Below are positions 1 through 64,000 of a stretch of DNA of 64,000 bases, one piece after another; within the stretch, counting starts at the first letter, position 1, and each line of letters starts with the position of its first letter. Under the pieces are notes generated by a model. That model ran no database searches and was not told the origin of the DNA. It saw nothing but the letters and a program-made list of their open reading frames with translations. The stretch is from Alphaproteobacteria bacterium. GTDB taxonomy: Bacteria > Pseudomonadota > Alphaproteobacteria > Micavibrionales > Micavibrionaceae. Location of the stretch: positions 19,017 to 83,016 of the forward strand of contig RZZS01000003.1 of NCBI GenBank assembly GCA_009929775.1, in the 5' to 3' direction. A program made the position numbers and the translations under genes.

Positions 1-262
1 GCACGGTGGTTGATGCAAGCGCAGTGAGTGCCGTGAAAACGCGGATGTGCCCGACGCTGGCGATAAGCTTCGGAATTGCCAGCGAGCCCGCGAGGAAGCC
101 CGTGTAGTAAAGCGAGGTAATTGCGCCGAGGACGAGAACGTCGAAATGTTCGACATTGGCGCGCACGCCCAGCAAGGTGTTCTGAAGGCCGCTTCCGGCC
201 ATGATAAAGGCGAGGCCCGCGAAGAGGGGCCAGGCGGTCAGCAGTACTACGCGTCGTGTCAT
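1..262 (-). CDS. MFS transporter, N-terminal part (truncated by window start)
   Basis: Reverse strand from ATG at 262 reads MTRRVVLLTAWPLFAGLAFIMAGSGLQNTLLGVRANVEHFDVLVLGAITSLYYTGFLAGSLAIPKLIASVGHIRVFTALTAL..., typical MFS TM1-TM3. Open to the window edge, so absent from the ORF track. Confidence 0.75.
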   Translation of the reverse strand, partial: MTRRVVLLTAWPLFAGLAFIMAGSGLQNTLLGVRANVEHFDVLVLGAITSLYYTGFLAGSLAIPKLIASVGHIRVFTALTALASTTV

Positions 263-359
263 GTCGGTGGTCGGTCCTGCGCTGAAGGTCCGGCGGGAAG
301 TGGTGACCGTGTGATAGCAGATTTTCCTTAGCAAAGGAAAGGGAAACAGGGGCTCTGGC

Positions 360-1148
360 CTAGACGGCTTTGATACCGTGCCTTGCAAAAATTGCACGGG
401 CGCGTTCGACGTCCGTTTCGTCCGCTTGCCGTGTGTTCTGGAGCTTGTATTCCATGCCGAGCTCGTGCCATTTGTATTCGCCCATCTGGTGGAAGGGCAG
501 GATATCGATCCGCTCGATGTTCTTGTGGCGCGCGCAGATTTTCGCTACTTCCTCGATATTGTCCTCGCCGTCCGTGAGGTCCGGCACGAGCACGAAGCGT
601 ACCCAGACCGGCTTGCCGATATCGTCGAGTTTCTGCGCGAAGTCGAGCGTCGGCTGGAGCGCAACGCCGGTGACTTTTTTATACAGATCGGGCAGACCGC
701 TCTTGATGTCGAGCAAGACGAGGTCAACATAAGACAACAATTCCTCGTCCGCCGCCTTGTTCAAAAAGCCGCTCGTGTCGAGCGCCGTATGCATGCCGAG
801 CGCCTTGACGCCCCGGAACAGTGTCTTGACGAATTGCGGCTGGGCGAGCGGCTCGCCGCCGGAAATGGTTACGCCGCCCTTCGCACGCTCGATGAACCAG
901 CGGTAATCCTGAATGTCGTCCAGAATATCGCCCGCCGAGCGCAAAAACCCGTTCTTCATCTTCATGCAGTCCGGATTGTGGCAATACCAGCACGACAGCG
1001 GACAGCCGGTCAGAAACACGACATACCGAACACCAGGCCCGTCCACGGTCCCGGCCGTCTCGATGGAATGAATATAGCCGATGGTCTTCGCCTGGAAGCC
1101 ATCGGGGTCGATATCGGGTTTGTCGTCGGACTCGGTCACGTTACTCAT
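360..1148 (-). CDS. pflA: Pyruvate formate-lyase activating enzyme (radical SAM)
   Basis: GCPLSCWYCHNPD radical-SAM CxxxCxxC motif, TISGGEPLAQ; start set at MSNVTES; lies downstream of pflB. Confidence 0.93.
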   Translation of the reverse strand: MSNVTESDDKPDIDPDGFQAKTIGYIHSIETAGTVDGPGVRYVVFLTGCPLSCWYCHNPDCMKMKNGFLRSAGDILDDIQDYRWFIERAKGGVTISGGEPLAQPQFVKTLFRGVKALGMHTALDTSGFLNKAADEELLSYVDLVLLDIKSGLPDLYKKVTGVALQPTLDFAQKLDDIGKPVWVRFVLVPDLTDGEDNIEEVAKICARHKNIERIDILPFHQMGEYKWHELGMEYKLQNTRQADETDVERARAIFARHGIKAV

Positions 1149-1271
1149 CAAAGACCAATATAGTGTTTTATTTCGCCCGTTCGAACCGCAAAATGACGCG
1201 GAGCGCGATAGGGACACAATAATTTCTGGTCTCCCCAACGCGATGACGCCCACCCATCCGTGGACGACTGA

Positions 1272-1314
1272 TGGCCCTCCAGCCCCGCCGTGAACGCCGT
1301 GTTCGCCGTGGTTA
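1272..1314. repeat. Octamer-type repeat, copy in pflA-pflB spacer
   Basis: CCTCCAGCCCCGCCGTGAACGCCGTGTTCGCCGTGGTTAA resembles GCTCCAGCCTCGCTGTGAACGTCGTTGTTCGTCGTGGTTAA at 1566-1606. Confidence 0.7.
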
Positions 1315-1368
1315 AGATAATCAGAACCGGGTAGCCGAAGCCATTTCGCTTTCGACCACCAGGCCCCA

Positions 1369-1423
1369 CAAAGTCCCCCTTCCTGTCATCCTGAAGGAGC
1401 GAAGCGACTGAAGGATCTTTATA
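1369..1423 (+). repeat. 55-bp dispersed repeat (CATCCTGAAGGAGCGAAGCGA family), copy 1
   Basis: Matches the reverse complement of 8333-8387 at 53 of 55 positions. Confidence 0.92.
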
Positions 1424-1565
1424 AAACGGACAGGGCAAAGATTCCTCGCATTCGCTCGGAATGACAATTTTCTGGGAAAATTCGCTCCGGTGCCATTCAT
1501 ATTTTTTCAACACAGAGACCACAGAGGGCACGGCGTTTCTTTTTTCTTCCGGGCAAGTGACGGGC

Positions 1566-1606
1566 GCTCCAGCCTCGCTGTGAACGTCGTTGTTCGTCGT
1601 GGTTAA
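1566..1606. repeat. Octamer-type repeat, second copy in pflA-pflB spacer
   Basis: Direct-repeat partner of 1272-1314; a related ACACAGAGACCACAGAGGGCACGG tract lies at about 1511-1534. Confidence 0.7.
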
Positions 1607-1641
1607 AAAACACCCGCCGGAGGGTCTCTCTCCGGCGGGTG
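1605..1641 (-). terminator. Rho-independent terminator for pflB
   Basis: 12-bp perfect stem CACCCGCCGGAG/CTCCGGCGGGTG followed by TTTTTT on the minus strand, 37 nt past the pflB stop. Confidence 0.8.
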
Positions 1642-1677
1642 CTTGCCTGTCTGGATTTAGTCTTTTAGTTACGCGTC

Positions 1678-4008
1678 TTACATTCTGCCGTGGAAAGTCC
1701 GGTTGATGACGTCCATCTGCTGCTCTTTCGTCAGTTTGATGAAGTTCACGGCATAACCGGAAACCCGGATCGTGAGCTGCGGGTAGTTTTCCGGGTGCTC
1801 CATGGCGTCCAGAAGCATTTCCCGGTCCAGCACGTTCACGTTGATGTGGTGACCGCCCGGCGTGTGCTGGTTCGGGCCGAAATAGCCGTCCAGCATGCCC
1901 GCGAGGTTTGTCGATCGCTCGTCTTCCGTGCGGCCAAGAGCCTTCGGTACGACAGAGAACGTGTAGGAAATGCCGTCCTGACTGTGCTTGTAGTCAAGGC
2001 CGGCAACCGACATCATCGAGGCCATCGCGCCCTTTTCGTCGCGACCGTGCATCGGGTTCGCGCCCGGTGCGAAGGGCTCGCCCTTCTTGCGACCGTCCGG
2101 CGTCGAGCCCGTTTTCTTGCCGTACACCACGTTCGAGGTGATGGTCAGGATCGACTGGGTCGGCGTTGCACCCCGGTAGCATGGGTACTGGCGGATCTTG
2201 TCCATGAAGTGCTCGACCAGCCAGCGCGCGATGGAGTCGACGCGCTCGTCGTTGTTACCGTAGCGCGGCGGCTGTCCTTCGATTTCGAAGTCGGTGGCAA
2301 GACCGGTCTCGTCACGGATGACCCTGACCTTCGCGTATTTGATGGCGGAGAGTGCGTCAGACACGACTGACAGACCGGCCATGCCGCACGCCATGGTGCG
2401 GAAGATGTCACGGTCGTGGAAGGCAAACATCATGCGCTCATAGGCATACTTGTCGTGCATGTAGTGAATGACGTTGAGCGTGTTCACATATGTCTTAGCC
2501 AACCAGTCCATCATGGGCTCGAACTTGCGCATCACCTCGTCGTAATCGAGATATTCGCTCGTGATTGGCTCGGCTGCTGGCCCGATCTGCTCGCCGCTCA
2601 TTTCGTCGCGGCCGCCGTTGATGGCGTACAGGAGCGTCTTGGCCATATTTACCCGGGCGCCGAAGAACTGCATCTGCTTGCCGATCCGCATGGCGGACAC
2701 GCAGCAGGCAATGCCGTAATCGTCACCCCAGTAGCCGCGCATCAGATCGTCGTTCTCGTACTGGATCGAGGACGTGTCGATGGAGACCTTCGCGCAGAAC
2801 TTCTTGAAGTTCTCAGGCAGCTTTTGCGACCAGAGCACCGTAATATTCGGCTCCGGCGCGGGGCCGAGGTTGTAGAGCGTCTGCATGAAGCGGTAGCTCG
2901 ACTTCGTGACCATCGGGCGGCCATCGAGCGTCATACCGCCGATGCACTCGGTCACCCACGTGGGGTCGCCTGAGAACAGCGCGTCATATTCCGGCGTGCG
3001 CAGGAAGCGGACGATCCGAAGCTTGATCACGAAGTGGTCGATGAAAGCCTGGATTTGCTCTTCCGTGTACTTTCCTGCCTTGAGGTCGCGCTCGGCGAAC
3101 ACGTCGAAGAAAGTCGAGACGCGGCCCAGCGACATTGCGGCGCCGTTCTGTTCCTTCACCGCACCGAGATACGCAAAGTACGTCCACTGGATTGCTTCCT
3201 TGACGTCGCTCGCCGGACCAGAGATGTCATAGCCATAGAAAGAGGCCATCGTCTTGAGGTCTTTGAGGGCGGCGATCTGGTCGCTTATTTCCTCACGGGC
3301 GCGGATGACGTCTTCGGTCATCGGCACGTTGTCGTAGGTGGCCTGTTGCGCCAGTTTGTCTTCGATCAGGCGATCGACGCCATAGAGCGCCACGCGGCGA
3401 TAGTCGCCAATGATCCGTCCCCTCCCATAGGCATCGGGAAGGCCCGTGACGATTCCCGACTTGCGCGCGGCGCGCATCGCGGGGGTGTAGGCATCAAAAA
3501 CGCCCTGATTGTGGGACTTACGGTATTTCGTGTAGATCTCGTCGACCTTCGGGCTCATCTTGAAGCCGTAGGCTTCCAGACCCGAATCGACCATCCGCAC
3601 GCCACCCGCGGGCATGATGGCCCGCTTCAGCGGTGCGTCCGTTTGCAGGCCGACGATTTCCTCGAGTTGAGAGTTGATGTAGCCCGCCTTATGCGAGGTG
3701 GCGGAGGCGATCACTTCCGTATCGGCATCGAGCACGCCGCCGCGCTCGCGTTCTTTCTTCAGCAGTTCGCTGAGCTCCAGCCAGAGCTTCTTCGTGTTTT
3801 CGGCCGGACCGGCGAGGAATTTCGAGTCGCCTTCATACGGCGTGTAGTTCAGCACGATGAAGTCGCGGACGTCGACGTCCTTTTGCCAGACGCCGGGGGC
3901 AAAGCCGCGCCAGCATTTTTCGCGCTTGTTGTCCTTGCCCCATAGATTCTGTTGTTCGGTGCTAATACCCGGTGCAGCTTCTCCCGGTTTGCTCATGAGA
4001 CCCTCCAA
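1678..4008 (-). CDS. pflB: Formate C-acetyltransferase (pyruvate formate-lyase)
   Basis: Adjacent cysteines in [27 protein letters not shown]-terminal glycyl-radical motif [17 protein letters not shown]. Confidence 0.96.
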
Positions 4009-4368
4009 TAGTCTTCAGTTTCCAGATCGGCACTTATAATTGTACTATATCAGGACTAATTTAGTACGCGTCGAATCGTCGCAGGCGTCCCGATCAGCAC
4101 TCGTCGCGTCACTTATATAACTATTCAAAGGGGATTTCACAGTTTTTGCCCTGCTTTTCCTGCGGCAAAGGGGCACAGTGCGGCGGGGAAAACGTCCCTT
4201 TCGTCCGTTGCAAGTGGTTCGGAGGATGGGCGGCCCTGTCGGGGGCCAGCAGGACGTCCCTGCCGGCAGGAAGATTAGGTCCTGGGGGATATCGGGATTG
4301 CATATTTCGCGAGGAGTTCTAATCTCATCCTCCTTGGCAAAGGCAAGATAAAGGAAGGGAGTTTTTCA

Positions 4369-5799
4369 ATGGCGGGCAAAGCGTATTTCCTCTCGGCCCT
4401 GTTCGTTCTTTCCGTCTTCGTATCGTTGGCGGGAGCGAGCGCTCAAGCGGAAAAGGCTGTTCCCGGCTCCCGCGAACAAATTACGCTCTCATTCTCGCCG
4501 CTGGTGAAAAAAGTCGCTCCGGCGGTCGTGAGCATTTCCTCTACCCGCGTGGTCACGCAAAATTATCGCCACCCTTTTATGGACGATCCGTTCTTCGCGC
4601 CGTTCTTCGGCGGGGATTTCTTCGGGCGCGGCGGGCTCTCGCGCCAGCGGGTGGAGGCGGCGCTCGGCTCCGGCGTCATTGTGCAGTCTGACGGGCTGGT
4701 GGTGACCAACGCCCACGTAATCAAGGGCGCGGATGAAGTGAAAGTCGTGCTGGCGGACGGGCGCGAGTTCGACAGCGAAGTCGTGGTCGTCGACGAACCG
4801 TCCGACCTCGCGCTCTTGCGCATGGACGCGAAAGGCCAGAAGTTTGCCTACGTCCCGATCAAGCCCAGTGAAAACCTTGAGGTCGGCGACCTCGTTCTCG
4901 CGATCGGCAATCCTTTCGGAGTCGGGCAGACGGTGACAAGCGGCATCGTCTCGGCGCTGGCCAGACCGAACCTGAACATCAATGACTATAATTTCTTCAT
5001 CCAGACCGACGCGGCGATAAATCCCGGCAACTCGGGCGGGCCGCTCGTATCGATGGACGGATCTATCGTCGGTATCAACACGGCGATCTACTCCCGATCG
5101 GGCGGTTCGCTTGGTATCGGGTTTGCGATTCCTTCCGAAATGGTGGCTACTGTCCTTGCGGCGGAAAAAGCCGGTCTGACCGGTGAGCGCGGCATTGCCC
5201 GCGCCTGGCTCGGCATTGTCGCTCAGCAGATTACCCCGGACCTTGCGGAAACGCTTGATCTTGCCACGCCCCAGGGCGTCCTGATTGCCGATTTGCAAGA
5301 GGGCAGTCCGCTGCAAGGCGCCGGTCTGAAGCCGGGCGACGTTATCATCGAGATCGGCGGGCGCGAGGTGCGCGACCCCGCCGAGATGAAGTTCCGCTGG
5401 GCGCAGGTGCCGATCGGGAAGACGACGGCGATGACGTTTCTCCGGAATGGGGAGCGCAAGACCGCCCATGTCAAGGCCAGCCTGCCCCCCGACGAGCCGC
5501 CGCGTAACGAGACGACTCTGAGCGGTCGCCACCCGCTTCAGGGCGCGACAATCGCGAACGTCAACCCGGCGGTAGCGTTCGAACTGGGTCTGCGGGAGGA
5601 AAGTGGAGTCGTTGTAACAAAAGTCGACCCGCGTTCCCCGGCGGTGCGCCTGGTCCAGCGGGGTGACGTAATTGTCGAGATCAATGATCTGTCGGTAAAA
5701 AACGTCAAGGACGCTGCGCGTATTCTCGACCGCGGCGGCTACTCCATCGACCTGGTCCTTAGTCGCGGCGGACAGGTTCGGCGGGTGATGTTGCGGTAG
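4369..5799 (+). CDS. Do/DegP-family periplasmic serine protease with two PDZ domains
   Basis: Signal peptide; VVTNAHV, DLALLR, NPGNSGGPL triad motifs; two C-terminal PDZ-like regions. Confidence 0.93.
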   Translation: MAGKAYFLSALFVLSVFVSLAGASAQAEKAVPGSREQITLSFSPLVKKVAPAVVSISSTRVVTQNYRHPFMDDPFFAPFFGGDFFGRGGLSRQRVEAALGSGVIVQSDGLVVTNAHVIKGADEVKVVLADGREFDSEVVVVDEPSDLALLRMDAKGQKFAYVPIKPSENLEVGDLVLAIGNPFGVGQTVTSGIVSALARPNLNINDYNFFIQTDAAINPGNSGGPLVSMDGSIVGINTAIYSRSGGSLGIGFAIPSEMVATVLAAEKAGLTGERGIARAWLGIVAQQITPDLAETLDLATPQGVLIADLQEGSPLQGAGLKPGDVIIEIGGREVRDPAEMKFRWAQVPIGKTTAMTFLRNGERKTAHVKASLPPDEPPRNETTLSGRHPLQGATIANVNPAVAFELGLREESGVVVTKVDPRSPAVRLVQRGDVIVEINDLSVKNVKDAARILDRGGYSIDLVLSRGGQVRRVMLR

Positions 5800-5861
5800 G
5801 GTGCTTTTTGCCGGGCGCCTTTCGATTGACAATCTATGCGGCACCATATATTCCATAACGA

Positions 5862-6833
5862 ATGGAAAGGCCAGTTTCGTTGTTCGTCCTGCTGACACGT
5901 CCGACTTTGCTCGGACTTGGAATTGGGCTGTCTCTGCTCAATTTCACTCCGGCGTTGCAGTGGCTCGCCGAACCTTCGGGGGAAGACTGCGATCGCTTTG
6001 ACCTCTTGATCCAGAAGCAGGAACATGCGGCGTTGAAAAGCGACATCGGTGACCTCGACCTTTCCGGGAAAATTTTTCGCTACGCAGCGAAAAAGCGACA
6101 GAAAATTTGCCGGGCAACGGTAGATAATGGCACGGACGCAGAATACCACCCGGTAAGCGACGTCTTCCATGTTCGCACGCCGAATCCGGGCGGCTGGGAG
6201 GAGAAGTCACGTGGTTACAGGCAGAGAAACCTGACAACCCATGCGCACGAACTGCTTCACTCCTTTCAAAGGAACAGTTCCGCAGTTTCCCTATCCACGC
6301 TCGGGCGGCGGTATGACGTTTATTCCAATGTTCTTGCCGTTCTATACACAGAGGCGGCAGCTTACGCCTATCAGACGCTGGCAACGCACGAGTACTATCT
6401 GGAACATCCGGAGCAGGTCGGCGACATCCGGTTTTCGCACGCAGGAGACCTCCTTGCCGTATTCAGGGAGGCTCTATCAGGGCTCGACCGGAATCATCCC
6501 GGGATGTCTGGAAACGAGAAAAAGAATCTCGCTGCTCGCGCTGTTTTCGAAGACTACCTGACAGCAGACACCGGGCCGGTTCTTCTTGCAAGGATGCATT
6601 ACCTCAAGCCATTCATCGAGGACCAAGCATCTTCCCTTCCCCGGCTGGATCGGTTGTTTGCGGGAAGAAGACTGGGTCTTGAGGACATCAAGTCCCTGAC
6701 GCACTTTCCGGACGGGTTTCAGCTCTACGACTATGACCGTCTGCCATTGCCGGGGGAACTCAACAGCGGAATTCTTTTGCCGGGCGCGGAGAAACTGACG
6801 GACAATCCTCTGGAATCTCTGGTTTTGAAGTGA
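5862..6833 (+). CDS. Putative exported/membrane-anchored zinc metallopeptidase (DUF6782-like)
   Basis: N-terminal hydrophobic segment; HELLH zincin motif in TTHAHELLHSFQ; otherwise unrecognised. Confidence 0.6.
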   Translation: MERPVSLFVLLTRPTLLGLGIGLSLLNFTPALQWLAEPSGEDCDRFDLLIQKQEHAALKSDIGDLDLSGKIFRYAAKKRQKICRATVDNGTDAEYHPVSDVFHVRTPNPGGWEEKSRGYRQRNLTTHAHELLHSFQRNSSAVSLSTLGRRYDVYSNVLAVLYTEAAAYAYQTLATHEYYLEHPEQVGDIRFSHAGDLLAVFREALSGLDRNHPGMSGNEKKNLAARAVFEDYLTADTGPVLLARMHYLKPFIEDQASSLPRLDRLFAGRRLGLEDIKSLTHFPDGFQLYDYDRLPLPGELNSGILLPGAEKLTDNPLESLVLK

Positions 6834-6950
6834 ACGTGAATTCCGCAAGGTTAATTCTGCAGGCGTACCGTTCTCCGTGGCTGGCGCGCACGTCCGGATG
6901 AATGGTGCTGAGCTCTTGTTTTTGTTCCCGAAAAGTTCTAGTTTGCTTCC

Positions 6951-8258
6951 ATGAGCAATTTGTTTGAGGCCGAGACAAAGGAAGACGCCGCGCCACGCCC
7001 GTTGCCGGACCGGCTGCGGCCGAAGGCGCTGGAGGATATCGTCGGGCAGGACCATCTCGTCGGTTCGGGCGGGCCGGTGCGCAAGATGGCCGATTCCCGC
7101 CGGGTGTCCTCGATGATCCTCTGGGGCCCGCCCGGCACCGGCAAGACGACGCTGGCCCGGATTTTGAGCGCGCACACCGACCTTCACTTCGAGCAGATAT
7201 CGGCGATTTTCTCCGGCGTGGCTGATCTGAAAAAAGTTTTCGAATCCGCCCGGCTGCGCCGCCGGAACGGGCAGGGAACCCTTCTTTTTGTGGACGAAAT
7301 CCATCGTTTCAACAAATCCCAGCAGGACGCCTTTCTCCCTGTGGTCGAGGATGGCACGATTACCCTGATCGGCGCGACGACTGAAAACCCCTCGTTCGAG
7401 CTGAACGCCGCGCTTCTCTCGCGCTGCTCTGTTTTTGTTCTGAAGCGTCTGGACGACGGGGCGCTCGAAACGCTGCTTGCGCGCGCGGAAAGCGACGCGG
7501 GCCGCGATCTGCCGCTTGAGGACGCGGCGCGGGAGATGCTGAAAGCGATGGCCGACGGCGACGGGCGCTATGCACTCTCGCTGGCCGCGCAAGTGTTCGA
7601 GGCAAGCGAAAATTCGCCGAACGAACTATTGAACGCGGACGCGCTCGCCTCGCTCGTCCAGCGCCGCGCCCCGCTCTACGACAAGGCGGACGAGGGGCAT
7701 TACAACCTGATTTCCGCCCTGCACAAGAGCGTGCGCGGCTCGGACCCGGACGCGGCGCTTTACTGGTTCGCGCGCATGCTGGCGGGCGGCGAGGACCCGC
7801 GCTTTCTCGCAAGACGTATGACGCGCATGGCGGTGGAGGACATCGGCCTCGCCGACCCGCAGGCGCTGCCGCAATGCATCGCGGCCTGGGAGGCGTTCGA
7901 GCGCATGGGCAGTCCGGAGGGTGATCTGGCGCTCGCGCAGGCGCTCGTCTATCTCGCGAGCGCGCCGAAATCGAACGCGGTCTACAAGGCCGAAAAGGCG
8001 GCTAAGCGCGCGGCAAGGGAAACCGGCTCCCTGATGCCGCCGATGCACATCCTGAACGCCCCGACGAAGATGATGAAAGAGATCGGCTATTCCGAAGGCT
8101 ACAAGTACGACCACGACATGCCGGACGCCTTCTCTGGACAGAATTATTTTCCCCATGAAATGGGGCGAAAGATCCTCTACGAGCCGGTCGAACGCGGCTT
8201 CGAGCGCGAAATCAGGAAGCGTCTCGATTACTGGGCGAAGCTTCGGCGGGAGCGGTAG
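6951..8258 (+). CDS. rarA: Replication-associated recombination protein A (AAA+ ATPase)
   Basis: RPKALEDIVGQDHLVG, WGPPGTGKTTLARIL Walker A, LFVDEIHRFNKSQQDAFLPVVE, IGATTENPSFELNAALLSR. Confidence 0.95.
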   Translation: MSNLFEAETKEDAAPRPLPDRLRPKALEDIVGQDHLVGSGGPVRKMADSRRVSSMILWGPPGTGKTTLARILSAHTDLHFEQISAIFSGVADLKKVFESARLRRRNGQGTLLFVDEIHRFNKSQQDAFLPVVEDGTITLIGATTENPSFELNAALLSRCSVFVLKRLDDGALETLLARAESDAGRDLPLEDAAREMLKAMADGDGRYALSLAAQVFEASENSPNELLNADALASLVQRRAPLYDKADEGHYNLISALHKSVRGSDPDAALYWFARMLAGGEDPRFLARRMTRMAVEDIGLADPQALPQCIAAWEAFERMGSPEGDLALAQALVYLASAPKSNAVYKAEKAAKRAARETGSLMPPMHILNAPTKMMKEIGYSEGYKYDHDMPDAFSGQNYFPHEMGRKILYEPVERGFEREIRKRLDYWAKLRRER

Positions 8259-8332
8259 GGGCCGATCCGGCCGGTTGTATCCGCCGCTCCATCCGGGCGA
8301 GATAAAGGCCCGCGCCGACAATGATTGCCGCT

Positions 8333-8387
8333 TATATAGATCCTTCGGTCGCTTCGCTCCTTCAGGATGACAGGAAGGGGGACTTTG
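8333..8387 (-). repeat. 55-bp dispersed repeat, copy 2 (inverted)
   Basis: Reverse complement matches 1369-1423 at 53 of 55 positions. Confidence 0.92.
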
Positions 8388-8474
8388 CGGTGGAAAAAAT
8401 ATGAAAGGTTTCGGGGGCGAACCCCGCTTGCATCATGTGCCGGACAGTGGCATGAAGAGAGCGGGAGTAACAGC

Positions 8475-8852
8475 ATGTACGCATTTTTGTCAATCGCGGC
8501 AGGCGGCGCTCTGGGAGCGGTCATGCGGCACGGCGTCAATGTCGGGATGGGGCGGTGGCTCGGTACGGAGTTTCCGTGGGGGACCTTGACTGTCAACATC
8601 CTCGGGTCGTTCGTCATGGGCGTGCTGATTGCCCTGTTTGCCCATTTCTTCGAGGTACCGCAAACGGTCAAATATTTCCTCGTGACGGGGCTTCTCGGCG
8701 CGTTTACGACGTTTTCGACCTTTTCGCTCGACGTTTCGGTGCTGTTTGAAGGCGGGCGTTATTTCGAAACGGCGGCCTATATCGGCGCGTCGGTCCTGCT
8801 GGCCATCGCGGCCCTGTTCCTCGGGGCGTTCGTTGTGCGGGTCTTCGCATGA
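8475..8852 (+). CDS. crcB: CrcB/Fluc fluoride channel
   Basis: GGALGAVMRHGVN, GTLTVNILGSFVMGVL, GLLGAFTTFSTFSLD; start reset to MYAFLS. Confidence 0.93.
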   Translation: MYAFLSIAAGGALGAVMRHGVNVGMGRWLGTEFPWGTLTVNILGSFVMGVLIALFAHFFEVPQTVKYFLVTGLLGAFTTFSTFSLDVSVLFEGGRYFETAAYIGASVLLAIAALFLGAFVVRVFA

Positions 8853-9832
8853 GCGAGGTGCGGCACATGAGCGTCGCCCCGGACGACGACGGCCAGCGCC
8901 TCGACCGCTGGTTCAAAAAGCACCTGCCGCAGGTACCCTATGCGCTGATGCAAAAGATCGTCCGCAAGGGACAGGTCCGGGTCGACGGCAAGCGGGCCGA
9001 GCCCGCGACGCGTCTTTCGGCGGGGCAGGATATCCGCATTCCCCCGCTTTCCGCCGGGCGCAAGGAGGACGAGTGGTTCCGACCGATGGCGGGTGACGCC
9101 GACTATATCCGGTCGCTCGTGATCTATGACGACGGCGAAATACTGGCGATCAACAAGCCCCACGGGCTTGCCTCGCAGGGGGGCATGAAGATCGCCAGGC
9201 ATGTGGACGCGTTGCTTGTTCATCTCGAAGACGGGGAAGGCCGCCGCCCGAAGCTTATCCACCGGCTCGACCGCGATACGTCGGGGGTTCTGCTGATGGC
9301 GCGCAGCCGCGAAATGGCCGGGAAGCTCGGCAAGCTGTTCACGGGCCGGGACGTGCGCAAGATATATTACGCGTTGACCCTTCCCGCGCCCGAGCATGAC
9401 GGAGGCCGCATCGAGATGCCGCTTGCGAAGGGAAGCGGTGCGGACAAGGACATGATTCTCGTGAATGCCGACGAAGGCAAGTTCGCCGCTACCGAGTTCG
9501 CTGTGCTCGAGCGTGCCGGAAAGACGGCGGCGAGCGTCGCCTTCTGGCCGCGTACGGGCCGCACGCATCAGATCCGGGTCCACGCAGCCGCCGCCGGTTT
9601 TCCGATCCTTGGCGACGAGAAATACGGGCCGCAAGCGGAAGAGGACAAGCCCGCCGGTTTCGATCATGCTCCCCGCCTGCACTTGCACGCCGGACGTCTC
9701 GTGCTGCCCTTTCCGGGACGCAAGGAGATGCTCGACCTGTCCGCGCCCCTGCCGGACGATCTGCGGCGAGGCTGGACAGCGCTTGGTTTTTCTGTGACTC
9801 TTGAACCCGATCCTTTTCCGACCGTTGAATAA
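8849..9832 (+). CDS. RluA/RluC-family 23S rRNA pseudouridine synthase with S4 domain
   Basis: N-terminal S4 domain; KPHGLASQGG; HRLDRDTSGVLLMAR catalytic motif; GRTHQIRVH. Confidence 0.94.
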   Translation: MSEVRHMSVAPDDDGQRLDRWFKKHLPQVPYALMQKIVRKGQVRVDGKRAEPATRLSAGQDIRIPPLSAGRKEDEWFRPMAGDADYIRSLVIYDDGEILAINKPHGLASQGGMKIARHVDALLVHLEDGEGRRPKLIHRLDRDTSGVLLMARSREMAGKLGKLFTGRDVRKIYYALTLPAPEHDGGRIEMPLAKGSGADKDMILVNADEGKFAATEFAVLERAGKTAASVAFWPRTGRTHQIRVHAAAAGFPILGDEKYGPQAEEDKPAGFDHAPRLHLHAGRLVLPFPGRKEMLDLSAPLPDDLRRGWTALGFSVTLEPDPFPTVE

Positions 9833-9847
9833 ACGAAAGGCGGGCAC

Positions 9848-11623
9848 ATGAGCGAAAAGAGGAAATGGGACGCGAGCCGAATCGTCCGTTTTCTGATCTG
9901 GACGGTTCTGGCGACTGGCGCTTTCGGTTTTATAAGCCTTTGGATTCTTTCCTCGATCGGCGGAAACAGCGACCCGCTCCGCGAAGGGCTTGAGCAGTTC
10001 TTCTCACAGGCCACTGGCGGTTACGCGAAGATCGAAGAACTGAACAATATGTCCATCTATCCGGTTGCCGAGATTGACTTTTCGGGACTTACAATTGGTG
10101 GCGGCGGCGGGTCTGCGCCGGTCCTGACGCTGGGTCGCGGTGTGGTCAGTATGCGCTTCTGGGACGTTCTTCTCTCGCGGGATTATCTCGTCAATTTCGC
10201 GCTGGAAAATCTCCGGATCGCGCCCGGAGAACTGGGCCCTGGAGAGCTTTTCGTCGAGAAGGCCGGTATCCGGAACGATGATGGCGAAACGCCCTTCCTT
10301 TTCGTCGATGGAAGTTACAACGCAAGGCCGCTTTATGCCAGGTTTCCGCTGGTCGAAAAGCCGAACAGGGCCTTGGGGCATCTCTACGCGATGGACAGGA
10401 GCGGCGGGAAGTTTGAGGTGCATATCGGCGATCTTTTCGCGCAGGGGTCGCAGGCACCGATGGGATTTTTCGTCGGCGGCTACCGGCTCAGCGACCTGCG
10501 CGCGGGACTCGGTGAAGAGACGCTTTTGTCGGGCAGTCTGGACATCACCCGCAAGCGTCACACGACAGTTATCGCCGGAGAACTGAAGGCGGCTGAAAGC
10601 GTTTTCATCCCGGATATTCGCCTCGGGTCGAAGGGGCGTTCTGGCCTGATCGCCGGAGAACTGCGCGTTCCGGTCCTTGCGCTTGAGGACCTTGGCGGCG
10701 AGAAGGGGCTTGGCGCGTTCCTGGCTGCAATCCGGGAAACCTTTCTCGAAGCTCCGAATACGTCGGATGCATCGACCATTTCCAGCGGATTCAAGGGCAG
10801 CGAGATCGATCTGGCATTTCGACTGGATAACATTAATGCGGGCACAGAACGACTTGGAGCGGTAACCCTGCCTGTGCGCCTTGCTGATAACGTTCTGCGG
10901 ATCGAGCCGGATGGAACGATAAGCGGAGGCGACCTGTCCGGGAATTTGGTTGTTAACGCCGCGACCATCCCGGCGAAGCTTGTGGCTGACTTCTCGTTGA
11001 CCGGTTTCGATTTTGGAGCGGTTCATAAAAATCTTGCCGGGACAGAGAGCATCGCCGGACGAGCGGACATTCGCCTCAAGCTAGAAGGCCGCGGAGAAAC
11101 GTGGCCGGAACTCGGTGGCGACCTTGGAGGAGCGGCGGTCGTTGTGGCCGGGAAAGGCAAACTTTCCAGCAACATTCTGGAGTTCTGGGGCGGGGGGGTG
11201 CTGAATGCCATGATGCCGTCACTTGCGCCTGAAGATCGCCTTGCGATGAACTGCGCGATTGCCGACTTTAAGGTCGAAAAGGGCGTGGCGAACGCGCAGA
11301 CCCTGTTTCTCGATACCGATTCCGTTACTGTCCAGGGGGAAGGGACCATCGACTTTGCCGCGAATGCCCTTGATCTGAAACTCAGACCGGAAAGCAAGGA
11401 CATTGCACTGGGCGATATCGCTGTGCCCGTCACGATTACCGGGCCGATTGGCAACCCCTCCATTGGACCGTCGATGATGGGGCTTGGCGCAAAACTCGGG
11501 GGACTTTTGCTCGGGACGGTCAATCCCGCGTTTCTGGCCTTCAGCCTGACCGATCTCGGCCTGACCGAGGAGCATCCCTGTTACGACTATATCGGAAAGG
11601 GCGAAGCGGGCCCCTCTCAATGA
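9848..11623 (+). CDS. AsmA-like membrane protein
   Basis: Single N-terminal TM segment, repeated beta-rich AsmA-like C-terminal pattern. Confidence 0.5.
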   Translation: MSEKRKWDASRIVRFLIWTVLATGAFGFISLWILSSIGGNSDPLREGLEQFFSQATGGYAKIEELNNMSIYPVAEIDFSGLTIGGGGGSAPVLTLGRGVVSMRFWDVLLSRDYLVNFALENLRIAPGELGPGELFVEKAGIRNDDGETPFLFVDGSYNARPLYARFPLVEKPNRALGHLYAMDRSGGKFEVHIGDLFAQGSQAPMGFFVGGYRLSDLRAGLGEETLLSGSLDITRKRHTTVIAGELKAAESVFIPDIRLGSKGRSGLIAGELRVPVLALEDLGGEKGLGAFLAAIRETFLEAPNTSDASTISSGFKGSEIDLAFRLDNINAGTERLGAVTLPVRLADNVLRIEPDGTISGGDLSGNLVVNAATIPAKLVADFSLTGFDFGAVHKNLAGTESIAGRADIRLKLEGRGETWPELGGDLGGAAVVVAGKGKLSSNILEFWGGGVLNAMMPSLAPEDRLAMNCAIADFKVEKGVANAQTLFLDTDSVTVQGEGTIDFAANALDLKLRPESKDIALGDIAVPVTITGPIGNPSIGPSMMGLGAKLGGLLLGTVNPAFLAFSLTDLGLTEEHPCYDYIGKGEAGPSQ

Positions 11624-12330
11624 AGCGGTTTTATCACCAGGTATATACTCGCCCGCATGATGAAGGGGGCTACGCGGTCGTTCTCGACAAAAGTGCCGTG
11701 AAGACCCCGTCCGGCAGGGTTCTGCTCGCGCCGACCACGGCAATGGCCGAAGCCGTCGCTGTCGAGTGGCGGGAGCAGAAGGAACGAATCGATCCGGATA
11801 CCATGCCGCTCACGCAGTTTCTCAATACGTCGATCGACCGCGTGCGCGAAGACCGCGATCATTTCGTGCAGGCCACCATGGCGTACCTTGATACGGACCT
11901 GCTTTGTTATCGCACCGTTCTTCCTGTCTCGATGGCTGCGCGCCAGAAGCAGTACTGGGATCCGCCGCTGAAATGGTTTGAGGGGCACACCGGCAAAAAG
12001 CTTGCAACGACCGAAAGCCTTGTCGCGCTTGAACAGCCACATGATGTGCGAGCTGTTGTGCGTAACGCCATAGAATCGCTGGACAACGACCGGCTGACCG
12101 CGTTGCAAATCGTTACCGTGGCGACCGGTTCGGTGGTGCTGGCTTTGGCTCTTGTCGATGGCGCCATGACGGCGAGCGCCGTCTTTGATGCGGCGTTCGC
12201 GGAGGAAAACTATAAGGCCGAAGTTTATAATGAGGCGGAGCACGGTCGCGCTCCGCAGCAGGAATCGCGTGAGGTCGCTGTAAGGCGAGACCTTGAGGCG
12301 GCTGTGACCTTCTTGCATCTGCTTCCGTAA
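11620..12330 (+). CDS. ATP12-family F1-ATPase assembly chaperone
   Basis: MKRFYHQV...YAVVLDKSAVKTPSGRVLLAPTTAMAEAVAVEW; PLTQFLNTSIDRV; TDLLCYR, matching the alphaproteobacterial ATP12 family. Confidence 0.9.
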   Translation: MKRFYHQVYTRPHDEGGYAVVLDKSAVKTPSGRVLLAPTTAMAEAVAVEWREQKERIDPDTMPLTQFLNTSIDRVREDRDHFVQATMAYLDTDLLCYRTVLPVSMAARQKQYWDPPLKWFEGHTGKKLATTESLVALEQPHDVRAVVRNAIESLDNDRLTALQIVTVATGSVVLALALVDGAMTASAVFDAAFAEENYKAEVYNEAEHGRAPQQESREVAVRRDLEAAVTFLHLLP

Positions 12331-12511
12331 TTTTTGTTCGCGCTTCTATGGGAAAGCAGACGTTTCCGATTGAAAAAGCCAGCGATTTTGAAATTTTGGA
12401 AAATATGAAAATTTATGCTTGGCAAATGTGACACAGATGTGGCAGCCTGAATTCAATTCGCCTTTGGAAAGCGCGAAGAGCGTCAACCCCTAACTTGAGA
12501 AGGAAGCGAAC

Positions 12512-12574
12512 ATGAAAGTGAAGTTTATCGTACCAAATTCCGCCGTTACGCTTCCGGGCGCCGACCGCCATTGA
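12512..12574 (+). CDS. Candidate 20-aa small ORF (MKVKFIVPNSAVTLPGADRH)
   Basis: ATG preceded by GAGAAGGAAG Shine-Dalgarno-like sequence at suitable spacing; in the intergenic gap before the ABC transporter. Below the ORF-track length cut-off. Confidence 0.3.
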   Translation: MKVKFIVPNSAVTLPGADRH

Positions 12575-12755
12575 CCATGGCCCGACTGTCCCGGAACGCA
12601 CACAGGGCGGCGCCGGGTCAGAATTGGAATAAAGGTCTTCTCCTCCGAAAACCGAATATTCAAAGACGCTAGACCCGGCTTCAGAAGCCGGAATGCTTCT
12701 GTATTGTCAACCCTTTATCGGGCGTGACAGGAGTCGCGTCTGCGAGGATTCGGTT

Positions 12756-14561
12756 ATGCTGAAGAATGTAACATACAAGGACATTGGTCGTTTCTCCTGG
12801 CACTATTGGAAGCGCCGGAAGAAATTTGGAGCCGCGATCGTTGCGCTGATGGCCGCGGCGACCGTCACGGATGCGTTCATCCCGATTTTTACGGGACGAA
12901 TAATCGATGCGATGGTTGCGGGTGGCGCGGGCAGCGAACAGGGACTGGACGCCGCGCTCAAATACCTCGCTATTTTTGCGGGGCTGGGTCTGCTGTTCAA
13001 TTTGCTACGCTGGTCGGCGATTGCGCTGTGGGCGAAGTTTGCGGTGAAGATCCTCTACGAGATCCTCACCGAGGCGACGCGCAAAGTCATGCGGTTCTCG
13101 GCAGACTGGCATGCGAACGCCTTTGCGGGCGGCACCGTGCGCAAGATCACCAGGGGCATGTGGGCCTTCGATACGTTCGAGGATACGCTGTTCATGGGGA
13201 TATTCCCGGCCCTGATGATCATGAGCGGGATGACCGCCATGCTGATCGCCCTGCTGCCGGTTGTGGGGGTTTTTACCGCGTTCATGGCGATAATGTACAC
13301 GACTGTCAGTGTCTGGCTGGCCGTCAAGGTTGCCGCTCCCCTGTTCCGGGACTCCGCGGCCAAGGACACGGAAGTCGGTGCGACGCTGGCGGACATCATG
13401 ACCGGCATCGCCACCGTCAAGTCGTTCGGTTCCGAGAAGCGCGAAGACCGCCTGTTCGAGCGCGTTGCGACCGACTGGCGATCGAAGTCGATCAAGGCAT
13501 GGCTGACAAGTGAGCACATCAATCTGCTTCGCGGGCTTTTGCGCCTGGTCATGATGGTCGGGATGGTTGGCCTGACCGTATGGATGTGGCGGAACGGGCA
13601 GGCGAGCCCGGGCGACATCGCCCTGTCGCTCACAAGCTTCTTCATCATCGGCGGGTACATGCGCGATATCGGCATGCACATCGCCAACCTGCAACGCTCG
13701 ATCAGCGACATGGAAGACGTCGTTGAGTTCTGGCTGCGGGAGGACGAGGTGAAGGACGCCCCCGGCGCTCCCGCTTTTGTAAGGGGCGCTGGCGAGATTG
13801 TCTTCGACAGGGTGGCGTTTACCTACAAGGGCCAGAAGAATGCCTTGTTCGAGGACCTCGACCTTCGCATCGCGCCGGGCGAGAAGATTGCGCTCGTCGG
13901 GCACTCGGGTTCGGGCAAGAGCACCTTCGTCAAGCTTTTGCAGCGTCTCTACGACGTCAGCGGCGGCGAGATCCGGATAGACGGGCAGAATATCGCCCTC
14001 GTCCAGCAGGAAACCCTGCGCCGGGCGGTCGCGCTCGTCCCGCAGGAGCCGATCCTGTTTCACCGGAGCCTTGCCGACAACATCGCCTACGGTCGGCCCG
14101 AGGCGAACATGGGTGCGATCATCGACGCTGCAAAAAAGGCGTATGCGCACGACTTCATCGCCGCCCTGCCTGAGGATTACGGCACGCTCGTGGGCGAGCG
14201 CGGCGTGAAGCTTTCGGGCGGGGAGCGCCAGAGGGTTGCGATTGCGCGGGCGATTCTGTCGGACGCGCGGGTCCTGATCCTCGACGAGGCGACGTCTTCG
14301 CTGGACTCAATCTCCGAGCACTATATTCAAAGGGCGCTCGAGAAGTTGATGGACGGCAAGACGACGATCACGATCGCGCACCGTCTCTCGACCATCCAGA
14401 ATGCCGACCGCATTCTGGTGTTCGACAAGGGGCGGATCGTCGAGGAAGGTACGCACCGGGAACTGATAAGGCGGGGAGGCTCCCACTACCGCAGGCTCCA
14501 CGACGTGCAATCCGGCGGGATGATCAAGGCCTATACCGAACTGGCAGGAGCCGCGGAGTAA
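12756..14561 (+). CDS. ABC exporter, fused permease/ATPase
   Basis: Walker A VGHSGSGKSTF, signature LSGGERQRVAIARAIL, Walker B VLILDEATSSLD; six-TM N-terminal domain. Confidence 0.94.
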   Translation: MLKNVTYKDIGRFSWHYWKRRKKFGAAIVALMAAATVTDAFIPIFTGRIIDAMVAGGAGSEQGLDAALKYLAIFAGLGLLFNLLRWSAIALWAKFAVKILYEILTEATRKVMRFSADWHANAFAGGTVRKITRGMWAFDTFEDTLFMGIFPALMIMSGMTAMLIALLPVVGVFTAFMAIMYTTVSVWLAVKVAAPLFRDSAAKDTEVGATLADIMTGIATVKSFGSEKREDRLFERVATDWRSKSIKAWLTSEHINLLRGLLRLVMMVGMVGLTVWMWRNGQASPGDIALSLTSFFIIGGYMRDIGMHIANLQRSISDMEDVVEFWLREDEVKDAPGAPAFVRGAGEIVFDRVAFTYKGQKNALFEDLDLRIAPGEKIALVGHSGSGKSTFVKLLQRLYDVSGGEIRIDGQNIALVQQETLRRAVALVPQEPILFHRSLADNIAYGRPEANMGAIIDAAKKAYAHDFIAALPEDYGTLVGERGVKLSGGERQRVAIARAILSDARVLILDEATSSLDSISEHYIQRALEKLMDGKTTITIAHRLSTIQNADRILVFDKGRIVEEGTHRELIRRGGSHYRRLHDVQSGGMIKAYTELAGAAE

Positions 14562-14580
14562 TCCGCGGCTTTTTGCCGTG

Positions 14581-15138
14581 TCAGAACCAAGCCTTTGGGT
14601 GCGCGATACGGTAGCCTTTCGAGGCGCGGCCGATGCCGCGGGTCAGGCGCAGGATGAGGTAAAGAACGAGCGGCAGGATGGTCACGGCCGAGGCCATCAT
14701 CAGCGGGAAGACATTGGCTTGGATGAGCGGTGCAACGCATGGCTCGGTCAGGCGGTAAACTTCCGTCACAATCACGTTTTCGGCGTTCGCCATGATGTAG
14801 TCGGTGATCGGTCCGGCGCAGGCCTCTATGGCGGACACGTCGGCCTGCGTCCACAAATAGAGTCCCCCGATCGTAACCGTGATCACTGAAAACAGGCATA
14901 CGATCCAGATTGTACGGATCAGAAAGGTCATATGGTTTTCGGTGAGACTGTCCTCTTCGGCTTTGGAGCGGACCACATAAGCAGCAACCAGAACGGCGCA
15001 AAACAGCAGGAGTGCGACGAGGGCCATGATCACGCTTGGTACGAACATCAGAACGAGCGAAGCTACGAACGCGCCGTAAAGCCGCATAATGGTCTTTTGG
15101 CCCGGGGCTTTGCTGCTGGTCGACACTGGCGCTGGCAT
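14581..15138 (-). CDS. Hypothetical multi-pass membrane protein
   Basis: Several hydrophobic segments; ORF between the ABC transporter and mutL. Confidence 0.6.
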   Translation of the reverse strand: MPAPVSTSSKAPGQKTIMRLYGAFVASLVLMFVPSVIMALVALLLFCAVLVAAYVVRSKAEEDSLTENHMTFLIRTIWIVCLFSVITVTIGGLYLWTQADVSAIEACAGPITDYIMANAENVIVTEVYRLTEPCVAPLIQANVFPLMMASAVTILPLVLYLILRLTRGIGRASKGYRIAHPKAWF

Positions 15139-15142
15139 AACT

Positions 15143-17005
15143 TTATTTTCTCCCGAACAACCGTTCAATATCAGAGAGTTTTAGCTCAATATAGGTCGGC
15201 CTTCCATGGTTACATTGGCCCGAAAGCGGGGTTTTCTCCATTTCTCGCAGCAGATGGTCCATCTCTTCCTGCGTAAGCCTTCGGCCAGAGCGTACCGAAC
15301 CGTGGCAGGCCATGCGCGAGAGCACCGCGTTAATGCGCTCCTCAAGCCCCTGGATCTGGCCCTGTTCTTCGAGCTCGTCAACAAGGTCTTTCAGAAGTTT
15401 CGTAACATCGATGCGACTGCCCAGTATCGCCGGAACCGCGCGCACGGCAATCGCTCCGGCCCCGAATGGCTCGATTTCGAGGCCGAGCTGTTGCATCGCA
15501 CCCGCTTGCTCAAGCAGCGCTTCGCTTGCCTCACGGCCAAGCTCGACAATCTCGGGTGTCAGCAGCCCTTGCGAGGCCACGCCTCCGTCCTGAAGCTGCG
15601 CCTTGAAACGCTCATAGGTCAGTCGCTCGTGCGCGGCGTGCTGGTCGACGATGACCATGCCACGCGAGGTTTGCGCGATGATGTAATTTTCATGCAACTG
15701 TGCCCGCGCCGCGCCGAGCGGGTAGTCCTGCGGCTCTTCCGGTTGCGGGGGCGGTTCGTCGGCGCGGGCCGAGGGCGGCGCGTCGATGGCTGGCGCATAG
15801 AATGCGTGGGCCGCTTCGGCAAGATTGCCGTAGACGGGCGCTTGCGCGTGCGATTGTAAGGGGCGCGGCGTGAAGAACGAGGACGGCGCGCTCGCATGCG
15901 GGCGGCTCCGTAGCGTATTCAGCGCGGCGTAACTAACGCTGCTCGAGGCGCGGTGGCCGTGTTCGTGCAACGCCTTTTTGATCGCCGAGACGATCAGCCC
16001 GCGTACAAGCTGCGGGTCGCGAAAGCGCACTTCGGCCTTGGCCGGATGGACGTTGACGTCGACTTCCTCGCAGGGCAGGTCGACATGAAGGACCGCCATC
16101 GGGTGGCGGTCGTGGCTGATGACGTCGGAATACGCCCCGCGCAGGGCTCCGTTCAACAGCTTGTCGCGCACCGGGCGACCGTTGACGAACAGATACTGGA
16201 ACTGCGAAGTGCCGCGATTCAGCGTCGGCAGGCCGGCGTAGCCCGAAAGCCGCACGGTCTCGCGCACTTCCTCGATCATCATCAGATTGTCGCCGAAATC
16301 TTCGCCGAGAATCGCGGAAAGGCGCTCGGCCGGGTCGCTCGTGGATGGGAGCTTGAGATTCGTCTTGCCGTTATGGATCAGTCTGAAGGACACCCGCGGA
16401 AACGCCATGCCAAGCCGGGTGACGACATCCCGCACGGCGGCGAACTCAGCTCGCTCGCTCTTGAGGAACTTAAGCCGGGCGGGCGTGGCGTAGAACAAAT
16501 CCCGTACCTCGATCTGCGTGCCCTTCGGATGCGCGCAGGGCGCGGGCTCTCCCTTGCGCCCGCCTTCGACGGCGATCTGCCAGCCGCTCCCTCCGTCGGG
16601 GACACAATAACTTTTTGTGTCCCCGATGTTCCCCTGGGGACACAAAAAGTTATTGTGTCCCCGATGCTCCTTCGTCCGGATCGTCAGGCGGCTCACCGCC
16701 CCGATGGACGGCAGCGCCTCGCCTCGGAAGCCGAGGCTTGCAATGTTGAGAAGATCGTTACCCGGAAGCTTGGAGGTCGCATGCCGGTCGAGCGCGGCGG
16801 AAAGCTCTTCGCGGCTCATTCCACACCCGTCGTCCGAAATGACGATCGCGCTCTTTCCTCCGTCCCGTACGTCGATTTCAATGGTCGAGGCCCCGGAATC
16901 CAGCGCGTTCTCGACAAGCTCCTTCACAGCCGCCGCGGGTCGTTCGATGACCTCACCGGCGGCAATCTGGTTGACGAGCGTCTCGGGCAAATGACGAATG
17001 CGCAT
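15143..17005 (-). CDS. mutL: DNA mismatch repair protein MutL
   Basis: MRIRHLPETLVNQIAAGEVIERPAAAVKELVENALDSGA; DDGCGM; GFRGEALPSIGAVS; C-terminal ACHGSVRSGRRLTQEEM and QCNHGRPTYIEL. Carries an in-frame palindromic insertion at 16598-16662. Confidence 0.96.
   Translation of the reverse strand: MRIRHLPETLVNQIAAGEVIERPAAAVKELVENALDSGASTIEIDVRDGGKSAIVISDDGCGMSREELSAALDRHATSKLPGNDLLNIASLGFRGEALPSIGAVSRLTIRTKEHRGHNNFLCPQGNIGDTKSYCVPDGGSGWQIAVEGGRKGEPAPCAHPKGTQIEVRDLFYATPARLKFLKSERAEFAAVRDVVTRLGMAFPRVSFRLIHNGKTNLKLPSTSDPAERLSAILGEDFGDNLMMIEEVRETVRLSGYAGLPTLNRGTSQFQYLFVNGRPVRDKLLNGALRGAYSDVISHDRHPMAVLHVDLPCEEVDVNVHPAKAEVRFRDPQLVRGLIVSAIKKALHEHGHRASSSVSYAALNTLRSRPHASAPSSFFTPRPLQSHAQAPVYGNLAEAAHAFYAPAIDAPPSARADEPPPQPEEPQDYPLGAARAQLHENYIIAQTSRGMVIVDQHAAHERLTYERFKAQLQDGGVASQGLLTPEIVELGREASEALLEQAGAMQQLGLEIEPFGAGAIAVRAVPAILGSRIDVTKLLKDLVDELEEQGQIQGLEERINAVLSRMACHGSVRSGRRLTQEEMDHLLREMEKTPLSGQCNHGRPTYIELKLSDIERLFGRK
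16598..16662. repeat. Palindromic element, GGGGACACAATAACTTTTTGTGTCCCC inverted repeat, inside mutL
   Basis: 27-bp arms (16598-16624 and 16636-16662) that are exact reverse complements, 11-nt spacer. Confidence 0.95.
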
Positions 17006-17117
17006 GGACGAAGAATAGGGCAAGCGCAAACGTGTGTCATCCTCCGGACGTGACCAGGCCCGGCAAGCCCGTGGATAAACGACAGGCGTCAGGTCAAGCA
17101 GCATCGGGAAGGCCATC

Positions 17118-17185
17118 GGGGACACAATAACTTTTTGTGTCCCCAGCGTTAGATAATCGGGGACACAAAAAGTTATTGTGTCCCC
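17118..17185. repeat. Second copy of the same palindromic element, intergenic upstream of mutL
   Basis: Identical 27-bp arms (17118-17144 and 17159-17185), different 14-nt spacer. Confidence 0.95.
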
Positions 17186-17201
17186 GATGAGGGGGTGCGG
17201 G

Positions 17202-18497
17202 TCAGTCCACGATCGTGTCGTCGGTCTTTGCGAGGCTCAGCGCCATGTCGTCCATCAGCGCTCCCGTTAAATCCGCGCGGCGAAGATCGGCTTTTTCGAG
17301 GTCGGCGCCGGTGAGGTCTGCGCCCATGAGGATGGCGTCGCGAAGGTCCGCTTCGCGCAAGTCGGCATATCGCAAATCCGCCCCGCTTAGATTCACGCGT
17401 TGCAGGCGTTTCGTGTTGTCGGGGTTTTCAAAAACGAGCGGGGCGAGGTTCGCGCCGCGCAAATCGGTACGGGTGAAACGGGCGTACTTGAACGAAGAGC
17501 CGCGCAAATCGGCGTTTCTTGCGTTGCAATCCCGGAAGTCGCTTCGGTCAAGCTGGGCGCTTTGCAAATGCGCGCCTCTCAGATCCTGACTCAGAAAATT
17601 CGCACCCACGGCCTTGATCGCAGTTAACGGGTAGCTTTTTAGATTCAATATATCGCGCAGGTCGAAACCGGACAGGTCAAGCTGACGTCCGTCGCGCCCG
17701 ATCGTGCGCACCCAGAGTGTATGCTCCTGAAGCAAATCCTCAAGCGTGTCGCCGAGCTTTTCGATGTTCTCGCCCATCGCTTTTTCGGTGAGCGCTTTCG
17801 CAAGGCTCGCGCCATCGAGTTCGACCCCGTCCATTACCGCGCCTGCGATAATTGAGGCGTCGAGATTGACTTTGGAAAGGTTGCAGCCCGTAAGGTCGGC
17901 GTCGGAGAGGTTCGCGCCGTGGAAGTTGGCTTCTGCGAATTCGCCGTTGTGGATGACGACGCCGGTGAGGTCCGCGTCGCTGAAGTCGGCATGCGACGCG
18001 TGCACCTTCGACAGATTGGTTTGTGCCATACGTGCACCGCGGAAGATGGTTTTCGCGGACTGATCGCCCGGGCGCTTGCGGTCGACAATTTCGCCCTTAT
18101 CGCCGGTCTTCATGATCTTGCCCGAACGCAGGTCCGCAGAAGCCATGTCGGCCCCCTCCAGATTGACACCCGCGCAGAAGGCGCCCCGAAAGTCGGCCCG
18201 GGAGAAGTTGGCGCGCTCGAGGTTCGCATTGCGCATGTCGCACGCGAAGAACGACGTGCCGACGAAAATGCCGTGAGCAAGATCGGCGTCGACGAGGCGC
18301 GAGCCGGTAAAGTCGGCTTGGGAGAGATCTTTTCCCGCGAGCGAAAGGCCTGAAAGATCACGGAATTTCATGATCGCCCGCGCTCCGCCCTTGACGCCGC
18401 GCAGGTAGAGCGTGTGGAGCACGACGACGTCGTTGAGGTCGTCCTGCGTGACGAGGGGGAGTTCGTCGTGCTCGGGGATGTTTTCTTTTCGGGTCAT
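17202..18497 (-). CDS. Pentapeptide-repeat protein
   Basis: Long runs of A(D/N)LXX repeats, e.g. ADLRYADLREADLRDAILMGADLTGADLEKADLRRADLTG. Confidence 0.93.
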   Translation of the reverse strand: MTRKENIPEHDELPLVTQDDLNDVVVLHTLYLRGVKGGARAIMKFRDLSGLSLAGKDLSQADFTGSRLVDADLAHGIFVGTSFFACDMRNANLERANFSRADFRGAFCAGVNLEGADMASADLRSGKIMKTGDKGEIVDRKRPGDQSAKTIFRGARMAQTNLSKVHASHADFSDADLTGVVIHNGEFAEANFHGANLSDADLTGCNLSKVNLDASIIAGAVMDGVELDGASLAKALTEKAMGENIEKLGDTLEDLLQEHTLWVRTIGRDGRQLDLSGFDLRDILNLKSYPLTAIKAVGANFLSQDLRGAHLQSAQLDRSDFRDCNARNADLRGSSFKYARFTRTDLRGANLAPLVFENPDNTKRLQRVNLSGADLRYADLREADLRDAILMGADLTGADLEKADLRRADLTGALMDDMALSLAKTDDTIVD

Positions 18498-18546
18498 TTA
18501 TACGCCGGGACAAGTGGCCATTCGGTGATTATGGCGGCGGCAATGA

Positions 18547-18577
18547 AAAAAGGGAAGGGCCGGACCCTTCCCTTTTT
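18547..18577 (-). terminator. Rho-independent terminator downstream of pgi
   Basis: AAAAAGGGAAGGG/CCCTTCCCTTTTT 13-bp stem, 5-nt loop. Confidence 0.75.
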
Positions 18578-18595
18578 CGCAATGCGGCAGATAGA

Positions 18596-20212
18596 CTACT
18601 GTTTGATCGCGTCGAGCAGCCCTTGCGTCGAGCTGTCCAAAAGGTCGGATTTGTCCTCGCTCCACGCGGTCAGGACGTTTTTCGCGAGCACCTTGCCAAG
18701 CTCGACGCCCCACTGGTCGTAGGAATTGAGGTTCCAGACGATGCCCTGCACGAAGACCTTGTGCTCGTACAGCGCGATCAGCATGCCAAGGCAGTACGGG
18801 TCGACGGCGTCGAGCAGGATCGTCGTCGAAGGGCGGTTGCCTTCGAAGCTTTTCTGCGGATTGCCTCCCGCTTCTTCCGTCGTCCGGCCCTGCATCAGCG
18901 CCTGCGGCTGCGCGAGGACGTTGGCCAGCAGCAACTGGTGATGCTGGCCGACCTTGTTCTGCGTTTCGATCGGGGCGATAAAATCGCACGGGATCAATGC
19001 CGTTCCCTGATGGATGAGCTGGTAAAAGGCGTGCTGGCCATTCGTGCCCGGCTCGCCGAACAGGACGGGGCCGGTTTCGTAATCGACGCGGCGGCCCGCG
19101 CGGTCGACGCTCTTGCCGTTCGATTCCATGTCCATTTGCTGCAGGTAGGCGGTGAAGCGGCTCATATACTGGTCGTAAGGCAGGACGGCGTAGCTTTGCG
19201 CGTCCCAGAAGTTGCGGTACCAGATGCCGAGCATCGCCATAATCACCGGCATGTTCCGATCCAGCGGTGCGGACCGGAAGTGCGTGTCCATCGCGTACGC
19301 TCCGTCGAGCAGCTTGCGGAAGTTGTCGAAGCCGACCGATATGCAGATCGGCAGGCCGATCGAGCACCACAAAGAGTAACGTCCGCCGACCCAGTCCTTG
19401 AACGGGAACATGTTGTTTTCATCGATCCCGAAGGCCTTGACGCCGTCCCGGTTGGTGGAGACGGCAACGAAATGTTTGGCGACCGCTTCCGGCTCGCCCG
19501 TGCGTTCGAGGAACCAGCCGCGTGCCGTTTCGGCGTTGGCCATGGTTTCCTGTGTCGTGAAGGTCTTCGAGGCGATGACGAACAGCGTCGTCTCGGGGTT
19601 CAGTTTGCGGATCGTTTCGGCAACGTGCGTGCCGTCGACATTCGAAACGAAGTGCATGGAGATCGAGCGGTCGGCGTAAGGCTTCAGCGCTTCGCAGACC
19701 ATCAGGGGACCGAGGTCCGAACCGCCGATGCCGATATTGACGACGTCGGTAATTTTTTTGCCCGTGTAACCCGTCCACTCGCCGCTGCGGACCTTGTCGG
19801 AAAACTGCTTCATTTTCGCAAGGCACTCATGGACGTAGGGGATGACGTCCTCTCCGTCGACGACGAGAGTGTCGGTCGCCGGGCGGCGAAGCGCCGTGTG
19901 CAGAACGGCACGGTCCTCGGTCGAGTTAATATGCGCGCCCTCGAACATTTTCTCGCGCCATTCCTCGATCTTGCAGGCTTTGGCGAGGTTCGCGAGAAGG
20001 AGGAGCGTTTCCTCGGTCACGCGGTGCTTCGAATAGTCGAACAGCACGCCGTCGAGTTTCAGATGGTATTTTTCGAACCGCCCGGGATCCCTGGCGAAAA
20101 GATCGCGCATATGGACGTTTTCCATTTTAACGCGATGGTCCGCAAGCTTCTTCCATTCCGGTTTTTCGGTCAGTGTCTGGGCGGAGAGTTGGACGACATG
20201 TTCACTCGACAT
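18596..20212 (-). CDS. pgi: Glucose-6-phosphate isomerase
   Basis: [47 protein letters not shown]; start set at MSSEHV. Confidence 0.96.
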
Positions 20213-21569
20213 TGGGGAGGGTCTCGACTGTTCGGGTTGGCTCCATGCCTTGCGGCCTGCCAACCATTACCACTGTCAGGGCTTCGGGGACAAGCAGGTT
20301 TTTCGCCACGCGCCGGACGTCGTCGATGGTAACGGATTCGATCATAAGGTCCCGCTTGTCGAGATACCCGATCGGCAGGTTGTCGAGTTGCATGGACAAT
20401 ACCAGCTCGGCGATTCGGTCGGTCGAGGAGAGCATGAGGGGCATCGAGCCGACGAGGTAGGCTTTTGCCGTTTCGATCTCGGCGGGGAGGACGGGCTCAT
20501 CGCGCATTCTTTCCCATTCCTCCCGGATTATGTTCATGACTTCCGGGACGTTCGCGTTCTCAGTCGAGGTCGACAGGCGCACAAAGTCGGTGTGATCGAA
20601 ATTGACCATGCCGGTGTAAATTCCGTAGGTCAGCCCTCGCTTTTCCCGTACGCGTTCCATCAGGCGCGACCCGAATCCCGAAGATCCAAGGATGAAATTC
20701 ATCACCGACGCTGCGTAATAATCAGGATGGTCGCGCCCGATTCCGGGCTGGGCGATCTCGATGATTGTCTGCGGGATATCACGTTCGAAGAGGACAACTC
20801 CGCCAGCGTTCTGCACGCGGAGGTCTGGAATGTCCGCAGGCGGCGCGGTCGCAGGAAGATCGCCGAAGGCATCGTCGAGCAGCGGCGCGAGTTCATCCGC
20901 CGTAATGTCGCCGGTTACGGCAACGCGGAGCCGGTCCCTGCTGAGCTGGGTGTTTGCGAATTGCCGCAAATCGTCGGCGGTGATCGCGGGCAGCGTGGTC
21001 AACGTGCCCCCGCTGTTGAGCGCGTAGGGGTGGCCTTCGAAGGCGACATCGTTGAACAGCCGGGCGGCGAGCCACTCTGGGTCGGCGAGGGAGCCGCGGA
21101 TACGGGCGAGATTGGCCTGCTTCATCCGCTCGAGCGGCTCTTCGTCGAAGCGCGGTTGCTCAAGGGCGAGTTCCAGAAGATCGAACGCCTTGTCGCGATT
21201 TTCCTTCAGCGTTTTGAGCGAACCGGAAAAAGCGTCGCGGCTCGCGCCAAAATGCAGGCTGATCGAGTCGGCGCTGAGCGCGCTCTGGAACGCCTGACTG
21301 TCGAGGTCCCCCGCGCCTTCGTCCATGGTGTTGGAGAGCAGGCGGACAAGCCCCTGTTTGCCCGGGCTTTCCAGCGCGGAACCCGCGCCCTTGAACGCAA
21401 ACTCCACGGCAATTACGGGAACGCTTTTATCTTCAACCAGCCATGCGGTGATTCCGCCGGGGCTGGTCACCTCCCGAATGTCGAGAAACCGGTCGCCTTG
21501 CTGCGCGGAAGCTGTCGATGCAGAAAAGGCGAAAACGACGAAAACGACGATCGGTCGAAGGATTCTCAT
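20202..21569 (-). CDS. M16-family peptidase-like protein (probably non-catalytic partner)
   Basis: M16 fold features; the expected HxxEH position is degenerate ([11 protein letters not shown]); tandem with an M16 gene that keeps HFLEH. Confidence 0.88.
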
Positions 21570-22951
21570 TCGGCGGCCTCCAGAAGGGCAGGGGATTCGT
21601 CCACCATTGCCGCCGCCTCGATGGGCAACAGGTATCCGGTGACCTGCGGCGGTCCGTTCTCATCGGGGTTGAGATACTTCGCCGCCGCGGCATTGACGTG
21701 TTCGAGAGAGATCGCGTCGATCATCTGCGGCCAGTTCTCGACATCCTCGAGGCTCGCACCGGTTGTGAGCGCCCGTCCGACGATCATCGCGGGACCCGTC
21801 AGGCTGTCGCGGGCGTAGACCGCCTTGGCTTTCAGGCGCTCTTTCGCGAGAGCGAGTTCGTCTCTGGTGATCCCGGACCCGGCGATCAGGCGCAGTTCCT
21901 CTTCGAAAGCCTGTTCGAGTTGCTCGAGCGACACGCCGACCACAGGCGTTGCGTAAAGGCCGATTTCGCCATCGTCCCAGGCATCGGAGCGGTAATAGAG
22001 GCCCGCCCCGCTTGCGACCTTTTGCTCGACGGCAAGCGTTCGGTAGAGCCGGGTTGTCGGGCCGCCGGAAATCGCCTCCTCGAGCAGTTGCAGGGCGAGA
22101 GACTCCTCCTTGTCCTGACGATAGCCGGGCGCGATCAGGATCCGCTCGAAATAGGGCTGGCGAATCTCCGGATGGCGGAAAACGATACGCTTCTCACCGG
22201 CCATTTTCGGAACCTGCGTGCGCATCCTTTCCGGCACGCCCACGGGAGGAAGCGCGCCGTAAATCCGCTCGGCGATCGGCTTCAGTTCTTCCGCCGTAAT
22301 GTCGCCTGAAACAACAAGAATGGCGTTCGATGGCGAGTACCACTGGCGATGAAACGCATCGGCGATGTCCCAGTTCAGCCTCTCCATTTCATGCATCCAG
22401 CCAATGACCGGCGTGCCGTAAGGGTGGTTCACATAAAGGGCCGCGCGCATCTGTTCGCCGAACAGAGCCCGGGGGTCGTTGTCGATGCGCTGGCGGCGCT
22501 CTTCGAGAATGACTTTATGTTCGGACGCTACTTCCGCGGGCGGGGGAGAGAGATGAACGATCCGGTCGGCCTCCATCTCCATAACCGTGCCGAGATGCTC
22601 CTTTGCCACCGTCTGGTAGTAGGCGGTGTAGTCCTGCGCTGTAAAGGCGTTGTCGTTGCCGCCCAGTTTCTTTACAGTCTTCGAAAATTCGCCGGGGGCA
22701 AGATTATCCGTGCCCTTGAACATCAGGTGTTCGAGAAAATGCGCGATCCCTGAATAGCCGGGCGGCTCGTCGGCTGCACCGACTTTAAACCAGACCATGT
22801 GGGTGACCACCGGAGCGCGGTGATTCGGAATAACCACAACTTCCATCCCGTTATCGAGCGTAAACGTTTCTGCGCCGAAGACCTTGTTCTGCGCGTGAAC
22901 GGCGGGCGCGAAAACCATAAAAGCGAAAATGCACATGAGAACTTTCATCAT
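21566..22951 (-). CDS. M16-family zinc peptidase
   Basis: HFLEHLMFKGT inverted zinc motif, signal peptide. Confidence 0.93.
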   Translation of the reverse strand: MMKVLMCIFAFMVFAPAVHAQNKVFGAETFTLDNGMEVVVIPNHRAPVVTHMVWFKVGAADEPPGYSGIAHFLEHLMFKGTDNLAPGEFSKTVKKLGGNDNAFTAQDYTAYYQTVAKEHLGTVMEMEADRIVHLSPPPAEVASEHKVILEERRQRIDNDPRALFGEQMRAALYVNHPYGTPVIGWMHEMERLNWDIADAFHRQWYSPSNAILVVSGDITAEELKPIAERIYGALPPVGVPERMRTQVPKMAGEKRIVFRHPEIRQPYFERILIAPGYRQDKEESLALQLLEEAISGGPTTRLYRTLAVEQKVASGAGLYYRSDAWDDGEIGLYATPVVGVSLEQLEQAFEEELRLIAGSGITRDELALAKERLKAKAVYARDSLTGPAMIVGRALTTGASLEDVENWPQMIDAISLEHVNAAAAKYLNPDENGPPQVTGYLLPIEAAAMVDESPALLEAAE

Positions 22952-23004
22952 GCGCAGAAATGTAGTCTTCAGCCGATGTGCGGGCAAGACTTTAGGAGAA
23001 CAGT

Positions 23005-23535
23005 TTAGTCTTTGATCGTCGGCGTCTTGCCCTCAGTGACCGGGCGACCGGATTCGAGATTGTTCTTGAGGCGGGCTGCTTCCTTGGCAGCGTCGACCAC
23101 GTTTGCGGAAGCGCGTCCGCCGCCGCCGGACCAGTTAAGGAGCTTGTCCGCAACCGACCGTTCGTTTTCAGCCAGTTCGGCAGCCTCTCGATCCAGTTCG
23201 ACGCGGACATTGTCAGGAACGTTCCCGGCGCCGGCTTTCCCAAGGATAGCCGCCTCTCCCGCGCTGGTGCCGGATCGTTCTTCCAGAGCAGTCTGGCCGA
23301 AGATTGTCTCCCGGGCTTCGATCTCCGGGCTCTTTTCCTGAGGGCGCAGGACGCCGGGACGCGGGGGCGGGAGCGTCGACAGGTCCTGCGGCATTTCGAG
23401 GGGCGCACGTTTGACGACCGCGAATTCGTCAGGCGAAGTGCGGGCCAGGCCAAGGTTTTCCTTGACACCGGAACAGCCGGTGAGGACGAGGGCGCTGGCA
23501 AGAGGAACGATCAGTGCCGGAATTGCTGTCTTCAT
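23005..23535 (-). CDS. DUF3035 (BamF-like) lipoprotein
   Basis: Lipobox LVLTGCS; GLARTSPDEFAVVKRAPLEMPQDLSTLPPPRPG. Confidence 0.85.
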   Translation of the reverse strand: MKTAIPALIVPLASALVLTGCSGVKENLGLARTSPDEFAVVKRAPLEMPQDLSTLPPPRPGVLRPQEKSPEIEARETIFGQTALEERSGTSAGEAAILGKAGAGNVPDNVRVELDREAAELAENERSVADKLLNWSGGGGRASANVVDAAKEAARLKNNLESGRPVTEGKTPTIKD

Positions 23536-24086
23536 GATTTTTTCCTGTTCGTCTTTGGCTCAAAGAATAGACCATCGACGACCAGAAGCGCAATCCCGAC
23601 GGTAATCGCCGAGTCGGCAAGATTGAAAGCCGGCCAGTGATGGCCGAAAGCATGAAAATCGAGAAAATCGGCAACCGCGCCGAAACGCAGCCGGTCGATG
23701 ACATTCCCGACAGCCCCGCCCACGACCAGACCAATCGTGAGCACGGTGATCCAGCGATCGGTGCGGAGCAGCCAGACGATAAAGATAACGGAAATGGCAA
23801 GCGCAACTGCGACCATAATAACAGGACCAAGTTCCGATTCATTCTGAAACAGACCGAAGCTGATCCCGCGGTTCCAGACCATCACCCAGTTGAAGAATGG
23901 AAGCACCTCAATGCGCGCGAAAGGAAGAGGTGGTGGTGCGGAGGCAAGCCAGTCGAAAAAACCGTGCGGCGCTCGTTCCACGCCGCTGGCCGGGTGCAAA
24001 ATCCGTTCCATGACCGCCCACTTGCTCAATTGATCGGCGACAATCAGCACGAGGGCTAGAGCAATTCCTGCGAGTTGCTTTGGCAT
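23532..24086 (-). CDS. lspA: Lipoprotein signal peptidase (SPase II)
   Basis: ADQLSKW; NRGISFGLF; GGAVGNVIDRLRFGAVADFLDFH; NLADSAITVG. Confidence 0.95.
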   Translation of the reverse strand: MPKQLAGIALALVLIVADQLSKWAVMERILHPASGVERAPHGFFDWLASAPPPLPFARIEVLPFFNWVMVWNRGISFGLFQNESELGPVIMVAVALAISVIFIVWLLRTDRWITVLTIGLVVGGAVGNVIDRLRFGAVADFLDFHAFGHHWPAFNLADSAITVGIALLVVDGLFFEPKTNRKKS

Positions 24087-24115
24087 AGGATCAAACGTTC
24101 TTCGCTCCGGGTTCT

Positions 24116-24664
24116 TTACGAGGTGTATACGTGACTGACGTCAAAGCCAAGCGTTTCCGCGAGCAGGACTCCCGCCTGGAACTCCGCGACAAGCGAAAGG
24201 ATGAAGGCCAGAAGCGCCAGAGCGCCGCTGGTGACCGACGTGCCGCCCTTCCGACGAATGAGTCGGGCGCGGTCTTCCTCGTCCTTGTCGTTCAGGTTTT
24301 TTTCAAAAAACCGGATAATGCGGGAAAGATACAGGCCGTTCGCGCGCGTCCCAGCGTAAAGGAAGAACAAAATATAAATCCATGAGGGAAGGAGCGTGCC
24401 GGAGAAAATTTCGAACAGGATGGCCGGAAAAATGAGTAGCGTAAAGCCTGCGAGCGGCAGGTAGAGCTTGCGGTAGCCGCACCAGAATGGGAAGGCGAGC
24501 AACGCGGGGAAGTTCAGGGATATACTTCTCTGGACGCCTTTGATGCTCTGTTTTTTTTTGTAGGCTCGCAGCCAGGATTCCCGGTAGGCCAGATGACTTC
24601 GACCGACAAAGGCGATCGTGTCCGGATGGTCGACAAAGGCGGGCAGGTCGGTGATCGTTGACAT
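24116..24664 (-). CDS. DUF2628-like membrane protein
   Basis: FPALLAFPFWCGYRKLY followed by hydrophobic segments. Confidence 0.55.
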   Translation of the reverse strand: MSTITDLPAFVDHPDTIAFVGRSHLAYRESWLRAYKKKQSIKGVQRSISLNFPALLAFPFWCGYRKLYLPLAGFTLLIFPAILFEIFSGTLLPSWIYILFFLYAGTRANGLYLSRIIRFFEKNLNDKDEEDRARLIRRKGGTSVTSGALALLAFILSLVAEFQAGVLLAETLGFDVSHVYTS

Positions 24665-24819
24665 GGATTTGCCGATTCAGAAAAGTGACACTGGAAAAGG
24701 TACCATGTCGCTGGTCGCTTCACCAGACGGTAGATTTTTTTTAAACGGGGAGCCTGACTTTCGTCGTCAAAACATGCATAGTAGCGTCCTGAACCGCCTG
24801 CGTTGCAAAGGAAACTTTC

Positions 24820-25788
24820 ATGCTCACCGATTTCTTCTATATCGTTTCCGGCCTCGTTCTGCTCTTTTTTGGCGGGGAGTGGCTGGTGAAGGGGAGCGTC
24901 GGCGTCGCCGTTCGCTTCGGGATTTCCACGTTGCTGGTCTCGCTCGTCATCATCGGATTCGGAACCAGCGCGCCGGAGCTGATCGTCTCGCTTCAGGCAG
25001 CTTTGACGGGATCGCCGGAAATTTCCCTGGGGAACGTGGTGGGATCCAACATCGCGAATATCCTCCTTATCGTTGGATTTGCGGCGGCCATTTCGCCCAT
25101 CGCGTCCGGAACACGGGAGATCCGGCGGAATTCGCTGATCGTTATTGTCGCAAGTCTGGCGCTTTGTCTGATTGCCCTGATGAACGAACTTGACCGGATC
25201 GGCGGGATCCTGATGGTCATGACGCTCGTCGGATACATCGTCTGGTCGTATTTCGACGACAAGAAGGCGACGCCCGAAGAGGTAAAGGAACTTGTCGAAG
25301 CGCGCGCGCATGCCACCGAAGACGTGCCCGAGGCACCGAAACAGCTCTGGCAATCTGTGGCGTTTATCGTTGCCGGGCTTGTCTTCCTCGCTCTCGGAGC
25401 GAACTGGCTGGTTACCGGGGCGACATCCGTCGCTCGCGCTTTCAACATCAGCGAAGCGGTCATCGGCCTGACTCTTGTCGCCATAGGCACGTCGCTGCCG
25501 GAGCTGGCAACAGCCGTTGTCGCAGCGATGAAAAAACACGCGGACGTGGTTATCGGCAATGTCCTCGGCAGCAACCTGTTCAATATCTTCTTCATTCTCG
25601 GTTCGACAGCAATTGTCACGCCGTTGCCGCTCACCGGACGAATCGCCGAGTTCGACGTATGGCTTGCGCTGGTCGTGGCGGTCATCCTCTACCCGGTGAT
25701 CAAATCCGGGCATGTGATCGACCGGCGGGAGGGGGTTGTGCTGCTGATTCTCTATGCCGCCTATATCGCCGCCATGTTTGTTTTTTAG
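24820..25788 (+). CDS. Calcium/sodium antiporter (CaCA family)
   Basis: GFGTSAPELIVSLQAAL...GNVVGSNIANILLI and GTSLPELATAVVA...GNVLGSNLFNIFFILG alpha-repeats. Confidence 0.94.
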   Translation: MLTDFFYIVSGLVLLFFGGEWLVKGSVGVAVRFGISTLLVSLVIIGFGTSAPELIVSLQAALTGSPEISLGNVVGSNIANILLIVGFAAAISPIASGTREIRRNSLIVIVASLALCLIALMNELDRIGGILMVMTLVGYIVWSYFDDKKATPEEVKELVEARAHATEDVPEAPKQLWQSVAFIVAGLVFLALGANWLVTGATSVARAFNISEAVIGLTLVAIGTSLPELATAVVAAMKKHADVVIGNVLGSNLFNIFFILGSTAIVTPLPLTGRIAEFDVWLALVVAVILYPVIKSGHVIDRREGVVLLILYAAYIAAMFVF

Positions 25789-25830
25789 CGGTGAAAAACA
25801 CACATCAGTATTCTTAACCCATTTTGCGGG

Positions 25831-26418
25831 ATGCGCGTTCTACAATGGGCGGGCCGGGAGATGCTGATGCGTAACGATTACACGGAAAAAGGACCGGGAT
25901 GGCTGGCTGCGCCGCTGCCTGAGGACGAGGATCTGCGGCTCCAGACCCTGCGGGATTATGAAGTCCTGGATACGCCGAAGGAGGAGGCGTTCGATTCGAT
26001 CGTCTCGCGCGTCGCTGAGCGCTTCAGGGTACCTGTGGTCGCCATATCGCTGATTGACGACTCGCGCCAGTGGTTTAAATCGTGCCTTGGACTGGACTGC
26101 CACGAAACGCCTCGTGAACAGGCCTTTTGCGCGCACGCCCTTCTGGAGGACACGGTGATGATCGTACTTGATGCAAGCGAGGACTTTCGGTTCAGGGGCA
26201 ATCCTCTGGTGACCGGCGAGCCGTTCGTTCGCTTTTACGCCGGAGCCCCGATTGTCGCGCCGAACGGGATGAAGATCGGCGTCCTTTGTATCATGGATGA
26301 CAAGCCGCGCGGGGGCTTCTCCTTCAAGGATGCCGCTCTGCTGTGCTCGATGGCTGGCGACGTCGCAGCGGAACTCGAAAGGCGTCGGCGGTTGGATACG
26401 TGTCGCTCTTCTCTATAG
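25831..26418 (+). CDS. GAF-domain protein
   Basis: EDLRLQTLRDYEVLDTPKEEAFDSIVSRVAERFRVPVVAISLIDDSRQWFKSCLGLD...FCAHALL; typical GAF domain. Confidence 0.85.
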   Translation: MRVLQWAGREMLMRNDYTEKGPGWLAAPLPEDEDLRLQTLRDYEVLDTPKEEAFDSIVSRVAERFRVPVVAISLIDDSRQWFKSCLGLDCHETPREQAFCAHALLEDTVMIVLDASEDFRFRGNPLVTGEPFVRFYAGAPIVAPNGMKIGVLCIMDDKPRGGFSFKDAALLCSMAGDVAAELERRRRLDTCRSSL

Positions 26419-26952
26419 GGCTGTGAGTTCGTATTCGCGGAGCACTCTCCAGTTCCGGATTTCACGCGGGTTCGGCAAGCCCTTCCCGGTATCGAGAATC
26501 TGAAGGCGATCGAAACGGTAGTCTTTGAGTTGAACGTCGAGTGAACCGCAAATTTTTTCGCGCTGGTCCGCACCGAGAAACTGGTAAACGAGGCTGACAT
26601 GCGGGTCGAGGTGATATCTCGGCACCTCGGGAAGATGGGTCTCGATCTGTTCCTTCCAGCGGAGCAGTTCCGGGGAAAAATGCATCTGAACATATAGTGT
26701 CTTCTTGAGCGCGGGGCCAGATGCGAGGCTGGCTGACGAGAGAACGACCGGCGACCATTGGCCCGCCAGATCGTCGATAACCGGCGCCAGCTTGTCGCCG
26801 TCGATGTCGCAGGAAAAAAGCGTGACGTGGGGTTCGAAAAACGGGCAGCCGTATTGGTCGCACAGTTCCCGGATAACCGGTGTCAACATCTCCCGGTCTT
26901 CCCCGCAGGGCAGAATCCATACGGATTTATGGGACGCCATCGCGTCGCTCAA
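26413..26952 (-). CDS. 2H-family phosphoesterase (cyclic phosphodiesterase-like)
   Basis: Two HxT/SL motifs: PHVTLF and PHVSLVY. Confidence 0.7.
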   Translation of the reverse strand: MSDAMASHKSVWILPCGEDREMLTPVIRELCDQYGCPFFEPHVTLFSCDIDGDKLAPVIDDLAGQWSPVVLSSASLASGPALKKTLYVQMHFSPELLRWKEQIETHLPEVPRYHLDPHVSLVYQFLGADQREKICGSLDVQLKDYRFDRLQILDTGKGLPNPREIRNWRVLREYELTAL

Positions 26953-29900
26953 GCCGCTTCCTTCATTCGTTTGACCGAAATCTTCACCATGGCCCCGCCG
27001 ATTTCGTGTTCGCCCGTATAATCAAACGACGAAGGCGTTCCAAAGGCTAGCGTCACACTCAAGGTTTCGCTCTTGATGAATTCGCTGTGGGCGTTTACGG
27101 CGTCTGTCATGGCAGGCGGCAATTCGAGGCCAAGCTCGATGCGGTCTGAAATGTGGAAATCAGCGTCTTTTCGGGTTTGCTGGATGAGGCGGATGAGGTC
27201 GCGCGCGAGACCCTCGCGTTCCAGTTCAGGGGTGATCTTCGTGTCCAGAATGACCGCGCCTTGCCCCGCGAGCTGCTGGGAGGAGAGGCCTTCCGACGTC
27301 ACGAGCCGCATGGAGAATTCGTCGTCCGTCAGGATTTCTCCCGCGATCGTGACTGTGCCGTCGGGGTTGGCCGTCCAGTTGCCCTGTTTCGCGGCGGGCA
27401 TGATGTCCTTCATTTTCGCGCCGACGCGCTTGCCGATGGCCGGGTTGACCTTTAGCTCGAGCGTGCCGTATTCGGCGAGGTCCTCGGTGAGCGTGACCGC
27501 CCGGACATTGATCTCGTCCTGGATCAGTTCGGTGAAATCCCCAAGCGAAAGCGCGCATTCGGAGGCGACGATCAGCTCTGCCAGCGGCAGGCGCACGCGC
27601 AGCGACTCCTTCTCGCGCACCGACAGGGCCGCCGAGCAAACTTCGCGCACGCGGTCCATGGTTTCGACGAGTTCGGCGTCTTCCGGAAGGAGCGATGCGT
27701 CCGGCCAGTCGGCGAGGTGAACGCTCTTCTCGCCGCTCAGGCCGCGATAGATCTTCTCGGCGAGGAAAGGCAGGAAGGGCGCGGCGACGCGGCACAGATT
27801 GTGCAGCACCGTATAGAGCGTATCGTAGGCCGCCTGCTTGTCCGCGTCCTTCTCCTCGCGCCAGAACCGGTCGCGCGAGCGGCGGATATACCAGTTGTTC
27901 AGCGCTTCCATAAAGGCCTGAATCGCCCCGCAGGCCGCCGGGATGTCGTACGCGTCGAGTTTGTCTTGCACCGTCTCGATCAGTTCGCGCGTCTTGGAGA
28001 GAATATACTGGTCGAGAACGTTCTCGCTCGAAGAGATCAGCGATCCTTTCGCGCCGTCGGCGTTGGCGTAGAGCGTGAAGAACGAATACGCGTTCCAGAC
28101 CGGGTTGACGATGGCATTCCTGACTTGCCCGATCGCCTTGCCGTCGCGCGGGATCGACAGATCGCCCCCGGTCATCAGCGGCGTCGAGACCAGATACCAG
28201 CGCAGCGCGTCCGAACCATAGGTATTAAACACATCGACGGGGTCGGGATAGTTGCGCAGGCGTTTGGAGAGCTTCTGGTGGTTCTCGTCGAGCACGACGC
28301 CGTGACAGATGCAGTTGCGGAACGGCGCGCGGTCGAACAGCGCGGTGGAGAGCACCATCAGCGTGTAGAACCAGCCGCGCGTCTGGGCGATGTATTCAAC
28401 GATAAAATCACCCGGAAAATGTGTCTCGAACCACTCTTTGTTCTCGAACGGGTAGTGCACTTGCGCGAACGGCATCGAGCCGCTCTCAAACCAGCAGTCG
28501 AGCACGTCCTCGACGCGGCGCATCATCGACTTGCCGGTCGGGTCGTCCGGATTCGGGCGCACAAGCTCGTCGATTCCGGGGCGGTGGAGGTTCGTAACCT
28601 TGACGCCGAAATCGCGCTCCAGCTCTGCGATCGAGCCGTAAACGTCGATGCGCGGATAGGCCGGATCGTCCGATTTCCACACCGGGATCGGCGCGCCCCA
28701 GAAGCGGTTGCGCCCGATATTCCAGTCCCTCGCCCCTTCGAGCCATTTGCCGAACTGCCCGTCGCGCACATTGGCCGGGACCCAGTTGATATTTTCGCGG
28801 TTGAGTTCGACCATGCGGTCCCGGAAATTGGAAACGGCCAGATACCAGCTGTTGATTGCCTTGTATATCAGCGGCTCGTCCGTGCGCCAGCAATGCGGGT
28901 AGTTGTGGTCGATTGTCTCCTGCCGGATCAGCACGCCGCGTTCCTTGAGGGCCTTGATAATCAGCTTGTTGGCGTCAAACACCAGAAGACCTTCATAGTC
29001 GGGCACTTCGGACGTGAACTTTCCCTGATTGTCGACGGGCACGACGACCGGAATACCGGCGGCGCGGCAGACATTCAAATCGTCCTCGCCGAAACCTGGC
29101 GCCATGTGGACGACGCCCGTGCCGTCTTCCGTGCTGACGAAATCGGCTTCGAGAATGCGGAAGGCCTGCGGCGTATTACGGAAGTAGTCGAACAGAGGCA
29201 CGTAGGTCTTTCCGGCGAGGTCGGCACCCCTGACGATCCTGGGACAGTTACCTTTTTCCTCAAAAAGTAACTGTCCCCGGTAAGCCTCCAGCCTGTCCTT
29301 CGCCATGATGACGATCTCGCCGTCCTTCTCGACCATCGCATACTCGATCTCCGGCCCCACTGCCAGCGCGAGGTTCGACGGCAGCGTCCACGGCGTTGTC
29401 GTCCATGCAAGGATATACGCTTTTTTACCCTCGATTTTTTCAGTCAGTTCAAACGCCACCGTCACCGCCGGGTCCTGCCGCATGCGGTAGGAATTGTCCA
29501 TCCGCGTCTCGAAGTTCGACAGCGGCGTTTCCACGGCCCACGAGTACGGCACGACGCGGTAATCCTCGTACACCAGCCCCTTGTCCCAGAGCTGTTTGAA
29601 GGCCCACATCACGCTTTCCATATAGGTGACGTCGAGCGTCTTGTAATCGTTCTCGAAATCGACCCAGCGCCCTTGCCGGTTGACGTAGTACTCCCAGTCT
29701 TTCGTGAATTGCAGCACGCTTTTCTGGCAGGCGTCGTTGTACTTCTTCAGGCCGTAATCGAGAATCTGCTTGCGGCCCGAGATGCCGATCTCTTTCTCGG
29801 TTTGCAACTCGGCGGGCAGACCGTGCGTGTCCCATCCGAAACGCCGGTCGACCTTGAAACCGCGCATGGTCTTGTAGCGCGGAATAAGGTCTTTCACATA

Positions 29901-30116
29901 GCCGGTAACGAGGTGCCCGTAATGCGGCAGGCCGTTGGCGAAGGGCGGGCCGTCATAGAACACGAACTCGTCCGCGCCCTCGCGATGCCGCACGCTCTCG
30001 CGGAAAATGTCGTTTTCCTGCCAGTATTCAAGGATTTCCTCCTCGATCTTCGGATAGTCGGGACTACTCGCAGCATCGGGATAGTGTTTGTCGGCGCACA
30101 TGGCTTGGCTCTTCAT
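26949..30116 (-). CDS. ileS: Isoleucyl-tRNA synthetase, eukaryote-like (IleS2) type
   Basis: PFANGLPHYGHLVTGYVKD, GWDTHGLPAE, RNRFWGAPIPVW, KLSKRLRNYPDP. Contains an in-frame palindrome at 29241-29277. Confidence 0.96.
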   Translation of the reverse strand: MKSQAMCADKHYPDAASSPDYPKIEEEILEYWQENDIFRESVRHREGADEFVFYDGPPFANGLPHYGHLVTGYVKDLIPRYKTMRGFKVDRRFGWDTHGLPAELQTEKEIGISGRKQILDYGLKKYNDACQKSVLQFTKDWEYYVNRQGRWVDFENDYKTLDVTYMESVMWAFKQLWDKGLVYEDYRVVPYSWAVETPLSNFETRMDNSYRMRQDPAVTVAFELTEKIEGKKAYILAWTTTPWTLPSNLALAVGPEIEYAMVEKDGEIVIMAKDRLEAYRGQLLFEEKGNCPRIVRGADLAGKTYVPLFDYFRNTPQAFRILEADFVSTEDGTGVVHMAPGFGEDDLNVCRAAGIPVVVPVDNQGKFTSEVPDYEGLLVFDANKLIIKALKERGVLIRQETIDHNYPHCWRTDEPLIYKAINSWYLAVSNFRDRMVELNRENINWVPANVRDGQFGKWLEGARDWNIGRNRFWGAPIPVWKSDDPAYPRIDVYGSIAELERDFGVKVTNLHRPGIDELVRPNPDDPTGKSMMRRVEDVLDCWFESGSMPFAQVHYPFENKEWFETHFPGDFIVEYIAQTRGWFYTLMVLSTALFDRAPFRNCICHGVVLDENHQKLSKRLRNYPDPVDVFNTYGSDALRWYLVSTPLMTGGDLSIPRDGKAIGQVRNAIVNPVWNAYSFFTLYANADGAKGSLISSSENVLDQYILSKTRELIETVQDKLDAYDIPAACGAIQAFMEALNNWYIRRSRDRFWREEKDADKQAAYDTLYTVLHNLCRVAAPFLPFLAEKIYRGLSGEKSVHLADWPDASLLPEDAELVETMDRVREVCSAALSVREKESLRVRLPLAELIVASECALSLGDFTELIQDEINVRAVTLTEDLAEYGTLELKVNPAIGKRVGAKMKDIMPAAKQGNWTANPDGTVTIAGEILTDDEFSMRLVTSEGLSSQQLAGQGAVILDTKITPELEREGLARDLIRLIQQTRKDADFHISDRIELGLELPPAMTDAVNAHSEFIKSETLSVTLAFGTPSSFDYTGEHEIGGAMVKISVKRMKEAA
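29241..29277. repeat. Palindromic element GGGACAGTTACCTTTTT/AAAAAGTAACTGTCCC inside ileS
   Basis: Near-perfect inverted repeat (single bulge), 4-nt loop; encodes GQLLFEEKGNCP in the ileS frame. Confidence 0.9.
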
Positions 30117-30170
30117 TCGTCTGAAAACGGGAAATTTATAGGGGAAGTCTCTGATCGAGACAAGGATTTA

Positions 30171-30197
30171 CCCGGCTCTAAGTCTCAAAGAGCCGGG
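30171..30197. other. Hairpin between divergent ileS and TDT transporter genes
   Basis: CCCGGCTCT/AGAGCCGGG perfect 9-bp inverted repeat. Confidence 0.5.
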
Positions 30198-30379
30198 ACG
30201 ATAATTCGAATGAAGCGAAAGGATAAAGCCATGAGACCGGTATACAGGCAATGCGCGGGGTTATGCAAGGGCAGGATGCGCACCTGCGTTCCACAGCCCA
30301 AAAAACCACAACAGAATTATTGACGAGTCGACCGATTCAGGATTTGAATGGTCCGCAACAACCAGCCCGGAGAACCGCG

Positions 30380-31351
30380 ATGAGTACAGAAAACCGGGGC
30401 TCGCGCCTCGAACATTTTCCCGTTTCGTTTTTTGCCATCGTGATGGGACTGTCCGGCCTGACCATTGGCTGGATCCGGTTTCAGCATCTACTCGGCGTGG
30501 AGTTCGGGATTTTGTCGGTGGCCCTGACGACGCTCTCGACAGTCACATTTTTCGTGCTTTTCATCCTGTACGCGGCCAAGCTGGTTAGGTACCCAGGTGC
30601 CGTCATCCACGAGATTCATCACCCGGTGAAGATCAATTTTTTCCCTGCGATTTCGGTGAGTTTGCTCCTGCTCTCGATCGTGTACCTGAGCCTCAGCACT
30701 ACGGTCAGCCTGTATTTATGGGTCGCCGGTGCGTGCCTTCATTTCGGTTTTACCCTCTACGTCGTCAATGTGTGGATGCATCACAAGAACTGCCAGATTC
30801 AGCACATGAATCCCGCCTGGCTCATACCGGCCGTCGGTAACGTCATCGTGCCGATTGCGGGCGTTCAGCATGGTTTCATTGAGATATCGTGGATGTTTTT
30901 CAGCATCGGCATGCTGTTCTGGATGATCCTGATGACAGTCATCATGTACCGGATCCTGTTCCACAATCCGATCGACGAGCGGCTTATGCCGACATTGTTC
31001 ATCCTGATTGCGCCGCCCTCTGTCGGGTTCATTTCCTATGTCGGCCTCAATGGAGAGGTCGACAATCTTGCGCGATTCTTCCTGTATGCCGGGCTGTTTC
31101 TGACCATATTGCTTGCGACCAAGATACGGCGATTCATCCGGCTGAAATTCTTCATGTCCTGGTGGGCCTACAGCTTTCCGCTAGCCGCCATCAGCATTGC
31201 CAACATGCTGATGTTTGCGAAAACCGGTATTAACGGCTATTTCTGGATCGGTTCGGGATTGCTGTTCGTCCTGAGCGGGATCGTCCTGATGCTTGCCTTC
31301 AAGACGGTCGAAGCGATTCTGGACAGGAGAATTTGTCTTCCTGAAGGTTAA
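30380..31351 (+). CDS. TDT/SLAC1-family transporter (TehA-like)
   Basis: LEHFPVSFFAIVMGLSGLTIGW; ten hydrophobic segments. Confidence 0.88.
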   Translation: MSTENRGSRLEHFPVSFFAIVMGLSGLTIGWIRFQHLLGVEFGILSVALTTLSTVTFFVLFILYAAKLVRYPGAVIHEIHHPVKINFFPAISVSLLLLSIVYLSLSTTVSLYLWVAGACLHFGFTLYVVNVWMHHKNCQIQHMNPAWLIPAVGNVIVPIAGVQHGFIEISWMFFSIGMLFWMILMTVIMYRILFHNPIDERLMPTLFILIAPPSVGFISYVGLNGEVDNLARFFLYAGLFLTILLATKIRRFIRLKFFMSWWAYSFPLAAISIANMLMFAKTGINGYFWIGSGLLFVLSGIVLMLAFKTVEAILDRRICLPEG

Positions 31352-31368
31352 ACACGTTTCCGGATCTG

Positions 31369-32652
31369 ATGCCTGATATCGCCGAACTTGCCATCACCGA
31401 AATCGGACGCCGTGGCGACGGGCTTGCGGCGCTGGACGGCGCGCAGGTGTTCGTGCCGCGCACCGTGCCGGGCGACCGGGTGCGCGCGCGGATTTCCGGG
31501 ACGCCCGAGGATGGCCTGCGCGGCGAAATCGTCGAGCTTCTGGAGGCGGGTCCGTGGCGCGCGGCACCGCCGTGCCCGTATTTCGAGACATGCGGCAGTT
31601 GCCAGCTACAGCATATTGGCGAGGACGCTTACCGAAGCTGGAAAGAGAATTTGGCCCGTGTTGCGTTCGCCCGTGCGGGTATTAAGCCGGAGACCTGGCT
31701 GCCACCGGTGTTCGTCTCCCGCGCCACGCGTCGCCGCGCCACCTTCGCCGCGTTTAAGCGTCATAAGGAACTGCGCCTCGGTTATCGTCGCCGCCGCAGC
31801 CACGATATCATCGACATTCCGGAATGCATGGTCGTCACGCCCGCCTTGCAAGCGTTCGCGGACCGAGCCCGGTCGTTTTTGCACCGCGTCCTTTCCGACA
31901 GCCGTCCCGCCGATATTTTCGTGCAGGACGTGGACGGCGCGGTCGACGTCACGATAACGGGTCCGGTCGGCACCCGAAAGGCACCGGGCCTTGCCGAGCG
32001 TGAGGCTTTTGCAGAAATGGCGGATGCGCTCGATCTCGCGCGCATCTCGTGGCGCATGAAGGACCGGAGCGAGCCGGAAATTATGATCGCAAGAAAGCCG
32101 GTCCTTAAGCGTTGCGGAGACCTTGCCGTTCCCCTGTCGCCGCTTGCCTTCCTGCAACCGAGCGCAGAGGGCGAAGCGGCGCTCGTCGCCGCTGTTCTGC
32201 GCGGTTTGCCCTCGCACGGACGTTTCGTCGATCTGTTCGCAGGGAGCGGCACGTTCGCGGGGCCGATTCTCGCGCGCGGCAGGGTTTCCGCTATTGAGGG
32301 CGAAGCCGGACCCGTCGCTGCGCTTCAAAGAGCAGGGGCCGGGAACGGCCACCTTCAGGCCGTGCGACGCGACCTGTTCCGGGACCCTCTTGGTGCAAGG
32401 GAATTCGCCGCGTTCAACGCCGCCGTGATTGATCCCCCGCGCGCCGGGGCGCGGGCGCAGGCCGCTGAACTGGCCGCAAGCGGCGTAGAGCGAGTGGTAA
32501 GTGTCTCCTGCAACCCTGCCACCTTCGCCCGTGACGCGGCGCTGTTAATGGAAGGCGGTTACCACTTTGTGGAAGCCCGTATGATCGACCAGTTCCTTTG
32601 GTCCGCGCATGTCGAGCTGGTCGGTGTTTTCAGCCGGGTTCAGCCCGACTGA
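31369..32652 (+). CDS. TRAM-domain RNA m5U methyltransferase (RumA/TrmA class)
   Basis: N-terminal TRAM; CPYFETCGSCQLQHI Fe-S motif; DLFAGSGTFAGPI; VSVSCNPATFARD. Confidence 0.92.
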   Translation: MPDIAELAITEIGRRGDGLAALDGAQVFVPRTVPGDRVRARISGTPEDGLRGEIVELLEAGPWRAAPPCPYFETCGSCQLQHIGEDAYRSWKENLARVAFARAGIKPETWLPPVFVSRATRRRATFAAFKRHKELRLGYRRRRSHDIIDIPECMVVTPALQAFADRARSFLHRVLSDSRPADIFVQDVDGAVDVTITGPVGTRKAPGLAEREAFAEMADALDLARISWRMKDRSEPEIMIARKPVLKRCGDLAVPLSPLAFLQPSAEGEAALVAAVLRGLPSHGRFVDLFAGSGTFAGPILARGRVSAIEGEAGPVAALQRAGAGNGHLQAVRRDLFRDPLGAREFAAFNAAVIDPPRAGARAQAAELAASGVERVVSVSCNPATFARDAALLMEGGYHFVEARMIDQFLWSAHVELVGVFSRVQPD

Positions 32653-32751
32653 AGTTTTTGCAGCAACACTTGAAGCGGACCTGAATCGTACTAATTAAAT
32701 TTCAGTTTTAACGAAAAATACATTCGGGCAGACAGTAAGCGGATAGTAGCA

Positions 32752-33348
32752 GTGGGTGTTTCATTTCATTGTATTAAGGAGGCCACTGTGAGATTTTCTG
32801 AAAAAACGAGGAACGCCTACGCGGATACGGTTGGTGATATTGTCAGCAATCGATCTGTCGTCACATTCACTCCTTTGATGCCGGTTGGTGAACTTGTCAG
32901 GCGTCTGCACGATGCGGAATCCGGCGCAGGCGTCGTCCTTGAGCCGGACGGACGGATGGCCGGGCTGGTCACCGAGCGGGAAATTATTCGCCGTGTGTTT
33001 CGTGTCCCTCCGAGTGCTGCATCCCTCTGCGACGAAGAGGCGATCCGTGAGCATGCGACCTGCATGACAGCGCGCAACGTCATGATCGAGAACCCTGAAC
33101 ACCTTTTTCACGACGAGCCGGTCGAGAATGCCGTGGAAAAAATCACAGCCCACGGGTTTCGCTTCATGCCGGTCCTTGGTCGCGATGACAAGCTCACCGG
33201 CATTGTCGAGGCTCGTGAGCTCGGCCATCATGCACGCCTGAAAATGCATGCGATTATGGAGCATCAGAAAGGTCTTCTCACAAATTTCATGGCGCACGAA
33301 CCCTACGGTGGCGCTGGCGGTTATGCTGCTGTGGGCACTAAAGTCTGA
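32752..33348 (+). CDS. CBS-domain-pair protein
   Basis: DGRMAGLVTEREIIRRV and FMPVLGRDDKLTGIVEARELGHHARLKM CBS motifs. Confidence 0.85.
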   Translation: MGVSFHCIKEATVRFSEKTRNAYADTVGDIVSNRSVVTFTPLMPVGELVRRLHDAESGAGVVLEPDGRMAGLVTEREIIRRVFRVPPSAASLCDEEAIREHATCMTARNVMIENPEHLFHDEPVENAVEKITAHGFRFMPVLGRDDKLTGIVEARELGHHARLKMHAIMEHQKGLLTNFMAHEPYGGAGGYAAVGTKV

Positions 33349-33411
33349 GCGACTACCGGCCCGAACAGCTGGAAAAGGTAAAATTTGTTCCGGAAGATAT
33401 TGACATAACGC

Positions 33412-34080
33412 ATGTCGGTGCTTACTGTTCTCGCGCTTAAACAAGCGCCGGGCGGCCCTATGACATCCGTAGTTTCGGATTTTTTTTCGTTTTGCGACGA
33501 GGAGGAAGAGGGGATTCGCCCTCACGAGGCGGTTCTGCACGACATCTTCCACGAGGTTGCGATTGCGCCGGGAGGCGGGCCGCCCGCTTACGCGCCGCAT
33601 CTGTGGCGGTCGCTGAAAGGCCGGGTTAATTGTCTGACTTACGGACTGGACATTCCGGCGCACGGGATCGGGGTGCCGGGGCGGTTGATGGTGTCCGCGC
33701 GGAACGGCGAAAGGACAAGGTCCTTCCGTGTCACGACGGCGGGTCTGATCGCGGCTTTCGAACAAGACGGTCTGGTCCGGATCGCGCGCGCGGATGCCGT
33801 TCCGGACGACCGGATCATCGAGGTTTTTCACAACGGCTTCGACGATTTCCATGTCTACAGGCGCGACAGCAACGGGCGTTACTCGCACATGCCTCTCTAC
33901 AGCTTGCCCCGCGATACCGATGAGCGCGGCAAGCCGATTACCGATCCGAAAACCTGCGACCGCGGCCCGAACCTCAAACACCATGCGGGCTGTTTCCGGG
34001 TGCCGCCGGGCCGCGTTCGGTACCTTAAGGATCCGGCCCTGAACCGGGACGGGATGCTGCGCGGCTTTGAGTGCGGATGA
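33412..34080 (+). CDS. Hypothetical protein
   Basis: 222-aa ORF, no opposing strong candidate; no recognisable family. Confidence 0.55.
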   Translation: MSVLTVLALKQAPGGPMTSVVSDFFSFCDEEEEGIRPHEAVLHDIFHEVAIAPGGGPPAYAPHLWRSLKGRVNCLTYGLDIPAHGIGVPGRLMVSARNGERTRSFRVTTAGLIAAFEQDGLVRIARADAVPDDRIIEVFHNGFDDFHVYRRDSNGRYSHMPLYSLPRDTDERGKPITDPKTCDRGPNLKHHAGCFRVPPGRVRYLKDPALNRDGMLRGFECG

Positions 34081-34500
34081 TTAAAACCCGTTTCGAACGC
34101 AATTCTCCGGGTCGTTTGCGAGCAGGTTGCGGATGGTGAGGAAGAGCGGATCGGGCAGGGCGTCGCGTTTGAACCACTGCCAGCGTTCGCATTTGTGCGG
34201 TTCGAGGATTGCGGGCTCTCCGGGCGCTGCCGTGCAAAGCATGTAGATTGTGATGTAATGCTTGTCTTCGGCCTCGAAAATATCGTTCGTCGCGCCGACG
34301 CAGCGGCAATCCTCGATTTCGAGGCCGGTTTCCTCGCGCGTCTCCCGGCGCGCGCATTCGGAGAAACTCTCGCCCGCTTCGAGATGGCCGCCGGGGAAGG
34401 CCCATGTGCCCTCGCCGTGGGCGTTTCTGCGCAGGCCGAGGAGGATTTCGCCTCTGCCGCTTACAACGATAACGCCGACTCCGACTTTGGGGCGATCCAT
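34081..34500 (-). CDS. NUDIX hydrolase
   Basis: Nudix box GGHLEAGESFSECARRETREETGLE; start at MDRPKVGVG. Confidence 0.92.
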   Translation of the reverse strand: MDRPKVGVGVIVVSGRGEILLGLRRNAHGEGTWAFPGGHLEAGESFSECARRETREETGLEIEDCRCVGATNDIFEAEDKHYITIYMLCTAAPGEPAILEPHKCERWQWFKRDALPDPLFLTIRNLLANDPENCVRNGF

Positions 34501-34502
34501 GG

Positions 34503-35432
34503 CTAGCCGACCTCGATCCCGAAAATCCAGAACACGGCCGGGATGTAGAGCAGCGCGAAGAGCGTTCCGAACAACACGGTCGTTGCGGCCTTCTCCGGCG
34601 TCAGGTTGAGCTGGGCCGCAAACGCGGCGATATTGGCGGCGGGCGGCAGGATCGAGAAAATCAAAATCAGGCTGTGCAGGTTCTGATCGAGCCAGCCGGT
34701 CACGAGCCGGTCGAAGCCGACCAGCGTCAGCGCCGTGAGCGGCCAGAGAGCGAATTTCCATGCGAGCACGATTCCAAAGAATCGCCCGCCGCCGAACTCG
34801 AGGCGGTCCATTTTGGCGAGCGCGGTACCGATAATCATCATCCCCACAACGATGTAAGCGCCCTTGAAGTACCCCCAGTAGGTTACGGCCTGATCGTTGA
34901 AGGCAAGGCCGGAAAGGTTCAGGGCGAGCGCTGCCGCGAGCGCATAGAGAACCGGGAAGCGGATAAGCTTCTGAAGGCTTTGACGGGCGTCGAAATGGCC
35001 TCGCGCGGCGATGTAATAGCCGAATGTCGCTTCGTACAGAATGCCGCCGAGCAGGAAGAATGTGTAGACTCCAGCCCAGTGCGTATCGAACAGCAGCACG
35101 ACCAGCGGCAGCCCGAAATAGCCGGAATTCGGCATGGAGGCGCACATTGCGAGCAAGTTCGGCGTACTGTCGCTCCATATTTTCTTTGCGAGGACAAAGG
35201 CGGAAAGTCCCATGATCGACTGCAGGCCGAAGGATATGAGCGGTAGCAGCGCGTACTCGGGTTTGAGGTCGATCTGCGCAATAAACCCGAAGACCGTTAC
35301 GGGCATCAGTACGTAAAGCGACAGATCAGCGAGCGCTTTACGATCGAGGTGGAACAGCCGTCCGGCGACAAAACCGATAGCGATAATCGCATAGAGAGGC
35401 AGGAGGTTGGTGAAAAGCGTTGTGAAGATCAA
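34503..35432 (-). CDS. AEC-family transporter
   Basis: Ten-TM pattern, MPNSGYFGLPL, LPPAANIAAFAAQL. Confidence 0.88.
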   Translation of the reverse strand: MIFTTLFTNLLPLYAIIAIGFVAGRLFHLDRKALADLSLYVLMPVTVFGFIAQIDLKPEYALLPLISFGLQSIMGLSAFVLAKKIWSDSTPNLLAMCASMPNSGYFGLPLVVLLFDTHWAGVYTFFLLGGILYEATFGYYIAARGHFDARQSLQKLIRFPVLYALAAALALNLSGLAFNDQAVTYWGYFKGAYIVVGMMIIGTALAKMDRLEFGGGRFFGIVLAWKFALWPLTALTLVGFDRLVTGWLDQNLHSLILIFSILPPAANIAAFAAQLNLTPEKAATTVLFGTLFALLYIPAVFWIFGIEVG

Positions 35433-36379
35433 GCCCGTAGCTCCATCAAGGGACGCGCAAGAATTGCACGCGATTCTTGGCAGTCGTCGTACATTTGCGC
35501 GATCAGTTCGTTGAGACTTGCGAATTTCGCCTCGCCGCGAATCTGGCGCACCGGCCGGATCCGCAGCGTTTTGCCGTAGATGTCGTCGTCGAAATCGAAA
35601 ATATGGGTCTCGACCTGGGCGGTCCGGATTTCAAACATCGGTCTGATCCCGATATTGGTCGCCGAAGCAAGCCACGGTGCGTCGACTCCGTCCTCGACAA
35701 TCCGGACAAGACTCGCATAAACGCCATAGCCAGGGTGGATGGCATCGCCTAGAGACACGTTCGCTGTCGGAAATCCTAGTTCGCGCCCACGCTTGTCGCC
35801 ATGCGCGACAATCCCCTCAATCTCCCAGGGCCAGCCAAGCAGTGCATTGGCCTTTTCGATGTTGCCGTGCCGCAGCGCAGCGCGCACGTCGCTGGAGGAA
35901 TAGGGTTCTTCATGAGCGGTGACGATGCGCTCCACGGTGTCGACCGCGATTCCCGCCCGCTCGATGTCGGCGGGCGTTCCCTTGCGCAACTGTCCGAAGC
36001 GGAAATCGTCGCCTACGACGACGTGGGCCGCGCCGAGACCCGTTTTTAACACCTGGTCCACGAACTGAACGGCGGTCTGGCTGGCGAACGGCCAGTCGAA
36101 AGGAATGGCGAATACGAGATCTACCCCGCAGGCTTCAAGCCTCCGCATCTTGAGGGGCTCGGGCGTGACGCGAAAGGGCGGATCGTCAGGGCGGAGCAGC
36201 GCGCGCGGATGGGGTTCAAAGGTCAGGGCGGCAAGCTTCCTGCGCTTTCCGCGGGCCACCGCACCGGCCTGCGCGAGCAGCGCCTGGTGGCCCCGGTGCA
36301 CGCCGTCAAAATTACCGATTACCACGACCGCGCCGCGAGCGTGGTCGGGCAAATTCCTGTAGTCGCGAAAAATTTCCAT
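35429..36379 (-). CDS. ribF: Bifunctional riboflavin kinase/FAD synthetase
   Basis: GNFDGVHRGHQALL, SSSDVRAALRHGNIEKANALLGWPWEIEGIVAHGDKRGRELGFPTANV. Confidence 0.95.
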   Translation of the reverse strand: MEIFRDYRNLPDHARGAVVVIGNFDGVHRGHQALLAQAGAVARGKRRKLAALTFEPHPRALLRPDDPPFRVTPEPLKMRRLEACGVDLVFAIPFDWPFASQTAVQFVDQVLKTGLGAAHVVVGDDFRFGQLRKGTPADIERAGIAVDTVERIVTAHEEPYSSSDVRAALRHGNIEKANALLGWPWEIEGIVAHGDKRGRELGFPTANVSLGDAIHPGYGVYASLVRIVEDGVDAPWLASATNIGIRPMFEIRTAQVETHIFDFDDDIYGKTLRIRPVRQIRGEAKFASLNELIAQMYDDCQESRAILARPLMELRA

Positions 36380-36430
36380 CGCAATTTCTGTATAGCCTTT
36401 TGAGGGCGGGATCAAGGACCCGATCGGCGG

Positions 36431-36919
36431 TCAGTGCATGAGGGACGGGACCTGAACCGTGATCGCGCTGTTCTTGGGTGCAAAGGACGCGCTTTCGGGA
36501 GAGGGAAACGGCTCGACGCCATAATCCGCGAGGATGTCTTCCAGCCGGGCAGCTTCTTCGGCCATGCCGAACCGCTTCATGTCCGTGGTGGCTTCCAGCG
36601 AAAGATTGACGATCGCGCAAAAGCGCATATCGTCCGCGTGCGTAAGCGCGTATTCCAGGCGCTCGATGGCCGCTTCCGGGTGTCCTTCCCGCACAAGGTT
36701 CAGGACGCGATCGCGCAAGGACGTATAACCGGGCGGGAGTTCAAGACCCGCCAGCGAGTCGGAGTCGAAATCGCCTCTGGCGGCAGTCGTGGTGCCTCCG
36801 GGGTCATTTTCTCTGTGTGCGTGGTCTTCGGCGCACTCGCAGAACTTGGGCGAAAGAACGCCGACATGCGCGAACGGTGCTGGCGCCAGCGTGAAATCAG
36901 TAGCCGCAGTAGTAAACAT
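36431..36919 (-). CDS. Hypothetical protein
   Basis: C-terminal part of ORF 36431-37444; start chosen at MFTTAATDF because the upstream extension reads through repeats. Confidence 0.55.
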   Translation of the reverse strand: MFTTAATDFTLAPAPFAHVGVLSPKFCECAEDHAHRENDPGGTTTAARGDFDSDSLAGLELPPGYTSLRDRVLNLVREGHPEAAIERLEYALTHADDMRFCAIVNLSLEATTDMKRFGMAEEAARLEDILADYGVEPFPSPESASFAPKNSAITVQVPSLMH

Positions 36920-37096
36920 GGCATTAAGATTAACCGAAGGCGTGTCTTGATTGCAAGTTTCGGCTTCCTCGCCCGGCAATTCCAATCCGAGCGTTACTCC
37001 CCGGTTATCGCCCCGTCTCCCGAATTGTGTACGGACCGGAGATGAGGAGTACCCGCGTGCCATGCATGCATGGCGGAAGATTAAGTATTCTAAACC

Positions 37097-37170
37097 CCCA
37101 AGACACCGCGGCACCAAGTTTCCCTTATTACCAGCGCCTTGGCGTCTTGTTGCCTTGTACGTTGCCTTAG
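37097..37170. repeat. Octamer-type interspersed repeat remnant
   Basis: CCAAGACACCGCGGCACCAAG ... CGCCTTGGCGTCTTGTTGCCTTG, imperfect inverted arrangement. Confidence 0.5.
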
Positions 37171-37219
37171 TGGTGGAAACACGGCCGGAATGGGGCCGCG
37201 GAATGGGGACGCGCGGAAT

Positions 37220-37257
37220 GGGGACGGAGTAAAACCCCCTCGTTTTACTCCGTCCCC
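37220..37257. repeat. GGGGAC-type palindromic element
   Basis: GGGGACGGAGTAAAAC / GTTTTACTCCGTCCCC perfect 16-bp arms, 6-nt loop, flanked by further GGGGAC and GTCCCC motifs. Confidence 0.9.
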
Positions 37258-37534
37258 GTTTGCCACGTCCCCGTTTGCCAGAGAACGTGGCGCTCATGTG
37301 GAATTTATGAAAAACGACCCTCTCCGTTTTTGCACCGGATCGCGCGATTTTGAATTGCTGTTCCTCGCTTGGGGCTAACCAAAAGAGCAAGTTCGAAAGC
37401 TCGGGATCTATGCGGATGCGGCAAAAAAAAGCACACATAGGCATTCATTTTTTTCGTATAATTTATGTCGCGGTGTGGTCGAAACGGGACCACATTCCCG
37501 CCACTTCCATGACAGGAGACTGAGTAAAGTGAGT

Positions 37535-39220
37535 ATGCTAAACAATCTTAGGCTGTCCGTGAAGATGGCCATGGTCATCGGGCTGTTTACGGTTGCGCTC
37601 GCCGGCCTTTCCGTGAATTCGCTGGTGATGTACCGGAACAGCCTGATCGAATCGGAAAAAGCACGGCTGCAGAATATCGTCGACCTTTCATACGGCATAA
37701 TCACGCATTACCAAAAGCTGGCAAGCGACAACGCCTCGGTGTCCGAGGACACGGCACAGCTTATGGCGCGGGACGCGCTTCGCGGTCTTCGCTATGCGGG
37801 TAGCGATTATATCTTCGTCTTTGACAAAAATGGCGGGACGGTCGTTCATGGCGCCAGACCGGAACTTGAGGGGACGAGCCTCGCCGACTCACAGGATGCA
37901 AACGGCGTTTATTTCATCCGCGAGATGGTAAAAATCGCCCGGGACGGAGGCGGATTCCTTCACTATGATTTTCCTCGCGAGGGAAGCGACGAGCCCCAGC
38001 CGAAGCTCAGCTACAGCCTGTATTTCGAGCCGTGGGACTGGATGGTCGGCACCGGTGTTTACATTGACGACGTCGACAGAAAATTTTACGCCGCCGCGGC
38101 GAAGGCCGCGGGAATCTCTCTTGCCGTTATCCTGATGGGTGTTTTCGTGGCTTCCGTGATTGCGCGCTCGATTTCAGGACCGCTCGCACGAATGACGGGC
38201 GATATGAACAAACTCGCCAGCAGAAATTACGATTTCGAAATTCTGTACACGGATTCCCGGAATGAGATAGGCGAACTTGCCCGGGCTCTTGAGGTCTTTC
38301 GTGAAAACGCCCGGGAAGGCGACCGGCTTCGCGCGGAGCAGGAAGAAGCAAAGGCGCGTCAGGCTGACGAACGGTGCAAAATGATGAATGCGATGGCCGA
38401 TTCATTCGAGGCGCAGGTTGGCGGTATCGTGGAGATCGTCGGAAGCGCGGCGACGGAGCTTGAAGCACTGGCCACGCAGCTTTCCGCCAGCGCCGAAGAG
38501 GCGTCCCGGCAAAGCGCCAGCGTTGCCGGTGCCTCGGAGCAGGCGTCCGCCAACGTTCAGACCGTGGCGGCCGCTGCGGAGCAACTGAGCGCGTCGATCC
38601 GGGATATCTCGCGTAACATCACCGATACCGCGAGTACCGCAAAAATCTGCACCCGTTCGGCGCAGACCTCAAAGGAAAAGCTCTCGAACCTTGAGAAGTT
38701 GATCGCCCAGATTGACACCGTGTTGCAGTCGATTGTCGACGTGGCGGAGCAGACGAACCTGCTTGCTCTGAATGCGACGATCGAGGCCGCGCGCGCGGGC
38801 GACGCCGGTAAAGGTTTCGCGGTTGTGGCCAGCGAGGTGAAGTCGCTTGCGACACGGACCCAACAAATGACCGACGAGATCTCCAGCCTCATCAAGGCGA
38901 TCAAGGACGGCTCCGGCGAAACGGTCATGTCCGTCGACGAGATACTCCGGCAGATTGAAGCGGTCGGCGAGAAAACGACGAGTGTTGCGGCGTCCGTCGA
39001 GGAGCAGAACAATTCGACGGTGGAGATCAGTCGCAATATTCAGCAGGCGTCGCAGGGAACGCAGGAAGTGTCCGCGAACGTCGTCGGTATTCAGCAAGCC
39101 GCGAACGAGAGCGCCAGTGCGACAGCTTCACTTAGGGACAGCGCGGGGAGCCTTTCAAAACAGTCGGCTGAGCTCAAGACAGCGGTTAGAGGCTTTATCA
39201 GTCAGGTGCGTGCGGCCTGA
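37535..39220 (+). CDS. Methyl-accepting chemotaxis protein with single-Cache sensor and HAMP
   Basis: Cache region GSDYIFVFDKNGGTVVHGARPELEG...[56 protein letters not shown]-type hairpin tip. Confidence 0.95.
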   Translation: MLNNLRLSVKMAMVIGLFTVALAGLSVNSLVMYRNSLIESEKARLQNIVDLSYGIITHYQKLASDNASVSEDTAQLMARDALRGLRYAGSDYIFVFDKNGGTVVHGARPELEGTSLADSQDANGVYFIREMVKIARDGGGFLHYDFPREGSDEPQPKLSYSLYFEPWDWMVGTGVYIDDVDRKFYAAAAKAAGISLAVILMGVFVASVIARSISGPLARMTGDMNKLASRNYDFEILYTDSRNEIGELARALEVFRENAREGDRLRAEQEEAKARQADERCKMMNAMADSFEAQVGGIVEIVGSAATELEALATQLSASAEEASRQSASVAGASEQASANVQTVAAAAEQLSASIRDISRNITDTASTAKICTRSAQTSKEKLSNLEKLIAQIDTVLQSIVDVAEQTNLLALNATIEAARAGDAGKGFAVVASEVKSLATRTQQMTDEISSLIKAIKDGSGETVMSVDEILRQIEAVGEKTTSVAASVEEQNNSTVEISRNIQQASQGTQEVSANVVGIQQAANESASATASLRDSAGSLSKQSAELKTAVRGFISQVRAA

Positions 39221-39381
39221 AGCGTCAATCGCCCGGTTCAGAGAAAAAGCGGTGGTCCCAAAAAACCTGGACCACCTGTATTTTCCATCAGGAACGGACA
39301 CGCCTCTTCCGGGCTCCGTCTTCTGCGTTCATTCAACTCGGGACCGTAAGCTTCCCCACCCGCAGAACCCGCGCCGAGATC

Positions 39382-40233
39382 TCATGGTTCCTGTTTTTTC
39401 CGTCTTCCGACCGTTTTCGGGTCTCTTGGCTTGATCATGCGCAGACTGCCGTCCATCTCCTTAAGGAAGCGTGCGATATTTGCGGTCTTCCGGCGGCCTT
39501 GTCCGTTCAGACGTCCCCGGACGACGGGATAGGAGACGCCCAGCATGCGCGCGATTTCCGGCTGCGAAAACCCCTTTCCCCTCAACTCGTCAAGTTCCTT
39601 TTCGAAGCGGAGTCCAAGCCGGCTTCCGCGGACCTGCACACTGAACGGCAACGCGTCCCACGCAAGTTCGAATTTTACGCGGAACTCGGGGTGGGCATGC
39701 ATGTAGTCGCCAAACACTTCACGGGTCGGCATATCCTCGTCCTTCGCCACTTCGCTGATCGTCCTGCCCTTCTCTATCCGGCGCAAGAACTCGTGAAAGT
39801 CTTTTTCTTCCCACTTCGCTTCCCGACCGTGTGCTTCCAGGCCCCTGCGGTGCCAGGAATTCTTCGCGACATCGGTCGACGGACGCCGGTTAACAATCGA
39901 GGCATGCAACTTGCGCATATGGTCGGTCGAAGGCCGCTGGGGTATGATGCCTTCCTTGCGCTGGGCGTTCATGATCGTCCTCTGTTTGTGGCGAAGTTGT
40001 TTTCCCACGAGACCCCGCCGCCATGGAAGACCGAACTGTTCGCGGTATTCGTCAGGCTCGCACTGGTGTGTATTCTTGAGGTGCTTGTGAAGCGACTCGT
40101 AGGCATGGCCGCATAGAAGGCAAACAAGCGCATCGTTGTCGAAATAGGCTTCGACTTCGTCCTTCGTCCGGAATTTTTCCGAAACTGGAAAGTCCGGCAG
40201 CGGCTTTTTGTACGGATATTGCTTTTTCGTCAT
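39382..40233 (-). CDS. Ros/MucR-type zinc-finger protein with C-terminal HTH regions
   Basis: CLLCGHAYESLHKHLKNTHQCEPDEYREQFGLP MucR finger; C-terminal ISEVAKDEDMPTREVFGDYMHAHPEFRVKFELAWDA and FSQPEIARMLGVSYPVVRGRL. Confidence 0.8.
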   Translation of the reverse strand: MTKKQYPYKKPLPDFPVSEKFRTKDEVEAYFDNDALVCLLCGHAYESLHKHLKNTHQCEPDEYREQFGLPWRRGLVGKQLRHKQRTIMNAQRKEGIIPQRPSTDHMRKLHASIVNRRPSTDVAKNSWHRRGLEAHGREAKWEEKDFHEFLRRIEKGRTISEVAKDEDMPTREVFGDYMHAHPEFRVKFELAWDALPFSVQVRGSRLGLRFEKELDELRGKGFSQPEIARMLGVSYPVVRGRLNGQGRRKTANIARFLKEMDGSLRMIKPRDPKTVGRRKKQEP

Positions 40234-40234
40234 G

Positions 40235-43200
40235 TCATCCCCCCTCGAACAAAATCCTCCTCAATATCCCCGGCGCCAGCGCCGCCAGCGGATTAACGGA
40301 GATCTCCGGCTCTTTCAAAGGCCCCTTGACGGTATAGGTCGCAGCGAAAACCGCGCCGCCAGCACCCCCGGCGAGAATGTCGCCGATGACAGGAATGCCG
40401 CCGATCAGGGTATTGACCATCGAAAGCGGAACGATCGTACCCGAAAGGTCGATCTTGCCGGTTGCCCGGTCGACGACACCCGCGAATGTCAGGCCAAGAG
40501 AATTGCCCGACGTGCGCCCTTCCCGCAACACCAGCACCGCCCCTTGCGGGCGGTAGAACCAGTCGAAATCAGCTTCGAGCTTGGTGAACACCATCCCTTC
40601 ACTGCCGAGAAGCTGCACAAGACCAGGCAGGCTAAGTGCGCTCAGGAGACGCGCAAGACCTGGCGCGTTCACCACCGTAAAGTTCGTCAGCTCTGCCTTG
40701 CCAGCAATGTCCCCTCCGCGAATTGAAAACCCGGACGGCTGCCCGAAAACCTTCAGCTTTCCGCCACGCACGTCCTTGTTGATGCCGAATGCTTTCAGAA
40801 CCGCGCCCGCATCGCTGGCCTCAAGGTGAAACTCCTTTCGGGCGGTCTGCGGGTCCGGCTTGTAGCGAAGATAGATCTGCCCGTTGCCGGCGCGGGCGTC
40901 CATTTCGAGTTGCGTGATGTCGCCTGCCACGTCGGTCTCGATATACATTCTGGCGTCGCGCACGGACTCCTCTTCGCCCGTTATCATCCTGAGAACATCC
41001 ACGGACAGGATCATCGGTGGTTCGTCGGCGGCAGCTTTCGCCGCGTCCTTTCGGTCTTCCCTGCCGCTTAGAAACGGGCGCGCATCCACCGTCTTCCCGT
41101 CGATATCCAGCTTCATTAGTCCGCCCGACTCGCGTTTCAGGACCAGCGAAAAATCGTTCGCTCCCATGCGCAGCCGGTCGGCGGTAAGGCTCGTCACATC
41201 CTGCTCGCCCATGACCGGACCGAACAGCAGGTGGGCATTCACAAGGGAAAGCTCCGCGGACTCGAGATTAAGGCGGCTTATCTCGACCAGCCTTCCCCGG
41301 TCGAGCGATACCTGCAGCGAGCCCGTGCCTGGCAAACTCGCCGGCTTCACGAATTTCAAAGGCGTGAAGGTCAGCAGGACCGGGGTCAGGTCCGCCTCGA
41401 TATCGACGGTATTACGGTCGTCGTTCCGCATGATGTAGGTGATTTTTACCGGAAGCGTGCCGCTCAGATAATCATCGAGCCCGATGTTGAAATGCTCGCG
41501 CAGCGCCTTGTCGGCCCCGAGACTCGCGACAACCTTGCTCGACCACGCGCGACCTTCGCTGTCGAGATACTGCTGCCAGGCGAAGGTGATATCCCGCCCG
41601 CCGAGTTGGCCCCGGCCCTCGACGGTAAAATCCTCTTCGCCGACCGCGACAGCGAACGGACCACCTTTCAGGTCGAGTCCTTCCACGAGACCGGGAAGAT
41701 GCACATCCTTTACCGTGCCGTCCGCGACGATCTTGACTTCCTCTTTTTTCAGGTCTTCCGTCGTCGGGAAAGCGACATTCGCCTTGATTGAGGCGGTTCC
41801 TTTTGTATCCTCCGGTCGGATGCCGAGATCATCGCCGTAGCCAATCGGCTCCCGTGCGAGATATTCGAGCATGGCCGGAAGCGGTCCGTCGAGTTGCGCC
41901 GAAATATCGACGCTTCCCGCTCCCGCGACCATAAGCCCGTCGAACGCGACACGGACGTCTTTGGCCGCGATTGCACCGAGGTGCGTCGTCCCTTCCACGA
42001 CCAGCGTATCGGCGTCAAAATCGACGAGACCCTTTCCCGCCGTGTTTTCCGCCGGCACCATCGGAGCCCGGTAATCAACTGTCACACCGTCGAACGCGAA
42101 GGCAATTTTGCCTTCTCTCACGTCAACATCATCAAATCCTCCGGTCGAGGGCGGCAGCGAGATGACGGCGCTCGCCACCACATCCGAAAACGTGCCTTTT
42201 TCCATCCGCTCGACAAGCCAGCGGTACGCGCCCGTATCCTCAAGCTTCGGCGGGAAAAGGGCGGGCAGATCGTCAACGGCGACCCGGTCCGCCGTGACTC
42301 GGACAGGAACGGTCAAAGCCTCCCCCTGACGATAGGAGAACGAGGAACTCGCAGAGAGGGTGGCCTCGGGCAAATCGACTGTAAGTTCCCGGATTTCGGT
42401 CTGGCCGGTCGCCGCATCCCAGGAGGCAGTCAGCCGCACCTCGTCATAGGCGAGCGGCTCTTCGTAGAGCGCGGGCAGTGAAACCTTGCCACCCTGCGAC
42501 AAGACCGCAAGACGAACATCGACGGGCGTGAGGTCGTCACCGAATTCGGCATCGAGCCGCGCACTGAGGGTCAGCTCGTGACCGGCAAGGAATTCCAGTT
42601 CGCCGAATTTGCGCGACAGCACTTCCGGATCCACGTCCCCGGCGATGAGACTCGCATAAAATGCGTCTTCCTCGACACTGTAACGGACACTCGCCTCAAC
42701 AGTCGCCGTCTTTAGTCCGCCCGGAATTTCGACAAACGCCGTCGCCTCGGCGACCGCGTCACCGCGTGCGATGCGAAAATCGGAACGCGGGAAAAACCAT
42801 GACAAACCCGCGATGTGATCCTCGACCATGACCGATGCTTTTTCCACCTCGACGAGCCCAAGCTGCGAGAGGATCTCCGGACCGTCCTGACCCTGCCCGC
42901 GCGCCCACGCCCGCACCGATTCCAGAACATCGGGAAGGACAGTGCCGTCGCTATCTGTCCCGGCGGCCCCGGGAAAATCCCCGGCCCCGACGCGAAGTCC
43001 ATCCTCCGTCCGGACGAGACGCAGGGAGAGCTTGCGAATATAGGCCGCCTGCGGGCGAACCTGTCCTATCAGCAGAGACGAGAGCGAAAAGGAAAGGCCG
43101 AGTTCGTCAACCGACAAAATGTCCTTTTCCTCGCCCTCGACGATGCGAACGTCCTTGAGACCCAGAAGGAGCGGTTTCGAGGCTTCCGGCCACTGCAACG

Positions 43201-43423
43201 CCATCTTCTCGACGGTCAGAGAGAGACCGCTCTTCGAATCATTCAGTGTGCTTTCTATAAATTCTCGCGCGAATTCGAGATCGATCGGTCCCGAGGTCAG
43301 ACGCCAGAGAATCGCCGCGCCGACAATAATGACCAGAACCACGACAACGGCGAGCGCCTCCAGAACGAGAATTGAAAGCTTTTTGAGCAGTCTGGTTAGT
43401 TGAGGGGTGAAAGATTTCATCAC
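40235..43423 (-). CDS. AsmA/YhdP (DUF3971)-like large membrane-anchored protein
   Basis: 1062 aa, one N-terminal TM, LTASWDAATGQTEIRELTVDLPEA and C-terminal DLSGTIVPLSMVNTLIGGIPVIGDILAGGAGGAVFAATYTVKGPLKEPEISVNPLAALAPGILRRI. Confidence 0.85.
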   Translation of the reverse strand: MMKSFTPQLTRLLKKLSILVLEALAVVVVLVIIVGAAILWRLTSGPIDLEFAREFIESTLNDSKSGLSLTVEKMALQWPEASKPLLLGLKDVRIVEGEEKDILSVDELGLSFSLSSLLIGQVRPQAAYIRKLSLRLVRTEDGLRVGAGDFPGAAGTDSDGTVLPDVLESVRAWARGQGQDGPEILSQLGLVEVEKASVMVEDHIAGLSWFFPRSDFRIARGDAVAEATAFVEIPGGLKTATVEASVRYSVEEDAFYASLIAGDVDPEVLSRKFGELEFLAGHELTLSARLDAEFGDDLTPVDVRLAVLSQGGKVSLPALYEEPLAYDEVRLTASWDAATGQTEIRELTVDLPEATLSASSSFSYRQGEALTVPVRVTADRVAVDDLPALFPPKLEDTGAYRWLVERMEKGTFSDVVASAVISLPPSTGGFDDVDVREGKIAFAFDGVTVDYRAPMVPAENTAGKGLVDFDADTLVVEGTTHLGAIAAKDVRVAFDGLMVAGAGSVDISAQLDGPLPAMLEYLAREPIGYGDDLGIRPEDTKGTASIKANVAFPTTEDLKKEEVKIVADGTVKDVHLPGLVEGLDLKGGPFAVAVGEEDFTVEGRGQLGGRDITFAWQQYLDSEGRAWSSKVVASLGADKALREHFNIGLDDYLSGTLPVKITYIMRNDDRNTVDIEADLTPVLLTFTPLKFVKPASLPGTGSLQVSLDRGRLVEISRLNLESAELSLVNAHLLFGPVMGEQDVTSLTADRLRMGANDFSLVLKRESGGLMKLDIDGKTVDARPFLSGREDRKDAAKAAADEPPMILSVDVLRMITGEEESVRDARMYIETDVAGDITQLEMDARAGNGQIYLRYKPDPQTARKEFHLEASDAGAVLKAFGINKDVRGGKLKVFGQPSGFSIRGGDIAGKAELTNFTVVNAPGLARLLSALSLPGLVQLLGSEGMVFTKLEADFDWFYRPQGAVLVLREGRTSGNSLGLTFAGVVDRATGKIDLSGTIVPLSMVNTLIGGIPVIGDILAGGAGGAVFAATYTVKGPLKEPEISVNPLAALAPGILRRILFEGG

Positions 43424-43484
43424 TTGACTTGGGGATGGTCGGGTACAGATTCCATTACAGGTTACTTTAGAGGTTCAGAGGCTC

Positions 43485-43946
43485 ATGGAAAACATCGAAG
43501 TTGGGGCACAGGCCCCTGATTTTTCACTTCCCTCCGACAATGGCGGTCAGGTCAGCCTTTCCTCGCTGCGCGGGCGCAGGGTCGTTCTCTATTTTTATCC
43601 GCGCGACGACACGCCGGGCTGTACGGTAGAGTCCTGCTCTTTCCGCGACAATATGCAGGCGCTCAATGCGCTCAACGTCGACGTCATTGGCATATCCAAG
43701 GACACGCCGGAAAGCCACGACAGGTTCAAACAGAAATACGAGTTGAACTTCCCGCTGGCCTCCGATGCAGACTCGGATGTCTGCGAGCGCTACGGCGTTT
43801 GGAAGGAAAAAAACATGTACGGAAAGAAATCGATGGGCATCGAACGGTCGACCTTCTTGATCGGCGAAGACGGAAACGTCGAAAAGATCTGGCGCAAGGT
43901 CAAGGTCGAAGGTCATGTCGAGGACGTGATGGCCGCCCTGAGGTAA
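43485..43946 (+). CDS. bcp: Thioredoxin-dependent peroxiredoxin (BCP family)
   Basis: YFYPRDDTPGCTVESCSFRD; GISKDTPESHDRF. Confidence 0.95.
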   Translation: MENIEVGAQAPDFSLPSDNGGQVSLSSLRGRRVVLYFYPRDDTPGCTVESCSFRDNMQALNALNVDVIGISKDTPESHDRFKQKYELNFPLASDADSDVCERYGVWKEKNMYGKKSMGIERSTFLIGEDGNVEKIWRKVKVEGHVEDVMAALR

Positions 43947-43963
43947 GCGATTTGCCGATAGAA

Positions 43964-43989
43964 AAACCCCGGATCGTCGTCCGGGGTTT
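43964..43989. terminator. Terminator between convergent bcp and hydrolase genes
   Basis: AAACCCCGGA/TCCGGGGTTT stem; T-tract on the minus strand. Confidence 0.75.
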
Positions 43990-44012
43990 CAGAGTAGCAG
44001 AAAGCTGTTTGT

Positions 44013-44687
44013 CTAAGCTGCTTTCGAAAGCCCGGCATTCACCCGCCGACCGCCGCCGACCATGTTGAGGTGGTCGTGCACGTGGGCGCAGAGGCCGTCC
44101 ACCTTGTCATGGAAGAAATGATTCGCACCGTCCATAACCCGGTAATCGATCTCGATCCCCTTTTGCTGGCGCAGCTTGCTAACGAGTTTTTCGACAGAAT
44201 TTTCCGGAACGACATCGTCCCGGTTCCCCTGCAGAATCAGACCCGACGACGGACAGGGGGCAAGAAACGTAAAGTCATAAAGATTGGCGGGCGGAGCGAC
44301 CGATACAAAACCCTGTATCTCGGGACGTCGCATCAGCAATTGCATCCCGATCCACGCGCCGAACGAGAAACCGCCGATCCAGACATACGGTGCGTTGCGG
44401 TTGATCTCCTGCATCCAGTCGAGCGCCGCGGCAGCGTCGCTTAATTCGCCCTCACCGCGATCGAACATGCCCTGCGAGCGTCCGACGCCGCGGAAGTTGA
44501 ACCGCATCGTCGAAAAACCGCGCGATGCGAACGTTTGAAACAATGAGAAAGTGATTTTGTTGTTCATCGTCCCGCCCTGCTCGGGGTGGGGATGAAGGAC
44601 GAGCGCCAAAGGCGCATTCGGTATCTTTGAGTGCGCGTAACGTCCTTCGAGCCGGCCAGCCGGGCCGTTAAAAATTATTTCGGGCAT
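44013..44687 (-). CDS. Alpha/beta hydrolase
   Basis: LHPHPEQGGTMNNK; WIGGFSFGAWIGMQL nucleophile elbow; GANHFF. Confidence 0.9.
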   Translation of the reverse strand: MPEIIFNGPAGRLEGRYAHSKIPNAPLALVLHPHPEQGGTMNNKITFSLFQTFASRGFSTMRFNFRGVGRSQGMFDRGEGELSDAAAALDWMQEINRNAPYVWIGGFSFGAWIGMQLLMRRPEIQGFVSVAPPANLYDFTFLAPCPSSGLILQGNRDDVVPENSVEKLVSKLRQQKGIEIDYRVMDGANHFFHDKVDGLCAHVHDHLNMVGGGRRVNAGLSKAA

Positions 44688-44972
44688 CGGTTCTCCTGTA
44701 TTGCCAAACCGGCAGTATTCTTGTTTTTTTCAAGCGTTGAATGGGTAAACTCTTGACATATCCGCGTTTTTATAGAGCATCCAGCCCCGCCTTGTCCAAT
44801 GATTAATCGTAAGCTATTGAATTGGATGTGGATAATATCGCGGTTCGCCCATCTTTTTTTTGTTGCGTTGCGTTCGCGTTTATGAATAACTCATTGCCTC
44901 AAAAGGGTACTTGCTTGGTACGCTATTCCATACTAAAATGTAAATGTGCATGCACGCGAGGCTGTTCCGGAA

Positions 44973-45422
44973 ATGCAGGATGAAGTCAAATTGACGACGC
45001 GAGGCCGTTATGCCGTCATGGCAATGGTCGAGCTTTCAGCCAACGGCTTTGAAAAGCCGATGCCTCTCTCGGAAATTGCCGGGCGCAGCAACATTTCGCT
45101 GTCGTACCTTGAGCAGCTTATTGCGGCCCTCCGCCGCAACGGCCTTGTCGTCAGCCACAGGGGGCCTGGGGGCGGATACCTGCTCGCGAAAATGCCCGAC
45201 CAGATACCCGTAGCGGATATTCTCAAAGCCGCCGAAGACTGCGTTCCGGCAAAGCGTCAGACGAGCAATTCCTCCACGATCAACGACCAGACCCGGGAAC
45301 TCTTCAAACATATCGGAGAGATTCTTCACGTCTGCCTGTCCAAAGTCTCCCTCGCCGACGTTCTCGACCGACGCCTTCACGCCAATCCGCATATGATGAA
45401 ACTGTTTGACTCGCTGGGCTAG
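44973..45422 (+). CDS. Rrf2/IscR-family transcriptional regulator
   Basis: LTTRGRYAVMAMVELS...ISLSYLEQLIAALRRNGLVVSHRGPGGGYLLA. Confidence 0.93.
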   Translation: MQDEVKLTTRGRYAVMAMVELSANGFEKPMPLSEIAGRSNISLSYLEQLIAALRRNGLVVSHRGPGGGYLLAKMPDQIPVADILKAAEDCVPAKRQTSNSSTINDQTRELFKHIGEILHVCLSKVSLADVLDRRLHANPHMMKLFDSLG

Positions 45423-45441
45423 CGCCCTTTCAATTGCGCGC

Positions 45442-46566
45442 ATGAACAACCGCGTCTACCTCGACTACAACGCGACGGCCCCCGCGCACCCGGACGTCAT
45501 TCGCCTGACCGCGGAGCTTATGGCCGCGCCCGGCAACGCCTCATCCGTCCACGCGGCGGGGCGCGAGGCCCGCAAACACATTGAGTCCGCCCGCTCGAAA
45601 GTCGCGGCGCTGGCCGGATGCCGGGAAACGCAAATCGTCTTCAACAGCGGCGCGACGGAGGGAAACAATACGGTCCTGAGCGCGTTCCGAGGCCGGCGGA
45701 TTCTTGTCTCCGCGCTCGAACACCCGTCGGTTCTCGAGCCGGCGGGCGAGGCGGAAAACATTCCGGTCACAAAAGACGGACTCGTCGACATCGCCGCCTT
45801 GCGGGACATGCTCGCCCGGGATCCGTCCCCCGCGCTCGTCTGCGTGATGATGGTCAACAACGAAACCGGCGTCGTCCAGCCGATCGACGAGATCGCGCCG
45901 CTTGTAAAGCAATCCGGCGCCCTTCTGCTTGTCGACGCCGTGCAGGCGGCGGGGCGGATTCCGATCGAGATGAACCGGCGCGGCGTCGACTTCCTGACCT
46001 TGTCCGCGCACAAGATCGGCGGCCCGCAAGGCGTCGGGGCGCTGATCGCGGGCCCGTGCGCGCAAGCCCCGGTCCTGCTGCGCGGCGGCGGACAGGAGCG
46101 GCGCTTCCGGGCCGGGACGGAGAACGTCGCCGGAATCGCGGGCTTTGGCGTCGCGGCGGAGCTCTCGCTTTCGGAAATGGCATCCTTCGGCGCGCTTGCG
46201 ACCTTGCGCGATGCGTTGGAGCAGCGCCTTTCCTCCTCCATCCCGGAACTCGTCATCCTTGGCCGGAACGCCCCGCGGGTGCCGAACACCACCCTGATGG
46301 CCCTGCCGGGCGTCGCCTCCAAAACCATGCTCATCAACCTCGACCTCGAGGGAATCGCGGTCAGCAACGGCTCGGCCTGCTCGAGCGGTAAAGTGTTCGC
46401 GAGCCACGTCACCCGCGCGATGGGCGCACCGGACGAAATCGCGGGATCGGCGCTGCGCGTATCGGCGGGACGGGATACAAAGCCGGAGGATACGGCGCGC
46501 TTCGCCGAGATATTCGAGCGCCTTTATGCACGCGTGAAAGAGAAGGTTGTCAGGGTAGAGTGGTGA
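45442..46566 (+). CDS. Cysteine desulfurase (NifS/IscS class)
   Basis: VYLDYNATAPAHPDV; TLSAHKIGGPQGVGAL PLP lysine; NGSACSSGKVFASHV active-site Cys. Confidence 0.94.
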   Translation: MNNRVYLDYNATAPAHPDVIRLTAELMAAPGNASSVHAAGREARKHIESARSKVAALAGCRETQIVFNSGATEGNNTVLSAFRGRRILVSALEHPSVLEPAGEAENIPVTKDGLVDIAALRDMLARDPSPALVCVMMVNNETGVVQPIDEIAPLVKQSGALLLVDAVQAAGRIPIEMNRRGVDFLTLSAHKIGGPQGVGALIAGPCAQAPVLLRGGGQERRFRAGTENVAGIAGFGVAAELSLSEMASFGALATLRDALEQRLSSSIPELVILGRNAPRVPNTTLMALPGVASKTMLINLDLEGIAVSNGSACSSGKVFASHVTRAMGAPDEIAGSALRVSAGRDTKPEDTARFAEIFERLYARVKEKVVRVEW

Positions 46567-46610
46567 ATGGTAAACATCTTGTCACAATGAAACGTACTGC
46601 GGAACCCCCG

Positions 46611-46952
46611 ATGCCGAAAATCACCTTCATCCGCAAATCCGGCGAAAGCCTGGAAATCAACGCGCCGGTCGGCCTCTCCGTCATGGAAGTCGCCCAGAAG
46701 CACGATATCGCCGAAATCGAGGGAGCGTGCGGCGGCAGCCTCGCCTGCGCGACCTGCCACGTCTACGTCCACCCCGACTGGTGGGACAAATGTTTGCCGG
46801 ACGGCGAAGACGCGGTCAGCGAAGAGGAAGAAGACATGCTCGACCTCGCCTTCGACCTGCGCAAGCAATCGCGTCTCTCGTGCCAGATCATCATGAGCGA
46901 GGAACTCGACGGACTCGTCGTGGCGTTGCCGGGGGCGAAGGTGGATTGGTGA
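46611..46952 (+). CDS. 2Fe-2S ferredoxin (adrenodoxin/Isc Fdx type)
   Basis: GACGGSLACATCHVYV...LSCQI CX5CX2CXnC motif. Confidence 0.93.
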   Translation: MPKITFIRKSGESLEINAPVGLSVMEVAQKHDIAEIEGACGGSLACATCHVYVHPDWWDKCLPDGEDAVSEEEEDMLDLAFDLRKQSRLSCQIIMSEELDGLVVALPGAKVDW

Positions 46953-46999
46953 CCGGGCGTTGCCGCAACGTCTTCAGCAATTCCAGACCGCGCCCGTTT

Positions 47000-47190
47000 C
47001 ACCGGAAGTTTTTGACCACAGAGTAACTGTGTTTCGAGTCAGGCGTAAGATAGCTCCCGAGGCTGATTTCCGACCACAGCGAACGCAGCGATCATGGCGG
47101 GTGTGGAGATCCGGTCGTCTGTTCTGAAGAAAGGATCGACGTCGTGGTCGCTGTGATCGCCGTGGCTAATTTTTCACTACAAGGCGGGCT
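47000..47190. repeat. Octamer-type interspersed repeat (ACCACAGCGAACGCAGCGA ... TGGTCGCTGTGATCGCCGTGG)
   Basis: Imperfect inverted arrangement of roughly 8-nt periodic units in the fdx-mnmA intergenic region. Confidence 0.55.
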
Positions 47191-47216
47191 TCATCGGAGA
47201 GAGTGCCGGGGGCAAA

Positions 47217-47255
47217 GGGGACACAAGAATTCGCTGCGCGAATTGTTATGTCCCC
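47217..47255. repeat. GGGGACA-type palindromic element
   Basis: GGGGACACAAGAATTCGC / GCGAATTGTTATGTCCCC, 18-bp arms with two mismatches. Confidence 0.85.
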
Positions 47256-47363
47256 GGCGGTGAGGACGCTTGTACGAATTTCGCTCGGGAAAGCCGATCA
47301 GGAACGGACGCAACGCCTTACGGAAACTTGCGTTTTCCTGTCGCTGTCCGTATAGTCCCAGCC

Positions 47364-48503
47364 ATGAATTCGCTCGGCTTTGACAAGGATCCCAAAGACA
47401 CCCGCGTCGTCGTCGCCATGTCCGGCGGCGTCGACAGTTCCGTTGCGGCCGCCCTTTTGCACGAGGAAGGGTACGAGGTGATCGGCGTCACGCTCCAGCT
47501 TTACGACTACGGCGAGGCACTGCGCAAGAAGGGCGCGTGCTGCGCGGGGCAGGACATTTACGACGCGCGCCGCGTGGCGGAAGAGCGCGGTTTCCCGCAT
47601 TACGTGCTGGATTACGAAAGCAATTTTCGTGAAAGCGTCATCGAGGATTTCGTCGAAACGTACCTTGCGGGAGAAACACCAATCCCCTGTGTGCGCTGTA
47701 ATCAAACGGTGAAGTTCCGCGATCTTCTGGACGTCGCGCGCGACCTCGGTGCCGACTGCATGGCGACCGGCCATTACGTCCGGCGCACCGTGAGCGAACA
47801 CGGCGAGGCGGAATTACGCCGTGCGGTCGACGACACCAAGGACCAGACCTATTTCCTGTTTGCCACGACACATGAACAGCTTGATTTCCTGCGTTTTCCG
47901 CTCGGCGGCTGGACCAAGGACGTGACGCGCGTCCACGCGCAGCGCCTCGGCCTTGTCACGGCGATCAAGCCGGACAGTCAGGACATCTGCTTCGTGCCGA
48001 ACGGCGATTACGCCAGCGTCGTCAAATCCATGCGGCCCGGGAGCGAACAGCCCGGCGAGATCGTCCATGTCGACGGCCGCGTACTGGGGCGGCATAACGG
48101 CATCGTTCACTACACGATCGGCCAGCGCAAGGGCCTCGGCATCGGCGGCGGCCATTCCGAAAACAACGAGCCGTTTTACGTCGTGCGCATCGACACCGCG
48201 CGAAACGAGGTCGTCGTCGGCCCGAAGGAAGCGCTCGCCAAAAACATTCTGAATCTGAAAGACTGCAACTGGCTATCCCGGAGATTCGGAAACTCGGAGA
48301 TTCGGACAACCGTCAAGTTCCGCTCGATGATGAAACCGGTCCCGGCGCGGGTTTCGGCGGGCGAAACAGATAAAACCGCCACCGTCACACTGGAAACCCC
48401 GCAATACGGCATCTCCCCGGGACAGGCGGCTGTCTGTTACGACGGCGACCGGGTCATCGGCGGCGGATGGATTGAGGGAACCGGAATCTCCGGCGTCTTA
48501 TAA
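47364..48503 (+). CDS. mnmA: tRNA 2-thiouridylase MnmA
   Basis: [53 protein letters not shown]. Confidence 0.96.
48279..48310 (+). repeat. Octamer-periodic tract (CGGAGATT CGGAAACT CGGAGATT CGGACAAC) inside mnmA
   Basis: CGGA recurs at 48279, 48287, 48295 and 48303; a related tract follows the stop codon at 48506-48538. Confidence 0.8.
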
Positions 48504-48542
48504 ATCGGAGATTCCGAACTTCGGAATCCGGGGATTCGAACC

Positions 48543-49859
48543 TCACGCAATCTTCTTCAGTTCATCCATAAACACGTTCATCTTGCCGAGCAGAACGCGA
48601 ACTTTTTCAGTCGATTGTTGTGACAGTTCGCCTGTCACCGACAGGACCTTGTCGGCAGCCTGCGAGACATGGTCGATGCTCTCGCTGATGCCCTGCACGT
48701 TGCACACAACGCCATCCGTCGACGTATAGGCGCGGTCGGCGTTCTGGGCGATCTCCCGGGAGGCTGCGCTCTGTTCTTCGATCGCGGCAGCGACAACGGT
48801 CGCCGACTCGTTGATTTCGTCGATGATCTTAGCGATGCCCTCGAAGACTTCGGCGGCGCTGTCGGTCGCCTGCTGGATAGCGGCGACCTGGGCGACGATA
48901 TCCTCGGTCGCGCGCGCCGTCTCGGCAGAGAGATCCTTGACTTCGGAAGCTACGACCGTAAAGCCCTTGCCCGCCTCGCCCGCGCGCGCCGCTTCAATGG
49001 TCGCGTTCAACGCCAGAAGGTTCGTCTGCTTGGCGATTTCCTCGATCATTTTGATGACTTCGCTAATCGTCCTCGTGTAGCCGACGAGTTCGGAAACCGT
49101 CTGGCTCGCGGAGGCTGTCTGCTCCTTCGCGCGGGCGGCAATCTGCGAGGTGCGGGTTATCTGTTCGCTGATCTCGCGGATCGAACTGGACATTTCTTCC
49201 GCAGCCGCCGAAATGCTCTGGGCGTTGCCCGACGTTTCGCGCGTTGCATCCAGCGCTGTCTCGGCACCCCGGCGCGAGGAGGCGACCGTGCTCTCCATCG
49301 TCCGTGCCATTTCCTCGAGCGTGCCAACCGTCGCGTTAATTTCCCGAACCACTTCATTGAGATTGCTGTTAAAATCATTGGCAACCTCCAGAAACCCGCC
49401 CATCTTGATGCCCACGTTTTTCGTGGCGCGATTGATGATCTGGCTGCCACTCAGGAGCGAACCGTGCATGCCGTCATGGACGATGCGGCGGAAATACTGG
49501 TTGCGCGAGACATATTCCATCGAGGCGGTCGCTTCGCGGACAAACGCATCCATATGATCGGTCATTTCATTGATCGACCAGAGCATTTCTCCGATTTCTC
49601 CGCTTTCGTCAATCGCAGTGACGCGGGTCTCAAAATCGCCTTTCGCAAGCTGCCTGCAGACACGGGTTGCGTATTGCACCTTCCTGCGGACCCGAAGCGC
49701 GGACAAGAATCCGCCAGCCGCCGCAAGTGCGGCAACCGCGCAGAAGAGTAGAGCCAGTTGCCCCTGCCCGCTCGCGAAGGCTGCCGCGGTGAAGACGACG
49801 AAAGCGAAGGCCGCGGCGTCAAGAATTATCGTTGCTGAGAGCGAAGATAAGCTCTTCAT
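48543..49859 (-). CDS. Methyl-accepting chemotaxis protein (two TM, HAMP, signalling domain)
   Basis: [48 protein letters not shown]. Confidence 0.94.
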
Positions 49860-50364
49860 AGCTTGTTTCCTTTTCCTCAAGCATTTTCAGTAGCATCGCA
49901 TGGCTGCTTTGCATCCCGTCCTTGCGGTTTCCGTGTTTTGCCTCCTCGGCCAGAAGCGAGCGGTAGAGAGGCGAGATGACCTCGTCGATCACCGTCCGGT
50001 TTGGAATGCGCCGGTTCGAATGATAACCGTTGATCTGGCCCGCAGCATCGAAAGACGGCGTTACGTGCGCGAACACCCAGTAATGGTCCCCGTTCCTCGC
50101 CCTGTTGACGACATAGGCGAATATTTCTCGCCCGTCCATCACCGTATCCCAGAGCAGCTTGAAAACGCATCGCGGCATGTCCGGGTGGCGGATAACGCTG
50201 TGCGGCTGACCCAGAAGCTCTTTCTCCTGATAGCCCGCGATATCGAGGAAAACGCGGTTGGCGTAGGTGACGCGGCCCTTGAGGTCGGTCTTGCTCACAA
50301 GAAACTGTTCGGCAGGGAAGAAACGCTCGACCCCGGTCAGATGAATTTTGGAATTACCGGCCAT
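49819..50364 (-). CDS. PAS-domain (Aer-like) soluble sensor
   Basis: [98 protein letters not shown]. Confidence 0.9.
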
Positions 50365-50555
50365 TTGATCCCTCCGGCAAGGCTGTGAAGATGGATCGCT
50401 TCTGTGGACATAAAGTCCAGCGAAGCGCAATCCTACCAGAGAATGCCCCGTAACAACATACGGGAATATGCCGGACCCGCATTTTTTCAGAGTGCGGAGA
50501 CTTGACAAGACCGCCGTCTTTGCGCGATATAGCTCTTCAAAGGTCCGACCGGTAT

Positions 50556-50631
50556 GGCTGAGTAGCTCAGTCGGTAGAGCAGGGGAATCATAATCCCTGT
50601 GTCGGGGGTTCAAGTCCCTCCTCAGCCACCA
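50556..50631 (+). tRNA. tRNA-Met (anticodon CAT, elongator-like), CCA encoded
   Basis: Cloverleaf: GGCTGAG/CTCAGCC acceptor, GCTC/GAGC D-stem, GGGGA ATCATAA TCCCT anticodon arm, GGGGG TTCAAGT CCCTC T-arm, ACCA end. Confidence 0.95.
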
Positions 50632-50916
50632 TTTACCGCAGTTGCGCGCGTTGCGTTTTCCCGAGCCGTGTGTCGTCCGGAGCTCCGCAAGGAGCGCAGA
50701 CGGGTCGGCTCCGACAGTTTCGTCATGATTGCCCGGGTTTCGAACCTAACAGGACTTGCCGACGGATTGGCGTTGGAGGCGAACTGGATGTTGACGACGA
50801 ACTAATCCGACCAGTTATCAAGCAACGGCGTCCCTTCGCTTAAGAGGGCGTTCAAGGGAATCACGGCTATTCCCGCGTCGAGTGCGTTTTCGTCAGTATA
50901 TCCAGCAACCTTTTGG

Positions 50917-52161
50917 CTACCCTTTAAACCGCACCAGCGCGTGCTTCTTTTTGCTCGTCGAAACTTTCACGACCCCGTCGGCGTTCGCCTGGTCCGGTGT
51001 GATCATATAGGCCGGGTCGGATATCGCATTGCTATTCACGCGGGCGCCGCCCTGCTGGATGATGCGTCGCGCTTCGCCCTTGGAGGCGGTGAGACCGAGC
51101 GCGCAGGCGATGTCCACAAAGGTCGTTTCTCCCTCTATCTCGGTAGTCGGCAAATCGCCGCCGATGCCGCCCTGTTCGAAGACCTTGCGGGCCGTGTCTT
51201 CGGCGTCTCTGGCGGCCTGGTCGCCATGGCAGAGCCTGGTCGCCTCGAACGCCAGAATCTTCTTCGCCTCGTTGATTTCCTGCCCTTTCAGCGCCTCCAG
51301 CTTCTCGATCTCCTCTACAGGCAGCACCGTAAAGCGGCGCAGCAGCGTGCCGACGAGAGCGTCGTCGCTGTTGCGCCACCACTGGTAATAATCGTAGGGC
51401 GAGAGCATGTCGGCGTTGAGCCAGACGGCCCCGTTTTCCGTCTTGCCCATCTTTTTGCCGTCGGGCGTCGTGAGCAGCGGGGCGGTCAGGACGAAAAGCT
51501 GTCTCTGATCGACCTTGTGCGTCAGGTCGACGCCGTTGATCATGTTGCCCCACTGGTCCGATCCGCCCATTTGCAGGATCGTGCCAAAGCGGCGGCTGAG
51601 TTCGAGGAAGTCGTAACCCTGCATGACCATGTAGTTGAATTCCAGCAGGGAAAGCGGGCTTTCGCGCTCAAGTCGCGTTTTGACCGAGTCGAACGAGAGC
51701 ATCCGGTTCACCGTAAAGTGTCGCCCGTAATCACGCAGGAAATCGAGATATTTCAGTTCCGCAAGCCAGTCGTTGTTGTTAACCGTCAGCGCGTCCGAAG
51801 GACCGTCACCGTATGTCAGGAACTGGGTGAAGCAGGTCTTGCGGATATGCTCCATATTTTCTTCGATGGTGGCGTCATCAAGAAGTTTTCTTTGTTCGTC
51901 CTTGAAGGAGGGATCACCAATTTTCGACGTGCCGCCGCCCATCAACGTAATCGGCTTGTGCCCGCACTGCTGAAACCAGTAGAGCATCATGATGCCGGTC
52001 AGGTTGCCGACATGCAGGCTTTGCGCGGTTGCGTCGAACCCGATATAAGCGCTCTGCGGACCTTCCGCGAGCTTTGCATCAAGGCCTTCAAAATCGCTGC
52101 ACTGGTGGATAAAACCGCGCGCCGCGAGAACGTTCAGAAAATCGGACTTGTACGTGGTCAT
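50917..52161 (-). CDS. tyrS: Tyrosyl-tRNA synthetase
   Basis: [46 protein letters not shown]-terminal S4 domain. Confidence 0.95.
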
Positions 52162-52214
52162 CGGTTTCGTTTACCGCTATGAATAAGGAACGACCATACA
52201 ATAGAGAATTACCA

Positions 52215-53318
52215 ATGAATGACAAGCATCTCTATACGGCGGTGGGCCTGATGTCCGGAACGTCCCTCGACGGGATCGATGCCGCCCTGATTCAAACTGA
52301 CGGCGAAGCGCTCGTTGTGCCGATCAGCTTTGCCACCTTGCCATTTGACCCCGACCTGCAAGCTAGCCTGCGGGAGCATTTGGGTGCACGGGAGGATGGA
52401 AGCGGCGGCATTGCTCGCGCCGAAAAGGAACTGACGCTTGCCCAGGCGGATGCCGTGCGCGAGGTGCTTGGCGGAACCGGATTTTCACTTGCGCAGGTCG
52501 ACATTGTCGGGTTTCACGGCCAAACGCTCTCTCACGACCCGGATAACGGTTTTACCTGGCAGATTGGTGACGGCGCGCTGATGGCGCAGGAACTTGGCGT
52601 CGATGTCGTCAACGATTTCCGCACGAACGATGTGCGCCACGGCGGGCAGGGCGCGCCCTTTCTGCCGCTCTATCATCGTGCGCGCATGATGTCCTCGAAC
52701 GTTGAACGACCGGTCGCGATCCTCAATATCGGCGGTGTTGCCAATATCACGTGGATCGGCGACGGCAGTCCGGACGACATCGTTGCGTTCGATACCGGGC
52801 CGGGTAACGCCTTGATTGACGATTTCGTTCGCGCCCGCCGGGGTATGCGGTTCGACCGGGACGGAAAGCTGGCGAAACAAGGCAGCCTTAACCAGGATTT
52901 TTTGATGGAGTGGCTGCGTCATCCCTATTTCGGAAAGAAGCCGCCAAAGTCGCTCGACCGGAATGATTTTCATCCCGGCGCTCTCGCCGCCTTGGCCGAC
53001 GAGGACGGCGCGGCGACCCTGACCGCCTTCACGGTCTATGCCGTCGAGAAGGCGTTTTCCCATCTCCCTGCAATGCCGAAGAGCCTTTATGTGACGGGCG
53101 GCGGACGGCGGAATCCGGAGATCATGGAGGGACTGCGTGCTGTGCTGCGTACGCCGGTCGCTCCGGTGGAGGATCTGGGCTGGAACGGCGATGCGCTGGA
53201 AGCCGAGGGTTTTGCCTATCTGGCGGTCCGGAGCCTGAAGGGATTGTCCCTGAGCCTCCCGGCGACAACGGGCGTAAGGGAGCCGGTGAGCGGAGGCATC
53301 CTCCACAGGGGACGCTGA
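52215..53318 (+). CDS. anmK: Anhydro-N-acetylmuramic acid kinase
   Basis: GLMSGTSLDGIDAALI; GFHGQTLSHDP; NIGGVANITWIG; DTGPGNALID; CGGG-like YVTGGGRRN. Confidence 0.95.
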   Translation: MNDKHLYTAVGLMSGTSLDGIDAALIQTDGEALVVPISFATLPFDPDLQASLREHLGAREDGSGGIARAEKELTLAQADAVREVLGGTGFSLAQVDIVGFHGQTLSHDPDNGFTWQIGDGALMAQELGVDVVNDFRTNDVRHGGQGAPFLPLYHRARMMSSNVERPVAILNIGGVANITWIGDGSPDDIVAFDTGPGNALIDDFVRARRGMRFDRDGKLAKQGSLNQDFLMEWLRHPYFGKKPPKSLDRNDFHPGALAALADEDGAATLTAFTVYAVEKAFSHLPAMPKSLYVTGGGRRNPEIMEGLRAVLRTPVAPVEDLGWNGDALEAEGFAYLAVRSLKGLSLSLPATTGVREPVSGGILHRGR

Positions 53319-53329
53319 ACAAAAGAACG

Positions 53330-54316
53330 ATGCCGAGATTTCTTTCACCGTCCGAGACCAATCTGAACGCTGCCGGCGAGTCCTTGCGGCGCGGAGAGCT
53401 TGTCGCCTTCCCTACGGAAACTGTTTATGGGCTCGGCGGGAATGCTCTGGATGGGCAGGCGGTTGCAAAGATTTTCGCGGCCAAGGGCAGGCCGAGCTTC
53501 AACCCGCTGATCGTGCACTACGCAGGGCAGGAAGCGGTTGCCAACGATGTCGAACTTACGGACTTCGCGCGGGCTCTTGCCGGGCATTTCTGGCCCGGAC
53601 CTTTGACGTTCGTCCTGCCACGGAAAAAAGATTGTCGCATTTCGGAGCTGGCGAGTGCAGGTTTGCCGACGCTGGCCGTGCGCGTGCCGGCGCATCCTGT
53701 CGCGGCCGCTCTCCTCCGAACGGCGCGCGTGCCGGTGGCCGCGCCGAGCGCCAATCGCTCCGGCACCATCAGTCCGACGACGCCCGCACACGTTGCGGAC
53801 AGTCTCGGTGAGCACGTATCGATGGTTCTCGCGGGAGGGGCGTGCTCGGTCGGGCTGGAATCGACGGTCGTCGATCTCAGTGGCGAGAAGCCCGTTATCC
53901 TGCGGCCCGGAGCAGTGACTGACGAAGACATTCTCAAGGCCACGGGCCGCAAGGTCGGTTACGATCTGGGCAACCACGACAAGCCTCGCTCGCCGGGCCA
54001 GTTGCTGCGCCACTACGCGCCGCGCGCGAGGCTTCGCCTGAACGCGGTCGATCTTGAGCCGGGCGAAGCGCTGCTCGCGTTTGGTGGCGTGAGATTTGTG
54101 GGCATTCGCGGCGGCGGAGCGGCTTCAGACCTTCCGGAGGACCGGTACAGAAATCTCAGTGAAACCGGCGACCTCATCGAAGCCGCGGCGCATCTGTTTT
54201 CAATGCTGCATGCGCTTGATGCTGCCGGAAACGAACGGGTTGCAGTCATGCCGGTTCCGGATCAGGGCATCGGAATCGCGATCAACGACCGTTTGCGAAG
54301 GGCGGCGGCATCCTGA
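53330..54316 (+). CDS. L-threonylcarbamoyladenylate synthase (Sua5/YrdC with C-terminal Sua5 domain)
   Basis: LVAFPTETVYGLGGNAL; KGRPSFNPLIVH; APSANRSGTISPTTPAHV; SPGQLLRHYAPRA. Confidence 0.94.
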   Translation: MPRFLSPSETNLNAAGESLRRGELVAFPTETVYGLGGNALDGQAVAKIFAAKGRPSFNPLIVHYAGQEAVANDVELTDFARALAGHFWPGPLTFVLPRKKDCRISELASAGLPTLAVRVPAHPVAAALLRTARVPVAAPSANRSGTISPTTPAHVADSLGEHVSMVLAGGACSVGLESTVVDLSGEKPVILRPGAVTDEDILKATGRKVGYDLGNHDKPRSPGQLLRHYAPRARLRLNAVDLEPGEALLAFGGVRFVGIRGGGAASDLPEDRYRNLSETGDLIEAAAHLFSMLHALDAAGNERVAVMPVPDQGIGIAINDRLRRAAAS

Positions 54317-54330
54317 TCGTAACCAAAAAG

Positions 54331-54352
54331 CACCGGAGCGTTCCGGTGTTTT
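54331..54352 (+). terminator. Rho-independent terminator after the Sua5 gene
   Basis: CACCGGA/TCCGGTG stem then TTTT. Confidence 0.7.
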
Positions 54353-54379
54353 CGCATCGGTCTGAGCGGGCAGGGCCCT

Positions 54380-54562
54380 TTACAAAGTCAAAGCAGGTCC
54401 GTTGTTCTGGCTGTTGACAGCCGACATAAACACGAACCAGAAAGCGAACGGGTTGAGCCATCCGCTGCTGACACCTTGCTTTAGTTTACTTTGTTCGCCG
54501 GTCTTTGTGCCGGATTGCGCAAAGGGTTGAACTAAAGAAGGCGGTTGACGAAGTGAAGTCAT
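54380..54562 (-). CDS. Small hypothetical protein (60 aa)
   Basis: Intact ORF in an otherwise empty gap, with a short hydrophobic segment FAFWFVFMSAV. Confidence 0.35.
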   Translation of the reverse strand: MTSLRQPPSLVQPFAQSGTKTGEQSKLKQGVSSGWLNPFAFWFVFMSAVNSQNNGPALTL

Positions 54563-54695
54563 GCGTGCCTCCTATCGTTAACATTATCACGCAGGAGTAA
54601 TTATAATGTATGCATAAAATATTTCAATAAAAATCGGCAGAATTTTAGCCGCTGTCTCTCAGGACACTTCAGTAATAAAGGTAACAAGGTGCCGT

Positions 54696-55637
54696 TTATA
54701 AGGATTTTTCTTCCCGGGTATTTTTGAGCTTGCCAAGAAGCAAGGCGTCGCTCGCGGAGAGCAACACCGGGCCAGAAAGGAAGTCGAGGCTGGCAAGTGG
54801 ATTCGCCTCCCCGCCGAACGGCGAGGGCAAGGAGCGGGCGTTGGCTGCCATGATGTGCAGATAGCTCCGGACAGCTTCGCTCTCGCTTCCCGCCTGCGGG
54901 CGCTGGGTGGTGCTCAGGAAACCGGTCGGCGGGACTCCGACTCGTGAGGGGGTGGCTCGCGGCGCGTCGTCTGCGATTGCCTGTGCCGGGCTGCTGTTTC
55001 CGATCGCAAATTTCCGGTCAAAGAAGTCGTAAATTTCGGCAAGCGTGCGTGGCTTGCCGGTAGCAGGGTTATAAAAGACGTTGCGGTTGGCACGTGCCTC
55101 CCTTGGAAACAGGTCCGCCCCGAAGGCGAGCGGGTCTTCGTCTTTTGCCTTCAGGAAACCGGCCGCGCCGCCCGCGCCCATGAAGTGCGCGAAATAAAGC
55201 TCGGTTGCGCCGACCTTGCCGCCCCAGTTGCGTTCGAGGAAGAGTTTGTTTTGCACGGCGAACTCGGCGGCGAGCAACGAGGCGGCTGAAGGGTCTTTGC
55301 GCAGTTCGAGTATTTCGGCCTTTTTTGCGGGGTCTGCGACCTTGCCGCGCGCGTCGATGAACGACGCATAATCGCCAAGACCGTACTTCTCCCCGTGATC
55401 GCGCACCATGCCGAGCCAGGTGCTCTCCAAAAACTGGTAGAGCCCGGTCGCACTCGAGGTTTTGGCCTTTGCGTCCGGGTTGAAGGAGCTTTCCGCCTTG
55501 GCCTGTTGCACCAGATAGGCAAAATCGACCCCCGTCCGCGCGCTCGCTTTCTCGATCGCCGAAACCACGCCGCCCGGTGCCGAACGTGTAAGTGCGGCGA
55601 ATGCGTTGATTTCACTTGAATTCGTATAGGCGGACAT
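54696..55637 (-). CDS. Lytic transglycosylase-like (lysozyme-fold) protein
   Basis: VSAIEKASARTGVDFAYLVQQAKAESSFNPDAKAKTSSATGLYQFLESTWLGMV, SLT-like catalytic E and GLYQF motif. Confidence 0.85.
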   Translation of the reverse strand: MSAYTNSSEINAFAALTRSAPGGVVSAIEKASARTGVDFAYLVQQAKAESSFNPDAKAKTSSATGLYQFLESTWLGMVRDHGEKYGLGDYASFIDARGKVADPAKKAEILELRKDPSAASLLAAEFAVQNKLFLERNWGGKVGATELYFAHFMGAGGAAGFLKAKDEDPLAFGADLFPREARANRNVFYNPATGKPRTLAEIYDFFDRKFAIGNSSPAQAIADDAPRATPSRVGVPPTGFLSTTQRPQAGSESEAVRSYLHIMAANARSLPSPFGGEANPLASLDFLSGPVLLSASDALLLGKLKNTREEKSL

Positions 55638-55711
55638 GCTCTGTCTTTCAACAATTCTGGAACAGATGGTGCAAGCACTGTGCCAAAGGCAGGCCACATG
55701 CACCGGGGCTG

Positions 55712-56230
55712 TTATATTTTCGGCGCGGGGTGCAGGTGGAAGGCGGCGTCCCTTGCCGCTTGTTCGAACGCCCTTAAATCGGCGATGTCCGCTGCCGCCA
55801 CACGGTGCAGGCTTCCACCGCTTTTCTCAATCGCGCAGGGGAGCATGAGGTTATCGAACAGGGCAAAATCCTCGATTTCCATGCCGTCCTCGAGAACGCG
55901 CTCCTTGTAGGGGCGCGGGTCGTTCGTGTACGCGAAGACGGGCTTGCCCTTTGCGTAGGCATAGGCGACTTCGCAGGCCGTGCCGACGTCGGCGCTTGGG
56001 CCCCGGAATGGGGTGAGGTTGGCGATGATGGCATTGCACCGGTCGATCATGGCGTAATTGGCCAGTGCGATGAGATCCGCGATGTTTTCGGTTTCTGGCG
56101 GAATGACGTTGTCAAGCGGGAACAGTCCGTCGAGATCAAGGCGCGCGAGGATGTCCTTTTTCGCCTCGGCGATTCTCAGGGGCGCCGGAAGAAAGACTTC
56201 GGGACCTGCGAGGTAAATGACTGGTTTCAA
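55712..56230 (-). CDS. Nucleoside 2-deoxyribosyltransferase family protein
   Basis: IYLAGPEVFLP; ANLTPFRGPSADVGTACEVAYAYAKGKPVFAYTND. Confidence 0.9.
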   Translation of the reverse strand: MKPVIYLAGPEVFLPAPLRIAEAKKDILARLDLDGLFPLDNVIPPETENIADLIALANYAMIDRCNAIIANLTPFRGPSADVGTACEVAYAYAKGKPVFAYTNDPRPYKERVLEDGMEIEDFALFDNLMLPCAIEKSGGSLHRVAAADIADLRAFEQAARDAAFHLHPAPKI

Positions 56231-56285
56231 CCTTTAAGCTCTTTCCGTTACACTTGAGAGAGTATCAGAACCGCAGGTGATTGCC

Positions 56286-57899
56286 ATGCCCTATACGCCC
56301 CCGACCGACGAGATGCAGTTTGTCCTTGAGAAAGTGCTCGGTTTCGAACATCCCGAACTGGACAGCGAGACGATAGCCGCCGTTCTTGGCGAGGCCGCGA
56401 AGCTTGCGGGGGAAGTACTGGCTCCGCTCAATAGTGTCGGCGACCGGGATGGGTGCATGCTCGCGGGTGGGCATGTTAAAACGCCAGCGGGTTTCAGGGA
56501 CGCCTATCGCCAGTATTGCGAGGGAGGCTGGAACGCTGTGCCGTTCGATCCCGCTTACGGCGGGCAGGGGTTGCCATGGGCACTCGCCTTTCCGGTTCAG
56601 GAAATGTGGCAAGGGGCAAATATGTCCTTTGGTTTATGCCCGCTGCTCAATCAGGGTGCGGTTGAGGCCCTTCATGCGCATGGATCGGACGCATTGAAGG
56701 AAACGTACCTGCCGAAACTGATCACCGGCGAATGGACAGGGACGATGAACCTGACCGAGCCGCAAGCGGGCTCGGACCTCTCGGTCATCCGGACCAAAGC
56801 CGAAAAGCAGGGCGACGGCACGTACAAAATCACGGGCCAGAAAATCTACATCACCTACGGCGAGCACGATTTTTCGGAGAATATCGTCCACCTCGTCCTC
56901 GCTCGCTCGCCGGATGGGATCGAGGGCTCGAAAGGGCTCTCACTCTATCTCGTACCGAAGTTTCTCGAGGACGGAACGCGCAACGATGTGGTCTGCACCG
57001 GACTCGAACACAAGCTCGGCATTCACGCTTCGCCCACCTGCACAATGCAATACGGCGACCGGGGCGGGGCAACCGGCTTTCTCGTCGGCCGGGAAAACGA
57101 AGGGCTGAAATGCATGTTCACGATGATGAACAATGCCCGGCTCTCGGTTGGCTTGCAAGGCATGGCGATCAGCGAGGCGGCGACGCAGATGGCTGAGGCG
57201 TATGCGCTTGAGCGCGTGCAGGGTGTCTCTCTTGTCACCGGAAAGCCGGTTCCCATCGCCGGACACGGGGATGTGCAGCGCATGCTCGTGACGATGCGCG
57301 TTCTCACCGATGCCGGGCGGATGATGTCCTATTATGCGGCTTCTCATCTCGACAAAGCGGCGGCGGGCGATACGGAGGCGCAAAAAATCGTCGAGCTCCT
57401 TACCCCGGTCGTCAAGGCGTGGTGCACGGACCGGGCGGTGGAGGTCGCTTCGCTCGGGATACAGGTTCACGGCGGCATAGGGTATGCCGAAGAAACGGGT
57501 GCGGCCCAGTTTCTGAGGGATGCGCGCATATTGCCCATTTACGAGGGCACGAACGGGGTTCAAAGCCTCGATTTCGTCTTTCGCAAGATTGCCCGCGATA
57601 AGGGCGCGGCAGCTCTTGGCTGGTTGGAGGGGCTTGGACCGTGCGACAGCGATGTTGATGGTGTACGATGCGAACTGATCTCTCTTGTGAGAGCGCTGTC
57701 AGAGGCCGATCCCGGGAAGCTTTCACGGGCGGCGGAACCGGCCCTGCAGGCGTTCGGGACTTTTGTCGGTGCTGTTTTCATGGCGCGGGCGACCTCGGCA
57801 AGCGAGGAGCGAAAGGACGCATCCGCGTTTTATGAAGGAGTTATCCTCCCGCGTGCACGCGCCGCAATCGCCAGCGCGGCGTACCTTCTTGATAACTGA
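56286..57899 (+). CDS. Acyl-CoA dehydrogenase
   Basis: MNLTEPQAGSDLSVIRTKAE; KIYITYGEHD; HGGIGYAEETGAAQFLRDARILPIYEGTNGVQSLDFVFRK. Confidence 0.94.
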   Translation: MPYTPPTDEMQFVLEKVLGFEHPELDSETIAAVLGEAAKLAGEVLAPLNSVGDRDGCMLAGGHVKTPAGFRDAYRQYCEGGWNAVPFDPAYGGQGLPWALAFPVQEMWQGANMSFGLCPLLNQGAVEALHAHGSDALKETYLPKLITGEWTGTMNLTEPQAGSDLSVIRTKAEKQGDGTYKITGQKIYITYGEHDFSENIVHLVLARSPDGIEGSKGLSLYLVPKFLEDGTRNDVVCTGLEHKLGIHASPTCTMQYGDRGGATGFLVGRENEGLKCMFTMMNNARLSVGLQGMAISEAATQMAEAYALERVQGVSLVTGKPVPIAGHGDVQRMLVTMRVLTDAGRMMSYYAASHLDKAAAGDTEAQKIVELLTPVVKAWCTDRAVEVASLGIQVHGGIGYAEETGAAQFLRDARILPIYEGTNGVQSLDFVFRKIARDKGAAALGWLEGLGPCDSDVDGVRCELISLVRALSEADPGKLSRAAEPALQAFGTFVGAVFMARATSASEERKDASAFYEGVILPRARAAIASAAYLLDN

Positions 57900-57911
57900 C
57901 TTTTGGCAGGC

Positions 57912-58601
57912 CTACCGCGCGCGATAGGTCGCGCGCCGTTTCTGGGACTTCTCAGCCATGACTTCGGCAAGTCCGCAATCGATCAGCGCGTTTTTCCGGA
58001 TACCGATCAGGTTGACCGAGCTGATCCGGGGAAGCCGCCCCACACTCTCGGCGACCTTGTTTGCGAAGCAGGTGCAGATTTCGTTCCACTCGTGAACGTT
58101 GCGCTTCATAAGAGTTTGGGTACACATGCCGTAGGAGTAGCCGGCGACGCTTGGCTTGTCGATGCAGGCCCCTTCCAGCTGGAACAGAAGGTGGGTGGTA
58201 TCCGGCTCCGGACCTGTCTCGATGCGTTTGTCGAGGAGTTTCATCGCGTAGCACTCGCAATCGCGGACTTTCTGCTGGAAACCGCTCGACCGGCATTGCC
58301 GGAAGACCTTGTCCATTTCCTGAAGGTACTCGATCGGTATCTCTTCAGGCGGCAGTGTGCTGACCGGAGGGTCGTTTTGTTTTCGCGACTTTTCAGGCAG
58401 AGGCTTCAGTGCATCGTCCGAGGAAAGGTTCGTTTCGGAAGGCGCTTCTGAAGAAGGCGGTGGCGGAAACAGCGAGTCTTTACCGTTTTCCAGTGTCCCC
58501 GGGATTGTCAGGGGGGCAGGGGACGAGTCTTGCGCAACGGCAACCGAGACTACCGAAAATGCGACGAGAACCAGTGAAATGAATTTGCCGATCAACCTCA
58601 T
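57912..58601 (-). CDS. Hypothetical exported cysteine-containing protein
   Basis: Signal peptide MRLIGKFISLVLVAFSVVSVAVA; multiple Cys. Confidence 0.6.
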   Translation of the reverse strand: MRLIGKFISLVLVAFSVVSVAVAQDSSPAPLTIPGTLENGKDSLFPPPPSSEAPSETNLSSDDALKPLPEKSRKQNDPPVSTLPPEEIPIEYLQEMDKVFRQCRSSGFQQKVRDCECYAMKLLDKRIETGPEPDTTHLLFQLEGACIDKPSVAGYSYGMCTQTLMKRNVHEWNEICTCFANKVAESVGRLPRISSVNLIGIRKNALIDCGLAEVMAEKSQKRRATYRAR

Positions 58602-58653
58602 ATGGGGAATTGTATCACACGCTGCCAATCGAGGACATTTTTGTGTTGAAAAA

Positions 58654-58677
58654 GGCGGCTTCGAAATTGAAACCGCC
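58654..58677 (-). terminator. Terminator downstream of the HTH/coiled-coil gene
   Basis: GGCGGCTTC/GAAACCGCC stem with T-tract on the minus strand. Confidence 0.65.
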
Positions 58678-58700
58678 TCCTGGAGGCAAAGGTGTTACTA

Positions 58701-59315
58701 TCAGCCTGAGGAAGCGGCCCCTTTGATTTTTTGCCAAAGGATTTGGAAGTTCATTTCAGGCCTGCCGGAATTGGCCGATTCATCGGTCTGAGAGGCGGGG
58801 CGCGTGATTGGGCGCGCCTGAGTCTGGTTCTGGTTTTGCCCTTCCATTTTTTTCATGCGCATTTCCATGGCCTGGCGGCGGCGCTCCTGATCCTTGCGTT
58901 CGCGCTCCTTCAATTCGGCCTGGAGCTCTTCCGCTTGCTTCTGGCTGTACTGGCTGGTGAGAAGAACCTGTTGTGCCTGACGTTGCCACTGGTCCCGTTG
59001 CTCTTTCAGGTCGTCGAGTTGGTCGCGCGTGGTGTCGAGCTGGTCCTCAAGCATTTTGATGCGCATTTTCATGCGTTCCATCTCGAGAAGATCCGCCGCT
59101 TTTTTCAGTTCGGTTTCCACAGTGTTTCCTGCTGGCGCGTCGCCGCCCCCCGAGGCTCTGAGTCCGAAGGCTCGATCAAGCTCCGAAACATCGATGACGC
59201 GGCGGCCATTCGAGTCCAGTTCATAGGAGAGCTTACCGCTGTTCATCGCGCGTTGAATGGTCGACTTGGAACGACCGGTTAATTCGGCAGCCCGCTGCGC
59301 ACCCACTTTGGCCAT
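58701..59315 (-). CDS. HTH plus coiled-coil DNA-binding protein
   Basis: N-terminal AELTGRSKSTIQRAMNSGKLSYELDSNGRRVIDVSELDRAFG HTH; long KERERKDQERRRQAMEMRMKK coiled coil. Confidence 0.75.
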   Translation of the reverse strand: MAKVGAQRAAELTGRSKSTIQRAMNSGKLSYELDSNGRRVIDVSELDRAFGLRASGGGDAPAGNTVETELKKAADLLEMERMKMRIKMLEDQLDTTRDQLDDLKEQRDQWQRQAQQVLLTSQYSQKQAEELQAELKERERKDQERRRQAMEMRMKKMEGQNQNQTQARPITRPASQTDESANSGRPEMNFQILWQKIKGAASSG

Positions 59316-59421
59316 GGCGAAACCTCGCTAAGATGAATCTTTATGTGAATGCCAACCTCGATAGCACGCCCCGCCGCTTCAATCAAGCAACATACGCAAA
59401 CTTGTCCACAGAGGGTCACAA

Positions 59422-59446
59422 AAAAAGCGGGTAAAACCCGCTTTTT
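59422..59446 (-). terminator. Terminator downstream of sapC
   Basis: AAAAAGCGGGT/ACCCGCTTTTT perfect stem. Confidence 0.8.
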
Positions 59447-59472
59447 CCTTGAAATTGTTAAAGCAATCCTGT

Positions 59473-60258
59473 TCAGGCGGCCGCCGATTCCAGGCGCTCA
59501 TTGAGCAGGCGCGTTAGGCGCTGCCACTGGGCGCCGGAGAACAGGTGGGCATAGATGAATGGCAGCCAGCCTTTTTTTCGCCACTCGATGAACGTCTCGT
59601 CGGGGAGTGCGGCAAGTTTCTGTTCGTCGATGATTTTGAATCCAGAGAAGTTGATCCGCGCCTTGTTACCGACATTGATCTGGGCTTCGCGGTCGACCAG
59701 AATGTCCGCGGCGACGAGGTCCTGGCTGAACTCGACCGTTTGCTGCGCGGCGGCGTGATAAGACTTGCAAAATTCCAGCGCGTTCTGTGAAAGTTGGCTG
59801 GGTTCGCCCGTGTCGGTGAAGAAGCGCTGTTCGCCGCCCTTTTCAACGACATCGTCATTGTGATCAATGCACAGGGTAAGCTGTTCGCCGCCGGGGACCT
59901 CGGAGAAAATGAACGGATAGCGGCGGATATAGGCCGGGATGTAGGCCTGCTCGCCCCACTTGCCGTCCTTGCCGGCAAAAAGGTTTTCCCCGTCCCGCAG
60001 GCCGAGGATTGCAACCGGTGTCGCCGACGCGTCCGGGCTGAAAGCGATCGGGTAGAAGTGGCAGATTTGCGGCAGTTCGATCAGGTTGACCGGAACGGCA
60101 TTGACTTCATTCGTAAAGGCGAACGAAAAATTCTTTTTGAGCGCCAGATCCGCGTGCTTCTGTTTGTCGAGCGGAGTCGGGTTCCTGTAGAAAAGGGGCA
60201 TGTTGGTCGCGGGCCCTTTCGCCTGCTTAGCCGCGTTTTTTGCTTTCTTGTCAGCCAT
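59473..60258 (-). CDS. SapC-family protein
   Basis: FYRNPTPLDKQKHADLALKKNFSFAFTNEVNAVPVNLIELPQICHFYPIAFS. Confidence 0.88.
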   Translation of the reverse strand: MADKKAKNAAKQAKGPATNMPLFYRNPTPLDKQKHADLALKKNFSFAFTNEVNAVPVNLIELPQICHFYPIAFSPDASATPVAILGLRDGENLFAGKDGKWGEQAYIPAYIRRYPFIFSEVPGGEQLTLCIDHNDDVVEKGGEQRFFTDTGEPSQLSQNALEFCKSYHAAAQQTVEFSQDLVAADILVDREAQINVGNKARINFSGFKIIDEQKLAALPDETFIEWRKKGWLPFIYAHLFSGAQWQRLTRLLNERLESAAA

Positions 60259-60476
60259 GTTCAACCTTTCGTGTATTCTCAAATGAATAAAGCCTTGAGG
60301 GCATTTTGCGCAAACATTATCGAATTTTCGCCTGCCATGGCAACGTTTTTCAGGTCTAATCGCCAATTATCACCCGCTCAAAGCTGGAGAACGGCAGAAT
60401 CTTTCTTCCGCAGGCCAACTTTTTTGGCTAAGGTTTCCCCGCACGTAAGCAGCCACGAAGTCGGGAGGTATGCGCC

Positions 60477-61820
60477 ATGCGCATTGGAATGGTTGGGACG
60501 GGATATGTCGGTCTGGTTTCGGGGACGTGTTTTGCCGAGTTTGGCATGGACGTCGTTTGTATCGACAAGGACGAAAGCAAGATCGCCCGTCTGAAGGCGG
60601 GGCAAATCCCGATTTTCGAGCCCGGTCTGGACGCGCTCGTTGAAAAGCAGGTCAAGGCGGGCCGCCTGTCCTTCTCGACGGATATCCGGGACGGTGTCAA
60701 AGGCTGCGACGCCGTCTTTATCGCGGTCGGCACGCCGCCGCGCCGCGACGACGGGCATGCGGATCTCAGCTTCGTCTATCAGGCTGCGCGCGAGATTGCC
60801 GAATGTATGGAAGGCTATACGGTCGTTGTGAACAAGTCGACCGTTCCCGTGGGCACAGCGCGCGAGGTCGCGCGGATTATCCGCGAGGCGCGTCCCGACG
60901 GCGATTTCGACGTTTGCTCGAACCCCGAGTTTCTGCGCGAGGGCGCGGCGATCAATGATTTCATGCGTCCGGACCGCGTTGTTATCGGCGTGGAATCCGA
61001 GCGCGCCCGCGCCGTGATGCGCGAGCTGTACCGGCCGCTCTATCTGAACGAAACGCCTGTGTTCTTTACGACGCCGGAAAGTTCGGAGCTTATCAAATAT
61101 GCGAGCAACGCGTTTCTTGCGACCAAGATCACCTTTATCAACGAGATTGCCGACCTGTGCGAAAAGGCCGGGGCGAACGTTCAGGATGTCGCCCGCGCCA
61201 TGGGCATGGACAACCGGATCGGCTCGAAGTTTCTCCACGCCGGTCCCGGCTATGGCGGTTCGTGCTTCCCGAAGGACACGCTTGCTCTCAGCCAGACGGG
61301 CCGCAAGCTCGGCGCGCCGCAGACCATCGTCGAAACGGTCGTCGCCGTGAACGAAAGCCGCCAGAAGGATATGGCGCGGCGCATTGTGGAGGCGTGCGGC
61401 GGCGATGTTAAAGGCCGACGCATCGGTATTCTCGGCGTCTCGTTCAAGCCGCAAACCGACGACGTCCGCGACTCGCCTGCGCTTGTGATTATTCCGATAC
61501 TGCAGGAAATGGGCGCAACCATTGCGGCTTTCGACCCCGAGGCGATGGAAGAGGCCGGCAAAAAGCTCTCGAACGTCGAATGGTGCAAGGACGCCTATCA
61601 GGTTGCGGAAGGGAGTGACGTGCTCGTGATCGTCACCGAGTGGAACGAGTTCCGCAGCCTTAATCTCGGGCGCATCGGCGAGAGTATGAAGAGCCGGGTT
61701 CTTGTCGACTTGCGCAACATATACAAGTTCCACGAAGTCGAGCCGCACGGGTTCCATTACGTGTCGATCGGGCGCGAACGGCTTGTTCCCGGAAGGTCGC
61801 CGCTCCGCAAGGTGTCCTGA
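60477..61820 (+). CDS. ugd: UDP-glucose 6-dehydrogenase
   Basis: MRIGMVGTGYVGLVSGTCFAEFG; GPGYGGSCFPKDTLAL; LGVSFKPQTDDVRDSPAL. Confidence 0.96.
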   Translation: MRIGMVGTGYVGLVSGTCFAEFGMDVVCIDKDESKIARLKAGQIPIFEPGLDALVEKQVKAGRLSFSTDIRDGVKGCDAVFIAVGTPPRRDDGHADLSFVYQAAREIAECMEGYTVVVNKSTVPVGTAREVARIIREARPDGDFDVCSNPEFLREGAAINDFMRPDRVVIGVESERARAVMRELYRPLYLNETPVFFTTPESSELIKYASNAFLATKITFINEIADLCEKAGANVQDVARAMGMDNRIGSKFLHAGPGYGGSCFPKDTLALSQTGRKLGAPQTIVETVVAVNESRQKDMARRIVEACGGDVKGRRIGILGVSFKPQTDDVRDSPALVIIPILQEMGATIAAFDPEAMEEAGKKLSNVEWCKDAYQVAEGSDVLVIVTEWNEFRSLNLGRIGESMKSRVLVDLRNIYKFHEVEPHGFHYVSIGRERLVPGRSPLRKVS

Positions 61821-61843
61821 AAGCAGGAAGGAAGAAGAAAGGT

Positions 61844-62164
61844 ATGCAGTTTATCGTTACCGGTCTTGATGGCGACGACGAGGGTGCGCTGGATCGCCGG
61901 ATGAGTGCTCGCGAGATGCATCTCGAGAAATGCCGGGAGTCGGCGGCGGCGGGAGAGCTCCTGTATGCGGCGGCGATTACTGACGACGCAGGCGTCATGC
62001 GCGGTTCTGTCATGATTGTCGACTATCCGACCCGCGCCGAGCTGGAGGAATGGTTGAAGAACGAGCCTTACGTTACGGCTCACGTCTGGAGAGATATCGA
62101 TATCAGGCCGTGCAAGGTGGCGTCGATTTTCCAGCCCGCTGCGAAGGACTCGAATGTCCGATAA
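61844..62164 (+). CDS. YciI-family protein
   Basis: MQFIVTGLDGDDEGALDRRMSAREMHLEKCRE...VDYPTRAELEEWLKNEPYV. Confidence 0.88.
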   Translation: MQFIVTGLDGDDEGALDRRMSAREMHLEKCRESAAAGELLYAAAITDDAGVMRGSVMIVDYPTRAELEEWLKNEPYVTAHVWRDIDIRPCKVASIFQPAAKDSNVR

Positions 62165-62969
62165 GCTCCTGGCCCATCCGGCGGCTCTTCTGAACAGGCT
62201 TCGCCTGATCGCGCTTGATGCGGGCGCGGCGACACTCCGCCATTTCGACGAATGCGGTTATGAGGGTGCTGAAACCAAGGGGGACGGTTCTCCTGTGACG
62301 CAGGCCGACAGGGACGCGGAACGAATTATTGAAACCGCACTCGCGGAGTTGCTGCCGGACATACCGATGATTGGCGAGGAAGCGGTTGACGTCGGCAAAA
62401 AGCCCGATCTTTCCGGGCACGAGTTTTTTTGGCTGGTCGATCCGCTCGACGGCACCAGAGAGTTCATTTCCGGCAGCGGGGAATACACGGTCAACATCGC
62501 ACTGGTTCGGGGCGGAGAACCCTGGCTCGGCGTCGTTTTCGCGCCAGTATCCGGTGAGTTGTACGCGGGAGGTCCCGGAGGCGCGGTTCGCTGGCTCGAG
62601 GAAACCGGCCATGAGAAGCCCATTCATACCCGCAAGGCACCAAAAGAAGGTCTTACCGTTGTTGCCTCGCGCCGCCACGGCAGCGGCGAGCGCCTTGAGC
62701 GTTTTCTCGAGAACTATAAAATCAACAAGCTTGTGAAGCGGGGCAGCAGTCTCAAGATTTGCGCAATAGCCGCCGGACGCGCGGATATCTATCCGCGAAT
62801 GGGTCCGACCTGTGAATGGGACACGGCAGCAGGACATGCCGTCCTGAGGGCTGCCGGAGGAGAGATTGTCGATTTCTCGGGAAGACCGCTGCGCTACGGG
62901 GAGGCGGACGGACGTTTTCTGAATCCGGAATTCTGTGCCCTTTCCGGGGATATTACGATCGCCGCTTGA
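62154..62969 (+). CDS. cysQ: 3'(2'),5'-bisphosphate nucleotidase
   Basis: FFWLVDPLDGTREFISGSGEYTVNIALV; CEWDTAAGHAVLRAAGG inositol-phosphatase signatures. Confidence 0.94.
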   Translation: MSDKLLAHPAALLNRLRLIALDAGAATLRHFDECGYEGAETKGDGSPVTQADRDAERIIETALAELLPDIPMIGEEAVDVGKKPDLSGHEFFWLVDPLDGTREFISGSGEYTVNIALVRGGEPWLGVVFAPVSGELYAGGPGGAVRWLEETGHEKPIHTRKAPKEGLTVVASRRHGSGERLERFLENYKINKLVKRGSSLKICAIAAGRADIYPRMGPTCEWDTAAGHAVLRAAGGEIVDFSGRPLRYGEADGRFLNPEFCALSGDITIAA

Positions 62970-63570
62970 CGAAGATCACAGGGCCCATCTGCTTGATGGA
63001 TGAACGCTTCACCTGTTCCGTTGTTTCAACAGATTCGCCGCCGTCGCCGGGGTCGATATAGCCCTTGAGGTGGCACCACTCCGAGTCTTCCCGGTCATAA
63101 ACCTTTAGGGCGGCCATGCCGTCTTTCCGCCGGATGAACATCACATCGCCCTTTCGGCAACGCGTATTTGGAGAAACCATGCAAACATGGCCGGGGTGGA
63201 TTCCTTCGCGCGCCATGGCGTGGTCTGCGGCAACGATCGCAAACACGTCGGGATCTGGCCAGTCGAGCGCCGCGTTTATGTTGTATTCGACTTCGCTGTA
63301 CCAGCCCTGATCGGCGCTGTCGCCGAACCCGAAGAGCGGGATGGAAAGCGATTTCGGCTGGTCGCCGACATTGTCGTAACCATATGCAAGCCAGTTCAAC
63401 GAGACACTGCCTGCGTCTGCAAGCCGGATGAGGGCTGTACGCGACGGTTCGCCGCCTTTCAGGTAACGTTGCACGGCTCCGAGCGAAAGGCCGGTGCGAC
63501 GGGCGAGAGCACTTTGGCCTCCGACCTTGTCGACGAGTTCCCTGATGCGGGCGACGAAATTTTTATCCAT
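62953..63570 (-). CDS. Phage-type repressor: HTH plus S24/LexA-like domain
   Basis: N-terminal GGQSALARRTGLSLGAVQRYLKG HTH; C-terminal VCMVSPNTRCRKGDVMFIRRKDGMAALKVYDRED S24 core. Confidence 0.85.
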   Translation of the reverse strand: MDKNFVARIRELVDKVGGQSALARRTGLSLGAVQRYLKGGEPSRTALIRLADAGSVSLNWLAYGYDNVGDQPKSLSIPLFGFGDSADQGWYSEVEYNINAALDWPDPDVFAIVAADHAMAREGIHPGHVCMVSPNTRCRKGDVMFIRRKDGMAALKVYDREDSEWCHLKGYIDPGDGGESVETTEQVKRSSIKQMGPVIFVKRRS

Positions 63571-63705
63571 CTTACATCCAAAAAGTTGTTGACGCAAAAG
63601 ATGCAATCATATACTTCTATCGAAGTGATCTTTGCCCCTTGCAAACGTAGTCGCTTAGGGGACCATTTCTAAACATTAAAACAGCAAAACACAACTCCTA
63701 TCGAC

Positions 63706-64000
63706 ATGGCACAACAAACACGCAACCACAATAAGTGCAAAGGTGCAGCCAGCGATGTATCCCGCCGGATAGGCGCCAACATGCGCTTCTTCCGCAGGCG
63801 CGCAGCCATACCCCAGAAGGAAGTAGCAAAATTGCTGGGGGTTAGCTACCAGCAGCTACAGAAGTATGAGACCGGGGTCAACCGCATCTCTGCAGAATAT
63901 ATCTACGGGGCTATGCAGTTAAACGCCTACCCACAAGATGTAGTATTCAACGTATCCGCTGGAACCGGGCCGATTTGTAAAGCCTGTTCGATCAGTCGAT
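63706..64000 (+). CDS. XRE-family HTH regulator, truncated by window end
   Basis: Translation from ATG 63706: MAQQTRNHNKCKGAASDVSRRIGANMRFFRRRAAIPQKEVAKLLGVSYQQLQKYETGVNRISAEYIYGAMQL...; open at the edge, so missing from the ORF track. Confidence 0.85.
   Translation, partial: MAQQTRNHNKCKGAASDVSRRIGANMRFFRRRAAIPQKEVAKLLGVSYQQLQKYETGVNRISAEYIYGAMQLNAYPQDVVFNVSAGTGPICKACSISR

Follow-up and report, generated by a model that had tools for sequence, protein, structure and literature searches.

A 65-bp palindromic element that lies in-frame in mutL, within the 64,000-nucleotide stretch of DNA that we analysed (the window), is, with a probability that we put at roughly 88%, a REPIN most likely moved by a RAYT transposase encoded on another contig of the same genome, a like unit being present in rsmA.

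The element in mutL and the protein that carries it

The locus comprises the following features, given in window coordinates.

15143-17005, minus strand: mutL, 620 aa, single copy, with intact N-terminal ATPase and C-terminal dimerisation domains
16598-16662, minus strand: REPIN in-frame in mutL, two inverted 27-nt REPs with an 11-nt spacer, codons 115-136 counted from the ATG
16598-16624, plus strand: REP copy 1, GGGGACAC-11-GTGTCCCC, with loop AATAACTTTTT on the plus strand
16636-16662, minus strand: REP copy 2, the exact reverse complement of copy 1 and the first REP in coding order
17118-17185, no strand assigned: second REPIN, intergenic, two 27-nt REPs with a 14-nt spacer, after the end of the pentapeptide-repeat gene and before the start of mutL
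17202-18497, minus strand: pentapeptide-repeat protein gene (assigned by eye), upstream of mutL, with 16 bp separating its 3' end and the intergenic REPIN

The original prediction described a perfect palindromic repeat read through in-frame by mutL, and the description proved accurate: the arms at 16598-16624 and 16636-16662 are 100% complementary, the match reaching 29 nt on either side of the 11-nt spacer, and the reading frame passes uninterrupted through the element to give a MutL of 620 residues. Beyond what had been predicted, each of the two 27-nt arms is palindromic in its own right, with an 8-bp stem of GGGGACAC and GTGTCCCC around AATAACTTTTT, which makes it a REP, and the whole 65-bp element is thus a REP pair. 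On the coding strand of mutL, REP copy 2 is preceded by CATC. The RNA of the pair folds as a single long hairpin (-54.6 kcal/mol, z = -10.4). Across the element the minus-strand frame of mutL reads ...RTKEH-RGHNNFLCPQGNIGDTKSYCVPD-GGSGW..., the REPIN peptide being RGHNNFLCPQGNIGDTKSYCVP, and in either orientation the REPIN is free of stop codons in two of its three frames, a stop occurring in one only. A copy with the same arms outside the gene, which had also been predicted, is present (17118-17144/17159-17185), 112 bp ahead of the ATG of mutL.

The protein is matched over its full length by the NCBIfam equivalog for MutL (849 bits against a cut-off of 693), and a second mutL sought in the genome was not found. 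Alignment with homologues revealed approximately 22 extra residues at one site, absent from some 30 MutLs from the same family and order and from 32 more diverse ones, so that among the MutLs aligned the segment is unique to this one, as had been anticipated; comparison with relatives that are at most 67% identical points to an insertion into mutL. The extra residues fall in the linker that follows SRLTIRTK, a place at which a few residues more or less are usual among other MutLs, and structures of E. coli MutL align on either side of the insert and skip the insert itself. AlphaFold modelling of residues 1-340 gave the insert (118-137, model numbering) a pLDDT below 50, with strands 107-113 and 142-148 formed on its two sides and values above 90 in the adjoining blocks. 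As modelled, then, the insert is a disordered loop that joins two confidently predicted strands of the ATPase domain, and MutL is therefore probably functional, with an extra flexible loop.

Genomic dispersal and a second in-frame copy

The 27-mer occurs eight times in the window, with both strands counted, at up to 3 mismatches, and was found in none of 100 shuffled sequences. Genome-wide there were 49 strand matches at the same threshold and none to a reversed-pattern control. REP cores were counted in the stretches around the pattern matches; those inspected contained about 30 intact cores (0-2 in reversed-pattern controls) and six compact inverted pairs spanning 62-70 nt. Most copies lie outside recognisable conserved domains, the two REPINs in mutL and rsmA being in-frame. 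With the arm dispersed through the genome and relatives lacking the approximately 22 residues, the proposal that this is a mobile repeat rather than ancestral MutL sequence is upheld.

GTAG is the commonest REP tag but is not universal, another superfamily having CGTC. The tetranucleotides flanking the REPs here were CATC at 15 of 60 ends, CAAT at 8 and AATC at 5, rather than the GTAG looked for; in view of the CGTC superfamily, the result speaks for another family of tags and not against the REP nature of the repeat. Intact REPINs with this stem were absent from a scan of approximately 85,000 other species genomes, and no CATC-tagged REP of this type was found among 384 other genomes of the class, so far as these searches reach placing the REP family in this lineage only.

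Several other palindromes were encountered in the course of these searches. Two relatives (G001 and G010) possess isolated GGGGACACA palindromes with a different loop. REP-like cores also occur within a longer repeat with flanks such as agcgattgccGGGGGCAAT and ATTGCCCnCGGCAATCGCTTGAT (L042:5352, L045:5434, L039:5035, L040:4950 and 11980, L043:5789), which is perhaps a separate, longer element. Another palindrome family, GGGGACACAATAATTCGCTGCGCGAATTATTGTGTCCCC, forms a near-perfect 39-nt hairpin at L030:1501-1539, C107:2409-2447 and C127:66233-66271 (window 47217-47255).

Two further loci, outside the window, have REP pairs in or between genes.

Contig C89, 8475-8539 (L037:5476-5540): second in-frame REPIN, in rsmA (ksgA), near codons 4-26
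Contig C72, 8542-8603 (L034): REP pair between an rsmC-like gene (assigned by eye) and a gene for an RsuA-like pseudouridine synthase

The RsmA protein begins MSSY-RGHNKFLCPQGDNGDTKSYCVP-IDGLPPLREVIA, reading IDGLPPLR after RGHNKFLCPQGDNGDTKSYCVP, while its relatives pass from a start such as VSD directly into IDSLPPLREVIA (for example, VSD-IDSLPPLR). The rsmA and mutL REPINs share orientation and frame and encode near-identical peptides (RGHNKFLCPQGDNGDTKSYCVP and RGHNNFLCPQGNIGDTKSYCVP), and their spacers are alike (AGGGGAACATC and AGGGAGACAAC). Once 69 nt, the pair and 4 nt more, are removed, MutL reads TKEDGGSGW and RsmA reads MSSIDGLPPLR, both resembling the relatives, and we infer that the exact inserted unit is 66 or 69 nt.

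It has been cautioned that N-terminal REPs may go untranslated (PMC3733652). For rsmA this caution is weaker: past the REPIN, the next possible in-frame start is a TTG that already belongs to the conserved LPPLR motif. The ATG in this frame overlaps, as TGATG, with the stop codon of the preceding gene, assigned by eye as surA. The REPIN begins approximately 13 nt past the A of this start codon, and given that proximity and the -54.6 kcal/mol hairpin of the pair, an effect of the mRNA hairpin on rsmA translation is possible.

At the third locus the rsmC-like gene appears to stop inside the REP pair (ALGTQ followed by the stop codon). In the frame of the RsuA-like synthase, the stretch from the REP to the S4 domain holds no ATG, GTG or TTG, and the gene would therefore seem to begin inside the REP (MCPRRETFRH...) or with an ATG on the edge of the pair.

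A candidate transposase and the proposed origin of the insertions

Three RAYT genes were found in the genome.

Contig C72, 7138-7758: RAYT (TnpA_REP) gene, Y1_Tnp with an HVH motif; the same REPs as in mutL at 7121 and 7779
Contig C67, 13462-14046 (L203): second RAYT gene, flanked by its own palindrome family
Contig C4, 5146-5700 (L208): third RAYT gene, flanked by its own palindrome family

The C72 RAYT matches Pfam Y1_Tnp (E = 3.7e-13, 50 bits over a cut-off of 23) and carries its HUH-type motif as HVH, within MPNHVHLVL. Its best NCBIfam match is REP_Tyr_transpos, the REP-associated tyrosine transposase (E = 9.6e-17), at 61 bits against a family cut-off of 80. The stop codon of the gene falls inside one of the flanking REPs. 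The gene lies on a 12-kb contig separate from that of mutL in a draft genome of 190 contigs. Among relatives, the nearest RAYT is that of G021, which is 67% identical and is preceded by CATCGGGGACACAATAACCATTGTGTCCCC. The palindromes beside the two further RAYTs, of the forms GGGACAGTTACTTTTT... and GGGGACGGAGTAAAA..., differ from this REP, one family accompanying each transposase.

We propose that the nonautonomous REPIN would form a single-stranded hairpin, which the C72 RAYT, an IS200-like HUH tyrosine transposase and the most likely agent of the mutL insertion, would cleave and join, inserting it into the target. In mutL the REPIN would have landed in the ATPase domain, at a point with a beta-strand on either side, and selection would then have purged insertions that break genes. 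Survival of the mutL insertion would follow from an inserted length divisible by three (66 or 69 nt), from the stop-free frames and from the variable-linker site. For a unit of 69 nt, approximately 67% of the insertion points in mutL keep the frame open in both orientations, because one of the three frames holds a stop; to survive in mutL and rsmA, an insertion thus has only to fall where it is tolerated, in a loop in the one and in an N-terminal tail in the other. A similar unit would have inserted just past the rsmA start, and because it did so in matching orientation and frame, MutL and RsmA would carry a near-identical 22-residue peptide. The insert peptide is presumably translated and retained in the protein, and the insertion is plausibly close to neutral.

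Other accounts of the same observations were considered. A true RPE-type selfish element, of a separate lineage adapted to in-frame life in protein genes, would explain why one peptide occurs in two unrelated conserved proteins with orientation and frame alike, and five of the six compact pairs come to a length divisible by three when the unit is taken as the pair plus 4 nt. However, without the two genic copies three pairs of four remain, which is not a significant excess, most REP copies lie outside recognisable conserved domains, and the anatomy of the pair, together with a RAYT flanked by the same REP, fits REPINs, all of which makes a separate lineage improbable. The frame-length bias itself was set aside, the sample being too small. 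A related extension of the REPIN reading, which we regard as doubtful, is that this REPIN lineage is evolving toward life inside genes, the pair with its 4-nt tag, of a length divisible by three, and its stop-free frames constituting a portable 23-residue disordered coding module; were it true, REPINs driven by RAYTs would have arrived independently at protein-coding selfish DNA of the RPE type.

It was also suggested at the outset that the insertion could alter the mutation rate, and one might suppose that it damages or tunes MutL and was retained in a mutator lineage for that reason. Mutators arising from REP insertions in repair genes have been proposed (PMC3733652), and the mutL mRNA bears the stable hairpin described above. 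Yet the insert occupies a variable linker as a predicted disordered loop, the full-length protein and its invariant ATPase residues are retained, the flanking fold is predicted with confidence, and the MutL branch is not long (root-to-tip 0.54 in the family tree, against a mean of 0.66), no branch acceleration being found for either MutL or RsmA; a MutS-family gene is also present in the genome. An altered mutation rate is thus unsupported, and the mutator reading quite improbable. Finally, the assembler might have joined a palindrome into mutL, given the draft state of the assembly and a contamination estimate of 3.72, but a 65-bp insert is shorter than a typical read, the frame is kept exactly, and a like in-frame event occurs in rsmA on another contig. 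An assembly or binning artefact is accordingly very improbable, and we return to the REPIN as the preferred explanation.

Relation to known systems

In-frame insertion of palindromes has been seen before in Rickettsia and in a small number of other bacteria, and the Rickettsia palindromic elements (RPEs) had been named as the closest precedent for the mutL element. This comparison holds in part: as with RPEs, a palindromic mobile element lies in-frame in unrelated proteins (here MutL and RsmA) and contributes a recurring peptide. The anatomy and the transposase are instead those of REPIN/RAYT systems, and REPs in repair genes had already been published (PMC3733652). RPEs as reviewed are some 150 bp long and fall into ten families (PMC10969869), whereas the present element is 65 bp and has a candidate transposase in the genome.

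With REPIN/RAYT systems as described (PMC3116915; PMC8266576) the element shares the inverted REP pair with a short spacer, the hairpin, the dispersal and a RAYT flanked by the same REP. It differs in having tens of copies and not hundreds, a tag that is mostly CATC instead of GTAG, and long loops of 11 nt, and at least two of the six compact pairs lie inside conserved genes, whereas known REPs are typically extragenic. Like MITEs, these are short nonautonomous elements that would be mobilised in trans; the candidate partner is an HUH enzyme and not a DDE transposase, and by eye no target-site duplication is evident.

The nearest published case is a 2013 study (PMC3733652), which describes REPs and REP dimers in coding regions, many of them in replication and repair genes (uvrA, uvrB, recB, dnaE2) and some in pseudouridine synthase genes, encoding 20-30 residues, with REP ends that give stop codons; it speculated on mutators and equated Rickettsia RPE-4 and RPE-6 with its REPs. 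The terms "mutL" and "mismatch repair" are absent from its main text, and a search for literature linking mutL with palindromic insertions returned nothing relevant. The same kind of REP dimer in conserved genes is seen here, with a REP that matches neither the GTAG nor the CGTC tag.

The mutL/rsmA case thus joins the published intragenic REP dimers, and adds to them a matched transposase gene and nearly the same peptide in two unrelated genes. It links palindromes that code for protein in-frame with an HUH transposase gene that can be identified and has flanking REPs of its own, provides one peptide module in two conserved proteins that can be assayed with and without it, and illustrates that odd peptides in proteins from draft genomes can be real insertions rather than annotation noise.
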